Shown in pieces: positions 1 to 47,229 of a stretch of DNA of 47,229 nucleotides (positions are counted from its first letter, which is position 1; every line of letters starts with the position of its first letter). The DNA lies in contig JAISCI010000003.1 in the NCBI GenBank assembly GCA_031265685.1, positions 1-47,229 of the forward strand, written 5' to 3'. The notes below the pieces were generated by a model. That model saw only the letters and a list, made by a program, of their open reading frames with translations, was not told the origin of the DNA and searched no databases. Position numbers and translations under genes: made by a program. The DNA is from Clostridiales bacterium (GTDB taxonomy: Bacteria > Bacillota > Clostridia > Lachnospirales > WRAX01).

Positions 1-20
1 TCGCCCTGTTTGTATGGCAT
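1..20 (-). CDS. 5' end of a gene cut by the window edge
   Basis: On the minus strand an ATG at 20-18 begins an open frame (MPYKQG) that runs off the window. It is preceded by a good ribosome binding site, GGAGGCGACGACC, just upstream of the ATG. A TACAAT hexamer on the minus strand at 60-55 could be its -10 box, but the matching -35 is weak. Only six codons are visible, so no function can be given. The call rests on the start context alone. Confidence 0.3.
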
Positions 21-127
21 GGTCGTCGCCTCCGCAATCGTTTGCGTTGCTTTAATTGTACCATATTTCGAAGGCTTTTGCTATGGCTTTGGGAGTTTTT
101 GCGCGGTCTGAAAATGAGCCGTCATAG

Positions 128-490
128 GTTAATTTCTTCTACGGCGGCAACGGAACGGGGAAATCGACCATAGCGATGGCGGTTGATTTCCCGCGCGGTT
201 AAAACGAGAAAGAAAAACCGGTTGTAGTAACCTGGCCTTATTAACCTACAACCAGAGATTTATTGAGGAAAACTTCTAAAATGGCGGCAATGTGCTTGAC
301 ATTTTCATGATGGGTGATAAGCACGTGGAAATTCAAAAACAAGTCGCGGAAAAGCAGGCGCGGGAAGCTGAAATCCGTAAAATGATTACGTTGGACGGGA
401 CGCCACGGCAAAGCAAGAGGCGGAATCTGAGAAAAGCGGTCTCCTCGCCAAATATCGAGATTCTTTTCGCAAAGCACCGCCTCTGTCAAA
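128..490 (+). pseudogene. Remnant of an AAA_13-type ATPase (RloC/PrrC-like)
   Basis: The segment carries pieces of one protein in different frames. At 134-175 the frame reads FFYGGNGTGKSTIA, a textbook Walker A P-loop in the context used by AAA_13 ATPases. From 247 another frame reads TYNQRFIEENF, then a TAA at 277-279, then KHVEIQKQVAEKQAREAE, which matches the segment of this family that leads into the coiled coil. A third frame from about 397 continues with AKQEAESEKSGLLAKYRDSF. Frameshifts and an internal stop mean it cannot make the full protein. Family members include the ATPase half of anticodon nucleases that act in phage defence. That role is family knowledge; nuclease residues are not visible here. 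Confidence 0.5.
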
Positions 491-540
491 CGCCCCGAAG
501 AATGCAAACTGACAGCAAGCGACAAAAAGCGAAAAATCCC

Positions 541-829
541 GAAGAACCCTGCAATACAGCCATTCTGAAACTCGATTGCGGACATTTTGACATATACACC
601 GGAGATGTATAAATATACGTTGTGCGCGGCGTCGGGTTCGGCGCCGCACGCGATCAGATTCTCTCTGTAATACTTAAAAAGCGTCTCCGGCGGTTCACCG
701 TACTCCCGACGCGCGCGCAGTAGAGACCCGTCTCCGACCGAAAGCCGGGTATACCGGATTCGATGAAAACTCCCACACGTTCACGCTTGATTCGGCTATC
801 AGTTCGGCCAGTTTTGCTGTGTCGTTCAT
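541..829 (-). pseudogene. Broken third gene of the minus-strand unit
   Basis: An ATG at 829-827 overlaps the TGA of the GNAT gene as ATGA and starts a frame reading MNDTAKLAELIAESS and ending after about 45 codons. Farther downstream another minus-strand frame reads REYGEPPETLFKYYRENLI and then AHNVYLYISGVYVKMSAIE, which looks like real protein but has no start codon of its own. The simplest reading is one gene, translationally coupled to the GNAT gene, that has suffered a frameshift near 700-730. I do not recognise the family. Its 3' end runs into the AAA_13 remnant on the opposite strand. Confidence 0.35.
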
Positions 830-1350
830 ATTAGGCCTTCTTTAAGTACCGCGTACAAATTCATATCGAGAAACCGCCCGTCCTTAAAGGCGTGCTTGCG
901 CAACGTTCCCTCAAAGACAAACCCGGCCTTTTCAAGTACACGGCACGACGCCGCGTTATACGAATACGGCGTGGCAAATATTCGCGCAATATCGGTGGTT
1001 TTGAAAATTTCGCCGACGGCTTCGCGAACAGCAATGGTCATAATCCCTCCGCCCCAGTATTCCTCAGCTAGATAATATCCCATCTCAGCCGAAAAATGGT
1101 GGACATTCTCCTGTCGAAAAGCGCCGACGCTGCCGACAACCTTGCCGTCCACGCGTATCGCGCGGGCGTACACCGAATTAGGGTCCGCGTTCAGCGTGCT
1201 CCGTATGAAATCTTCAGCGTCCGGAACGGAGTACGGATATGGGACACCGTCGCGAAGGTTACGCAAGACATTAATATTGTTGATAGCCGCCGCCAGATCT
1301 GGCGCGTCGGCCGGGTCCCATTCGCGCAACAACACCATGCGATCACTCAT
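826..1350 (-). CDS. GNAT-family N-acetyltransferase (RimJ/RimL type)
   Basis: The 174-residue product would transfer an acetyl group from acetyl-CoA to an amine. Its layout matches the RimJ/RimL subgroup: an N-terminal segment MVLLREWDPADAPDLAAAI, a central EMGYYLAEEYWGGGIMTIAV that forms the acetyl-CoA pyrophosphate loop, and a C-terminal NAASCRVLEKAGFVFEGTLR typical of the last helix and strand. The length is usual for the family. The start overlaps the stop of the upstream V-ATPase subunit D gene by ATGA, so the two are translationally coupled. The substrate is unknown and nothing here identifies it. Confidence 0.9.
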   Translation of the reverse strand: MSDRMVLLREWDPADAPDLAAAINNINVLRNLRDGVPYPYSVPDAEDFIRSTLNADPNSVYARAIRVDGKVVGSVGAFRQENVHHFSAEMGYYLAEEYWGGGIMTIAVREAVGEIFKTTDIARIFATPYSYNAASCRVLEKAGFVFEGTLRKHAFKDGRFLDMNLYAVLKEGLI

Positions 1351-1973
1351 TTTTGTGTCAGAATCATTTCCTTCACCTTCATCAGGCGCGTTTTGGATCC
1401 GGAGTCATTTTCCTCCAGCTTCATCACGATATAACGGATTGTCTCGGAATAGTCGGGTATCATAATATTTTCCAGAGCGTTAACTCGACGGCGCGTGCGC
1501 TCGATCTCCAACGCCATGAGCTGAGCCGTCTTCTCAGCGCGAGCAAGTGCGAGAAGGAGCGGAGCCGCGACCGAAAACACCGAAACGGCGCCATCCAGCC
1601 CAACGGCGGTAGACGAGTAACCATAAGTCGCTTCGCCGTTATCCTCATGGAAGCCGAAATCCGGGACAACGACGCCCATAACATTTTTGCTGCCGACCGA
1701 AACGGAAACAAAACGCGCGGGTATCATCAGCGCGACGCTTGTCGCTTCAGCGCCCATGACGGCGCGCGCGAAAGCATAACCGCTATATGCCCGGGCGAGC
1801 GCGGTCTCAGACTCGGCGCGCAGACGTTTCGCCTCGCGCGATGTCTCCAGAAAGCGCTTCATCAGCTCGTCCAGTTTGTCTTTCAGCAGTCTGTGGCCGC
1901 GTATAGCCGTGCGCAGGCGCTTCCTAAGCCGTTGCATCTCCATGCGCGTGGGGTTTACGTTGATCCTAGCCAA
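1347..1973 (-). CDS. ntpD: V-type ATP synthase subunit D, stand-alone copy
   Basis: Subunit D is the central stalk (rotor axle) of V/A-type ATPases. The sequence shows the family signature NVNPTRMEMQRLRKRL at the N terminus, a long helical coiled region, and a matching C-terminal helix (RRRVNALENIMIPDYSETI). I chose a TTG start at 1973 because the protein then begins LARINVNPTRM as in relatives and a GGGGG purine tract lies just upstream. An ATG at 1988 is an alternative. No other ATPase subunit gene is next to it: it has its own promoter and is followed only by the GNAT gene. A second, clearly different subunit D (44157-44774) lies in the complete operon. Whether this copy works with another ATPase or is a leftover is not known. 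Confidence 0.9.
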   Translation of the reverse strand: MARINVNPTRMEMQRLRKRLRTAIRGHRLLKDKLDELMKRFLETSREAKRLRAESETALARAYSGYAFARAVMGAEATSVALMIPARFVSVSVGSKNVMGVVVPDFGFHEDNGEATYGYSSTAVGLDGAVSVFSVAAPLLLALARAEKTAQLMALEIERTRRRVNALENIMIPDYSETIRYIVMKLEENDSGSKTRLMKVKEMILTQK

Positions 1974-2004
1974 ATGCTCAGCCCCCATTGATCGTTATGC
2001 GATA

Positions 2005-2033
2005 ATTCTAACGCGTTTGGGCGGAGATGTCAA
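2005..2033 (-). promoter_or_regulatory. Sigma-70-type promoter for subunit D and GNAT genes
   Basis: On the minus strand a perfect -35 TTGACA (2033-2028) is followed after 17 bp by TAGAAT (2010-2005). Transcription would start near 1998, giving a leader of about 25 nt before the TTG start at 1973. A second candidate, TATAAT with an upstream TG (2084-2079), lies farther back without a good -35. The divergent gap 1974-2331 holds these elements, the scfA promoter and a family A palindrome, and nothing else that I can support. Confidence 0.75.
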
Positions 2034-2235
2034 GGGAAACGTGAGGTTGTGCGCGGGTGTATTTCTACCCGAAGAGACATTATAGCATATATTATCCGCT
2101 AAAGCCATGTATATTTCAATGATTTCATATATTTAAGGGACGGAAAGATATAATTTACGTCGCTTCGCTATCCATCCTGCTCGCCCGGGAGCAGACCGTG
2201 GCGATGAACGAGCGGTCGTCCCGCCTAACACCATC

Positions 2236-2264
2236 TTGCAATCCCATCGGCACTGTGCTATAAT
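2236..2264 (+). promoter_or_regulatory. Promoter for scfA-scfB
   Basis: TTGCAA at 2236-2241 and TATAAT at 2259-2264 are separated by exactly 17 bp. Transcription would start near 2271, so the family A palindrome at 2290-2315 would be in the leader of the SCIFF transcript, just ahead of its ribosome binding site. Confidence 0.85.
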
Positions 2265-2289
2265 CATCCCGAATCCAAAATTCCATAAT

Positions 2290-2315
2290 GAATTTGCCGT
2301 GGAGCCGGCAAATTC
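2290..2315. repeat. Family A palindrome (GAATTTGCC subtype)
   Basis: The 9-bp arms GAATTTGCC and GGCAAATTC are perfect inverted copies around an 8-bp loop. It lies between the scfA promoter and the ribosome binding site, so it would form a hairpin in the mRNA leader. Many relatives occur through the window. Confidence 0.9.
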
Positions 2316-2331
2316 CCTGGGAGGAATATAT

Positions 2332-2481
2332 ATGGAGCATATCAGAACCATCGGCGGAAACGTTATTTCCGCGTCCGTATCAGCCGGAGGGTGCGGCGAG
2401 TGCCAGGCCTCGTGCCAATCGGCCTGCAAGACCAGCTGCACCGTGGCGAACCAACCGTGCGAGAATGAAGCGCGTAAATGA
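2332..2481 (+). CDS. scfA: SCIFF ranthipeptide precursor
   Basis: This 49-residue peptide is the precursor of SCIFF (six cysteines in forty-five residues), the ranthipeptide found in nearly all Clostridia. The core GGCGECQASCQSACKTSC followed by TVANQPCE is almost identical to the known consensus; cysteines are at positions 21, 24, 28, 32, 36 and 43. The adjacent radical SAM enzyme is expected to form a thioether bond between a cysteine and a Thr residue of the core. The ATG at 2332 is preceded by GGGAGGAATATAT, a strong ribosome binding site; a longer frame upstream starts before this site and is unlikely. The stop overlaps the maturase start (ATGA). The physiological role of mature SCIFF is not settled. 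Confidence 0.96.
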   Translation: MEHIRTIGGNVISASVSAGGCGECQASCQSACKTSCTVANQPCENEARK

Positions 2482-3794
2482 GCCGGATCCGTAAATTTTC
2501 GGAGGACGGCGTAAACCTCGTCGTCGATCCCGCCAGCGGCGCGGTGCACGTCGTGGACGACGCGGCGTTCCGCGCGCTGGATTTGTTCGGCGAAGACGGC
2601 GCCCCTCCCGAGGGTTCGGACATACCGGGAAGCGTTCTGGACGAGATCGCGGCGCTTCGTGCGAAAGGCATGCTTTTCGCGCCCGATCGCTTCGCCGGGC
2701 TTCGGAAGCCGGGCGGATCGCGTCTCAAGGCGCTCTGTCTCAACGTCGCGCACGCGTGCGATATGCGGTGCGGGTATTGTTTCGCGGGGGGCGGCGAGTA
2801 CGGCCGCAAAGCGCTGATGCCGGAGGAGACGGCCAAGGCCGCCGTTGATTTCCTGATCGCGGGCAGCGGCGGGCGGAGCGGTCTTGAGATAGACTTCTTC
2901 GGCGGCGAGCCGACGCTTAACTTCGGCGTAGTCGAGTCCGCCGTTCGGTACGCCCGCTCACGCGAGGGCGGGACGGGCAAGCGCTTCCGGTTTACAATCA
3001 CAACTAACGGCTACTCGCTCGACGCCGCGAAGATCCGGTTTATCAACGAGCATATGGACAACGCCGTCCTCAGCCTGGACGGTCGGCGCGAGGTCAACGA
3101 CCGCTTCCGCTGGGCGGCGCGCGGCGGCGGCTCTTACGACGCGGTCGTCCCCAAGTTTCTGGAACTGGCGCGGACGCGCGGCGGCAAGGATTACTATGTG
3201 CGGGGGACGTACACGCGCGAGAATCTCGACTTCGCGGAGGATGTGCTGCATATCGCCGATCTGGGCTTCGCGAATGTGTCGGTGGAGCCGGTGGTATGCG
3301 CGGATGGCGAGTCTTACGCGCTCACCGAGTCGGATCTGCCCCGGATCGCGGAGGAATACCGGCGGCTGGCGCGCGCCGTGCGGGAGCGGCGCGAGTCGGG
3401 GCGCGGGTTTGTGTTCTTTCATTTCATAATAGATCTGACGGGCGGACCCTGCGTGCACAAGCGGTTGTCGGGGTGCGGCGCGGGTTATGAGTACATGGCC
3501 GTGTCTCCGGACGGGTCGCTGTGGCCGTGCCACCAGTTCGACGGCGCGGCGGGTTTCCGCTTGGGCGACGTATTTTCCGGTGTGACGGAGCCGGGGATCT
3601 CGGACCGCTTCGCCGCTAACGGCATATATGACAAGCCCGGCTGCCCGGACTGCTGGGCGCGGTTCTACTGCGGCGGCGGTTGCGCCGCTAACGCGTGGCG
3701 GGTAAACGGGGACATCTCAAAGAACTGCTTGATGAGCTGCGAGACGCTGCGAATGAGGACGGAATCGGCGCTGTGGCTGAAGGTGGCGGAGTAG
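2478..3794 (+). CDS. scfB: SCIFF radical SAM maturase (thioether-forming)
   Basis: This 438-residue enzyme is the partner of SCIFF. An N-terminal domain of about 85 residues should bind the leader peptide (RiPP recognition). The radical SAM cluster motif CDMRCGYC places the three iron-sulfur ligands at C94, C98 and C101. The C-terminal SPASM region has the expected cysteine set (GGPCVHKRLSGCGAGYE, LWPCHQF, CPDCWARFYCGGGC, NCLMSC) for two auxiliary [4Fe-4S] clusters. By family knowledge it abstracts a hydrogen with a 5'-deoxyadenosyl radical and links Cys sulfur to a threonine carbon. It overlaps scfA by 4 bp, so both come from one transcript. Confidence 0.95.
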   Translation: MSRIRKFSEDGVNLVVDPASGAVHVVDDAAFRALDLFGEDGAPPEGSDIPGSVLDEIAALRAKGMLFAPDRFAGLRKPGGSRLKALCLNVAHACDMRCGYCFAGGGEYGRKALMPEETAKAAVDFLIAGSGGRSGLEIDFFGGEPTLNFGVVESAVRYARSREGGTGKRFRFTITTNGYSLDAAKIRFINEHMDNAVLSLDGRREVNDRFRWAARGGGSYDAVVPKFLELARTRGGKDYYVRGTYTRENLDFAEDVLHIADLGFANVSVEPVVCADGESYALTESDLPRIAEEYRRLARAVRERRESGRGFVFFHFIIDLTGGPCVHKRLSGCGAGYEYMAVSPDGSLWPCHQFDGAAGFRLGDVFSGVTEPGISDRFAANGIYDKPGCPDCWARFYCGGGCAANAWRVNGDISKNCLMSCETLRMRTESALWLKVAE

Positions 3795-3803
3795 TCCGCC
3801 GGC

Positions 3804-3951
3804 GCCGCCTCGACGGGAGCCGCCGGAGGGCGGGAGGGCAGGGGCACGGCCCTACTCCGCGGGGCGCTCGCTCGGCTCCGTGGAATCGCTTCCGCGCCAA
3901 GCTGAGGTCCGGCCCCGCCCACCCGCCCCCGGCGGCTCCCGTCGAGGCGGC
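3804..3951. repeat. Family C long GC-rich inverted repeat, copy 1
   Basis: The element starts GCCGCCTCGACGGGAGCC and ends with the exact reverse complement GGCTCCCGTCGAGGCGGC. Inside the ends, GGGCGGGAGGGCAGGGGC pairs imperfectly with the right-hand GGCCCCGCCCACCCGCCC. A related, longer copy lies at 24825-25009 and shares end sequences and the internal GGGGCACGGCCCTA segment. No open frame is convincing. It looks like a non-autonomous, MITE-like element or a structured RNA. Confidence 0.8.
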
Positions 3952-3971
3952 AGGGCGGAAAGCTCCGGCTA

Positions 3972-3996
3972 ATACTAATCCAACGGAGATTAGTAT
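3972..3996. repeat. Minimal family B hairpin
   Basis: ATACTAATC and GATTAGTAT form perfect 9-bp arms around a 7-bp loop. The right side AACGGAGATTAGTAT is identical to the right end of the family B element at 39648-39740. It reads like an internally deleted family B copy, just ahead of the recJ ribosome binding site. Confidence 0.65.
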
Positions 3997-4019
3997 AAGA
4001 AATAAGGAGAGGATGCCGC

Positions 4020-5786
4020 GTGCCGGCTAAATGGTATCTGAAGCCGGACCGTCCCGGAACGGCGGCTATGGCGCGGTCGCTCGGCGTAAGCGAGGTACTG
4101 GCGCGGGCGATGATAAACCGGGGCGTAACGACCAAATCAGCGGCGGCGGCCTACCTTAACCCGTCCGCCGAAAGGCTCTCGGACGCGTCTCTTCTGCCGG
4201 ACGTCGGTATCGCGCTCAGCGTGACGCTGGACGCTGTCAAAAGCGGCGTGAGGATCGCCGTCTACGGCGACTACGACTGCGACGGCGTCACATCGTCGGT
4301 CATACTCGTCAAGGCGCTGCGCCGTCTCGGAGCGGACGCCGATTACTATATCCCCAGCCGCGAGACCGAGGGGTTCGGGCTTAACCGCGCGGCTGTCGCG
4401 CGGCTGTCCGATTCGGGCGTCGGCCTGCTTATCACCGTTGACAACGGCATAGCCGCGATAGACGAAATCAGGCTGGCGAAGTCGCTCGGCATGGGCGTCG
4501 TCGTGCTGGACCACCACGAGCCGGGCTTCGCGGACGAAGGCGGTGTAGTCCTGCCCGACGCCGACGCGGTAGTCGATCCGAAGCGTCCGGACAGCGAATA
4601 TCCGTTCCGGTCGCTCTGCGCGGCGGGGCTGGCGCTTCGGTTCGTGTCGCTGCTGCCCGGCGGCGGGTCCGGAGACATGGCGCGTGAATTCTTCGCGCTG
4701 GCGGCGCTCGCCACAGTCTGCGACGTCGTGGAGCTTACCGGCGAGAACCGTATCATCGTCCGCGCCGGGCTGGACGTCATTAATTCCGGGGATATACCGA
4801 ATATCGGGCTTTCCGCGCTGATCGCCGCGCGGTTCCGGAATTTGCCGGACGCGGCGCTGGGGGCGTACGAGCTGGGTTTCGTCGTCGGTCCGTGCGTCAA
4901 CGCCGCCGGGCGGCTCGAGACTGCGGAACTCGCCGCCCGGCTGTTCATGACGGACGACCCGGAGGAAGCCGGCGCGCTGTCCGAGCGGCTGGCCGGGCTG
5001 AACGAGGAGCGCAAAAGCAAAACGGAGACTTGCGTCGCGCGCGCGCTGGCGTCCCTGCCCGACCCGCCGGACAAGATCATCGTGGCGCTGGATCCCGAGG
5101 CGCACGAGTCCGTGGCGGGGATAGCGGCCGGGCGGATCCGCGAGGCGCTGGGCCGCCCCGCGCTCGTGCTGACCCGGTCGGCGGAGGACGGTTTCGTGAA
5201 AGGCTCGGCGCGGAGCGTTCCGGCCTACAACATCTTCGAGGGGCTTAGCCGTTGCCGCGATATGTTCGAGCGGTTCGGCGGGCACGCGATGGCGGCGGGG
5301 CTGACGATGGCCGAGACCCGGGTGGACGAGCTGCGCGAGAGGCTTAACGCTGAGTGCGCTCTGTCGGACGACGACCTTATACCCCGGATCAGCGCCGATA
5401 TGTCCCTGCCGTTCGCGCGCGCCACGTTCGCTCTGGCCGTGGAACTGCGGCGCATGGAGCCGTTCGGCAAGGGCAACGAGCGGCCGGTATTCGGCGCCAA
5501 GGGCGTCCGCGGCGTGGACGCGGAGATAATCGGCGGGAAGCGAACGACGTTGCGCTTCAGTTTCCGAGACGGCGCGCGACCGTTCCGGGCGGTCTGTTTC
5601 GGTATGCTGGAGCGGTTCGTGTCCGACTTGGGCGCTGTCCGCGGCGCCGATTTCGCGGGGGCGTTCGGGGAGACGGGGCGCTGCCAGGGCCTGACGATGG
5701 ACTTTCTGTACTGCCTGTCCGTACACGAGTACAACGGGAATGAATATCTGGATATAAAAATAACTGATTTCAGGGTGATAGCATGA
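4020..5786 (+). CDS. recJ: Single-stranded-DNA-specific exonuclease RecJ
   Basis: RecJ degrades single-stranded DNA 5' to 3' in recombination and mismatch repair. The 588-residue protein has the DHH-family motifs in order: YGDYDCDGVTSS (about residue 83), a DNG motif, VLDHHE, and a later NAAGRLETAE helix. A DHHA1 domain contains GGHAMAAGL, and a C-terminal OB-like domain follows. I chose the GTG at 4020: AAGGAGAGG is a strong ribosome binding site about 8 nt upstream, and the ATG at 4013 is in another frame with an early stop. The stop overlaps apt by ATGA, an arrangement common in Firmicutes. Confidence 0.95.
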   Translation: MPAKWYLKPDRPGTAAMARSLGVSEVLARAMINRGVTTKSAAAAYLNPSAERLSDASLLPDVGIALSVTLDAVKSGVRIAVYGDYDCDGVTSSVILVKALRRLGADADYYIPSRETEGFGLNRAAVARLSDSGVGLLITVDNGIAAIDEIRLAKSLGMGVVVLDHHEPGFADEGGVVLPDADAVVDPKRPDSEYPFRSLCAAGLALRFVSLLPGGGSGDMAREFFALAALATVCDVVELTGENRIIVRAGLDVINSGDIPNIGLSALIAARFRNLPDAALGAYELGFVVGPCVNAAGRLETAELAARLFMTDDPEEAGALSERLAGLNEERKSKTETCVARALASLPDPPDKIIVALDPEAHESVAGIAAGRIREALGRPALVLTRSAEDGFVKGSARSVPAYNIFEGLSRCRDMFERFGGHAMAAGLTMAETRVDELRERLNAECALSDDDLIPRISADMSLPFARATFALAVELRRMEPFGKGNERPVFGAKGVRGVDAEIIGGKRTTLRFSFRDGARPFRAVCFGMLERFVSDLGAVRGADFAGAFGETGRCQGLTMDFLYCLSVHEYNGNEYLDIKITDFRVIA

Positions 5787-6307
5787 GCGAGAGCGTCGAC
5801 ATAAAGACCGCCATAAGGGAGATACGGGACTTCCCCAAACCAGGAATCCTGTTCCGGGACATAACGACCGTGCTGCGGGATCCGGCGAGCCTTCGAGCAT
5901 CCATCGACGCGATAGTGGGCGAGCTGCGCGGCATGGATTTCGACGTGGTGGCGGGTCCGGAGTCGCGCGGGTTCATCTTTTCGATGCCCGTCGCCTACGC
6001 GCTCCATAAGGGGTTCGTTCCGGCGAGAAAAAAGGGGAAGCTGCCCGCGAAAACGGTTTCGCGCGGGTACCAGCTGGAATACGGGGAAGAATACATCGAG
6101 ATGCACGCGGACGCTTTCGAGCCGGGCTCTCGAGTGGTAGTAGTGGACGACTTGCTGGCGACGGGAGGCACGTGCAAGGCGCTGTTCGGCTTGATAGAGA
6201 GCATGGGCGGCGTCGTGGCGGGGGCGGTGTTCCTGATTGAGCTGACGGAGCTTGGCGGGCGCGATAAGCTCGCGGGGTACGACACGCGGTCGATCGTCAG
6301 GTATTGA
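5783..6307 (+). CDS. apt: Adenine phosphoribosyltransferase
   Basis: Apt salvages adenine by joining it to PRPP to give AMP. The 174-residue product has the usual length. It shows the N-terminal IREIRDFPKPGILFRDITT signature, GPESRGFIF, and the PRPP-binding loop VVVVDDLLATGGT. It is translationally coupled to recJ by a 4-bp overlap. An intrinsic terminator follows at 6357-6382, so recJ-apt probably form the end of a transcription unit. Confidence 0.96.
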   Translation: MSESVDIKTAIREIRDFPKPGILFRDITTVLRDPASLRASIDAIVGELRGMDFDVVAGPESRGFIFSMPVAYALHKGFVPARKKGKLPAKTVSRGYQLEYGEEYIEMHADAFEPGSRVVVVDDLLATGGTCKALFGLIESMGGVVAGAVFLIELTELGGRDKLAGYDTRSIVRY

Positions 6308-6315
6308 TCTTAGGT

Positions 6316-6341
6316 GAATTTGCCCTGAACCCGGCAAATTC
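6316..6341. repeat. Family A palindrome (GAATTTGCC subtype)
   Basis: GAATTTGCC and GGCAAATTC are perfect arms around CTGAACCC. It lies 8 bp after the apt stop and just ahead of the terminator. Confidence 0.9.
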
Positions 6342-6356
6342 CGACTGCGCAGCCTT

Positions 6357-6382
6357 GACGCCGCGGCGCGCCGTCTTTTTTT
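6357..6382 (+). terminator. Intrinsic terminator after apt
   Basis: GACGCCGC and GCGCCGTC form a GC-rich stem with one C/C mismatch and a short loop, followed at once by seven T residues (6376-6382). It ends the recJ-apt unit ahead of ddl. Confidence 0.6.
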
Positions 6383-6448
6383 GTAAAGATAACGCGGATG
6401 AGCCGCGTGGAATACAATACGGGAAAGAAGTTTCCGAGGGGTGGCTCC

Positions 6449-7513
6449 ATGTCCAAAACTACCGTAGCGGTGCTGTTCGGCGGGCGGTCTACTGAACACG
6501 AGGTTTCGATCATGTCGGCGATGAACGTTATATCGTCGATCCCGCCGGAGAAGTATTACGTTCTGCCGATTTATATAACGAGGGACGGGCGCTGGCTGCT
6601 GTACGAGGGCGCGGCGGAGAACATCCGCGGCGCCAGCCTGGAGAAGATCGGCGTCAACTGTATCGTCAGCCCGGATCTGAGCCACGGCGGCCTGCTGCGG
6701 ATCGTCGGCGGCAAGGCCCGGCCCGTCGGCGCGGACGTCGTGTTCCCGGTGCTGCACGGGAAGAACGGCGAGGACGGGACGGTTCAGGGTCTGTGCGAGC
6801 TGGCGGGGATACCCGTGGTCGGCTGCGGCGCTCTATCGAGCGCCGTCTCGATGGATAAGGCGTTCACGAATCTTATCGCGAAGGCGAGCGGTATAGCGCA
6901 TACTCCGTACGTCGTCGCGCATAGGAATGAAATGGGCGATACGGCGGGGATTCTGAGGCGTACGCGAAAGCTGGGCTATCCCTGCTTCGTAAAGCCGGCG
7001 AACGCCGGTTCATCCGTCGGCGTGTCCAAGGCGGGCGGTAAGCGGGAGCTGATCGCCGCGCTCGAGAAGGCTTTCGAGCACGACCGCAAGGCGATCATCG
7101 AGAAGGCCGTCGCGGGGCGCGAGCTGGAGTGCGCCGTTCTGGGCGGGGACGAACCCTCCGCCTCGCCCGTGGGAGAGGTTATCTCCGCCGCCGAGTTCTA
7201 CGACTACGACGCGAAATACCACAACGACGAGTCGCGCGCGATCGTCCCGGCGGACATTCCCGAGGACAAGGCCGAGGAGATCCGCGCCGCCGCGCTCGCG
7301 GTGTTCGCGGCGGTGGATGGCAGCGGCATGGCGCGGGCGGACTTCTTCCTGGAAGAGGGCACGGGGCGCGTTCTCTTCAACGAGATAAACACGATCCCCG
7401 GTTTCACCGCCGTCAGCCTGTACCCCGCGCTCTGGCGCGAGGCCGGGATAACGCGGGAGGAACTGTGCGACAGGCTGATCGGGATCGCGCTGGAACGGGG
7501 GCGGCGGGATTAG
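6449..7513 (+). CDS. ddl: D-alanine--D-alanine ligase
   Basis: Ddl joins two D-alanines with ATP to make the dipeptide end of the peptidoglycan stem. The 354-residue protein has the signature VAVLFGGRSTEHEVS at its N terminus, an ATP-grasp core with CFVKPANAGSSVGVSK, and the C-terminal RADFFLEEG and FNEINTIPGFT segments that bind metal and substrate. I chose the ATG at 6449: GAGGGGTGG precedes it, and the protein then begins as relatives do. An upstream ATG at 6398 would add 17 residues with no family counterpart. murI follows, another enzyme of wall precursor supply. Confidence 0.96.
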   Translation: MSKTTVAVLFGGRSTEHEVSIMSAMNVISSIPPEKYYVLPIYITRDGRWLLYEGAAENIRGASLEKIGVNCIVSPDLSHGGLLRIVGGKARPVGADVVFPVLHGKNGEDGTVQGLCELAGIPVVGCGALSSAVSMDKAFTNLIAKASGIAHTPYVVAHRNEMGDTAGILRRTRKLGYPCFVKPANAGSSVGVSKAGGKRELIAALEKAFEHDRKAIIEKAVAGRELECAVLGGDEPSASPVGEVISAAEFYDYDAKYHNDESRAIVPADIPEDKAEEIRAAALAVFAAVDGSGMARADFFLEEGTGRVLFNEINTIPGFTAVSLYPALWREAGITREELCDRLIGIALERGRRD

Positions 7514-7571
7514 TAAAGAACAATACTTTCCAACTCTGAATGACGGTGATAATAAATTAACGTCTCCGCCC

Positions 7572-8468
7572 ATGAGCGAATTTGCCCTGGATTTGCGCCT
7601 GAACCCGCGCGAATCCGACCCGGCAGATTCCTTGGGTGAATTTGCCTTGAACCCGGCAGATTCATTTTCCGAACATCCGATAGGCATATTCGATTCCGGC
7701 GTCGGCGGGCTGACGGTCGCGAGAGAGGTTATCGCCGCGCTGCCCGGCGAAAACATCGTGTATTTCGGCGACACGGCGCGCGTGCCTTACGGATCCAAAT
7801 CCCGCGAAACCGTCACGCGGTATTCGCGGCAGATTGTGGGCTATCTGCTGACGCGCGGCGTCAAGGCTGTTATCATCGCGTGCAACACCGCAAGCGCCCT
7901 CAGCTGCGACGCGTTGCGCGCGGAGTATTCCGTCCCGATAATCGAGATGGTCCGCCACGGCGTGTCCGGCGTAGTCCGCTCGCGGGGGATCCGCTCCGTC
8001 GGCGTAATCGGCACGGAGATGACCGTGCGCTCGGACGCTTACGGCGCGGAGCTGAGGCGGCTTCGCCCGGATATACGCGTCGAGTCGCGGGCGTGCCCGC
8101 TTTTCGTGCCGCTGGCCGAGGAGGGCTGGACGGACAACGCCGTGGCCGAGCTGACCGCGCGGGAATACTTGTCCGGCTTCGCCGAAAGCGGCGTGGACGC
8201 GCTGATACTGGGCTGCACGCATTATCCGCTGCTGGCGGGGGTAATCGGGAGGGCGGTGCCGGGCGCGGCGATTGTGAACCCCGCCGCCGCCGCCGCCGCC
8301 GAGACGCGGTCGTATCTCGCGGCGAACGGTTTGCTGAACGAGTCCGGCAAGCCCCCGTCGTATTCTTTCCACGTCTCCGACGCCACGGCGAAGTTCGGCG
8401 TGATATGCGAACGGGTGCTTGGCCGCGCTTACGAGCCGGAGGTAGTGGATCTGGATGCTAGAGGCTAG
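7572..8468 (+). CDS. murI: Glutamate racemase with repeat-encoded N-terminal extension
   Basis: MurI makes D-glutamate for peptidoglycan. The family part starts at PIGIFDSGVGGLTV. The catalytic cysteines are in IIACNTASA and ILGCTHYP, and the proton relay region is intact. The odd part is the first ~36 residues: they are translated from two family A palindromes (7578-7663), giving EFALDLRLNPRES and then EFALNPADS. No ATG lies between these repeats and the family start, so translation should begin at ATG 7572 or at an in-frame TTG inside the repeats; no strong ribosome binding site is visible. The last codons and the TAG stop come from a family D repeat (LDARG, stop at 8466-8468). Confidence 0.93.
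   Translation: MSEFALDLRLNPRESDPADSLGEFALNPADSFSEHPIGIFDSGVGGLTVAREVIAALPGENIVYFGDTARVPYGSKSRETVTRYSRQIVGYLLTRGVKAVIIACNTASALSCDALRAEYSVPIIEMVRHGVSGVVRSRGIRSVGVIGTEMTVRSDAYGAELRRLRPDIRVESRACPLFVPLAEEGWTDNAVAELTAREYLSGFAESGVDALILGCTHYPLLAGVIGRAVPGAAIVNPAAAAAAETRSYLAANGLLNESGKPPSYSFHVSDATAKFGVICERVLGRAYEPEVVDLDARG
7578..7663. repeat. Two family A palindromes inside the murI reading frame
   Basis: The first unit (7578-7630) is nested: outer arms GAATTTGCC and GGCAGATTC enclose an inner palindrome with arms GATTTGCGC and GCGCGAATC. The second unit (7638-7663) is simple: GAATTTGCC, a loop, GGCAGATTC. Both are open in the murI frame. Confidence 0.85.
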
Positions 8469-8620
8469 AAGCTGGAAAAACCTTGCCGGGGTTGCGGAAA
8501 TTGAAGTATTGGCAGCAGGCCCGCGCGCCGCTCAATACTTCACATCCAAAACCCCGGCCAGGTTTTTCCAGCTTCTTGCTTCTTGCTTCTTGTTTCTTGT
8601 CTCTAGCCTCTAGAATCTAG
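8458..8620. repeat. Family D inverted repeat between murI and mreB
   Basis: The left end CTAGAGGCTAGAAGCTGG is mirrored on the right by CCAGCTTCTTG and CTCTAGCCTCTAG. The right arm holds tandem heptamers of the CTTCTTG type. Between the arms lies a separate palindrome, GAAGTATTG and CAATACTTC. The element begins in the last codons of murI. Relatives are at 19104-19207 and, partly, at 31197-31235. Confidence 0.8.
8476..8567. terminator. Bidirectional terminator-like core of the family D element
   Basis: AAAAACC-TTGCC-GGGGTT pairs with AACCCC-GGCC-AGGTTTTT. The GC-rich stem is thus flanked by A5 on the left and T5 on the right, so it could stop transcription on either strand. The loop of about 56 nt is long for a classical terminator but holds its own stem. 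Confidence 0.5.
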
Positions 8621-8649
8621 TTGCGCGTCTTGAAAAAAGGCTGTATAAT
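8621..8649 (+). promoter_or_regulatory. Promoter for the mreB operon
   Basis: TTGCGC (8621-8626) and a perfect TATAAT (8644-8649) are 17 bp apart. The promoter starts directly after the family D repeat and would drive mreB, mreC, mreD and mrdA and probably the min genes. Confidence 0.65.
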
Positions 8650-8745
8650 ATAAATATAGATGTAAAATCGGCGGGCAGTATCCGCGCTGGGGCGGAGCCG
8701 AAGAAAGAGAAAGCCGGGATTTTGGCGGCGATCGGGGGAGTATGG

Positions 8746-9774
8746 GTGTTCGGGAAGGATATAGGCATTGATTTGGGTACGGCGAATACGCTTGTTTTCG
8801 TGCGGAATAAAGGCGTTATGATAAACGAGCCGTCCGTGGTTGCGATCAATTCGGGGACTAACGCGGTACTGGCGGTGGGCGAGGAAGCCAAGCGCATGAT
8901 CGGCCGCACAAGCGGCGCCATCAACGCTATCCGCCCGATGAAGAACGGCGTGATCGCGGATTTCACAACCACGCGGGCCATGCTGAAATATTTCATAAGC
9001 AAGGCGGCGCGGCGCGCTCCGTTTTCGGGCAAGCCGCGCGTCATCGTGTGCGTACCGACGAACGTGACCGAGGTGGAGATGCGGGCGGTAGTGGAAGCGG
9101 CGATAGCCGGGGGCAGCGCCGAACGCAGCGCCTATATACTGGAAGAGCCGATGGCGGCGGCGATCGGCGCCGGTTTGCCCATTGCCGAGGCGCAAGGTTC
9201 CATGGTCGTGGACGTCGGCGGCGGCACGACCGAAGTCGCCGTCATATCCATGCTGGGGATAGTCGTAAGCAAAAGCCTTCGCGTGGCCGGAGACGATTTC
9301 GACCAGCATATCGTCCGGTACGCGCGGAAAGAGCACAAGCTCGCGATAGGCGAGCGCACAGCCGAGGAGATAAAAATCTCGATAGGTTGCGTATTCGATC
9401 CGGATCCCTCGATAACGATGCCCGTACGCGGCAGAAGCACCGTCACGGGCCTGCCGAAGACGACGGACATATCGCAGACCGAAGTGGCCGTCGCGATCGC
9501 CGAGCCTGTCAACATGATCGTGGAGGTCGTCAAGCAGGCGCTGGAACGCACCCCGCCGGAACTCTCCAGCGACATAATGAGCGGCGGCATAATGCTGACG
9601 GGAGGCGGCGCTCTCTTGGACGGTCTCGACAACTACATTGAGACGCAAATAGGCATTCCGGTCTCCGTAGCGGACGAGCCCCTGCACTGCGTAGCCTTGG
9701 GCGCCGGCATAGTCCTTGAAAACATGGACGCGCTGAAAGGCGTGCTGATTTCCTCCAAACGACTGCGCTCCTGA
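8746..9774 (+). CDS. mreB: Rod-shape actin homologue MreB
   Basis: MreB forms membrane-bound filaments that guide lateral wall synthesis. The 342-residue protein has the actin-fold motifs: phosphate 1 DIGIDLGTANTLV, EEPMAAAIGAG, phosphate 2 VVDVGGGTTEVAV, and the adenosine motif LTGGGALLDGL. I chose the GTG at 8746 because the protein then begins MFGKDIGIDLG as relatives do and GGGGGAG lies a few bases upstream; a TTG at 8722 would add eight residues. It heads the mreB-mreC-mreD-mrdA cluster. Confidence 0.95.
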   Translation: MFGKDIGIDLGTANTLVFVRNKGVMINEPSVVAINSGTNAVLAVGEEAKRMIGRTSGAINAIRPMKNGVIADFTTTRAMLKYFISKAARRAPFSGKPRVIVCVPTNVTEVEMRAVVEAAIAGGSAERSAYILEEPMAAAIGAGLPIAEAQGSMVVDVGGGTTEVAVISMLGIVVSKSLRVAGDDFDQHIVRYARKEHKLAIGERTAEEIKISIGCVFDPDPSITMPVRGRSTVTGLPKTTDISQTEVAVAIAEPVNMIVEVVKQALERTPPELSSDIMSGGIMLTGGGALLDGLDNYIETQIGIPVSVADEPLHCVALGAGIVLENMDALKGVLISSKRLRS

Positions 9775-9837
9775 CTTTGATCTTGACCTTGATCTTTCTG
9801 GCTTCTGGCCTTCCAGCCTCTGAAAGGGTTTTCTGGC

Positions 9838-10698
9838 TTGCGTTTCCTTAAGTCTCATAAAAAATGGTTCATAACTTTCGTGGTGGTCGCGTCGCTTACG
9901 CTGATCGTGCTGTCGGCGCTGGGGCGGTTCGCGCCGGATTGGTTCGCTTCAGCGGCTTCGTTCGTCGTCTCGCCCGTCGAGCGGTGGCTTGGCCAGGCGA
10001 GTTCTTCCGTCGCGGGCTTTTTCGGCAATCTCGGCAGGCTTGGCTCTATGGAAGCCGAGAACGCCGAGCTGCGACGAAAGGTTGAGGAGCTGTCCGCCGA
10101 GAACATCCGCCTGCGCCAGGTGGACGAGACTAACAGACGCCTTACGGAGCTGCTTGAGGTCAGCGATAAATATTCGGATTACCCCGTCGTCGGGGCGTAC
10201 GTCATAGGGCGCTCGACGGACAACTGGTTCAACACGTTCACGATAGACAAGGGCACGCGCGAGGGCATCGCCGTCGATATGGCGGTCCTGGCGGCGGGCG
10301 GCCTGTGCGGGCGCGTGTACGAAGTCGGCTACAACTACGCCAAGGTGCGCCCGATCATCGACGACACGAGCGCCGTGTCCGCGATGGACGCCCGCACCGG
10401 GGATAACGGCTTCGTCCGCGGGGACTACAGGCTCATGCTGGACAGCCGGTGCGTTATGGATTTCCTTTCGGCGGACGCCGCGATAGAGCCGGGCGACGAG
10501 CTGGTGACCGGCCGGCTCTCCACGATATACCCGCCGGGGATCATCATAGGAGACGTGCTGTCGGTATCGGTCGGCGCGGACGGGACGAAGCGCGCGATAG
10601 TCGCGCCGTATGTGGATTTCAAGTATATCGAGTCGGTGCTCGTCATAACGCGCCTGCTGGAGGACGAGCTTATCGGCGCGGACGCGGGGGGTGGCTGA
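9838..10698 (+). CDS. mreC: Rod-shape-determining protein MreC
   Basis: MreC links MreB to the periplasmic or outer part of the elongation machine. The 286-residue product has a short cytoplasmic N terminus, one membrane span (about residues 11-30), a coiled coil at about 64-100 (MEAENAELRRKVEELSAEN), and a beta-barrel domain with ARTGDNGFVRGD and EPGDELVTGRLSTIYPPGI. The TTG start at 9838 follows GAAAGGG. The upstream 60 bp contain degenerate CTTGATCTT and TTCTGGCTT repeats related in style to family D. Confidence 0.93.
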   Translation: MRFLKSHKKWFITFVVVASLTLIVLSALGRFAPDWFASAASFVVSPVERWLGQASSSVAGFFGNLGRLGSMEAENAELRRKVEELSAENIRLRQVDETNRRLTELLEVSDKYSDYPVVGAYVIGRSTDNWFNTFTIDKGTREGIAVDMAVLAAGGLCGRVYEVGYNYAKVRPIIDDTSAVSAMDARTGDNGFVRGDYRLMLDSRCVMDFLSADAAIEPGDELVTGRLSTIYPPGIIIGDVLSVSVGADGTKRAIVAPYVDFKYIESVLVITRLLEDELIGADAGGG

Positions 10699-10699
10699 C

Positions 10700-11248
10700 A
10701 TGGTTCGCGCGGCGGCTATGTTTCTGGTCGTGCTGATTAATTTTATACTGCAGTCCACCGTCTGGCGCTATGCCGAGGCGTTCGGCGTTATCCCGGACAC
10801 GGCGCTCATTATCGTCGTCAGCTACGCGATACTGCGCGGGGACGTCGCGGGGTGTCTCCTGGGATTCTTCGCGGGGATACTGCCGGATGTGTTTTACGGC
10901 GGCTGGGTTGGCCTTACCGCGCTGACGCTGGCTATGACGGGGTACTTGTGCGGCAAGCCGTTCAAGCATTTCACGCAGGGCAACCTGCTGCCGCCGCTGC
11001 TGCTTGTTTCGGTATCGGTGTTCGCTCACGAGATACTGTACTATTCGGCGACGCTGCTGCTGGCGGGGCGGCGCGAACTCGAGCTGTATTTCTCGCGGAT
11101 AATCCTGCCGGAAGCCGTCTATACGATAGCCGTGACGATTCCGGTGTTTTATATCGTGTTTTGGGTTCACAAGGGGATTTTGAGGCTGGAAAAGCGAATG
11201 GCTGGCAGGCCGGATAATTTCCGGCAGCTGAAAGGAAGAAAAAGGTAG
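10700..11248 (+). CDS. mreD: Rod-shape-determining protein MreD
   Basis: MreD is the integral membrane partner of MreC. The 182-residue protein is very hydrophobic, with about five spans, and keeps the GFFAGILPDVFYGGWVG segment common in MreD. A GGGGGG tract precedes the ATG at 10700; a GTG at 10691 overlapping the mreC end is an alternative. The gene lies one base after the mreC stop. Confidence 0.9.
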   Translation: MVRAAAMFLVVLINFILQSTVWRYAEAFGVIPDTALIIVVSYAILRGDVAGCLLGFFAGILPDVFYGGWVGLTALTLAMTGYLCGKPFKHFTQGNLLPPLLLVSVSVFAHEILYYSATLLLAGRRELELYFSRIILPEAVYTIAVTIPVFYIVFWVHKGILRLEKRMAGRPDNFRQLKGRKR

Positions 11249-11337
11249 GCTGGGAAGTGAGCCGCTTTGCGGCCTCGGCGAGGGATGGAGCGGGGAGGCG
11301 AAAAGGCTCCCTTAAGTACCGAAAAGGAAGCGATCCA

Positions 11338-13911
11338 ATGAGCGAAACCCGCGAGCTGCTGAAACGCGCGTGGTCCTTCATAACCGACCGTCTCGTCGTC
11401 CTTACGCTGATCTTCGCCGTGATGTTCTGCGCGCTCGTAGCGCGCCTGTACGACATCCAGATCATCAACGGCAAGGACGCCGTGAGCGGCGCGGCGGATG
11501 AAACTTCGGCGACGGTCAAGACCGCGTCGGTCGCGGCGCGGCGCGGCAATATTTACGACCGCTACGGACGTCCGCTGGCCGTCAACGAGACCGCCTATAT
11601 CATCCGAATCGACCCGACCGTTCGGAGCCGCCTGAGCGCGGAGACGGCGCTGGCGTTCATAAACATGATGGATTCGCGCGGGGAGGGCGGCAAGATAACG
11701 ATCACCGCCGCCGACTTCCCTATCTCGCGGTCCTCCCCCAGAGTGTTCGAGACGAACGGTTCCGCGACGCGAGAGGCGCAATGGAAGCGCGACATGGACC
11801 TGAAGGACGACATGACCGCCGAAGAGTCCTACGACGCCCTGTCCGAGTTTTTCGGCTTCGCGCCGGACGTTTCGGACGGCGTAAAATGGCGCGCGCTGTC
11901 CCTGTGCGCGACGGTCTATATGCAGCGGTACCACCGCGAGCAGATCGCGATAGCCACTGACGTTTCCGAAGGCGCCGTGGCCTTCGTCGAGGAGCACGCC
12001 GATCTGCTGCCGGGATTCTATTCGGACGTGGATTATCTGCGCGTATATCCCGCCGGGCAGAATTTCTCGCATATGCTGGGATACATCCGCGCCATATCCG
12101 CCGAGGAATACGAGACGCTCAAAGACGACGGCTACGCCCGGGATTCTATCATCGGCAAGACCGGCGTGGAGCGCGCCTTCGACAGGCAGCTGCGCGGAAC
12201 GGAGGGCACGACGGAGATCCGCATAGACGAGAGCGGTCGGCGGCTGTCTTCGGAGCGGACCGGCGACCCGGTTCCCGGCGACGATATATACCTGACGATA
12301 GACGCCGGTCTGCAGAACAAGGCGGCGGCTTACCTCTCGGGCATGATCAAGACTATACTCATAGAGAAGATGAAGACGACGACGGAGAGCGAAAAACCGA
12401 TAACGCCGGAAAAACTCATAGCGTCGATGACGAGAGGCGGCGTTATCAGCGCGGAGCGCATACTGGCGTCCGAGGACGGCACTTTCTCCGCGAAGATCCG
12501 AGACTACGCCCTCGGGCATATCGAGACGCCGAAGGAGAGCGTCAACTATGATAAAAACCTGAAAAACCTGATCGCGGACGCCGCTTCTAACAAACTGGTC
12601 CCGCTCGGGTATTACCTGCTGGCCATGCGGGAGCAGGGGGCGCTTTCGCTGACGGAGCAGGAGGCCGAAAACCTCGCCAAGAACGACTATTCCGTGCGGC
12701 AGCTGCTGATCGGCAAGGTCGAAAGCGGGGAGATAACGCCGCAGATGGCGAACATGAACCCGTCGGACGGCTCGGTCGTGGTCGTGGACGTCAAGACCGG
12801 CGGGATACTGGCCGCGGCCAGCTACCCTACGTATGACAACAATATGATGCTGATCCAGAATTTCAGCTCCGAGTACTACGCAAGGCTGATGAGCGACCCG
12901 ACGTCCCCGACGTGGTACCGGGCGTTCAGTTCCCCGCGCGCGCCCGGATCGACGTTCAAGATGATAACGGCGACCGCGGCGCTGGAGAGCGGCGCGATAA
13001 CCCCGTCCACGCGCATAATCGACCGAGGCGTGTTCACCGAGGCGGGCGAGCCTTACGCCAACTGCTGGATCCGGACGCCGGGTTTCCACGGTTCGCTGAA
13101 CGTGGCCGGCGCGCTGGAGGTCAGCTGCAACTATTTTTTCTACGAGACGATGTACCGCATGGGTTCGACTAAGGCGGGAGACCTTCTGGACGGCATATCG
13201 ACGCTTAACCGTTATATGTCGTACTACGGGCTGAACGACCGCACGGGCGTGGAAATATCGGAGCAGTACGACTCGATGCCGGACGACCAGACGAAAGTAT
13301 CCTCGCCGTCATACAAGGAGTACCGTGAAAAAGAGCGCGACCCAGGCGTATCCGGCAGCAAGGTGGAATGGAACGACGGCGACAGCATCCGCACGGCGAT
13401 AGGCCAGAGCTACAATGACTACACCGCCGCGTCGATGGCGAAATATGTCGCGACGATAGCCGCGCGAGGTACGCGCTACCAGTCGCACCTGCTGGGCGCG
13501 TCGGTGACAGCCGCGGGCGCCGTGACGCTGTTCGAGCCGGTCGCGGAAGAGCAGGTTTTTGAGGGAGAAGCGGTGAGCGTATCGGACGCCACGTTCGACG
13601 TCATCTATCAGGGCATGTACGCCGCGGCGCAGGGTTCGCGCGGGACGGCCCGGACGGTGTTCGCCGGGTTCCCGATCAAGATAGGCGCGAAGACCGGCAC
13701 GGCGCAGGAGCAGAATTTCGAGCACGCTTCGTTCGCGGCGTTCGCGCCGTTCGACGATCCGCAGATAGCGGTTTATGTCGTAGTGCCGTACGGCGACACG
13801 CTGATTATTGACAGGCCTGTCGTGCAGATCGCGCGGGACGTGATCGGGGCGTATTTCGGGCTGGACGCCGCGCCGCAAACGCGGGCGGCGGAGAATACGC
13901 TTATGCGATAG
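11338..13911 (+). CDS. mrdA: Penicillin-binding protein 2 (elongation transpeptidase)
   Basis: This 857-residue class B penicillin-binding protein crosslinks peptidoglycan in the elongation machine with RodA. One membrane span at about residues 18-40 anchors it. A dimerisation domain contains RRGNIYDRYGRPLAVNE. The transpeptidase motifs are all present: the active serine in STFK (Ser538), SCN (596-598) and KTGTAQ (785). At 857 residues it is long for the family, with extra sequence at about 330-470 between the dimerisation and catalytic domains. I chose the ATG at 11338, preceded by AAAAGGAAG; the frame is open 27 codons farther up. It follows mreD closely, as in other Firmicutes. Confidence 0.94.
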   Translation: MSETRELLKRAWSFITDRLVVLTLIFAVMFCALVARLYDIQIINGKDAVSGAADETSATVKTASVAARRGNIYDRYGRPLAVNETAYIIRIDPTVRSRLSAETALAFINMMDSRGEGGKITITAADFPISRSSPRVFETNGSATREAQWKRDMDLKDDMTAEESYDALSEFFGFAPDVSDGVKWRALSLCATVYMQRYHREQIAIATDVSEGAVAFVEEHADLLPGFYSDVDYLRVYPAGQNFSHMLGYIRAISAEEYETLKDDGYARDSIIGKTGVERAFDRQLRGTEGTTEIRIDESGRRLSSERTGDPVPGDDIYLTIDAGLQNKAAAYLSGMIKTILIEKMKTTTESEKPITPEKLIASMTRGGVISAERILASEDGTFSAKIRDYALGHIETPKESVNYDKNLKNLIADAASNKLVPLGYYLLAMREQGALSLTEQEAENLAKNDYSVRQLLIGKVESGEITPQMANMNPSDGSVVVVDVKTGGILAAASYPTYDNNMMLIQNFSSEYYARLMSDPTSPTWYRAFSSPRAPGSTFKMITATAALESGAITPSTRIIDRGVFTEAGEPYANCWIRTPGFHGSLNVAGALEVSCNYFFYETMYRMGSTKAGDLLDGISTLNRYMSYYGLNDRTGVEISEQYDSMPDDQTKVSSPSYKEYREKERDPGVSGSKVEWNDGDSIRTAIGQSYNDYTAASMAKYVATIAARGTRYQSHLLGASVTAAGAVTLFEPVAEEQVFEGEAVSVSDATFDVIYQGMYAAAQGSRGTARTVFAGFPIKIGAKTGTAQEQNFEHASFAAFAPFDDPQIAVYVVVPYGDTLIIDRPVVQIARDVIGAYFGLDAAPQTRAAENTLMR

Positions 13912-13922
13912 TGTTCCGCCTC

Positions 13923-13949
13923 GGAATTTGCCGGGTTCAGGGCAAATCC
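13923..13949. repeat. Family A palindrome before minC
   Basis: GGAATTTGCC and GGCAAATCCC form arms with one mismatch around GGGTTCAG. It lies between the mrdA stop and the minC ribosome binding site AAAGGAGA. Confidence 0.8.
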
Positions 13950-13974
13950 CCGCCCTATCAAAGGAGACGCAAAA

Positions 13975-14616
13975 ATGACAAGAGAAACCGCCGCAAAGGA
14001 CAACATCGTAATGTTCAAAGGCCGCGGCGACGGTCTGACCGTCATCCTGGACGACGTCGCGTCGTTTAAGGACCTGGAGGACGCGATGGCCGTCAAAATC
14101 GCGGACGCGCGAAGCTTCCTCGGCGCCGCCGAAACCGCGCTGTCGTTCGCGGGGCGCCGCCTGTCGAAAACGGAGGAGGACAGGCTTGTGGAGATAATCA
14201 AACGCAGTTCGAACCTGTCCGTGCGGACGGCGCCCCCGGCGCTCCCGCCGGATCCCGGCCGCGCGGAGGCTTTTACCCCGACGGAGAACCCGGCGGCGTT
14301 CCATGTCGGCTCGCTCCGATCCGGGCAGTCGATACGCTTCGCGGGTAGCGTCGTCGTGCTCGGCGATGTCAACCCCGGCGCGGAGATAGTCGCCGAGGGC
14401 AACATCATCGTTCTCGGCAGTCTCAAGGGCATGGCGCACGCCGGCTGCTCCGGCCTTGACGGCTGTTTCATAGCCGCCCTCCGCTTGGTGCCCACGCAGA
14501 TACGCATAGCCGACCGTATCACCTACATCCCGAAGGATCAGGCGAAATCGCGCGACGCCAGCTACGCGTATGTAGAGGAAGGACGTATATTCATAGCCCC
14601 GCTCGGGCCGCGCTGA
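13975..14616 (+). CDS. minC: Septum site-determining protein MinC
   Basis: MinC blocks FtsZ assembly away from midcell and is recruited to the membrane by MinD. The 213-residue protein has an N-terminal domain that is expected to bind FtsZ and a C-terminal beta-helix with RSGQSIRFAGSVVVLGDVNPGAEI and LGSLKGMAHAGC, the typical MinC_C repeats. A strong AAAGGAGA site precedes the ATG. minD and minE follow. Confidence 0.94.
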   Translation: MTRETAAKDNIVMFKGRGDGLTVILDDVASFKDLEDAMAVKIADARSFLGAAETALSFAGRRLSKTEEDRLVEIIKRSSNLSVRTAPPALPPDPGRAEAFTPTENPAAFHVGSLRSGQSIRFAGSVVVLGDVNPGAEIVAEGNIIVLGSLKGMAHAGCSGLDGCFIAALRLVPTQIRIADRITYIPKDQAKSRDASYAYVEEGRIFIAPLGPR

Positions 14617-14717
14617 ATTTGTCGAAACGTATCGATAAAAACTTAGTGATTTATTCGCGAGTATCTGTTAGAATTATTGGGAAAATACTTTTGACAGGAC
14701 GTCCGGGAGGGACTCGA

Positions 14718-15515
14718 ATGGGCGAGGTTATCGTAATGACAAGCGGCAAGGGCGGCGTCGGCAAGACCACGTCGTCGGCGAATATCGGTACGGGGCTGGC
14801 GATCCGCGGCAAGCGCGTCGCCCTGGTGGACGCCGATATAGGGCTTCGGAACCTGGACGTGGTTATGGGTCTGGAGAATCGGATCGTATACGACCTTATC
14901 GACGTTATCGAGGGCAGCTGCCGTTTGCGTCAGGCGTTGATAAAGGACAAGCGTTATCCGAACCTCTTTCTTCTGCCGGCGGCGCAGACAAAGGACAAGA
15001 GCGCCGTCACCCCCGGGCAGATGCAGAAGCTGTGCGAACAGCTACGGGAAGAATTCGACTACATAATTATAGATTGCCCCGCGGGCATAGAGCAGGGCTT
15101 CAGGAACGCGATAGCCGGGGCCGACCGCGCCGTAGTCGTGACCACGCCGGAGATATCGGCGGTGCGCGACGCGGACCGTATCATCGGACTGCTCGAGGCC
15201 GCCGAGATGAATAATCTCACGCTGATCCTCAACCGGATCCGCCCCGATATGGTGAAGCGCGGCGATATGATGGCGCTGGAGGACGTGACCGAGATACTCG
15301 CGATCAGCGTAGCCGGCGTCGTTCCGGACGACGAGAACATAGTCGTATCGACGAACCGCGGCGAGCCGTGCGTGGCGGACCCGTCGTCGAGCCGCGCGGG
15401 ACAGGCTTTCGCGAACATAGTGGACAGGATTCTGGGTAAAGAGGTGCCTTTTATGGACCTTAACGCCGGCGAGGGATTTATGCGCAAACTCCGGGGACTG
15501 TTCGTCAAGAGATAG
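14718..15515 (+). CDS. minD: Septum site-determining ATPase MinD
   Basis: MinD is the membrane-cycling ATPase that carries MinC. The 265-residue product has the deviant Walker A KGGVGKTTSSANIG, the switch segment DADIGLRNLDVVMGLENR, DYIIIDCPAGIEQG, and a C-terminal amphipathic helix (GFMRKLRGLFVKR) that targets the membrane. I chose the ATG at 14718, preceded by GGGAGGGAC. The frame is open 33 codons farther up, but that part has no family match. The 100-bp gap to minC is AT-rich and contains a TAGAAT, but no convincing -35. Confidence 0.96.
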   Translation: MGEVIVMTSGKGGVGKTTSSANIGTGLAIRGKRVALVDADIGLRNLDVVMGLENRIVYDLIDVIEGSCRLRQALIKDKRYPNLFLLPAAQTKDKSAVTPGQMQKLCEQLREEFDYIIIDCPAGIEQGFRNAIAGADRAVVVTTPEISAVRDADRIIGLLEAAEMNNLTLILNRIRPDMVKRGDMMALEDVTEILAISVAGVVPDDENIVVSTNRGEPCVADPSSSRAGQAFANIVDRILGKEVPFMDLNAGEGFMRKLRGLFVKR

Positions 15516-15526
15516 GGGGGATAGGC

Positions 15527-15802
15527 GTGGAAGCGATCCGCGTGTTCGGCAGGAAAGCCCCGACGAAGGAGGTAGCCAAATCCAGGCTCAAGCTCGTGTT
15601 GGTTCAGGACAGGCTCAACTGCTCCAATACGATGATGGAGAACCTCCGGCGGGACATACTTGAGGTTATATCGCGCTATATGGAGTTCGACGTGGATGAT
15701 ATGGACATCCAGGTGACTAACGCGCGCGTCTCGGCGGACGGCGAGGGCACGCCCGTGCTGATCGCCAATATCCCTGTGCGGGGCATGAGAAAGGTGCAAT
15801 AG
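15527..15802 (+). CDS. minE: Cell division topological factor MinE
   Basis: MinE stimulates the MinD ATPase and drives its pole-to-pole oscillation. The 91-residue protein shows KSRLKLVLVQDRLNCS, the MinD-contacting segment, and the C-terminal dimer domain starting at ILEVISRYMEFD. Length is normal. The start is the GTG at 15527 with GGGGGGA upstream. Possession of MinE, rather than only DivIVA, is known from many Clostridia. Confidence 0.94.
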   Translation: MEAIRVFGRKAPTKEVAKSRLKLVLVQDRLNCSNTMMENLRRDILEVISRYMEFDVDDMDIQVTNARVSADGEGTPVLIANIPVRGMRKVQ

Positions 15803-15809
15803 AATATCT

Positions 15810-17063
15810 TTGGCCAAGGGTGAAAAAGAGGGGTTCGGACGGGAAAAAGCGGCGGGCATGAAGAGCGTGCGGAGGGAGTACCGTTCCTTCGATTTTATGC
15901 TGTTCGCCTCGGTGGCCGCGCTGTCCGTGCTCGGGATAATCCTGATAGGCAGCGCGACGTCGGTGGACGCGCGCGGCGCCACGGCGGAATTTAAGAGCCA
16001 GATAATGTGGGTTTCGACGGGCATCGTTATAATGCTGGCCGCCGCGTTTGTCGATTATCGGTTCGTCTGCCGGTTTTTCATTGCCTATTATGTTATAAAT
16101 CTGCTGCTGCTGGTTATAGTTATAACGGTGGATTTCAAACTTCCGGCCGGTACGCCCGCCCGCTCGATATATCTGGGTCCGGCCGCCACGGCGCCGTTCT
16201 CGATCCAGCCGTCGGAGTTCAACAAGCTGTTCATGCTGATCTTCCTCGCTAAGTTTATCGACCGTTTCCGCGAGAAGATAAACAAGATATGGATGCTCGC
16301 CGCCGTCCTCGCGCTCACGGCGGTTCCGGCGGTGCTGATCGTCAGGCAGCCGTCGCTCTCGGCGGGAATGGTCACGGCGGTTATCGCGGGCGTAATGCTG
16401 ATGGCGGCTAAAATCCGGTACCGGTATATCGCGGCGGCGGTCGTCCTCGTACTGCCGCTGGCGCTGATCCTGCTGTACGACGTGTCGAGCGCGAGGGTGA
16501 TCAACGGTGACGACGGCATAACCGTCACCTACCCGGAGGACTCCTACGCTCCGGTCCTGATCGACAAGGTACTGATCCCGTACCATATCTCGCGGATCAA
16601 GACGTTCCTCGAGCCGGTCGAGGGCAGCGACGAGTATTACCAGAACCAGAAGGCGATGCAGGCGATCCGCTCAGGGCGGCTGTCGGGCAATGGGCTGTTC
16701 GGCGGGGACGTGGTGGTCCCCGAGGCCGCGAACGACTTCATCTTTACCACACTGGCGCAGGACTTCGGATTCGTCGGTTGCGTCGCGACGCTCTCCGCCG
16801 CGCTGTTCGTCGTGGTCAGATGCATGATGATCGCCAAAAGAGCTGATATATTCTACGGCAAGCTGATAGCGGCGGGCACGGGCGGCATAATCGCCTTCCA
16901 GACGTTCACGAACGTGGCCGTAAACACGGAGCTGGTTCCGAACACGGGGATGATATTTCCGTTCATCTCGTCCGGTGGCAGCGCGATGTGGGCGCTGATG
17001 GCGATGGTCGGTATGACGCTGTCAGTCGGGATGACGAAGACTAAATCTATATTTGAGGATTAG
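15810..17063 (+). CDS. rodA: SEDS-family peptidoglycan polymerase (RodA/FtsW)
   Basis: SEDS proteins polymerise glycan strands from lipid II. The 417-residue product has about ten membrane spans, the extracellular loop with SIQPSEFNKLFMLIF, and the C-terminal signature LVPNTGMIFPFISSGGSAM. Its place beside mrdA and mreBCD suggests the elongation form RodA; the FtsW/RodA distinction is inference. The start is uncertain: TTG at 15810 lies close to minE but has a poor ribosome site, and ATG at 15858 is an alternative. Confidence 0.93.
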   Translation: MAKGEKEGFGREKAAGMKSVRREYRSFDFMLFASVAALSVLGIILIGSATSVDARGATAEFKSQIMWVSTGIVIMLAAAFVDYRFVCRFFIAYYVINLLLLVIVITVDFKLPAGTPARSIYLGPAATAPFSIQPSEFNKLFMLIFLAKFIDRFREKINKIWMLAAVLALTAVPAVLIVRQPSLSAGMVTAVIAGVMLMAAKIRYRYIAAAVVLVLPLALILLYDVSSARVINGDDGITVTYPEDSYAPVLIDKVLIPYHISRIKTFLEPVEGSDEYYQNQKAMQAIRSGRLSGNGLFGGDVVVPEAANDFIFTTLAQDFGFVGCVATLSAALFVVVRCMMIAKRADIFYGKLIAAGTGGIIAFQTFTNVAVNTELVPNTGMIFPFISSGGSAMWALMAMVGMTLSVGMTKTKSIFED

Positions 17064-17093
17064 AGTTACGCCGACATACGGACGATGATAAAG

Positions 17094-17243
17094 GAATTTG
17101 CTGGGTTCAGAGCAAATTCACTCAAGGAATTTGCTGGGTCGGATCCGCGCGGGTTCGGAGGTTCGCTGACAGGATTTTGCGCCGAAATTTCGGCGCAAAA
17201 TTCATCCAGGCAAACTTACCGGACGCGAGTCCAGGGCAAATTC
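17094..17243. repeat. Family A palindromes, one simple and one multiply nested
   Basis: 17094-17119 is a simple unit (GAATTTGCT, loop with GGTTCAG, AGCAAATTC). 17127-17243 is composite. The outer GAATTTGC and GCAAATTC enclose a degenerate GAAGTTTGC-type pair, which in turn encloses a perfect 28-bp palindrome at 17174-17201 whose halves are ATTTTGCGCCGAAA and TTTCGGCGCAAAAT. These repeats fill the gap between rodA and mgsA, apart from the mgsA ribosome binding site. A spurious open frame starting MIKEFAGF runs through them. Confidence 0.85.
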
Positions 17244-17262
17244 GCTTCGGAAAGGGGCAGCT

Positions 17263-17661
17263 ATGAATATTGGCCTTGTGGCGCACGACAACAAGAAAGT
17301 ATTGATGGAAAACCTATGCCTGGCGTACCGGCAGATATTGTCGCGCCACACGCTGTTTGCCACCTGGACGACCGGCTGGCTGATCGAGGAGAATACCGGG
17401 CTGACCGTCAGTAAATATCTGGCGGGGCATCTGGGCGGGATCCAGCAGATGAGCGTGCAGATAGCCCATAACGACGTGGATTTGCTGATATATCTCATAG
17501 ATCCGATGCTTCAGAACCATTACGACGAGGATCTGAACAACGTGCTTCGTCTGTGCGACGTGCACAACATTCCGCTGGCGACGAACCTCGCGACGGCGGA
17601 GGCGTTGCTTCTGGCGCTGGATCGGGGGGATTTCGCCTGGCGGGAGTTGGTTCGGGATTGA
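17263..17661 (+). CDS. mgsA: Methylglyoxal synthase homologue with changed active site
   Basis: Methylglyoxal synthase converts dihydroxyacetone phosphate to methylglyoxal and phosphate. The 132-residue product matches Firmicutes MgsA along its whole length: LVAHDNKK, TTG (36-38), CDVHNIPLATNLATAEALL. The family motif GGDQQ, whose aspartate is the catalytic base, reads GGIQQ here (Ile60, codon ATC). Other active-site residues are retained: His8, Asp9, Asp80, His86 and Asp90. The usual FFRDP reads YLIDP. The gene is otherwise intact, so the enzyme may be inactive or altered. It has a start ATG after GGGGCAGCT and overlaps hslO as TTGA. Confidence 0.88.
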   Translation: MNIGLVAHDNKKVLMENLCLAYRQILSRHTLFATWTTGWLIEENTGLTVSKYLAGHLGGIQQMSVQIAHNDVDLLIYLIDPMLQNHYDEDLNNVLRLCDVHNIPLATNLATAEALLLALDRGDFAWRELVRD

Positions 17662-18602
17662 CGCGGACAGATTACGCCGTCCGCGCGACAGCGGCGGGCG
17701 GGTATCTGCGGGGCTTCTGCGGGAGTTACCGCGGATGCGTGTCCGAGGCGGCTCGGACGCACTCGCTCAGCCGAACGGCGGCGGACGCCCTGGGGCGCGT
17801 ACTGATCGCGGCGTCGCTGATGGGGCTTACGCTTAAGGACGACGACGATTTGCTGACGGTTCGCGTGTCGGGGAACGGGGCGCTGGGCGGGCTTATCGCG
17901 TCCTGCCGGGCGGACGGATATGTAAAGGGATACGCCGTCAACCCTGGCGCGGAGGTGCCCGCGCTCGCCGGCGGCACTACGGATATGGCCGGGGCGATCG
18001 GATCCGGCACGCTGACCGTCACGAAGGATCTGGGGCTGAAGGAGCCTTACGTCAGTTCGGTCCCGCTCGTATCTGGTGAGATCGGCGAGGACGTAGCGAA
18101 TTATTTTCTTGTGTCCGAGCAGACGCCGACGGCGGTTTGCGTGGGCGTCGCGCTGGATTCCGGGCGGATGCGGGGCGAATCCACCCAAGTTACCGCCGCG
18201 GGCGGCTTTTTGATTCAGGCGACGCCCGGCGCGCCGGAGCCGATAGCGGCTTTCGTCGAGAGCGCCGTAGTTAGCATGCCGCCTATAACGAAGCTGCTTG
18301 CGGAGGGGCTTACGCCCGAGGGCGTGCTGACGGCTGCTTTCGGCGGACTGGACGTGGAGTTTACGGCGCGCGCGCCCGTGGGCTACCGCTGCGACTGCGG
18401 CGAGGAGCGCGTCGCGAACGCGCTGGCGTCGCTGCCCATCCGTGACCTGCGTAAGATGCGCGACGAGGACGGCGGCGCGGAAATAAAATGCCATTTCTGC
18501 AACAAGACGTATAGTTTCGGCAAGCCCGCGCTTGAAGAGCTGATCCGCGAACGCATGGCGGCGTTTCTGGAAGGGCTGAGGTCAAACGAACGGGAAAAAT
18601 AG
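17658..18602 (+). CDS. hslO: Redox-regulated chaperone Hsp33
   Basis: Hsp33 is a holdase that is activated when oxidation releases its zinc. The 314-residue protein has the N-terminal core (TLTVTKDLGLKEPYVSSVPL, then GEIGEDVANYFLVSEQTPTA) and the zinc centre with CDC, ERVANALASL and CHFCNKTY, giving the canonical CxC and CxxC ligands. The start is a TTG at 17658 that overlaps the mgsA stop; the frame is open upstream but with no family match. Translational coupling to mgsA is likely. Confidence 0.94.
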   Translation: MTRTDYAVRATAAGGYLRGFCGSYRGCVSEAARTHSLSRTAADALGRVLIAASLMGLTLKDDDDLLTVRVSGNGALGGLIASCRADGYVKGYAVNPGAEVPALAGGTTDMAGAIGSGTLTVTKDLGLKEPYVSSVPLVSGEIGEDVANYFLVSEQTPTAVCVGVALDSGRMRGESTQVTAAGGFLIQATPGAPEPIAAFVESAVVSMPPITKLLAEGLTPEGVLTAAFGGLDVEFTARAPVGYRCDCGEERVANALASLPIRDLRKMRDEDGGAEIKCHFCNKTYSFGKPALEELIRERMAAFLEGLRSNEREK

Positions 18603-18619
18603 AAAACGCGGCGACTGAA

Positions 18620-18878
18620 TTGCCGGAGTTGTCGAGGTTTTATGGGATTATCACCATCTATAACAAGCGACCACAATCCGCCTTATTTCTATGCGGGATA
18701 TAATGGAAATAAAGCCTTGTTTAACATTGTGGGCGGCGTGTTTATGAAAGGCAGCCTTCCGTCAAGAGAGGCGCGGCTTGTCTTGGCGTGGTATGAAATT
18801 CATAAAGACGAGCTTACGCAAAACTGGTACCGCTTATCGTCAGGCAAACCGCACACAAAAATAATGCCGTTGCGCTGA
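18620..18878 (+). pseudogene. DUF4160 protein, broken by a +1 frameshift
   Basis: DUF4160 proteins are small and normally begin like MPxxSRFYGIxIxxY and continue with DHNPPHFHA. Here TTG 18620 starts LPELSRFYGIITIYNK in one frame. The rest, DHNPPYFYAGYNGNKALFN to the end, is in the next frame. Removing one base, the C at 18668, would join them exactly. An ATG at 18642 could still make the C-terminal part with a wrong N terminus. A DUF2442 gene follows, the usual partner. The pair is widespread and has been suggested to be toxin-antitoxin-like; the function is unproven. Confidence 0.75.
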
Positions 18879-18896
18879 TAACGGTCGAGGAGGGTT

Positions 18897-19121
18897 ATGC
18901 CGGTGCAGAGACCAAATATTTTCCAAGTGGAACCGCTCGATGATTATACGGTAAACGTCTGCTTCGACGACGGCAGAATAAAATCCTTCGACGCGAAAGA
19001 ACGTATTAAAAAAGGCGGTATATTCGCGAAGCTCGGCGACAAGGAGTTTTTCAAGGATCGCTGCGTGATCCTGAACCGCACGCTGGCATGGGACACAACG
19101 GGTCTAGATGCTAGATGCTAG
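18897..19121 (+). CDS. DUF2442 protein with repeat-truncated C terminus
   Basis: The 74-residue product contains the family core VEPLDDYTVNVCFDDGRIKSF and a second half ending LNRTLAWDT. Family members go on past the tryptophan with a short acidic tail. Here the frame enters a family D repeat right after GACACAACGGG and ends LDARC plus TAG. The stop and the last codons therefore come from the repeat. The gene follows the damaged DUF4160 gene by 18 bp with a GGAGGG ribosome site. Function is unknown. Confidence 0.75.
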   Translation: MPVQRPNIFQVEPLDDYTVNVCFDDGRIKSFDAKERIKKGGIFAKLGDKEFFKDRCVILNRTLAWDTTGLDARC

Positions 19122-19207
19122 AAGCAAGAAAAACCCCGCGAGCGGTGGCTCTTGACCTTAGGGTTTTTCTAGCTTCTTGTCTCTTGCATCTAGTCTCTAG
19201 CCCCTAG
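19104..19207. repeat. Family D element between convergent genes, terminator-like
   Basis: The left arm has the tandem heptamers CTAGATG, CTAGATG, CTAGAAG. The right arm mirrors them with CTTCTTG, CATCTAG, CTCTAG and CCCCTAG. The core pairs AAAAACCC (19129-19136) with GGGTTTTT (19161-19168) and has an inner GAGC/GCTC stem, so it can act as a terminator for both the DUF2442 gene and the convergent yhcN-like gene. TAG stops of both genes lie in its ends. Confidence 0.75.
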
Positions 19208-19632
19208 ATCGCCGGCGTTAGCTTGTAGAACTCGTCCAGGTCGGATGGGTGGCGGTTGGTCTCTTTCTCGTCGCCGATCATGTTGACGATACGGTCTACC
19301 AGCTCGGGGCTGGCCGTCACTGATACGCGCTCTATTTGACCGCCGTAAGCGGACAGGACAGCCTCCTCGATGCCGCGCTTGAGCGCGATAAGCGCGCCGT
19401 CTTCCGGCATGGACACGAGGTCGAGTCCGATTATCGCCGTGGAGCCGCTCATAACGCAATACGCGTCGTCAATCTCTTTGAACCGGTCCTCGACGAGCCG
19501 CGTTATATCGGCGCACAGCTCGCGCTCGTCCGTCGCCGCGGAGACTTGGGGCGGTTTAGCCGCGAGCCGCCCGGAGTCGGAGCATCCGCCGAGAAGCAGC
19601 GAGGCGGCTATGATGACAGCGCTTTTTTTCAT
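19204..19632 (-). CDS. YhcN/YlaJ-family sporulation lipoprotein
   Basis: The 142-residue product begins MKKSAVIIAASLLLGGCSDS: a signal peptide with lipobox LGGC, so the mature protein should be a lipoprotein anchored by its cysteine (residue 17). The rest (ITRLVEDRFKEIDDAYCVM, SGSTAIIGLDL, IERVSVTASPELVDRIVNM) matches the YhcN/YlaJ family, whose Bacillus members sit in the forespore or spore membrane. The start at 19632 has AAGAGGTG upstream; a frame open farther up overlaps the ychF start. The gene converges on the DUF2442 gene and its TAG stop lies in the family D element. Confidence 0.85.
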   Translation of the reverse strand: MKKSAVIIAASLLLGGCSDSGRLAAKPPQVSAATDERELCADITRLVEDRFKEIDDAYCVMSGSTAIIGLDLVSMPEDGALIALKRGIEEAVLSAYGGQIERVSVTASPELVDRIVNMIGDEKETNRHPSDLDEFYKLTPAI

Positions 19633-19645
19633 TGAATAACACCTC

Positions 19646-19674
19646 TTGCTGAATTCCGTTTGGTTTAGTATAAT
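19646..19674 (+). promoter_or_regulatory. Promoter for ychF
   Basis: TTGCTG (19646-19651) and TATAAT (19669-19674) are 17 bp apart. A short inverted repeat TACCAG/CTGGTA (19677-19699) covers the expected start of transcription and could be an operator, but this is weak evidence. Confidence 0.65.
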
Positions 19675-19715
19675 CATACCAGAAACAACGATACTGGTAA
19701 GTAAAGGATGACAGG

Positions 19716-20807
19716 ATGAAACTGGGCATAGTAGGCTTGCCCAACGTGGGCAAGAGCACACTCTTCAACTCGCTGACAAAGGCGGGAGCGGCGGCGGCTA
19801 ATTTCCCGTTCTGCACCATCGAGCCGAACGTGGGCGTGGCGGCCGTGCCGGATCCGCGCCTGGCCGCGCTCAACGCGATATATCACGCCCCGAGCGTAGT
19901 GCCCGCCGTGGTCGAGTTCGTGGACATAGCTGGGCTTGTGAAGGGAGCCAGCGAGGGCGAGGGGCTGGGGAACAAGTTTCTGGCGCACATCCGGGAGGTG
20001 GACGCGATAGTCCACGTGGTGCGCTGTTTTGACGACGGCGACGTCACTCACGTCTCGGGCGCGGTCGATCCCGCGCGGGATATAGAGACTATCAACCTCG
20101 AGCTGATCCTGTCCGATATGGAACAAGTGGAGAAACGCCTGGCTAAGGCCGCTAAGGCGCCTCGGTCCGGCAAGGGCGGCGCCGAGCTGTCCGCTCTGAC
20201 GAAGATAAAAGCGGCGCTCGACAGGGGCGATCGGGCGTCGTCCGCCGATCTGGACGCCGAGGAGTCCGAAGCGGCTGCGCTGTTCAACCTGTTGTCGGCC
20301 AAACCGGTACTTTACGCCGCGAACGTATCCGAGAGCGATTTGGCGGACGGCGGCGCCGGAAACGCGTACGCGGCGGTCGTCCGCGGGATCGCCGAGGCGA
20401 ATGGCGGAGGGGTGTTCGTAGTCTGCGCGAAAATAGAGGAAGAGCTGTCCGAACTGCCCGACGATGAGAAGGCGGAGTTTCTGGCGGAACTGGGCGCTGA
20501 TTCGGGCGGCCTTGACAGGCTGGTGTCGGCGGGCTACAGCCTGCTGGGGCTGATCAGTTTTCTGACGGCTGGGCCGAAGGAAGTCCGAGCGTGGACGGTT
20601 CCGGCGGGGACGAAAGCGCCCGGCGCGGCGGGGAAGATACACACGGACTTCGAGCGCGGGTTTATCCGAGCCGAGGTGGTCGCCTATGACGACCTCATCG
20701 CGAAGGGTTCCGCCGCCGCCGCGAAGGAAGCGGGCCTCATGCGCTCCGAGGGGCGCGACTACACAGTCAGGGACGGGGACGTTATATTGTTCAGGTTCAA
20801 CGTGTGA
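19716..20807 (+). CDS. ychF: Redox-regulated ATPase YchF
   Basis: YchF is an Obg-related P-loop protein that prefers ATP and binds ribosomes. The 363-residue product has G1 [34 protein letters not shown], a coiled-coil insertion, and the C-terminal TGS domain ([20 protein letters not shown], then [10 protein letters not shown]). Length is normal. AAAGGATGACAGG lies upstream of the ATG. A small gene follows with a GTGA overlap. Confidence 0.96.
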
Positions 20808-21109
20808 TTACTGCGGCGGGAAGGATGCGCGCGTCTTGCGCGGAAGAGAAGCGCGGGATCTTGTTCGGTTACTTACGTCAGACCCGGTATGACTTGGTGA
20901 TTATAGATGAACAGACGCTGGAGCTTGGCGAAAAGATTATTCGGCGGGCATACTTACTAGAAAAAGCTTCGACGACTGCCGTCATACCGCGGCGGCGATC
21001 GCGGGCGGATGCGGTGTGCGGGAGGCGAGTGACCGTGCTTTATAACGCGCTGAAACCAGACGTAAGCCCCGGCTTCACTATCGACGATATATACAAGATA
21101 AGGGAATGA
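20804..21109 (+). CDS. Small uncharacterised protein coupled to ychF
   Basis: I do not recognise this 101-residue frame. It starts with a GTG that overlaps the ychF stop (GTGA), which is compatible with translational coupling. The middle part, RYDLVIIDEQTLELGEKII, reads like real protein, while the segment RRRSRADAVCGRRV is arginine-rich and could be out-of-frame. No membrane span or known motif is visible. It may be a degraded gene. A family A array starts 6 bp after its stop. Confidence 0.35.
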   Translation: MITAAGRMRASCAEEKRGILFGYLRQTRYDLVIIDEQTLELGEKIIRRAYLLEKASTTAVIPRRRSRADAVCGRRVTVLYNALKPDVSPGFTIDDIYKIRE

Positions 21110-21114
21110 TAAAG

Positions 21115-21245
21115 GAATTTGCCGGGTTCAGGGCAAATTCCCTGCGAGCTTGCCGGAAAAGAATTTGCCTTGGAATTTTCGCCTGGGAAGTTTGCTTGGT
21201 TAACGCAAACTTCCGAACCGCGCGAAAATTCGGCCCGGCAAATTC
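21115..21245. repeat. Family A array with a three-level nested palindrome
   Basis: 21115-21140 is a simple GAATTTGCC/GGCAAATTC unit. 21161-21245 contains three palindromes inside one another: outer GAATTTGCC (21161-21169) with GGCAAATTC (21237-21245), middle GAATTTTCGC (21173-21182) with GCGAAAATTC (21222-21231), inner GGAAGTTTGC (21186-21195) with GCAAACTTCC (21205-21214). Each pair of arms is perfect. The array fills most of the gap before the rhomboid gene. Confidence 0.92.
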
Positions 21246-21271
21246 CGTGGACGAATTGAGGTACCTGCCCT

Positions 21272-22363
21272 ATGGAATATTCCGAATTCGAGCGAGGGAT
21301 GGCGGCGCTTCTGGAGCGCGAGGGGTTCTCGCCCGGCGGCGAGGACGGCTTCTTCGCGGAGGAGTGCCGCGCGGCGAAGCTGTTCTATCGCTGGGACGGC
21401 GCGGTGTTTCACGTTACGCTCGTATCCCCCGGGGCGGACGGCGGCGAGGCCGTAGCCACGCTCCGTCAGCGGTGCGACGCGCTTGCCGAGCGTATGAACT
21501 TCCGTCACTTCATCGTCTATAATATTGTCGCGGCGCCCGCCATAACGCCCGAGCTGACCGAGCTTGTCGATTCCGGCGAGGAATACTTCGAGCAACCGTT
21601 CTACGTAATCAACTACGCGGTCCCTTTGGGCGAGGGGCGCGTAGGCATAAACAAACGCCAGCCCTACGAGCTTTCGGGCATGAAGCGGATAATCCGCGCC
21701 GCCAGCGGTCACGGCGGCGGCGAGCCGACCTCCGCCCCGGCCGTTCTTCCGGCGTCCGGACGCGACATGTACTCCGTGTACGCGATAATGCTGATTGATC
21801 TCGTCATGCTCGTGCTTATCGAGATAAACGGCGGATCGCGCGACGTCGAGACGCTGCTGCGATTCGGGGCGATGGATATAACGCGCTTCGTTAACGGCGA
21901 GTACTGGCGCATAGCGACGGCGGCTTTCGTGCACATCGGTTTCGCGCACTGGCTGTACAACATGCTGTCTCTGTTTATCTTCGGCGGCCGCTATGAGCGG
22001 CTGCTCGGGACGGGGCGGTTTCTGATGGTGTTTCTGCTGTCGGCTGTCGTGGGCAACTTCCTCAACAGCCTGTTTTCGGTAAGTTCGGTGCTGGCGGGGG
22101 CTTCCGGCGGCATATTCGGGCTTATCGGCGCGTGCCTGGCCGTCACATGGATCACGAAGCGCAGGATAAGCGGCCTTTCGAGTTACATGCTGGCGGTGTT
22201 CGCGGTGGTGGGGCTTATCATCGGGCTGGCCGATCCCGAGATCGGCAACATAGCGCATTTCACGGGTTTCGTGACGGGGCTGCTGCTTGGGCTGCCCGTG
22301 GCGTATGACTACAACAAAAGGCTGGGTAAGGATGATCGACGCCAAGTCGCTGACGACGCTTGA
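21272..22363 (+). CDS. Rhomboid-family intramembrane serine protease
   Basis: Rhomboids cut transmembrane segments within the membrane. The 363-residue protein has a soluble N-terminal domain of about 165 residues. It is followed by six or more spans with the conserved HIGFAHWLYNMLSLFIFG, the active serine in GASGGIFGLIG, and the catalytic histidine in IAHFTGFVTGLLLG. The start follows GAGGTACCTGCCCT. Its end overlaps mutS2 by 32 bp. The substrate is unknown. The N-terminal domain resembles those of Firmicutes rhomboids such as GluP only in placement. Confidence 0.9.
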   Translation: MEYSEFERGMAALLEREGFSPGGEDGFFAEECRAAKLFYRWDGAVFHVTLVSPGADGGEAVATLRQRCDALAERMNFRHFIVYNIVAAPAITPELTELVDSGEEYFEQPFYVINYAVPLGEGRVGINKRQPYELSGMKRIIRAASGHGGGEPTSAPAVLPASGRDMYSVYAIMLIDLVMLVLIEINGGSRDVETLLRFGAMDITRFVNGEYWRIATAAFVHIGFAHWLYNMLSLFIFGGRYERLLGTGRFLMVFLLSAVVGNFLNSLFSVSSVLAGASGGIFGLIGACLAVTWITKRRISGLSSYMLAVFAVVGLIIGLADPEIGNIAHFTGFVTGLLLGLPVAYDYNKRLGKDDRRQVADDA

Positions 22364-24716
22364 ATTTAATAAAGTAACCGCCTTGCTCGCGGCGAAGGCC
22401 GTGTCGGTCCCGGCGAAGCGCCTGGCCGCCGAACTGGTTCCTTTTGAGGACGCGGACGACGCGCGCGCCGCTCTGGCCGAGACGGCCGAGGCGGTCCGGC
22501 TGATCGAGACGAAAGGGGCGCTGCCCCTGGGCGGCGTCAGCGACGTGCGTCCCGCGCTTTCCAGGGCGGCCATAGGCGGGGCGCTCTCAATGGCCGAACT
22601 GCTCGCCGTCGCGGAATATATTTACGTCTGCCGGAAGGCGCTGGCGTACGGCCTGCCCGACGGCCGGGAAGCGTCCGCCGAGGGCGCCGTCGCGGGGCTG
22701 TTCCGGCTTGTCACGGCGGAGACTTCGCTCGAGAACGAGATACGGCGCAAGGTGAAGAGCGACGCCGAGCTGTTCGACGACGCCAGCTCCGCGCTGGCGG
22801 ACATACGCCGAGGCATAAAGCGCGCGGGCGAGAAGATCCGCGAGCAGCTTAACTCCATTATCCACTCGCGGGTTTATAAAAACGCCCTTCAGGACAGCGT
22901 CATAACGACGCGCGGAGGGCGCTACTGCGTGCCCGTCAAGAGCGAGGCGCGAGGCGCGGTCCCCGGAATGATCCACGACCAGTCCGGAAGCGGAGCGACG
23001 CTCTATGTCGAGCCGATGGCGGTAGTCGCGCTCAACAACGCGATCAAGGAGTTTGCCGCGAGGGAACGCGACGAAATAGCCCGGATACTCGCGGAGCTTT
23101 CGGATTCGGTCGCGTCGCGGGCGGAATCAATGGCGGCGTCGATGGAAGCGCTCATCACGCTTGATTTCATATTCGCGAAGGGCGCTCTGGCGCTGGACAC
23201 GCGCTCCGCGCGCCCGGAGATAAACGACGGCGGGCGCGTAAACCTGATCCGCGCGCGCCACCCGCTTATCCCAAGGGACGTCGCCGTCCCCATCGACGCG
23301 CGCGTAGGCGGGGATTTCACTACACTGCTGATAACGGGTCCCAACACGGGCGGCAAGACCGTCGCGCTCAAGACCATCGGGTTGCTGCCGCTGATGGGTT
23401 CGGCCGGGCTGTTCATACCGGCCGAGACGGGCAGCGAGGTCGCCGTCTTCGACGGGGTGTTCGCGGACATCGGCGACGAGCAGTCCATAGAACAGAGTCT
23501 TTCAACGTTCAGCGGACATATGACGAACATAACGCGCGTGCTGGGGCTGGCCGCGCCCGGCTCGCTTGTGCTGCTGGACGAGCTTTGCGCGGGGACGGAT
23601 CCGACCGAGGGCGCGGCGCTGGCCGAGTCCATAGTCGAGCGGCTGGCCGCCATCGGCGCGCGCGTCGTCGTTACGACGCATTACGCCGAGCTGAAGCTGT
23701 ACGCCCTGCGCTCCCCGTCCGCCGAGAACGCCGCCTGCGAGTTCGACGTGGCGACGCTCCGGCCCACGTACCGGCTTATGATCGGCGTGCCGGGCAAGTC
23801 CAACGCGTTCGCGATCTCGAAGCGTCTGGGCCTGCCCGAGGATATAATAGAAACGGCGCGGGGCCTTCTGACTCGTCAGGAGACGCGTTTTGAGGACATC
23901 GTGACCGACCTAGAGATAAACCGGCGCTCCGCCGAGACGGAGGCGCGGAAAGCGGAGGGTATACGGCGCGAGGCCGAGCGGCTGCGTCAGGAATACGAGA
24001 CGGCGAAGGCGAAGCTCGCTCAGTTCCGCGACAAAGAGATGGCGAAGGCCCGCTCCGAAGCCCGGGAGGCTGTCGAGCGGGCTCGGGACGAGGCGGCGGC
24101 TATCGTGAAGGAAATGCGGCGGCTCGCCGCGGAGAACGCCGCCCCGCATCTGCTCGCGGAGAAGCGGCGCGAGCTGTCCGACGCGCTGTCGTCCGCCGGG
24201 CGGACTGACGGGACGGGCGAGACGTCCGAGTGCGGCGAGCCGCTGCCGGCGGATACGCCGCCGGTTCCGGGGGATATTGTTTACGCGCGTTCGATCGGGC
24301 GGAGCGCGAGGGTCGTAACCGCGCCGGACGCGGACGGCGACTTGTACGTGGCGGCGGGCGCGATCAAAATGCGCGTCAACATCTCGAGCCTTTCGCGCGG
24401 GCGTTCCGAGTCCGAGGACGAGACTGCGGCGGGCGGCCGCGGCGGATCGTTCGCGTCGAGAAAGTCGCTGGCGATTTCCCCGGAAATAGACTTGCGCGGG
24501 CAGACCATAGCCGAGGCGATCGAGAGCGTGGACAAGTACCTGGACGACGCGGCCATGACGGGGCTGACGCGCGTCGGGCTGATACACGGCAAAGGCACCG
24601 GAGCGCTGCGAAACGCCGTAACCGAGTATTTGCGCCGGCATAAACATGTGCGGCGGTATCGGCTCGGGGAATACGGCGAAGGCGACTCGGGAGTGACGAT
24701 TGTGGAACTGAAATAG
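22332..24716 (+). CDS. mutS2: Endonuclease MutS2 (ribosome-rescue/anti-recombination ATPase)
   Basis: MutS2 lacks the mismatch-binding domain of MutS. In Firmicutes it acts on collided ribosomes and limits recombination. The 794-residue product has the core and lever, the Walker A GPNTGGKTVALKTIG, Walker B LVLLDELCAGTDPTEG, VVTTHYAELK, a coiled coil at about 500-630 rich in Glu, Arg and Ala, and a C-terminal Smr nuclease domain with EIDLRGQTIAEAIE and HGKGTGALR. I chose the ATG at 22332, with GGGTAAGG upstream, inside the end of the rhomboid gene. Its last codons form one arm of a perfect 22-bp inverted repeat. Confidence 0.95.
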   Translation: MIDAKSLTTLEFNKVTALLAAKAVSVPAKRLAAELVPFEDADDARAALAETAEAVRLIETKGALPLGGVSDVRPALSRAAIGGALSMAELLAVAEYIYVCRKALAYGLPDGREASAEGAVAGLFRLVTAETSLENEIRRKVKSDAELFDDASSALADIRRGIKRAGEKIREQLNSIIHSRVYKNALQDSVITTRGGRYCVPVKSEARGAVPGMIHDQSGSGATLYVEPMAVVALNNAIKEFAARERDEIARILAELSDSVASRAESMAASMEALITLDFIFAKGALALDTRSARPEINDGGRVNLIRARHPLIPRDVAVPIDARVGGDFTTLLITGPNTGGKTVALKTIGLLPLMGSAGLFIPAETGSEVAVFDGVFADIGDEQSIEQSLSTFSGHMTNITRVLGLAAPGSLVLLDELCAGTDPTEGAALAESIVERLAAIGARVVVTTHYAELKLYALRSPSAENAACEFDVATLRPTYRLMIGVPGKSNAFAISKRLGLPEDIIETARGLLTRQETRFEDIVTDLEINRRSAETEARKAEGIRREAERLRQEYETAKAKLAQFRDKEMAKARSEAREAVERARDEAAAIVKEMRRLAAENAAPHLLAEKRRELSDALSSAGRTDGTGETSECGEPLPADTPPVPGDIVYARSIGRSARVVTAPDADGDLYVAAGAIKMRVNISSLSRGRSESEDETAAGGRGGSFASRKSLAISPEIDLRGQTIAEAIESVDKYLDDAAMTGLTRVGLIHGKGTGALRNAVTEYLRRHKHVRRYRLGEYGEGDSGVTIVELK

Positions 24717-24744
24717 CGCTTCGCGCTATTTCAGTTCCACAATC
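24698..24744. repeat. Perfect 22-bp inverted repeat over the mutS2 stop
   Basis: The last coding bases and stop of mutS2 (24698-24719) are repeated exactly as the reverse complement at 24723-24744, with a TTC loop. The arm starts GATTGTGGAACTG and ends AATAGCGC. No T-run follows, so it is not a standard terminator, but the RNA hairpin would be very stable. Confidence 0.9.
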
Positions 24745-25064
24745 AATTAACAATTAATAATTAACAATAAACAATTGTAAGAGCAAAACTTAAGAGTAAC
24801 GCTGCGAGCACCGAAGGGCACTTTGCCGCCTCGACGGGAGCCGTCGAGGGTGGGCGGGTAAGGGGCACGGCCCTACCGCGCTAGGCGCTCGCTTGGCGGG
24901 GAATAGATGAGGCGTCCGGGATAGCCGTCTTAAATTAAGCCAAGCAAGCACCCAGCGAAGCGGGGCCGTGCCCCTGCCCGCCCACCCCCGGAGGCTCCCG
25001 TCGAGGCGGTGCGAAAAGTTTTTGACCTTTAATTGTTAATTATTCATTGTTAATTATTAATTGC
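24745..25064. repeat. AT-rich inverted repeats flanking a family C element
   Basis: Between mutS2 and the response regulator there is no gene. AT-rich arms built of TTAATTG/TTAATTA-type heptamers lie at about 24745-24776 and 25030-25064 and are inverted relative to each other (AATTAATAATTAACAAT on the left, its complement on the right). They enclose the GC-rich family C hairpin at 24825-25009. The whole block could fold into one extended cruciform. Confidence 0.75.
24825..25009. repeat. Family C long GC-rich inverted repeat, copy 2
   Basis: Ends GCCGCCTCGACGGGAGCC and GGCTCCCGTCGAGGCGG are perfect inverted copies. Farther in, GGGTGGGCGGG and AGGGGCACGGCCC pair with GGGCCGTGCCCCT and CCCGCCCACCC. 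The inner GCGCTCGCTTGGC nearly pairs with GCCAAGCAAGCAC. The resulting hairpin is about 185 nt long with only a small open loop. It is homologous to 3804-3951. No protein is encoded. Confidence 0.85.
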
Positions 25065-25080
25065 TCTCAAGGGGGATACC

Positions 25081-25767
25081 ATGCCCAAGACCAAAATACT
25101 TATCTGCGACGACGACCGGCACATAGCCGAGCTTCTGACGCTGTATCTGCGCAAGGAGGGCTACGATACTAAGGAAGTTTACAACGGCGCCGACGCCGTG
25201 CGCGAATGCGGGCGGTTCGCGCCGTCGCTGATACTGCTTGATATAATGATGCCCGAGATGGACGGCACACAGGCGTTGTCGGAGATACGCCGCGCGGGCG
25301 CCACGCCCGTTATCCTGCTTACGGCGAAGGGCGAGACGTTCGACAAGGTGCTGGGGCTGTCGCTGGGCGCGGACGATTATATCGTGAAGCCGTTTGACCC
25401 GAAGGAGCTTATCGCGCGGATAAAGGCCGTGCTGCGGCGGTCCGTCAAGCCGGAAGGCGAAGCCTCGGGCGTGTTGGCGTTCGACGGCCTGACTGTCAGC
25501 CAGCCGACATACACCGTGGTGTACCGTGGCGCGAAGCTCGACCTGCCGCCGAAGGAGTTCGAGCTGCTGTACTACCTGGCGTCGCACCCGAACCGCGTCT
25601 TTACGCGCGAGCAGCTGCTCGACAGCGTATGGGGCTACGATTTCATGGGCGACACGCGCACCGTGGACGTGCACGTGAAGCGCCTGCGCGAGAAGATGCC
25701 CGGGGAGGACGCGTTCGGCGTCAAGACTGTCTGGGGCGTAGGGTACAAGTTCGAGGTAGCGGAGTAA
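25081..25767 (+). CDS. OmpR/PhoB-family response regulator
   Basis: The 228-residue protein has an N-terminal receiver domain with the acidic pair ICDDDRH, the phospho-acceptor in LILLDIMMPEMDG (Asp53), TAKGE and the lysine in VKPFDPKEL. A C-terminal winged-helix domain (PPKEFELLYYLASHPNRVFT, then WGYDFMGDTRTVDVHVKRLR) binds DNA. No histidine kinase gene lies next to it, which is unusual since most of this family are encoded beside their kinase. Its target genes cannot be read from the sequence. The upstream region is the repeat block described separately. Confidence 0.95.
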   Translation: MPKTKILICDDDRHIAELLTLYLRKEGYDTKEVYNGADAVRECGRFAPSLILLDIMMPEMDGTQALSEIRRAGATPVILLTAKGETFDKVLGLSLGADDYIVKPFDPKELIARIKAVLRRSVKPEGEASGVLAFDGLTVSQPTYTVVYRGAKLDLPPKEFELLYYLASHPNRVFTREQLLDSVWGYDFMGDTRTVDVHVKRLREKMPGEDAFGVKTVWGVGYKFEVAE

Positions 25768-25777
25768 CGTGTGCTAC

Positions 25778-25836
25778 GAATTTTGCCTGGTTCACGCAAA
25801 ATTTCTTACCGAATTTTGACCGGTTCGCGCAAGATT
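25778..25836. repeat. Two family A units before ispE
   Basis: 25778-25803 is GAATTTTGC, loop CTGGTTCAC, GCAAAATTTC. 25811-25836 is a degenerate copy, GAATTTTGA, loop CCGGTTCGC, GCAAGATTA. The ispE ribosome binding site GAGGGGGC follows. Confidence 0.8.
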
Positions 25837-25856
25837 ATTTGAGGGGGCTGACTGGT

Positions 25857-26738
25857 ATGTTCGGGAGGATAACGCTGCGGGCGGGCGCCAAGGTTAACCT
25901 GTCGCTCGACGTGCTGGGGCGCAGGCCGGACGGGTACCACGACATTGTTAGCGTGTTCCAGGCCACTGCGCTGCGCGACACGCTGATATTGCGAAAGACG
26001 GCGAAGCCCGGGATCAGGCTCGTCACTGATGACGCCGGACTGCCGGACGGCCAAGGCAACATCGTCTGGCGCGCCATGGAGCGTATGCTCCGCAAGACCG
26101 CGTCCGAGCAGGCTTGCGGGCTGGCGTGCGAGCTTAGGAAGTCGATACCTGTCTCAGCGGGCCTGGGCGGGGGCAGCGCGGACTGCGCGGCGGCGCTGAC
26201 CGGCGCGGCGCGTCTGCTTGGCGCGGATGTGTCCGCGCTGCCGAGAATCGGCGCGGAGCTTGGCGCGGATGTGCCGTTCTTTTTTGTCGGCGGCACCGCG
26301 CTCGTCACGGGCGTCGGCGCGGATGTGTCCGCGTTGCCGGATATACCGCCGTGCTTTCTTGTCGTCGTAAAGCCGCCGTTCGCGGTGTCCACGGCGGAAG
26401 CGTTCGCGCTGCTGGACGGGGCCAAAATCAGGAACCGCCCGGACACGGAACGCCTACTGGCCGGGATTCGCGCCGGGGACGTCCGCGAGGTGTGCCGGGG
26501 CATGGGCAACGCGCTCGAATCGGTAACGGCGGCTCGTTTTCCCGTCATAGGCGAGCTGAAAGCGAAACTGATGGAGCGCGGCGCGATGGGCGCGTCCATG
26601 AGCGGCTCGGGGCCTTCGGTGTTCGGCGTGTTCGCCGACGGAGCTTCGGCGCGGGCGGCGGCGCGGGAAATATCGCGCGAATACCCCGGCTGGAACGATA
26701 TTTTCGTTGAGCGAACGGCGCGTTCCGCCATTTTGTAA
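25857..26738 (+). CDS. ispE: 4-diphosphocytidyl-2-C-methyl-D-erythritol kinase
   Basis: IspE phosphorylates CDP-ME in the MEP route to isoprenoids. The 293-residue GHMP kinase has AKVNLSLDVLGRRPDGYHDI at the N terminus, the phosphate loop PVSAGLGGGSADCAAAL, GADVPFFFVGGTALVTGVG, and the third motif MGASMSGSGPSVFGVF. I chose the ATG at 25857: GAGGGGGC precedes it and the product begins as relatives do. The frame is open 76 codons farther up, out of step with any family match. Confidence 0.94.
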   Translation: MFGRITLRAGAKVNLSLDVLGRRPDGYHDIVSVFQATALRDTLILRKTAKPGIRLVTDDAGLPDGQGNIVWRAMERMLRKTASEQACGLACELRKSIPVSAGLGGGSADCAAALTGAARLLGADVSALPRIGAELGADVPFFFVGGTALVTGVGADVSALPDIPPCFLVVVKPPFAVSTAEAFALLDGAKIRNRPDTERLLAGIRAGDVREVCRGMGNALESVTAARFPVIGELKAKLMERGAMGASMSGSGPSVFGVFADGASARAAAREISREYPGWNDIFVERTARSAIL

Positions 26739-26780
26739 CAAAAATTTAATATTTGGATCATTTTTATTTGTTCGGCGCCC

Positions 26781-26809
26781 TTGCAAACCCCGGTGTTTTA
26801 GGATAGAAT
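26781..26809 (+). promoter_or_regulatory. Promoter for the SLH-domain protein gene
   Basis: TTGCAA (26781-26786) and TAGAAT (26804-26809) are 17 bp apart. Transcription would start near 26816, leaving a leader of about 150 nt that contains three family A palindromes in a row. Confidence 0.75.
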
Positions 26810-26848
26810 AAGCTCGGTGCTAAAGGACGATAACTAATATGTGGTGAA

Positions 26849-26939
26849 GAAATTTTGCGGAACCAGGCAAAATTTATCAGGGAATTTTGCGGAGTCAAGC
26901 AAAATTTATCAAGGAATTTTGCGGAGCCAGGCAAAATTC
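26849..26939. repeat. Tandem array of three family A palindromes
   Basis: Three units of GAATTTTGC, a loop of the GGAGCCAG type, and GCAAAATTY repeat with a period of about 32 bp. The small spacers ATCAGG and ATCAAG are nearly identical. All three lie in the 5' leader of the SLH gene, directly before its ribosome binding site AGGAAGGAG. Confidence 0.92.
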
Positions 26940-26969
26940 AACGGGTAATTTTTAGGAAGGAGTATATAT

Positions 26970-28733
26970 ATGAGACGTAAAGCGGTTTTCGCGGCGGTTC
27001 TGGCCGCGCTGCTCGCGGCGGGGACGGCTCCGGCGCGCGTTACATACGCGATGACGTTCAAGGACGTGCCGGCGGGGCATTGGGCGGAGAAGTACATAGA
27101 CGCGGTGACGAACAAAGGCGTTATAACGGGCGATCTGTCCGGGTCGTTCAGGCCCGACGCGCTTATGGACAAGTTCGAGTTCTCGCGCGTGCTGGCGAAG
27201 CTCTCGGGCTACAAGTACGCCGACGCGAACGAGGCGGAAAAAGCGGCTCAGACGGCGGCTTACGCCAAGTACGCGAATTTCATCAAGCTGTATTCCAATA
27301 AGTTTAAGCTCTGGAATACCAACTATGACCAGGAGATAGCCTATCTGCTGAACAAGGGCGCGCTGCTCGAGGAAGATCTGAATAAGTTTGTCATAACGAC
27401 GGACGGCGACATGGCGGAAAAGATCATGGCCGTCACAAAGGAGGAGCTTTGCGTCTTTCTCGCGAGGGTCTACGGGAAGGACGCCGCCGCTAACGGCTAT
27501 GTGACGGCGTACCTTTTCAAGGACGACGCGTCCATAACGGCGAAGGCGAAGCCATACGTCTACTATTTCCGGTCGCTCGGGATAGTCGGCGGGGACTCGG
27601 ACAACTTCAACCCGCGGCAGTACGCCACCCGCGCGGTCTCCGCGGTGGTCGTGGCAATGGCTATGTCCGTGTTCGCGCCGGACGCCGTCGTGGTCACTCC
27701 GCCGGCTTCCCCGGCCTCGGTGCCATCCCCGTCGCCTTCGGTTCCGGCGGTTACTTCTAATCCACCCGCCGCGGTGCCTCAGGTCAGCGTGGTTACGGGC
27801 GCGATCCTGAAGATATTCCAAGCCGGCAGGGCGATCCAGATAACCTCGGCGAACGAGCTGTATAACAACAAAATCCTGCTCGTCCCCGACGCCGCGGACA
27901 TAAAGGTCGCGGGGCAGGCGGCCGCGTTCGCCGATCTTAGGGAAGGCCAGACATTCACGGGCGTAGCGTCGGATGTGGAGATTACGCAGATTTCAGTGAC
28001 ATCGGCCGCTGCTCCCAGCCCCTCGCCCTCGCAGACGCCGATAGTTGTTCCGGGCGCTCCGCAGACTATTTCCGGCGCGACGCTCTCCGACAAGGGATAC
28101 GATCCGACTGACGGCGCTCCGGTGCTGACCGTGACTCTGGCGGACGGAACGGAGCGGAATTACCGTTTCGCGGCGCAGGCGTCGCTCAGGCGCGGCAGCG
28201 CGGCCGTAAAGACGTGGACGGATCTGAGGATCGGCGACGCGCTGACTATGGTCGTCCAGAACGACGCGGCGTCGAGCGTATCCGCGACGGGAATCAGGAG
28301 TACGGTGGACGTAACCGTAAAAGAGATACATATCACCGATACGTTCTCAAAGATAACGGCCTACGATGCGAATAACGCGAAACAGACATACACGATTATC
28401 CCCGGCATGGCCGACCCATATGCCGAGGGCGTGCGCGTGGGCAGCCGTCTGCGGCTGACGCTCGACAGCCTGGAGATAGAGAAGATTACGCCGCTGGCCA
28501 AGACGGACAGCGCGCAAGGTTCCGTTACGGCGGTCGGCTCGGCCAGCGTCACCGTAAAGCCAGTCTCCCCCGCGAACGCGGCGCCGAGGACGATCAGCCT
28601 TGACAGAAACACCGTCGTTATAGATTCGGAGCGCGGCGCAGTCGTGTCCTCGGGCGCGATTTATGTCGGCGATCAGGTATACGTGGTCGTGACGGGCGGC
28701 GTGGCTAAGACGATCACGATTCTCGCCGAATAA
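26970..28733 (+). CDS. S-layer homology (SLH) domain surface protein
   Basis: The 587-residue protein begins with a signal peptide (MRRKAVFAAVLAALLAAG, cleavage probably before TYAMTF). SLH modules follow: one at about 28-75 (FKDVPAGHWAEKYIDAVTNK), and another with KAKPYVYYFRSLGIVGG at about 190-225. SLH domains bind pyruvylated wall polymers. A Pro/Ser-rich linker at about 238-265 leads to beta-rich repeats of unknown function up to the end, with two similar blocks around GATLSDKGYDPTDGAP and AQGSVTAVGSASVTV. There is a strong AGGAAGGAG site. It has its own promoter and a repeat-rich leader. The exact ligand or role is unknown. Confidence 0.88.
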   Translation: MRRKAVFAAVLAALLAAGTAPARVTYAMTFKDVPAGHWAEKYIDAVTNKGVITGDLSGSFRPDALMDKFEFSRVLAKLSGYKYADANEAEKAAQTAAYAKYANFIKLYSNKFKLWNTNYDQEIAYLLNKGALLEEDLNKFVITTDGDMAEKIMAVTKEELCVFLARVYGKDAAANGYVTAYLFKDDASITAKAKPYVYYFRSLGIVGGDSDNFNPRQYATRAVSAVVVAMAMSVFAPDAVVVTPPASPASVPSPSPSVPAVTSNPPAAVPQVSVVTGAILKIFQAGRAIQITSANELYNNKILLVPDAADIKVAGQAAAFADLREGQTFTGVASDVEITQISVTSAAAPSPSPSQTPIVVPGAPQTISGATLSDKGYDPTDGAPVLTVTLADGTERNYRFAAQASLRRGSAAVKTWTDLRIGDALTMVVQNDAASSVSATGIRSTVDVTVKEIHITDTFSKITAYDANNAKQTYTIIPGMADPYAEGVRVGSRLRLTLDSLEIEKITPLAKTDSAQGSVTAVGSASVTVKPVSPANAAPRTISLDRNTVVIDSERGAVVSSGAIYVGDQVYVVVTGGVAKTITILAE

Positions 28734-28734
28734 G

Positions 28735-28793
28735 GAATTTTGCGTGAACCAAGCAAAATGCGTAAGGAATTTTGCGTGAACCAGGCAAAATTC
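28735..28793. repeat. Two family A units after the SLH gene
   Basis: 28735-28760 is GAATTTTGC, GTGAACCAA, GCAAAATGC; 28767-28793 is GAATTTTGC, GTGAACCAG, GCAAAATTC. The units have the same orientation of loop and a 32-bp period, as in the array before the SLH gene. Confidence 0.88.
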
Positions 28794-28809
28794 ATAAGGG
28801 GTGGGGCGG

Positions 28810-29874
28810 ATGCCCGATTCACGGCGCGCGCGCGGCGGCCGGCGGCCGGCGGACCGGCCCGCCGGGAAGCGACCGGCTTTCCGGGAGATTATACTGGCGG
28901 TTCTGGGATTTGTCCGCGAACACAGCCGCGCGGTTCTCGCTTCGTTCGTCGCGGTCGGCGTGTTGCTGGCCGTGTGGGCTGTATCCGCGGTAATCGGCTC
29001 CGCCACGGCGCTCAACGCCGCGCGCGTCATCGTCTCGGGAGCGGAGTACGCGGTCGTTGACCAGCCGTCGCTCACCGCCGACGATCTAAAGGCGCAGCTT
29101 TCCGCCGCGATCATGAGCGGCGGCGGCGCGGACGTTCGTCTGACCGATGAGATAAAGGTCGAGCCGGTCCGCGCCGCCAAATCCGATATGATCACGTTTG
29201 ACTTGCTGCTTCAGCGGCTCCGCGCGGACGTTAAATATCAGTTCGCGGCGGTGAGCCTTCGCGTCGCGGGTATACAGTACGCCGTTCTGCGCTCGCGCGG
29301 GGAGTGCGACGATATTCTGTCGCGCGTCAAAAGCGAGTATTGGACGGATTCGACCGATTCTGCCGAGTTCGTCGAGGAAGTAACGTTCGATACGGTCTAC
29401 GTTACGGCGGACGAGCTGTCCGATTCCGAGGCCGTTTTCGCCGAGCTGATCGCGACCGTCGATACGCCCGTGGATTACTATATCGAGGCGGGCGACACGC
29501 TCGACGCCATCGCGATCAAATATGGCATGGAGAAGTCACGGCTTATCGAGCTGAACCCCGGCATTGAGGAACGCGAGCGGACGCTGCAGATCGGCGAGCG
29601 CGTTACGGCGACGGAACCGAAGCCGAAGCTGTCCGTGCGGACAAAGACGGCGCGCACGTACACGACAGTCGCGCCGAAGAAGACCGTGGAGAGAACGGCG
29701 GCGGACTGGCCGAGTTCGTACCGGAAAGTGGTCGTCGAGGGGCGCGACGGGCAAAAGGAAGTAACCGAGTATATCATCCGGATCAACGGTTTCGAGCAGC
29801 CCGAGCGCGAGTTCGTCTCCGAAAAAATTACATCCGAACCTGTTGACGAAGTGATAGAGGTTGGTGTACAATAG
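28810..29874 (+). CDS. Membrane-anchored LysM and G5 domain protein
   Basis: The 354-residue protein has a basic N terminus, one membrane span at about 43-64 (VLASFVAVGVLLAVWAVSAV), an extracellular region, a LysM domain at about 228-272 (YYIEAGDTLDAIAIKYGMEK) that should bind glycan, and a G5 domain at about 275-350. Clostridial proteins with this layout often continue with an M23 metallopeptidase domain. Here the frame stops right after G5 and repeats follow. It could therefore be a naturally short wall-binding protein or a truncated endopeptidase. The ATG at 28810 follows AAGGGGTGGGG; a GTG at 28801 is possible. Confidence 0.82.
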   Translation: MPDSRRARGGRRPADRPAGKRPAFREIILAVLGFVREHSRAVLASFVAVGVLLAVWAVSAVIGSATALNAARVIVSGAEYAVVDQPSLTADDLKAQLSAAIMSGGGADVRLTDEIKVEPVRAAKSDMITFDLLLQRLRADVKYQFAAVSLRVAGIQYAVLRSRGECDDILSRVKSEYWTDSTDSAEFVEEVTFDTVYVTADELSDSEAVFAELIATVDTPVDYYIEAGDTLDAIAIKYGMEKSRLIELNPGIEERERTLQIGERVTATEPKPKLSVRTKTARTYTTVAPKKTVERTAADWPSSYRKVVVEGRDGQKEVTEYIIRINGFEQPEREFVSEKITSEPVDEVIEVGVQ

Positions 29875-29889
29875 TTCTGCGATGGGGCG

Positions 29890-29911
29890 GCCATGGACAT
29901 ATGTCCATGGC
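29890..29911. repeat. Perfect 22-bp palindrome
   Basis: GCCATGGACAT is followed directly by its reverse complement ATGTCCATGGC. It lies 15 bp after the LysM-G5 stop and is followed by TTTCTG. It could be a protein site or part of a weak terminator; the sequence does not decide. Confidence 0.6.
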
Positions 29912-29939
29912 TTTCTGTACGCTACTTAATTTTTCCTCT

Positions 29940-30058
29940 GAATTTTGTTCTGAATTTTGCTACTGAATTTTGCGGGTTTAGGCAAAATTCACAGTTCAGG
30001 CAAAATTCATGGCTGAATTTTGCGGGTTTAGGCAAAATTCACAGTTCAGGCAAAATTC
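29940..30058. repeat. Nested and directly duplicated family A units
   Basis: Two direct copies, period 50 bp (29963 and 30013 onward), each contain the palindrome GAATTTTGC-GGGTTTAG-GCAAAATTC followed by a further right arm GCAAAATTC. Extra left arms (GAATTTTGT, GAATTTTGC) stand in front of the first copy, so that right and left arms are balanced as nested pairs. The array ends 3 bp before the ribosome site GAGGTGATC of the next gene. Confidence 0.9.
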
Positions 30059-30072
30059 ATTGAGGTGATCGT

Positions 30073-31236
30073 TTGGCGGAAAGAAGAGGCGCGAACCGCG
30101 CTTGGGTTATCGTCATCCTGATGATGCTGGCGGCGGTGTTCGCGGTTATGTTCGCGCTGGATGTGTTCGGCGTGCCGCGGCCATCCGGGCGGGACGCGTC
30201 CGGGGAAGCGGCGCTGACGGAGACGGGGCTTTCCGCTCGGTTCGACTCGTCCGCGAATACATTGGCCGCCGCGTCGCCGTCGGGGCTTTACGCCGTAACC
30301 AAGGACGGCGTCCGGCTGTTCGACCATTCGCTGACGGAGACGCGCGCGGCGGCTTTCAACCTCACGGATCCGGAGATAACGATTCGCGGGGACGTCGCCG
30401 GGATATGGGAATACGAGGGGCGGGCGGCGTTCGTGTTCACTCCGGACGGGATACTCCGGCGGATCGATTGCTCCGACCCGATCATCAATATGAGTGTCGG
30501 CGCGAACGGCTCGGCGGCGGTTATAACGCGCGCCGGCGCGGGCTACAGGCTTTCGGCGACGGATAAAGCCGGTAACGAGCTGAAGCGCGGCGTGTTTGAC
30601 AAAGGGAATAAATACCCGACCGGCGCGGCGCTCTCGCCGGACGGCAAGTGGCTGGCCGTCGCGTTTTTGGATATTGTCGGCGCGCGGATGAACGCCAGCT
30701 TGGCTTTCACGCGGCTCGACTCGGGCGCGTCGTTCGAGTACGCGGATTCGGTAGCGGCGAGTCTTGGGTCCAATCCGGACGAAATAATCGCGGATACGCG
30801 TTTCTCGCCGGACGGCGGCGCGTTATACGCCGCGACGGACAAGCGCCTGTTCCGCGTGGACATGGACGCGCCATCCGCCGAGAAATGGAGCTATAGCTTC
30901 GGCGGCGAGGTGTCCGCGTTCGCGTTCGACGGGGATTACGGCGCGGCTGCCGCCGTCGGCGGGAAGGTCGCGTATATATCGCTCGAGACGGGCGGGGAAC
31001 TGTGGAACGCGGAAGTATCGGAGCGCAAGGCGGTGACGTTTCTGTCGGCGGACGGCGGAGTCGTCGCCGGGGCGGACGGGATGTTCGCGGCTTTCGCGCG
31101 GGACGGCGCGGAACTTTGGCGCTGGAGCGCCGCAGGGGGAAACGCGGCGCTGTATTTCTTTGGGAATACGGCGCGGGCGGTGGTCGTAGATAAGGAAGAA
31201 GCTAGAGTGCTGGAAGCTGGAAACAAGAAAGAATAG
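30073..31236 (+). CDS. DUF5711-like membrane-anchored beta-propeller protein
   Basis: The 387-residue product has a short cytoplasmic start, one span at about 10-30 (WVIVILMMLAAVFAVMFALD) and an extracellular part built of repeated strands such as ASPSGLYAVTKDGVRLF, ALSPDGKWLAVAFLD and RFSPDGGALYAATDKRLF, which suggests a beta-propeller. This fits DUF5711, common in Clostridia and without known function. The TTG start at 30073 has GAGGTGATCG ahead of it. The last codons (EEARVLEAGNKKE and TAG) are written in family D-like sequence. pheS follows after 9 bp. Confidence 0.75.
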   Translation: MAERRGANRAWVIVILMMLAAVFAVMFALDVFGVPRPSGRDASGEAALTETGLSARFDSSANTLAAASPSGLYAVTKDGVRLFDHSLTETRAAAFNLTDPEITIRGDVAGIWEYEGRAAFVFTPDGILRRIDCSDPIINMSVGANGSAAVITRAGAGYRLSATDKAGNELKRGVFDKGNKYPTGAALSPDGKWLAVAFLDIVGARMNASLAFTRLDSGASFEYADSVAASLGSNPDEIIADTRFSPDGGALYAATDKRLFRVDMDAPSAEKWSYSFGGEVSAFAFDGDYGAAAAVGGKVAYISLETGGELWNAEVSERKAVTFLSADGGVVAGADGMFAAFARDGAELWRWSAAGGNAALYFFGNTARAVVVDKEEARVLEAGNKKE

Positions 31237-31245
31237 AGGAATGAT

Positions 31246-32283
31246 ATGCGCGAAGAGTTGGAACAAATAAAGCGTGAGGCCGCCGAGGGTATTCGGGCGG
31301 CTGGCGGCGTCAAAGAGCTGGAAGAACTGCGCGTGGCGCTGTTGGGCAAGAAAGGGCGGCTTACGGGGATTCTTAAGGGCATGGGCCGGCTGTCCGCCGA
31401 GGAGCGGCCGGCGCTCGGGCAGCTCGCGAACGAAGCGCGTGACTTCATCGAGGGGGGCATATCGGCGGCGAAGGCCGAGTTGTCCCGCAAAGCGACGCTG
31501 GCGCGGCTCGCGGCCGAGACGATCGACGTGACGCTGCCAGGCAAGGCCCGCGCCCGGGGTCATTATCACCCGATGACGACCGCCATGGAGGAACTGAAAC
31601 GGATTTTCCTCGGCATGAGGTACGAGATTGCCGAGGGTCCGGATATTGAGACGGAATACTATAATTTCGACGCGCTTAATATCCCAAGTGATCACCCCGC
31701 CCGCGACGAGCAGGATACGTTCTATGTCGAGGGGAAGGACGCGGATGGCGGCGGCTTCGCGCTGCGGACGGCTACGTCCCCGGTGCAGGCGCGGACGATG
31801 GAGCGTGGCAGGCTGCCTATCCGCATGATCTGCCCCGGCCAGGTGTTCCGCGCGGACGAGGTGGACGCGACGCATTCTCCGGTTTTCCATCAGATGGAAG
31901 GACTGGTTGTGGACAAGGGCGTAACGTTCGGCGACCTCAAGGGGGCGCTGATGGTGTTCGCGCGGGAGTTTCTGGGCGAGGACACACGCGCGCGCTTCCG
32001 TCCGCACTATTTCCCGTTCACCGAGCCTTCCGCCGAGATGGACGTATCGTGTTTCAAGTGCGGCGGCGCCGGCTGCAACGTATGCAAGGGCGAAGGCTGG
32101 ATCGAGGTGCTGGGATGCGGCATGGTTCACCCGCGCGTGCTCGAGATGCGCGGCATCGATCCGGCGGTTTACTCGGGCTTCGCCTTCGGAATGGGGCTGG
32201 AGCGTATAGCGATGCTGCGCGGCGCGATCTCCGATATGCGTCTGCTGTTCGAGAACGACGTTAATTTCCTTAATCAGTTCTAG
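31246..32283 (+). CDS. pheS: Phenylalanyl-tRNA synthetase alpha subunit
   Basis: PheS is the catalytic half of the class II synthetase that charges tRNA-Phe. The 345-residue protein has an N-terminal coiled coil (about 1-85), motif 2 and its surroundings with TSPVQARTME and RVFRADEVDATHSPVFHQ-like sequence (GQVFRADEVDATHSPVFHQ), EPSAEMDVSC, and motif 3 GFAFGMGLERIAMLR. Length is usual. The ATG follows AGAGGAATGAT. There is no room for a T-box leader between it and the upstream gene. Confidence 0.97.
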   Translation: MREELEQIKREAAEGIRAAGGVKELEELRVALLGKKGRLTGILKGMGRLSAEERPALGQLANEARDFIEGGISAAKAELSRKATLARLAAETIDVTLPGKARARGHYHPMTTAMEELKRIFLGMRYEIAEGPDIETEYYNFDALNIPSDHPARDEQDTFYVEGKDADGGGFALRTATSPVQARTMERGRLPIRMICPGQVFRADEVDATHSPVFHQMEGLVVDKGVTFGDLKGALMVFAREFLGEDTRARFRPHYFPFTEPSAEMDVSCFKCGGAGCNVCKGEGWIEVLGCGMVHPRVLEMRGIDPAVYSGFAFGMGLERIAMLRGAISDMRLLFENDVNFLNQF

Positions 32284-32294
32284 GAGGAAATATT

Positions 32295-34676
32295 ATGATA
32301 GTACCAATGTCGTGGCTGCGCGAGTACGCGGACGCGGACGTGTCCACGCGCGATTTCGCGGAGGATATAACCATGTTCGGCCAGAAAGTGGAGGCGATTA
32401 CGAAGCCCGGCGAACGGATCGACCGCATCGTCGTCGGGCGCGTCGCCGGGATAACCAAGCACGCGGGCGCGGACAAACTGCTTGTCACTAAGATTGACAC
32501 AGGCGGCAGGATGATACAGGTAGTGACCGGCGCGCGGAACCTCTCGGTCGGCGATTTCGTGCCCGTGGCGCTGGACGGCGCGACGCTGGCGAACGGGGTC
32601 ACGATCAAATCCGGGGAGCTGCGCGGGGAACTGTCGGAAGGTATGCTGTGCTCGATAGAGGAGCTGGGTTACACCCGGCATGATTATCCTGAAGCGCCCG
32701 AAAACGGGATATACGTATTCTCGGAGCCGCGGGAACCGGGAGCGGACGTCCGACCGATCCTCGAGCTTACCGACGAGGTGGTCGAATATGAGATTACAAG
32801 CAACCGCGCCGATTGTTTCTCGGTCGTCGGCATAGCGCGGGAGGTCGCCGCGATGTACGGAGGGCCGCTCCGCTTCCCGGACTGCTCGCCGGAGGAGCTG
32901 GGCGGCGGACGGGCGGCGGATCATATCGCCGTGCGGATCGACGCGCCGGAGCTTTGCCCAAGGTACGCCGCGCGGGTGATCAGGAACGCGCGGATAGGCG
33001 TCTCTCCGCAATGGCTGCGTCACAGGCTGACCGCCGCCGGGGTGCGGCCGATCAACTCGATTGTCGATATAACCAACTATGTGATGCTGGAGCTTGGGCA
33101 GCCTATGCACGCGTTTGATATTGACGAAATAGCCGGGCGGCGGATTATCGTCCGGAACGCGCGGGACGGCGAGACGTTCGTGACGCTGGATGGCCAGAGG
33201 CGCGAACTGGACGCGTCCATGCTCGTTATCGCCGATCCGGAGAAAGCCATCGCGATAGCGGGGATCATGGGCGGCGAGAACTCCAAAGTGACGGAGGGCG
33301 CCTCGGCGATACTGTTCGAGAGCGCGGCGTTCTCCGGACCGAATATACGGCGCTCGAGCAAGAAGCTGGGCCTTAGGACGGACGCCTCAAGCCGGTACGA
33401 GAAGGGGCTGGATCCGAACCTGGCGCTCGTCGCCGTCAACCGCGCCGCGCGGCTTGTCGAGCTGCTCGGCGTCGGCGAAGTCGTTCCGGGGGTCGTCGAT
33501 TGCTATCCGGGCGTGGTTTCGGACCGTGATGTGGCCTACACCGCCGACGGCGTCAACCGTCTGCTCGGCACGGATATATCGGGGGATGCGATGGCGTCTA
33601 TGCTGCGCCGGCTGGGGCTGTCGCCGTATCCGGGCGGCGTCTCGGCGCCCAGTTTCCGGCGGGATATAACGCGCGAAGCCGACGTAGCTGAGGAGATCGC
33701 GCGGGTATACGGCTATGACAATATCCCGGCGACGCTGGCTTCCGGCACTCCGACCGTCGGCAGGAAGAACCGCGAGCAGCTGCTGGAGGACAGACTGAAA
33801 GCCGCGATGGCCGCGAGCGGGTACTCCGAGGCGCTGACATACGCGTTTGAGAGTCCGAAAGCGTTCGACCGGCTGCTTCTGCCGGAGGATTCCGAGCTGC
33901 GGCGCGCGGCTCGGCTGGTCAATCCGCTGGGCGAGGATTTCAGCGTAATGCGCACGTCGATGGCGAACGCTATCCTTACGGCGCTGGCGGCGAATTACAG
34001 CAAGCGGAACGAATCCGCGGCGCTGTACGAGATAACGAAGGTATACAGGCCGTCGGCGCTGCCGCTTCAGGATCTGCCGGACGAGCCGAAGGTTCTCGCG
34101 TTCGGAATATATGGCGGGGCGGATTTCTATGATATTAAAGGCGCGGCGGAGGCGGCTGCCGCGTCCGCCGGGGCGGAGGCCGATTTCGAGCGGACGGCGG
34201 ATGTGCCGTTCCTGCATCCGGGGCGCGCGGCATACGTCTCTGTCGGCGGGGAACGCGCCGGGTATATCGGAGAGGTTCACCCGGACGTGCTGGCGGCATA
34301 CGGCATCGGCGAGCGAGCATATGTCGCGGAACTGTTCGTCGCGCCGATTTACGCGAACGCGATCGACAGGCCGGCGTACAAACCGTTGGGGCGGTTCCCG
34401 GCGGCGCGTCGGGACGTAGCTCTGATCGTGCCGGAAGGCGTTCCCGCCAAAGCCGTGGAGCGGGCGATACTCGCGTCGGCGGGGGCGTATATCGAGAGCG
34501 CGAAGCTGTTCGACGTGTACCGCGGCGCCGGCGTCGCGGACGGGCGCAAGTCGCTGGCGTACAGTTTGTCGTTCCGGTCGCCGGACCGGACGCTGACGGA
34601 CGCGCAGGCGGACGAGGGCGTTAAGTCGGCGCTGGTTCGTCTGGCGGACGAGTTTGACGCGCGTCCGCGTGTATGA
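32295..34676 (+). CDS. pheT: Phenylalanyl-tRNA synthetase beta subunit
   Basis: PheT carries the tRNA-binding and editing parts of the synthetase. The 793-residue protein has the N-terminal tRNA-binding domain (VVGRVAGITKHAGADKLLVT), B3/B4 editing domain with INSIVDITNYVMLELGQPMH, B5, the catalytic-like core with ARVYGYDNIPATL, and the C-terminal FDX-ACB anticodon-binding domain (RFPAARRDVALIV). Length is typical. AGGAGG lies upstream of the ATG. Its TGA stop overlaps an ATG (34673) that opens a frame through family A repeats into the V-ATPase operon. Confidence 0.97.
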   Translation: MIVPMSWLREYADADVSTRDFAEDITMFGQKVEAITKPGERIDRIVVGRVAGITKHAGADKLLVTKIDTGGRMIQVVTGARNLSVGDFVPVALDGATLANGVTIKSGELRGELSEGMLCSIEELGYTRHDYPEAPENGIYVFSEPREPGADVRPILELTDEVVEYEITSNRADCFSVVGIAREVAAMYGGPLRFPDCSPEELGGGRAADHIAVRIDAPELCPRYAARVIRNARIGVSPQWLRHRLTAAGVRPINSIVDITNYVMLELGQPMHAFDIDEIAGRRIIVRNARDGETFVTLDGQRRELDASMLVIADPEKAIAIAGIMGGENSKVTEGASAILFESAAFSGPNIRRSSKKLGLRTDASSRYEKGLDPNLALVAVNRAARLVELLGVGEVVPGVVDCYPGVVSDRDVAYTADGVNRLLGTDISGDAMASMLRRLGLSPYPGGVSAPSFRRDITREADVAEEIARVYGYDNIPATLASGTPTVGRKNREQLLEDRLKAAMAASGYSEALTYAFESPKAFDRLLLPEDSELRRAARLVNPLGEDFSVMRTSMANAILTALAANYSKRNESAALYEITKVYRPSALPLQDLPDEPKVLAFGIYGGADFYDIKGAAEAAAASAGAEADFERTADVPFLHPGRAAYVSVGGERAGYIGEVHPDVLAAYGIGERAYVAELFVAPIYANAIDRPAYKPLGRFPAARRDVALIVPEGVPAKAVERAILASAGAYIESAKLFDVYRGAGVADGRKSLAYSLSFRSPDRTLTDAQADEGVKSALVRLADEFDARPRV

Positions 34677-34852
34677 AGTTTGCGGCACCAGAATTTTGCG
34701 TGACAGAATTTTGCTCGATTCACGCAAAATTCATCCAAGCAAAATTCTCCAGGCAAACTTCTATGAAGTTTGCGGTACCAGAATTTTGCGTGACAGAATT
34801 TTGCTCGATTCACACAAAATTCATCCACGCAAAATTCATCCAGGCAAACTTC
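34675..34852. repeat. Duplicated three-level nested family A palindrome
   Basis: Two direct copies (34675-34761 and 34765-34852, period 90) each hold three palindromes inside one another: outer GAAGTTTGC/GCAAACTTC, middle GAATTTTGC/GCAAAATTC, inner GAATTTTGC-TCGATTCAC-GCAAAATTC. They differ at only a few positions (GGCACC vs GGTACC, CACGC vs CACAC, ATTCTCC vs ATTCATCC). The array starts inside the pheT stop codon and ends before the subunit G ribosome site. Confidence 0.93.
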
Positions 34853-34876
34853 CTGCGGAGAAATGGGGCGGATCCG

Positions 34877-35197
34877 TTGAAAGATGAGATAATCGGCCGG
34901 ATAATAGCGCTTGAGGAGCACGTCCGCGAGGTCATGTCCGAAGCGCGCGAAAAACAGCGGACGCTGCCCGAACGCGTCCACGAGAAGCAGAGTAAAATAG
35001 AGAAGCACCTGAAACAGGAGTACGACTCCAGCCTGAAGAAATCGGCGGAAGCTCTCACGCGCGAATGCGACGAACAAATCGCCGAAGTGGTGAAATCCAA
35101 GGAGCGCCGGCTGCGCGAGATGGACGACGAATTCGCGCGCGGGCGAGCCGCCTGGGCGGACGAGATATTCCGAAAGATCTTGGATTGGGAAGAATGA
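34877..35197 (+). CDS. V-type ATPase peripheral-stalk subunit (G/H type)
   Basis: The 106-residue protein is almost wholly helical and charged (ALEEHVREVMSEAREKQRT, then EKQSKIEKHLKQEYDSSLKK), as expected for the stalk subunit G/H that pairs with subunit E. I chose the TTG at 34877, with GGAG and GGGGCGG upstream. The same frame is open for 68 more codons to an ATG at 34673 that overlaps the pheT stop, and that stretch is made entirely of family A repeats. If that ATG is used, the protein has a cysteine-containing repeated extension (PEFCVTEFCSIH twice). It is the first gene of the ATPase operon and overlaps subunit C by ATGA. Confidence 0.8.
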   Translation: MKDEIIGRIIALEEHVREVMSEAREKQRTLPERVHEKQSKIEKHLKQEYDSSLKKSAEALTRECDEQIAEVVKSKERRLREMDDEFARGRAAWADEIFRKILDWEE

Positions 35198-36279
35198 TGG
35201 CCGTGCTTTCCGACATGATCGAGTATTCCGCGCTTTCCGCGAAGCTGAGGGCGCTCTCCGCTAGACTGCTGACCGAGGACGACTACCGTGGCCTCGCGGC
35301 CGCCAAGTCTGTGCGGGATTTCGCCGAGCGGCTCTTTGACGGGAATCGTTTCGACGACTACACGCCGGAGCTGCGCGAGGCGGCGGCTGGCGGGCGCGTC
35401 ACGCTCGAGAAGGGGCTGCTGCAGTCGCTCTATCCCAGCCTGCCGGGTATATTCATGTTCCTGCGCGACGAAAACGCGCGGAAATATCTCGACGCGGTTA
35501 TTCTGCGGTACAGAGCGGACATAATAAAAGGTATGATCCGCGCCGTATTCGACCGAAGGCCGATCAGCGATCTGACGCCGCGCTACAGCCGGTTTCTGCG
35601 GCGGCGCATGGGCGTGGATCTGGATCAGCTCGCCGCCGCCCAGAATATTCCGGAATTTCTCCGGCGGCTGGGCGCGTCCGAGTTCGCGGACGCCGTGAAG
35701 AACATCAACGCCGAGAACCCGACGCTGTTCGACTTCGAGACGCAGATAGACTTCTTCTGCTACCGGACGAAATGGGACGAGACGCGCCGGCGGCTTTCGG
35801 GCGCGAATCTCGCGTCCGCGCGGCGCGTCAACGGCGAGGAGATAGACATGATCAACATCTCGCACATATACCGGCTAAAGAACCACTACGAGCTGGGCGA
35901 GTCGATCATCTACTCGTGCATAGCGCCGATTCAGTATAAACTGAAAAAATCCGAGCTGAACGCGCTTGTCCACGCGGCGACGGACGCGGAATTCGCCGAC
36001 ATACTCGAGCGCTCGCATTACAGGGACGTATTCACGGGACGCCCGCTCGCGGAGATAGAGCGTTCCGTCACGGCCGGAAGGCTGCGCGCGCACCTTGAGG
36101 AGGAGCGCCGGCACCCGTTCTCGTTAGCCATCGTGACGTCATATCTCTATAAAAAGAGGCTCGAGGTTCGCAATCTTGTGACGCTGACGGAGTGCGTGCG
36201 CTACGGCATAGGATCCGAGCCGGCCATGCGTAAAATTTTGGTGCCAAACGGAAAAGGAAGCGACCTCAGCAGTGGTTAA
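35194..36279 (+). CDS. ntpC: V-type ATP synthase subunit C
   Basis: Subunit C (d-like) joins the central stalk to the membrane rotor ring. The 361-residue helical protein matches the vATP-synt_AC39 family: EYSALSAKLRALSARLL at the start, YRADIIKGMIRAVFDRR, and the C-terminal PFSLAIVTSYLYKKRLEVRNL with LTECVRYGI. The start overlaps the subunit G stop (ATGA at 35194); a second ATG follows directly. It overlaps the subunit I start by 8 bp. Confidence 0.93.
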   Translation: MMAVLSDMIEYSALSAKLRALSARLLTEDDYRGLAAAKSVRDFAERLFDGNRFDDYTPELREAAAGGRVTLEKGLLQSLYPSLPGIFMFLRDENARKYLDAVILRYRADIIKGMIRAVFDRRPISDLTPRYSRFLRRRMGVDLDQLAAAQNIPEFLRRLGASEFADAVKNINAENPTLFDFETQIDFFCYRTKWDETRRRLSGANLASARRVNGEEIDMINISHIYRLKNHYELGESIIYSCIAPIQYKLKKSELNALVHAATDAEFADILERSHYRDVFTGRPLAEIERSVTAGRLRAHLEEERRHPFSLAIVTSYLYKKRLEVRNLVTLTECVRYGIGSEPAMRKILVPNGKGSDLSSG

Positions 36280-38185
36280 GAAAATGAAATTCGTCAATAT
36301 AATGGGACCCACGGACGATATAGTCCGCGTCAAGGAACAGTACCTGTCCAAATACGAGATACAGATAGAGGACGCCGTCAAAGAGATGGGCGCGACGAAC
36401 AAGGACATCACGTTCTTTTCGGAGGCGAACCCGCTTGCGGCTCCTCTTAAGGAGATAGAGCGGATCGCCCGGACGGTCCGGGCGGACGCGGACTCGCCCG
36501 CAAAGGATATGACGCCGGACGAGTCGCTGGCTCTCATCGGCGATATTAAGGCGCGCGCGGAGGATTTTGAGAACCGCCGCGCTCTGCTTCAGTCGCGCAG
36601 GAACCATCTGGAGGAGTTGGCGCGGGAACTGCTGCCGTTCTCCGAGCTGGACTTCCCGATCGAGAAGCTCTACAATTTCAGCTTTATCGAGTACCGTTTC
36701 GGGCGCATCCCGATCTCGGGCTATAAGACTTTCGAGACGTACCTGTATTCCAACGCCGCCATGCTGTTCGCGAAAATACATACCGACGCGGAGTATGTCT
36801 GGGGCGTATACTTTGTTCCGACTACGATGCATGAGAAAGTGGACGCGATATTCGCGTCGCTCTATTTCGAGCGCGTCGAGCTGTCCGAGGAACTGCACGG
36901 CAAGCCGCAGGTCGCGTTCCGCAACACGCGCGGAGAGATAGCGGCTCTCGACGCCGAGATAAACTCGCTCCGCCAGGAAGAGGCCGAGGCGCTGGGCGCG
37001 CGTCGGGAGGAGATCGCCGGGGCGCTGCGGACGATCGGAGAGCGGTACGCCTTCAACGAGATGCAGAAACTGGTCGCGAAGACGCGCGACGGCTTCTATA
37101 TAATAGTAGGCTGGACGACGGCGGCGGACGCCGCGAAGCTTTCCGCCGAGGCCGCTCTCGACGATAACATAACGGTCATCGTCAAGGACGAGTCGCCGAA
37201 CATAAAGAGCAAACCGCCGACGAAGCTCTCGAACTTCGCGCTGTTCCGCCCTTTCGAGTTCTACGTGATGATGTACGGCCTGCCGAGCTACAATGAGATA
37301 GACCCGACGCCGTTCTTCGCGCTGACATATACTATCCTCTTCGGCATGATGTTCGGGGATCTGGGGCAGGGGATACTGCTCTCGGCGGCCGGCTTGCTCA
37401 TGTACAGGGCGCGGAGGATGCCGGTCGGGAAGATACTGGCCGTCGTCGGTCTGTCCAGCGCGGTGTTCGGGCTGCTGTTCGGCAGCGTGTTCGGATACGA
37501 GGATATAATCGAGCCGCTCTGGATATCGCCGCTCAAATCGACTGACAACATCATGCTGATACTCGTCGTAGCGGTCGGCTTCGGGATGGTCATGAATGTC
37601 AGCGCGATGGTGATTCAGATGCTGAACGCCGCGAAGCGCAAGGATTACGGCAGCCTGCTCTTCTCGCCGAACGGCGTTTCGGGCGTACTGTTCTACGTGT
37701 TCGTCATAACGCTGGCGCTCTCGGTATATTTGGGGCGGGACGTATTCCCCGCGGGGATCGCCGCTCTCGGCGTCGGGTTGCCGCTTCTGTTCATCGCCGT
37801 CCGCGAGCCGCTCTCGAACATGCTGGCGAAGCGCCGCAAGCTGATCCACGGTTCCGCCGGCTCGTTCCTGCTTGAGACGACGTTCGAGCTGGCCGAGGTG
37901 CTGCTCAGTTTCTTCACCAACACGCTGTCGTTCGTGCGCGTCGGGGCGCTGGCGCTCTGCCACGCCGGTATGATGGGCGTAGTGACGTATTTGGCGCATG
38001 TGGAGCGCGGCAGCCCCGGCAACATTGCCGTAATGATAGCCGGCAACCTGATCGTGATGTGTCTTGAGGCGCTGCTGGTCAGCATTCAGACGCTGAGGCT
38101 GCAGTATTACGAGATGTTCAGCCGCTTCTACGGCGGCGCCGGAAAGGCCTTCAAGGCGTTCAAACCGAATTCGGACGATAAATGA
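36272..38185 (+). CDS. ntpI: V-type ATP synthase subunit I
   Basis: Subunit I (the a-type stator) forms the ion half-channels against the K ring. The 637-residue protein has a soluble N-terminal half with coiled coils (MVKKMKFVNIMGPTDDIVRV onward) and a membrane half of about seven spans starting near ALTYTILFGMMFGDLGQGIL. The key arginine region is likely TLSFVRVGALALCHAGMMG. The GTG start at 36272 overlaps the subunit C end. A family B element begins at its stop codon. Confidence 0.94.
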   Translation: MVKKMKFVNIMGPTDDIVRVKEQYLSKYEIQIEDAVKEMGATNKDITFFSEANPLAAPLKEIERIARTVRADADSPAKDMTPDESLALIGDIKARAEDFENRRALLQSRRNHLEELARELLPFSELDFPIEKLYNFSFIEYRFGRIPISGYKTFETYLYSNAAMLFAKIHTDAEYVWGVYFVPTTMHEKVDAIFASLYFERVELSEELHGKPQVAFRNTRGEIAALDAEINSLRQEEAEALGARREEIAGALRTIGERYAFNEMQKLVAKTRDGFYIIVGWTTAADAAKLSAEAALDDNITVIVKDESPNIKSKPPTKLSNFALFRPFEFYVMMYGLPSYNEIDPTPFFALTYTILFGMMFGDLGQGILLSAAGLLMYRARRMPVGKILAVVGLSSAVFGLLFGSVFGYEDIIEPLWISPLKSTDNIMLILVVAVGFGMVMNVSAMVIQMLNAAKRKDYGSLLFSPNGVSGVLFYVFVITLALSVYLGRDVFPAGIAALGVGLPLLFIAVREPLSNMLAKRRKLIHGSAGSFLLETTFELAEVLLSFFTNTLSFVRVGALALCHAGMMGVVTYLAHVERGSPGNIAVMIAGNLIVMCLEALLVSIQTLRLQYYEMFSRFYGGAGKAFKAFKPNSDDK

Positions 38186-38312
38186 TACTAATTCTATTGC
38201 AAAGGACGCCGAATATTTTTCGGTCCGCGCCTGGGAATTTGCCTGCTTCACGCAAAATTCCGATACGCAAGCTCGAAAAAATATTCGGCGCAAATCTAAA
38301 CGCAATCAGTAT
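38185..38312. repeat. Family B element with nested family A unit, between subunits I and K
   Basis: Ends ATACTAATT and AATCAGTAT are near inverted copies. Inside, GCCGAATATTTTTCG pairs with CGAAAAAATATTCGGC. In the centre sits a family A palindrome (GGAATTTGC, CTGCTTCAC, GCAAAATTCC, 38234-38261). The element starts in the subunit I stop and ends 16 bp before the subunit K ATG. Confidence 0.85.
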
Positions 38313-38327
38313 GAGAAGGGGAGAGTT

Positions 38328-38759
38328 ATGGAACGGATCGTTACAGCGATTCTGGCGGCGGCCATCGCAATACCCGTCGGGTGCTTCTTCATCATGAACC
38401 GCAGGGATCCGGCGGGATCCAGACGGCGTTTCAGGCGGACGCTCGCCGTCAACGCCGTGTCGTTCTTCGGCGCGCTTATCGTGGGGTCGGCTCTGATGCT
38501 GTCCACCGCCTACGCCGAGGGCGCGGCCGCCGCCGATACCAGCTGGTACGGCACGGCGTGCCTGGCGGCGGCCCTGGCCACGGGAGCCAGCTGCGTAGGC
38601 GCGGGTATCGCGGTATCCGCCGCCGCTTCCGCCGCGCTCGGCGCGCTCAGCGAGAACGAGGGCATAATGGGCAAGGCCATGATCTTTGTCGCGCTTGCGG
38701 AAGGCGTCGCGATCTACGGACTCATCATCTCGATCATGATACTGGGCAAGGTGGTCTGA
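38328..38759 (+). CDS. ntpK: V-type ATP synthase subunit K (rotor ring proteolipid)
   Basis: Subunit K forms the membrane rotor ring that carries the ions. The 143-residue protein has four hydrophobic spans. The second hairpin is well conserved: AALATGASCVGAGIAVSAAA, then LGALSENEG in the loop, then IFVALAEGVAIYGLIISIMI with the ion-binding glutamate in LAEG. The first hairpin (about residues 4-22 and 43-66) is less like the second and appears to lack its own carboxylate, so one ion per protomer pair of hairpins is likely. Whether H+ or Na+ is moved cannot be settled here. GGGGAGAG precedes the ATG. Confidence 0.92.
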   Translation: MERIVTAILAAAIAIPVGCFFIMNRRDPAGSRRRFRRTLAVNAVSFFGALIVGSALMLSTAYAEGAAAADTSWYGTACLAAALATGASCVGAGIAVSAAASAALGALSENEGIMGKAMIFVALAEGVAIYGLIISIMILGKVV

Positions 38760-38762
38760 CGC

Positions 38763-39071
38763 GTGAAGGTATTCCTGATTTCGGATAACGACGACACGAT
38801 GGTCGGGATGCGTTTGGCGGGGGTCGAGGGCGTCATCGCGCACGACGCGTATAAGTTCAAGCTGGAGCTGGGCCGCGCCGCCGCCGATAAAGATATCGCC
38901 GTAGTCATCATAACGGAGAAGCTCTCTCGCGGCTTCCCGGAGACGGTCCGCGCGGCCAAGCTCGACAAGAACCTTCCGCTCATCGTCGAGATACCCGACC
39001 GCCACGGCACCGAACGCAAGCCCGACTTCCTGACGCATTACGTGCGCGAAGCCGTCGGGATAAAGATCTGA
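38763..39071 (+). CDS. ntpF: V-type ATP synthase subunit F
   Basis: Subunit F sits on the central stalk with D and tunes its activity. The 102-residue protein matches the family: VFLISDNDDTMVGMRLAGVEG at the start, DIAVVIITEKLS in the middle and LIVEIPDRHG near the end. It begins with GTG three bases after the subunit K stop. Length is normal. Confidence 0.93.
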   Translation: MKVFLISDNDDTMVGMRLAGVEGVIAHDAYKFKLELGRAAADKDIAVVIITEKLSRGFPETVRAAKLDKNLPLIVEIPDRHGTERKPDFLTHYVREAVGIKI

Positions 39072-39081
39072 GGCGATATGT

Positions 39082-39648
39082 TTGAACGTTGACGAGAAGA
39101 TAAAGCAATTCTCCGACGTTGTGATCCGCGAGGCTACGCTGCACCGCGACGAAACGCTGAAGGCCGCCGCGGAGGAATTCGAGCGGCGGCGCGACGAATA
39201 CGCGCGGACGGCGAAACGCAAGTATGACCGGTGGCTCGAGGAGGAACGCGCCCGGATAACGCGGGAGCAGCGTCGCAGGGTCGTCGCGGCGCGGTCGGAC
39301 ATGAAGAGGGCGCTTATCGCGAAGCGGAACGAGCAGGTCGAGGCTGTGTTCGCGGACGCGCTGGAGCTGATCCGGCGCTTCACGGGGACGGACGAATACG
39401 CCGACAAGCTGGTCGAGCATATCCGCGCGGCTCGGCCCGAGGGGTACGCGGCGGCGGCGTACTTGGCGTCCGGCGATATGAGGCATAAGGCGCGGATTGA
39501 GCGCGAGACGGGCGTTAAGGCCGAGCGCTCCGACGAGGATTTGATCGGCGGGTTTAAGATACGCGTCAGCGCCAGCCGGGTGATTGACCGGAGTTTCCGT
39601 ACCGCGCTTGAGGAACGGAAGATCGGGTTTAACAGGATAAAGATTTAA
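39082..39648 (+). CDS. ntpE: V-type ATP synthase subunit E
   Basis: Subunit E is the second part of the peripheral stalk. The 188-residue protein has a long helical N-terminal half (ATLHRDETLKAAAEEFERRR, then RAALIAKRNEQ-like sequence) and a globular end with DEDLIGGFKIRVSASRVIDR, the usual C-terminal motif. It begins with TTG at 39082. The family B element begins in its stop codon. Confidence 0.9.
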   Translation: MNVDEKIKQFSDVVIREATLHRDETLKAAAEEFERRRDEYARTAKRKYDRWLEEERARITREQRRRVVAARSDMKRALIAKRNEQVEAVFADALELIRRFTGTDEYADKLVEHIRAARPEGYAAAAYLASGDMRHKARIERETGVKAERSDEDLIGGFKIRVSASRVIDRSFRTALEERKIGFNRIKI

Positions 39649-39740
39649 TACTAATCTCCATTCAAGGAATAGAAAAGATTTTTCAGGTCCGCGCTTCCGC
39701 TTTGAAAAATCTTTTCTATCAATCTAACGGAGATTAGTAT
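39648..39740. repeat. Family B element between subunits E and A
   Basis: The left end ATACTAATCTCCATT is complementary to the right end AACGGAGATTAGTAT, with one mismatch. An inner palindrome pairs ATAGAAAAGATTTTTCA with GAAAAATCTTTTCTAT. It begins in the subunit E stop and ends 29 bp before subunit A. It has no family A insert. Confidence 0.9.
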
Positions 39741-39769
39741 GACGCCATAAACGAGGGTGATCCGGTAAA

Positions 39770-41539
39770 ATGAACGCGAAAGGCCAGATACACGGCATAG
39801 ACGGCTCGGTGATCCGCGCGCGCGGCAGCCGCGGCTTCATAATGGGCGAGATGGTGAAAGTCGGGGCGGAGGGGCTGATCGGCGAGGTCATCGGCGTAGA
39901 GGAAGGCTGCGTAACCATTCAGGTGTTCGAGAATACCACCGGCCTGCGCCCCGGCGACGCCGTTACCGGCAGCGGCAAGCCGCTCTGCGTCACGCTCGGC
40001 CCTGGCATAATCTCGAACATATTCGACGGCATAGAGCGTCCCTTGCGCAAAATCGAGGAACTGACCGGCAAGTTTATCGCGCGCGGCGCCAAGGTCGATT
40101 CGCTTGACATGGAGCGCGGGTGGGACGTAACCGTCACGGCGATGGAGGGAGATATCGTCTCCCCCGGCGGCGTGATCGCTACGGTGCCCGAGAGCGCTTC
40201 GGTCACGCACAAGATTATGGTTCCGCCGGGGGTGTCGGGCGAGATTGTCAGCATACGCCCGAGCGGACCGTACACGCTGAGAGATCCGATCGCCGTGGTC
40301 AAAACAAAGTCCGGCGGGAAGCGCGAGCTGTACCTCTGGCAGGAGTGGCCGATACGCGCGCCGCGCCCCGTCGCGGCGAAACATCCAGCCAGCGTGCCGC
40401 TGATAACCGGTCAGCGCATAATCGACACGCTGTTCCCGATCGCGAAGGGCGGGACGGCGGCGGTTCCGGGCGGCTTCGGCACGGGCAAGACGATGACCCA
40501 GCACCAGATCGCCAAGTGGAGCGACGCGGATATAATCATATACATCGGCTGCGGCGAGCGCGGCAACGAGATGACCCAGGTGCTGGAGGAATTTACCGAG
40601 CTGATCGACCCGCGCGGCGGCAGGCCGCTGATGGACCGCACTATGCTGATCGCGAACACCAGTAACATGCCGGTCGCGGCGCGCGAAGCCTCCATTTACA
40701 CAGGCATAACGATCGCCGAGTACTACCGCGACATGGGCTGCCACGTCGCGATAATGGCGGATTCGACAAGCCGCTGGGCCGAGGCCTTAAGAGAGCTGTC
40801 CGGGCGTCTCGAGGAGATGCCCGCCGAGGAGGGTTTCCCGGCGTACCTGTCGAGCAGGCTGGCGGCGTTCTACGAGCGCGCCGCCTACGTCAGGAACCTC
40901 AACGGCACGGAAGGCTCCGTCTCGATCATCGGCGCGGTGTCGCCCCAGGGCGGCGACTTTTCCGAACCTGTCACACAGAACACGAAGCGTTTCGTCAAGT
41001 CGTTCTGGACGCTGGACCGGGCGCTGGCCTACGCGCGGCATTTCCCCGCTATCAACTGGCTGACGAGCTACAGCGAATACACCGAAGACATGGAGAACTG
41101 GTACGACGACAACGTAGGCAAGGACTTCTCGTCGTTCCGGCGCAGGATTGTGAATATCCTGACCGAGGAGAGCCGTTTGATGGAGATAGTCAAGCTGATC
41201 GGCGCGGACGTGCTGCCGGACGGCCAGCGGCTGACGCTCGAGATCGCCCGCGTGGTGCGGCTCGGATTCATTCAGCAGAACGCCTACCACAAGCACGACA
41301 CATACGTGCCAATGGCGAAACAGCGTCTGATGATGGAGCTGATCCTGTACCTGTACGATAAAGCGAAGGCGCTCATCGACGCGGGCGTGGCTATGTCGGC
41401 CGTGCGCTCGTCGGGCATATTCGAGCGTATCATCGCCGTAAAGTTCGAGGTCGGCAACGACGAGCCGGAGAAGTTCACGGAATACAAGGTGGAAATAGAC
41501 AAGTTTTATGACGAGGTCTACGCGAGCGACATAGGGTAG
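39770..41539 (+). CDS. ntpA: V-type ATP synthase catalytic subunit A
   Basis: Subunit A hydrolyses or makes ATP at the catalytic sites of the A3B3 head. The 589-residue protein has an N-terminal barrel ([20 protein letters not shown]), the family's non-homologous insert, the P-loop [25 protein letters not shown], and [20 protein letters not shown]. Length is normal for a bacterial subunit A. The ATG follows GAGGGTGATCC. Confidence 0.97.
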
Positions 41540-41541
41540 AT

Positions 41542-41589
41542 GATTCGCGCCTGATTCGCGCGGCTTCAGGCGCGAATCAAACGCGAATC
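41542..41589. repeat. Nested palindrome, GATTCGCG subtype
   Basis: Outer arms GATTCGCG and CGCGAATC enclose an inner palindrome GATTCGCGC-GGCTTCAG-GCGCGAATC (41553-41578). The layout is that of family A with a different arm sequence. It lies between subunit A and the channel gene. Confidence 0.8.
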
Positions 41590-41618
41590 AAACGCTGATA
41601 ACGAAGGAGCTGTTATTT

Positions 41619-42116
41619 TTGGGAGTTTTAGGCATATCGTTGCTGTTCGTCGGGATAACGCTGATTATGAACGGCATAAACCGCTTCATTGGAACGGACG
41701 CCAGATCGAGCGTGTTCATGAACGCTGTGACGGGTTTTGTCATCGTAACGGCCAATCTGATCATTCTGACCAAGGCGGCCGGCGCGGCCGATTATCAGAA
41801 CGCCGCATCCGGGTTCCTGTTCGGATTTACTTATATCTTTATCGCGGCAAACCACATATGGGGGCTGGACTGGAGACCGTTCGGATGGTTCTCGCTGATG
41901 GTCGTGATCTACGCCGTCGTCATGGCGGCGGGTTCGTTCGGCGCGGACGCTCGTCTTGGCCTGCTGTGGTCCGCCTGGGCGCTGCTGTGGCTGGAGGGCT
42001 TTCTGGAGTCGGGGCTGGGTCTTCCGCTGTCCCGCGTATTCCCGTACCTCTCGATAGCGGAAGGCGTATTCGCGGCCTTTGTGCCCGCCGTCTTTATGCT
42101 GACGGGAACGTGGTAG
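41619..42116 (+). CDS. AmiS/UreI-family channel within the V-ATPase operon
   Basis: The 165-residue membrane protein has six spans. It carries the family hallmarks: LLFVGITLIMNGI in the first span, GFLFGFTYIFIAANHIWGLD, RPFGWFSLMVV, WSAWALLWLEGFLE and a final SIAEGVFAAFVPAVFML. AmiS/UreI proteins pass urea or short amides; in Helicobacter UreI opens at acid pH. The TTG at 41619 has AAGGAG ten bases upstream. It is placed between subunits A and B, in the same direction and with no promoter visible, so it should be co-transcribed. No urease or amidase gene is in the window. The substrate is unproven. Confidence 0.82.
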   Translation: MGVLGISLLFVGITLIMNGINRFIGTDARSSVFMNAVTGFVIVTANLIILTKAAGAADYQNAASGFLFGFTYIFIAANHIWGLDWRPFGWFSLMVVIYAVVMAAGSFGADARLGLLWSAWALLWLEGFLESGLGLPLSRVFPYLSIAEGVFAAFVPAVFMLTGTW

Positions 42117-42136
42117 AGGAAAATCCAACGACTATA

Positions 42137-42276
42137 ATACTAATTCCATTCTAAAGGATGCCGAATATTTTGTCGGTCCGCGCCTGAGAAGTTTGCTTGG
42201 TTCACGCAAACTTCAGACCCGCGCGGACGCGCAAGCTCGAAAAGATATTCGCCGCAAATCTAAATGGAATTAGTGT
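42137..42276. repeat. Family B element with nested family A unit, before subunit B
   Basis: Ends ATACTAATTCCATT and AATGGAATTAGTGT are inverted copies with one mismatch. GCCGAATATTTTGTCGG pairs partly with CGAAAAGATATTCGCCGC. A family A palindrome (GAAGTTTGC, TTGGTTCAC, GCAAACTTC, 42188-42214) sits in its centre. It has clear sequence similarity to 38185-38312, including GGTCCGCGCCTG and GCGCAAGCTCGAAAA-type segments. Confidence 0.9.
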
Positions 42277-42293
42277 GACGCGGGGTGTCGGTA

Positions 42294-43688
42294 TTGGCAA
42301 TCGAATATTCTGGCCTCAAGGAAATAAACGGTCAGTTCGTCATATACGAGGGCGTGGACGGCGCGTCCTACGAAGAGATCGTGGAGCTGCGCGTCCGCGG
42401 TGCGGGCGGTTTCGTCAAAAAGACCGGGCAGATCGTCGGCATATCGGGCGATAAGGTTATTATCCGCGTGTTCGAGGGCACGGACGGCGTGAGCCTGACC
42501 AACTCCGCGATACGCCTGACCGGGAGGCCGATGGAAATACCGCTCTCCGAGGAGATCCTGGGGCGCGTGTTCGACGGCGCGGCGCGGCCAATAGACGGAC
42601 TGGGCGAGCTGTACGCCGAGCGCAAGGCCGACATAAACGGCAAGCAGCTCAACCCCGTCAGCCGGGAATACCCGCGCGACTTTATCCAGACGGGCATATC
42701 GGCCATAGACGGACTGGCGACGCTGATACGCGGGCAGAAGCTGCCGATATTCTCCGGCAACGGGCTGCCGCACGACCGGCTGGCGGCGCAGATAACGCGC
42801 CAGGCGAGCCTCGGGCGCGAGGGCGATGCCGGAGACAGCTTCGCCATCGTCTTCGCCGCTATGGGCGTTAAGTACGACGTCGCCGAGTTCTTCCGCCGCA
42901 CTTTCGAAGAGTCCGGCGCGCTCGAGCGCGTGGTTATGTTCCTCAATCTGGCGAACGACCCGGTTACGGAGCGGATTATAACGCCGAAGGCCGCGCTGAC
43001 CGCCGCCGAGTATCTGGCGTTTGAGAAAGGTATGGATATTCTCGTAATCCTGACGGATATGACGGCATACGCCGAGGCCCTGCGCGAGATTTCCAGCAGC
43101 CGCGGCGAGATACCGAGCCGCAAGGGCTTCCCGGGATACCTGTATTCCGAGCTGGCCGGCATTTACGAGCGCGCGGGGCTGGTGCGCGGGCAGGCGGGTT
43201 CGGTTACGCAGATACCGATTCTAACGATGCCCAACGACGACATAACCCATCCCGTGCCCGACCTGACCGGCTACATCACCGAGGGGCAGATCGTGCTTGA
43301 CCGGAATATCCACCAGCAGGGGGTGTACCCGCCGATCAACGTGCTGCCGAGCCTGTCGCGGCTGATGAAGGACGGCATAGGCGAGGGTTACACGCGCGCC
43401 GATCACCCCGATCTCGCTAATCAGCTCTTCTCGTCCTACGCGCGCGTCGGTGAGGTCCGCGCCCTGGCCAGCGTCGTCGGCGAGGACGAGTTGTCCGACC
43501 TCGATAAGAAGTATATGGAATTCGGCAAAGCGTTCGAGGATGGGTACCTGCGGCAGGGGAAGTTTGAGAACCGCGGCATAATGGCGACGATCGCGCTGGG
43601 CTGGCGTATGCTTCGCATACTGCCCAAGTCGGAGCTGGATCGCATAAATGCTGGGATTCTTGACGAATTCTACGAAAGTGACATGTAA
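42294..43688 (+). CDS. ntpB: V-type ATP synthase subunit B
   Basis: Subunit B is the non-catalytic, nucleotide-binding partner of A. The 464-residue protein has [18 protein letters not shown] at the start, [40 protein letters not shown], and [21 protein letters not shown] chose the TTG at 42294, with GGGG about eight bases upstream; a GTG at 42285 in the same frame would add three residues. Subunit A lies upstream, separated from it by the channel gene. Confidence 0.96.
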
Positions 43689-43743
43689 ATACGGTTGTCA
43701 GAACTTATAGTTCATGCTAAAATAGGCAAAGGATGGTGATAAG

Positions 43744-44124
43744 ATGAAGTACGCTAGTATTTGCGGATGTAACGACGAAGAATTCCGGGAGATGGCCGGG
43801 GTAAGCCGAAAAACGTTCCACGCGCTGGTAGAGATAATCCGCTCGGCTTTCAGCGCGAGACACAGCGGCCGCGGTCGGCACCCTAACCTGTGCGTCGAGG
43901 ATATGGTTCTGGCGTCGCTGAAGCATTGGCGCGGCGTGGCATACGGCGTCGTAGGACCCGCTTTTGGGCTGCATAAATGCAACATGTGCCGCGTGGTAAA
44001 ATGGGTGGAGCGCTCGCTGGAGAGCGCGGACGTGCTGCGCGTTAACGAGACGCGCACGCGTTTCAGCCAACTGACGGAATATGAGCGTTCTCTGCTGAAC
44101 GCGGACGAGAGCCTTGGGGCGTAG
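43744..44124 (+). CDS. Transposase-derived HTH protein between ATPase subunits B and D
   Basis: The 126-residue product matches the N-terminal HTH_Tnp_4 part of IS5-like DDE transposases: VSRKTFHALVEIIRSAF, GRGRHPNLCVEDMVLASLKH, then GVVGPAFGLHKCNMCRVVKW with VERSLES. The DDE catalytic domain is absent, and the frame ends after about 40 further residues. It has its own ribosome site (AAAGGATGGTGAT) and intact frame. So it could be either the trapped end of an insertion sequence or a small DNA-binding protein kept for use. No terminal inverted repeats or target duplication could be seen around it. Confidence 0.75.
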   Translation: MKYASICGCNDEEFREMAGVSRKTFHALVEIIRSAFSARHSGRGRHPNLCVEDMVLASLKHWRGVAYGVVGPAFGLHKCNMCRVVKWVERSLESADVLRVNETRTRFSQLTEYERSLLNADESLGA

Positions 44125-44156
44125 CGGCCCGGAAGCGCCGTAATGGAGTTGACGCG

Positions 44157-44774
44157 ATGGATCCGAATACATTTCCAACTAAAGGCAATCTGATCAAAGC
44201 GAAGGCGACGCTCGCGATGTCGCGCATGGGGTACGACCTCATCGACCGCAAGAGGAACGTCCTCATCAAGGAGATTCTGGAACTGAACGATAAGGCCGAG
44301 CGGATCCAGCGGCGCATCTTCGCGACATTCCGCGAAGCTTACCTGGCGCTGCAGGACGCGAATATAGTTATGGGGCTTAACAGCGTGCGCGCGATCTGTT
44401 ACGGTATGCCCGTCGAGGATTCCGTCACGGTGCGCGCGCGCAGCATCATGGGCGTCGAGATACCGACGCTGCGGTACGAGTCCGCGCCGCTCACACCCAG
44501 TTACGGTCTCGCGAACACGACGGCTTCCTTCGACGTCGCCGTCGAGAAGTTCCGTAAGGTGAAGGAACTGACCTTCGAGCTGGCGATGGCGGAGACGGCG
44601 GCCTATCGGCTGGCCATGAGCATAAAAAAGACGCAGCGCCGCGCCAACGCCCTGAAAAACATTACGATACCGCGCTGCGAGGCCCTTACCCGGGAAATAA
44701 ACCTGACGCTGGAAGAGCGCGAGCGCGACGAGTTCACGCGGCTGAAAGTGATTAAGAAAAGAGGGCGGACGTGA
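44157..44774 (+). CDS. ntpD: V-type ATP synthase subunit D, operon copy
   Basis: The 205-residue central-stalk subunit begins NTFPTKGNLIKAKATLAMSR, the second of the two common sequence types of this family. It ends with a long helix (KKTQRRANALKNITIPRCEA). It is quite different from the stand-alone copy at 1347-1973, which has the NVNPTRM type. GGAG precedes the ATG. The end overlaps the cvpA gene as GTGA. Confidence 0.95.
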   Translation: MDPNTFPTKGNLIKAKATLAMSRMGYDLIDRKRNVLIKEILELNDKAERIQRRIFATFREAYLALQDANIVMGLNSVRAICYGMPVEDSVTVRARSIMGVEIPTLRYESAPLTPSYGLANTTASFDVAVEKFRKVKELTFELAMAETAAYRLAMSIKKTQRRANALKNITIPRCEALTREINLTLEERERDEFTRLKVIKKRGRT

Positions 44775-45457
44775 ACGCGCTCGACATCGGCGTCGTCGCC
44801 GCGCTGGCTGTTTGCGCGGCGGTCGGCGCGGCGCGCGGGCTGATGCGGACACTGTTTTCGTTTATGTCGCTGGCCGTGTCGCTGGCGCTGGCGCGGCATA
44901 TCTACCCGTACGTCCTTGATTTCCTTCGGGGGACGGATTTCGTCTTCGGTGCCGTGAAGGGCTTTGTCGCCGAGCACATCGGCGGAATTGTCCCCGAGGA
45001 GACCGCGAAGGCCGCGCAAGCCGCGTATGTCACCGCGATGGACGTCCCGGCGTTCCTTAAGGGGGCGCTGATCGGCAACAATAACCCGGAAGTCTACCGC
45101 GCGCTCGGCGTGGCCGATTTCGCCGACTATGTGTACGGTTTTCTGGCAAACGTCATCATCGGCGCGGCGGCGCTCGTCGTCACGTTTATCGCCGTGGCCG
45201 CGATCATATGGGCGATTTCGCGCGCGCTCGACATAGCGGGCCGCCTGCCCGTTATCAGGCAGTTCGACACGGTCGGAGGCCTGCTGCTGGGGCTGGCGGT
45301 CGGCGCTGGGATACTCGTCGTCGCGGCGTCGGCGACGTCGGTCTTTATCTACCGCGAGGATTGGGCCGGATACCGCGCGCTCGCGGACGGATCGCTGGCG
45401 GGGGCGATCCTATACGACAACAACCCGATCATAAAGTCGTTGACGGAAATGAGGTGA
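44771..45457 (+). CDS. CvpA-family membrane protein
   Basis: The 228-residue protein has four or five spans. It starts with DIGVVAALAVCAAVGAARGL, the family's typical first span followed by the GLMRTLFSFMSLAVSL segment. CvpA is linked to colicin V production in E. coli, and later work ties it to envelope stress; its activity is not known. The GTG overlaps the subunit D stop, and the end overlaps mazG in the same way. Confidence 0.85.
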   Translation: MNALDIGVVAALAVCAAVGAARGLMRTLFSFMSLAVSLALARHIYPYVLDFLRGTDFVFGAVKGFVAEHIGGIVPEETAKAAQAAYVTAMDVPAFLKGALIGNNNPEVYRALGVADFADYVYGFLANVIIGAAALVVTFIAVAAIIWAISRALDIAGRLPVIRQFDTVGGLLLGLAVGAGILVVAASATSVFIYREDWAGYRALADGSLAGAILYDNNPIIKSLTEMR

Positions 45458-46167
45458 CGAATATACCAAAAATAGACACCGATAAATCGCGGTATGACTT
45501 TGACGATTTGAACGCGATTATAGCTGTCCTGCTGGGCGAGGGCGGCTGTCCGTGGGATTTGGCGCAGACGCACGAGAGCCTCTTGGAGTGTCTGCTCGAG
45601 GAATGCTGGGAGGTCGCGGACGCGGTGCGCTCGCGCGACGACCGGTCGCTGACCGAGGAATTGGGCGACGTTCTGCTGCAGGTAGTGTTCCACTCGCGCA
45701 TGGCCGAGAAGGACGGACGATTCTGCATAGGCGACGTTGTGGACGGCGTCGCGAAGAAGATGATAAGCCGGCACACGCATATCTTCGGCAAAGACCGCGC
45801 CGGCGACGAGGCCGAGGCGCTGGAGACGTGGGAGGCCAACAAGGCGCTGGAGAAGGGCGGGCTGTCCCCGGCGGACGAGCTGCGGCTGGTGCCGCGGACG
45901 TTTCCGTCGGCGCTGCGCGCTATGAAAGTGTTCCGCAAGGCGCGCAAGCTTGGCTTGCTTCCGGGCGATGCCAGCAGCGCCGTCCGCGCGTCCGCGGAAG
46001 CGCTTTCGCGGCTTCAGTCCGCGCTGGAGTCGGGCGACGAGACCGAAAGTATCGCCCGATACAAGACATTTATACTTGAAAGTTCTAAAATTTCGGCATT
46101 TTTCAAAATAAACGCCGAATTACACTTGACAAACGCGTTGGATGAGTTTATAAATAGTATACGATGA
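45454..46167 (+). CDS. mazG: MazG nucleoside triphosphate pyrophosphohydrolase
   Basis: MazG hydrolyses (d)NTPs to monophosphates and pyrophosphate. The 237-residue protein has a complete first domain: GGCPWDLAQTHESLLECLLE, EECWEV, EELGDVLLQVVFHSRM, and RHTHIFG. The second domain is recognisable (FPSALRAMKVFRKARKLG) but lacks the metal-binding EExxE and ELGD motifs, so only one site should be active. The start is the GTG at 45454, overlapping the cvpA stop. The 3' end is unusually AT-rich and contains the hup promoter. Confidence 0.9.
   Translation: MTNIPKIDTDKSRYDFDDLNAIIAVLLGEGGCPWDLAQTHESLLECLLEECWEVADAVRSRDDRSLTEELGDVLLQVVFHSRMAEKDGRFCIGDVVDGVAKKMISRHTHIFGKDRAGDEAEALETWEANKALEKGGLSPADELRLVPRTFPSALRAMKVFRKARKLGLLPGDASSAVRASAEALSRLQSALESGDETESIARYKTFILESSKISAFFKINAELHLTNALDEFINSIR
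46126..46154 (+). promoter_or_regulatory. Promoter for the HU gene, inside mazG
   Basis: A perfect TTGACA (46126-46131) and TATAAA (46149-46154) are 17 bp apart. Transcription should start near 46161, close to the mazG stop, giving a leader of about 82 nt that contains the hairpin at 46175-46215. Confidence 0.85.
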
Positions 46168-46174
46168 ACAACGT

Positions 46175-46215
46175 CAATTGAGACGCGAGCGCGGGCAGAA
46201 CGCGCGTCTCAATTG
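46175..46215 (+). promoter_or_regulatory. Leader hairpin of the HU gene
   Basis: CAATTGAGACGCG (46175-46187) and CGCGTCTCAATTG (46203-46215) are perfect 13-bp arms around a 15-nt loop. The right arm ends 13 nt before the ribosome site GAGGAGGA. No T-run follows, so it is more likely a leader structure than a terminator. Confidence 0.7.
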
Positions 46216-46242
46216 GCGCAGCCTGAGGAGGATTTTTATCCT

Positions 46243-46548
46243 ATGAACAAAAATGAACTCGTGAGCGCGGTATCCGAAAGATCCGGACTCAGTAAGAAGG
46301 ATACGGAGAAGGCGCTGCAGGCATTTGTTGATTCGGTTACGGAAGAGCTTGTGGCCGGCGGCAAGGTGCTGCTGGTTGGTTTCGGCGTGTTCGACGTAGT
46401 TGATCGCAAAGCGCGCGTCGGGCGCAACCCTCGCACGGGCGGCCCGCTTGATATCGAGGCGTCCAAGGCGCCCAGATTCCGCGTAGGCAAGACCTTGCGC
46501 GACGCGGTGAACGGGATAAAAGGCGACGAAGAGAAAGATGAAGAATGA
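46243..46548 (+). CDS. hup: HU-family DNA-binding protein
   Basis: HU is a small histone-like protein that bends and compacts DNA. The 101-residue product has the helical dimerisation part (MNKNELVSAVSERSGLSKKD), LVGFGVFDVVDRKARVGRNP with the RNP arm tip, and APRFRVGKTLRDAV. A short acidic tail (KGDEEKDEE) goes past the usual end of about 90 residues. GAGGAGGA precedes the ATG at 46243; the frame is open ten codons farther up. It has its own promoter. Confidence 0.96.
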   Translation: MNKNELVSAVSERSGLSKKDTEKALQAFVDSVTEELVAGGKVLLVGFGVFDVVDRKARVGRNPRTGGPLDIEASKAPRFRVGKTLRDAVNGIKGDEEKDEE

Positions 46549-46559
46549 GAGCATAAGAA

Positions 46560-46583
46560 CCCCGGAGGTTACGGCCTTCGGGG
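46560..46583 (+). terminator. Probable terminator after the HU gene
   Basis: CCCCGGAGG and CCTTCGGGG form a 9-bp stem with one G-T pair around TTACGG. The following bases CGATCTTAATT have only a weak T-run, so the terminator may be imperfect. Confidence 0.5.
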
Positions 46584-46923
46584 CGATCTTAATTCAGGAC
46601 GCCTTATCGACGACAGGCAAAACCCCAGTAATTCCATAACTGTTTGCATTGTTTCAGTACTAATTGCGCGCATTTTATCCGCGCCCGCCGCGACCTTTGA
46701 TGCAGTGGGCTTCATGTTAACACACAAAAAACAGCAGGCCGTCAGTCATGGATTTGTCTTCAAAAGATTGATGAATTATTAACGCATACACACATTGAAT
46801 CGAGGCGCTTCCGGGAGCTAAAGCATTGCGGACCTGACTATGTACAATTGGTTTTCGATGTCCGCAATCGACAATGCTGTATTTACACCATATTTTCTTC
46901 AAATATTCTTCCCAAATCGGAAC
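46584..46923. other. Gap without a supported gene
   Basis: The region is more AT-rich than the rest of the window. Short frames exist on both strands, for example a 45-codon minus-strand frame starting MKPTASKVAAGADKM, but none has a good ribosome site or a recognisable family. It may contain decayed genes. Confidence 0.4.
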
Positions 46924-47130
46924 ATGAGCGTTATAGAGGACGCGCTTCCGGAAGAACGGATGGTAACAGAAAATACGGGGGGTGCTATTTGTGAAAACGG
47001 AGTGCGCGTAAAATCCTTACGTGAATCACGCGGACTAACACAGAAAGAATTGGCTGAGATTTTAGACATATCGCGTCCGGCCTTGACCAAATATGAGCGT
47101 GGGGAGCGAGCGCTTGTATTTGCTAATTGA
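46924..47130 (+). pseudogene. Truncated XRE-family HTH regulator
   Basis: The 68-residue frame has a nearly complete Cro/CI-type helix-turn-helix: VRVKSLRESRGLTQKELAEI then LDISRPALTKYERGER. Relatives go on with about 15 more residues to finish the fold and usually a regulatory domain. Here the frame stops after ALVFAN, right where a long inverted repeat begins. An ATG at 46840 in the same frame is also possible. The composition is AT-richer than the neighbours, and the gene is likely foreign or broken. Confidence 0.6.
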
Positions 47131-47225
47131 AATTTCCACCACCCATTATAATTAAGATCCGCCAGCCGCTACTCACAGTTCGCCTGATCACGGCGTTTTT
47201 TGTTTGGCTGGTGGGTTTTTCAATT
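47125..47225. terminator. Long hairpin with terminator-like core at the right edge
   Basis: The outer arms AATTGAAATTTCCACC and GGTGGGTTTTTCAATT are inverted copies with a few mismatches. Inside, CCGCCAGCC (47159-47167) pairs with GGCTGGTGG (47206-47214) followed by GTTTTT. A small stem CGCC/GGCG (47181-47195) is followed by six T residues. It can end transcription of the XRE fragment. It might also be one end of a mobile element. Confidence 0.5.
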
Positions 47226-47229
47226 ATAA

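Follow-up and report, generated by a model that had tools for sequence, protein, structure and literature searches.

How tiny palindromic repeats without a gene of their own move is a long-standing question for REP sequences, for RPEs and for the palindromes of organelle DNA. REPs, with their GTAG and CGTC families, and REPINs are 20–40 nt palindromes that reach high copy numbers with or without a RAYT, some of them lying in genes (PMC3733652, PMC3116915, PMC8266576). In a few bacterial families the REP sits within another palindrome, and no dedicated transposase is known for the CGTC REPs (PMC3733652). RPEs are palindromic repeats of 100–150 bp in Rickettsia and Wolbachia that sit in coding genes and leave the frame intact (PMC3767692). 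The mitochondrial and plastid DNA of Volvox carteri is reported to contain short hairpin repeats (11–77/79 nt, TAAA/TTTA loops, non-coding sites only) that are inserted within one another to give larger composites, some of them at several locations (PMC2670323).

Here we describe palindromic mobile repeats of an unusually orderly type, whose mechanism is unresolved, in the genome of an uncultured Clostridiales bacterium (assembly GCA_031265685.1). The closest parallels of the nested units are the REP and RPE repeats and, in organelle DNA, the nested palindromes of Volvox; what is new here is the repeated nesting, its exact centre, its depth and the occurrence of all intermediate states within one genome. 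The window, meaning the whole stretch of DNA that was analysed, comprises 47,229 nucleotides of contig JAISCI010000003.1. The genome with this window contig (C8) amounts to 2.22 Mb in 130 contigs and is 91% complete. Stretches totalling about 0.63 Mb of the 2.2 Mb were sampled (630,796 bases in the unit count) and 673 kb served for unit and nest counts; the densities of units and nests are biased upwards because the stretches were picked partly around matches. The collection holds no second genome of the genus, so that no strain or species comparison within the genus could be made, and the first-ranked matches of its YchF protein have 59–66% identity and come mostly from Clostridia.

The unit consists of a 9-nt arm, a loop and the matching arm, forming a palindrome of 26–27 nt, or 29–31 nt including flanking bases. 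Its arms are GAATTTTGC, GAAGTTTGC, GAATTTGCC, GAATTTCGC, GATTCGCGC and relatives, its loop is GTGAACCAA or CTGAACCC on either strand, and the 9-nt loop is itself near-palindromic (KTGR-N-YCAM). Among hairpins whose arms measure 8 nt or more, only those with loop lengths of 8 and 9 are in strong excess (67 vs 10 in the shuffle for length 8, 69 vs 8 for length 9). Our unit finder returned 229 units in the 630,796-base sample versus 0–2 in three second-order Markov shuffles, and the 673 kb contain 245 simple units and 143 nest events. Many copies of two larger inverted-repeat elements, E1 (~136 bp) and E2 (~140 bp), are also present. A pattern search for the commonest arm type, GAAKTTTGCN{8,9}GCAAAMTTC, gave 227 perfect copies in the genome and not one in 15 family genomes or 294 other genomes from its order. 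In 325 kb from five family relatives there was only one nested hairpin, and no hairpin had a TGAACC-type loop. Pattern scans of viral contigs found 1 and 5 contigs with a single match each, near the chance expectation for tens of gigabases, and a comparison of E1 with phage records gave no match. The repeats of the window are as follows (forward-strand coordinates).

2290–2315, simple unit, GAATTTGCC(GTGGAGCC)GGCAAATTC
3972–3996, minimal E2 palindrome of 25 bp, ATACTAATC(CAACGGA)GATTAGTAT
6316–6341, simple unit, GAATTTGCC(CTGAACCC)GGCAAATTC
7578–7630, two-level nest, GAATTTGCC CTG(GATTTGCGC CTGAACCC GCGCGAATC)CGACCC GGCAGATTC, in frame and upstream of a glutamate racemase domain
7638–7663, simple unit, GAATTTGCC(TTGAACCC)GGCAGATTC, in the same reading frame as the 7578–7630 nest
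13924–13949, simple unit of the GAATTTGCC type
17094–17119, simple unit, GAATTTGCT(GGGTTCAG)AGCAAATTC
17127–17243, four-level version of the 21161 nest, GAATTTGC > GATCCGCGC > GAGGTTCGC..GCAAACTTA > GATTTTGC..GCAAAATTC palindrome
21114–21141, simple unit beside the 21161 nest, GGAATTTGCC(GGGTTCAG)GGCAAATTCC
21161–21245, three-level nest, GAATTTGCC / GAATTTTCGC / GGAAGTTTGC, innermost loop TTGGTTAAC
26850–26939, three tandem units with a period of 32 (26850–26875, 26882–26907, 26914–26939)
28735–28793, two tandem GAATTTTGC(GTGAACCAR) units, the first with an imperfect arm
29939–30059, nested GAATTTTGC units, a nest of at least two levels and a partial nest side by side
34675–34761, three-level nest, GAAGTTTGC > GAATTTTGC > GAATTTTGC
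34765–34852, second three-level nest, a near-identical direct tandem duplicate of 34675–34761
39648–39740, E2 element of 93 bp, probably derived by deletion, with the core and the arm of the inner stem missing
41541–41590, two-level nest with GATTCGCG arms
42137–42276, E2 element of 140 bp with four levels, ATACTAATTCC > CCGAATATTTT > GTCCGCGC > GAAGTTTGC core

The first-pass annotation of this DNA had described three perfect inverted repeats lying one inside the other at 21161–21245, which proved exact to the base: the arm pairs 21161–21169/21237–21245 (GAATTTGCC), 21173–21182/21222–21231 (GAATTTTCGC) and 21186–21195/21205–21214 (GGAAGTTTGC) are all perfect and correctly nested. We also recovered the nesting that it had reported at five further places (by our coordinates 7578–7630, 17127–17243, 29939–30059, 34675–34852 and 41541–41590). 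Read by eye, the middle stems of 17127–17243 are imperfect, and an additional GATTTTGC..GCAAAATTC palindrome occupies the position of the open loop in 21161. The depth of up to three levels given by that annotation was an understatement, with four levels at 17127–17243 and seven in the deepest nest of the genome (L123:18211–18445). Within the window, the gene-linked family forms a size series of 26 bp (6316), 53 bp (7578), 85 bp (21161) and 117 bp (17127).

The nests obey a constant grammar. The 143 nest events comprise 43 combinations of outer and inner arms, and the conserved 8–9 nt loop of the outer palindrome is split into halves by the inner one. Most events fall into three layouts. In 60 events the outer loop is laid out as 6+6 nt, with the canonical halves NTGR...YCAN kept in 54 (for example GTGA-CA[unit]GT-CCAA); another 40 have a 10+3 or 3+10 layout with constant CGAA/GAT-type flanks, the inner unit of the 10+3 form being of the GCATTATCGC type (GTGAAT-CGAA[unit]GAT), and 17 events, with outer loops of 8 nt, are 4+6 or 6+4. 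These layouts place the inner palindrome at the outer one's dyad centre. In a sample of 351 kb, 43 of the 91 core hairpins are enclosed by an outer complementary stem, versus 79/910 after left and right flanks were swapped between units. Part of the uniformity of the flanks could come from a small number of founding nests that were copied.

The same host loop can be found empty, filled and multiply filled. E2, with ends ATACTAATYCC, exists as a 113 bp form with an open third-level loop (GTTCGCGC GGCTTTAA GCGCGAAC), as 137–142 bp forms with one 27-mer within that loop, and as 173 and 184 bp forms with further units inside the loop of the 27-mer; the whole ladder of 113, 137–142, 173, 184 and 235 bp corresponds to three to seven levels. 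The empty copy at L123:11076 (113 bp, loop GGCTTTAA) and the filled copy at L117:12568 (142 bp, GGCTCT[27-mer]CTTG) are identical at 106/112 positions outside an insert of 29–30 nt, and L126:14268 (137 bp) matches L144:19544 (184 bp) at 129/137. In E1, with ends ACTGTTTCAG, the core loop is open in about 12 copies of 136 bp and carries a unit at exactly that place in four; at a second E1 site an open hairpin in L167 (loop GTGGACCAT) faces GTGACA[two-level block]GTCCAT in L152 (153/171 identical). As one and the same host loop has different fillings in different copies, insertion must have occurred several times independently. The stepwise insertion of short palindromes into loops that the first-pass annotation had inferred is thus supported by empty and filled paralogs at 94–95% identity. 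The direction of change is read from paralogs without an outgroup, and the tree of E2 outer arms is unresolved, with too little signal for rooting the order in which units were gained. Recent activity of the nesting process is plausible from the high identity of the paralogs, but not proven, for want of a second strain or species from this genus. Apart from these series, E2 ends surround quite different interiors at L146:3356–3520 and L181:273–339, including an unrelated palindrome (CCATTCGATACATCGAATGG).

Nests also lie inside genes for conserved proteins. An in-frame three-level nest in aroB (L112:2452–2537) is 84% identical to the nest at 21161–21245, miaB holds two in-frame two-level nests, the second incomplete, and dacF holds one in-frame two-level nest. 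In alignments with 12–13 family relatives, the extra residues fall exactly at the nests (+24 aa in AroB, about +30 aa in MiaB, +20 aa in DacF), and every readable relative is empty at these sites. The comparison of filled and empty sites in relatives, which had been suggested for the nested blocks, hence places the aroB, miaB and dacF blocks opposite empty sites, and conserved single blocks in relatives, the finding that would have spoken against stepwise insertion, were not encountered. Judged from these alignments, the insertions postdate the split from the compared relatives and the reading frames stayed open. Two tandem simple units in der are absent from B. subtilis EngA. A strict codon-composition test, which is inexact and misses miaB, classed 20 of 200 regions as coding. 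The nests in aroB, miaB, dacF and der present selfish DNA as a source of new protein segments of 20–30 residues. At L112:1841–4150, AroB and AroA form a single frame of 769 codons, and at L126:12664–14274 HisA and HisI/HisE share one frame, joined via a run of hairpin arms (ILPEPAKFRPEPAKFWPESAKF); a hairpin repeat may have fused the latter genes.

The reading that we favour, and consider probable without regarding it as settled, is that the units are non-autonomous mobile palindromes of 26–27 nt that insert preferentially at the dyad centre, the hairpin apex, of members of their own family. The central position, the split loop halves, the level-wise pairing of arms, the empty and filled paralogs and the empty gene sites in relatives are observed; the steps of the process are inferred. 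Each inserted copy would bring a fresh apex as a target for the next, and nests would grow inwards, their levels recording the order of insertion like tree rings. The target of the insertion step may be DNA folded as a hairpin, in single-stranded or cruciform form, and the step would probably take place during replication. It would need a trans-acting activity, for which no enzyme has been identified, to nick the apex or join DNA there. Composite nests (~136 bp E1, ~140 bp E2) would also disperse as whole blocks, and nests may later be edited by slippage deletion, one-sided tandem duplication and inversion of the loop. Since empty, filled and multiply filled states of the same loop coexist in one genome, what inserts, where and with which junction can be read from sequence and tested. 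A clear target-site duplication was not read; instead of being duplicated, the base at the centre of the loop is usually replaced.

The first-pass annotation had named REP elements moved by RAYT transposases as the nearest known parallel and proposed a search for a linked HUH (Y1) transposase. REPs remain a parallel, as the units are 26–27 nt long with 227 perfect copies of one arm class, but the core units nest in themselves to seven levels and lack a GTAG or CGTC tag: within 6 nt of the foot of 195 core units, GTAG occurs once (1.8 expected) and CGTC twice (10.8 expected). Because they failed this test, we do not file the core units as REPs. No Y1_Tnp domain (PF01797; RAYT/TnpA-REP) was detected in the 91% complete assembly, in a search whose positive controls matched, and OrfB_IS605 (TnpB) was likewise absent, although the assembly may lack 9% of the genome. 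The only such find was one ORF for a truncated group II intron RT; the sampled ORFs of 180 codons or more include no multicopy transposase, and the proteins near dense repeat clusters are ordinary (amidase, aminotransferase, FtsX, phospholipase D, DUF3801). The outer element of E2 is closer to the CGTC REPs, with CGTC at one foot in 8 of 20 copies (about 0.4 expected from base frequency), a stem that begins with AT and often a CA tail; this CGTC may be either a tag or the mark of a preferred target. E2 copies with CGTC at one foot often have CA or TA at the other (window 39648–39740 and 42137–42276; L117, L130, L144, L146, L152 and L181).

E1 and E2 resemble MITEs in size (~136–142 bp), inverted ends and copy number. 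Inspection by eye revealed no direct repeats beside the 23 E1 and 20 E2 copies. Pairs of E1/E2 ends 0.6–30 kb apart in the sample look like chance 10-mer matches, and no autonomous partner was found among the sampled stretches. With RPEs the repeats share in-frame insertion into otherwise conserved proteins (aroB, miaB, dacF and der here), but they form nests of 26–117 bp in a Clostridia-like genome, and the part of the RPE source at hand describes no nesting grammar (PMC3767692). Palindromes within palindromes are common to the Volvox repeats and to ours, with 143 nest events and empty/filled pairs here; the portion of the Volvox report at hand describes no constant grammar or empty/filled series (PMC2670323). 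Our repeats differ in lying on a bacterial chromosome, in their 8–9 nt GTGAACCAA/CTGAACCC-type loops, in centre-exact nesting and in their in-frame gene copies. A bolder proposal, which we put forward only tentatively and do not expect to hold in full, is a self-targeting hairpin system whose own apex is the preferred site, giving endless centre-exact nests, driven by an activity that is neither Y1/HUH nor a known MITE transposase, and serving as a source of in-frame peptides in essential proteins.

The main rival dispenses with a dedicated mobile activity: forks stall at hairpins, template switching or short-patch gene conversion copies inner blocks between palindromes, and a few founding nests then spread by recombination. 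Arms and loop halves are indeed common to the family members, the same composite nests turn up as blocks in several places (for example GCATTATCGT TTGAAC(GAATTTTGC CTAAACCC..)CATCAA at L123, L125 and L126), and ATC or GAA precedes 122 of 144 GCAT-type arms, which places these arms nearly always in the same kind of host. Loop orientation is flipped among otherwise similar E1 copies, arms remain matched as sequences diverge, as quasipalindrome correction would predict, and no transposase was found. Left unexplained are how unlike arms first entered a loop, dispersal to unique sites (aroB, miaB, dacF) and the gain of single 27-mers in an otherwise near-identical element, and a shared homology of 8–9 nt is short for recombination. 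On balance we think this account unlikely as the whole explanation, but for much of the spread it cannot be ruled out on present data. The innermost E1 loop occurs in either orientation (GTGAACCAA or TTGGTTCAC) within one and the same E1 frame, as though the centre flipped between its inverted arms, in copies that include L120:16627–16762, L161:1501–1636 and L113:9993–10128.

Should deep nests instead be ancestral, shallow ones would derive from loss of the hairpin interior. Such losses are probably represented by the 87 bp form of E1 and the 93 bp form of E2, which we read as deletions because each keeps one GCGCGAAC arm, as in slippage between GCGC repeats; for the same reason these forms were rejected as ancestral empty states. 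As a general account, the deletion ladder is improbable: the open loops of shallow forms are the canonical 8–9 nt loops that unrelated simple units also have, the deeper forms differ in the filling of the same host loop, and the coding sites are empty in every comparable relative.

Unequal arrays, such as L144:19544 with three copies of GAATTTTGC on the left and two on the right, and hisA with its 21-bp tandem arms, indicate that 15-nt repeats could also have been duplicated in tandem on each arm independently, to give apparent nests. Where exact arms flank a unit on both sides, they are the same arm in 64 of 81 cases versus 9.8 expected under random re-pairing, and only 20 of 56 like-type nests share an arm across levels, which together rule out independent tandem growth as the main cause. 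Tandem duplication is a secondary process that is not needed as the main explanation, a role in which we give it very little credence. That selection maintains the nested stems because the repeats are fixed structural units (such as regulatory RNAs, terminators or binding sites) is hardly credible in spite of arms matched at every level and good folding energies (z = -5.4 versus dinucleotide shuffles for the 21161–21245 block), as an Rfam search of the window gave no match, relatives lack the repeats, depth varies at one site and units lie in frame within enzymes.

Two further features of the window were noted. A second palindrome family (CTAGATGCTAGAAGC...AGAAAAACC) at 8454–8589 and 19104–19193 has no sequence in common with the studied units, and a perfect 22-nt inverted repeat with a 3-nt loop, possibly a terminator, lies at 24698–24744 next to the end of mutS2.
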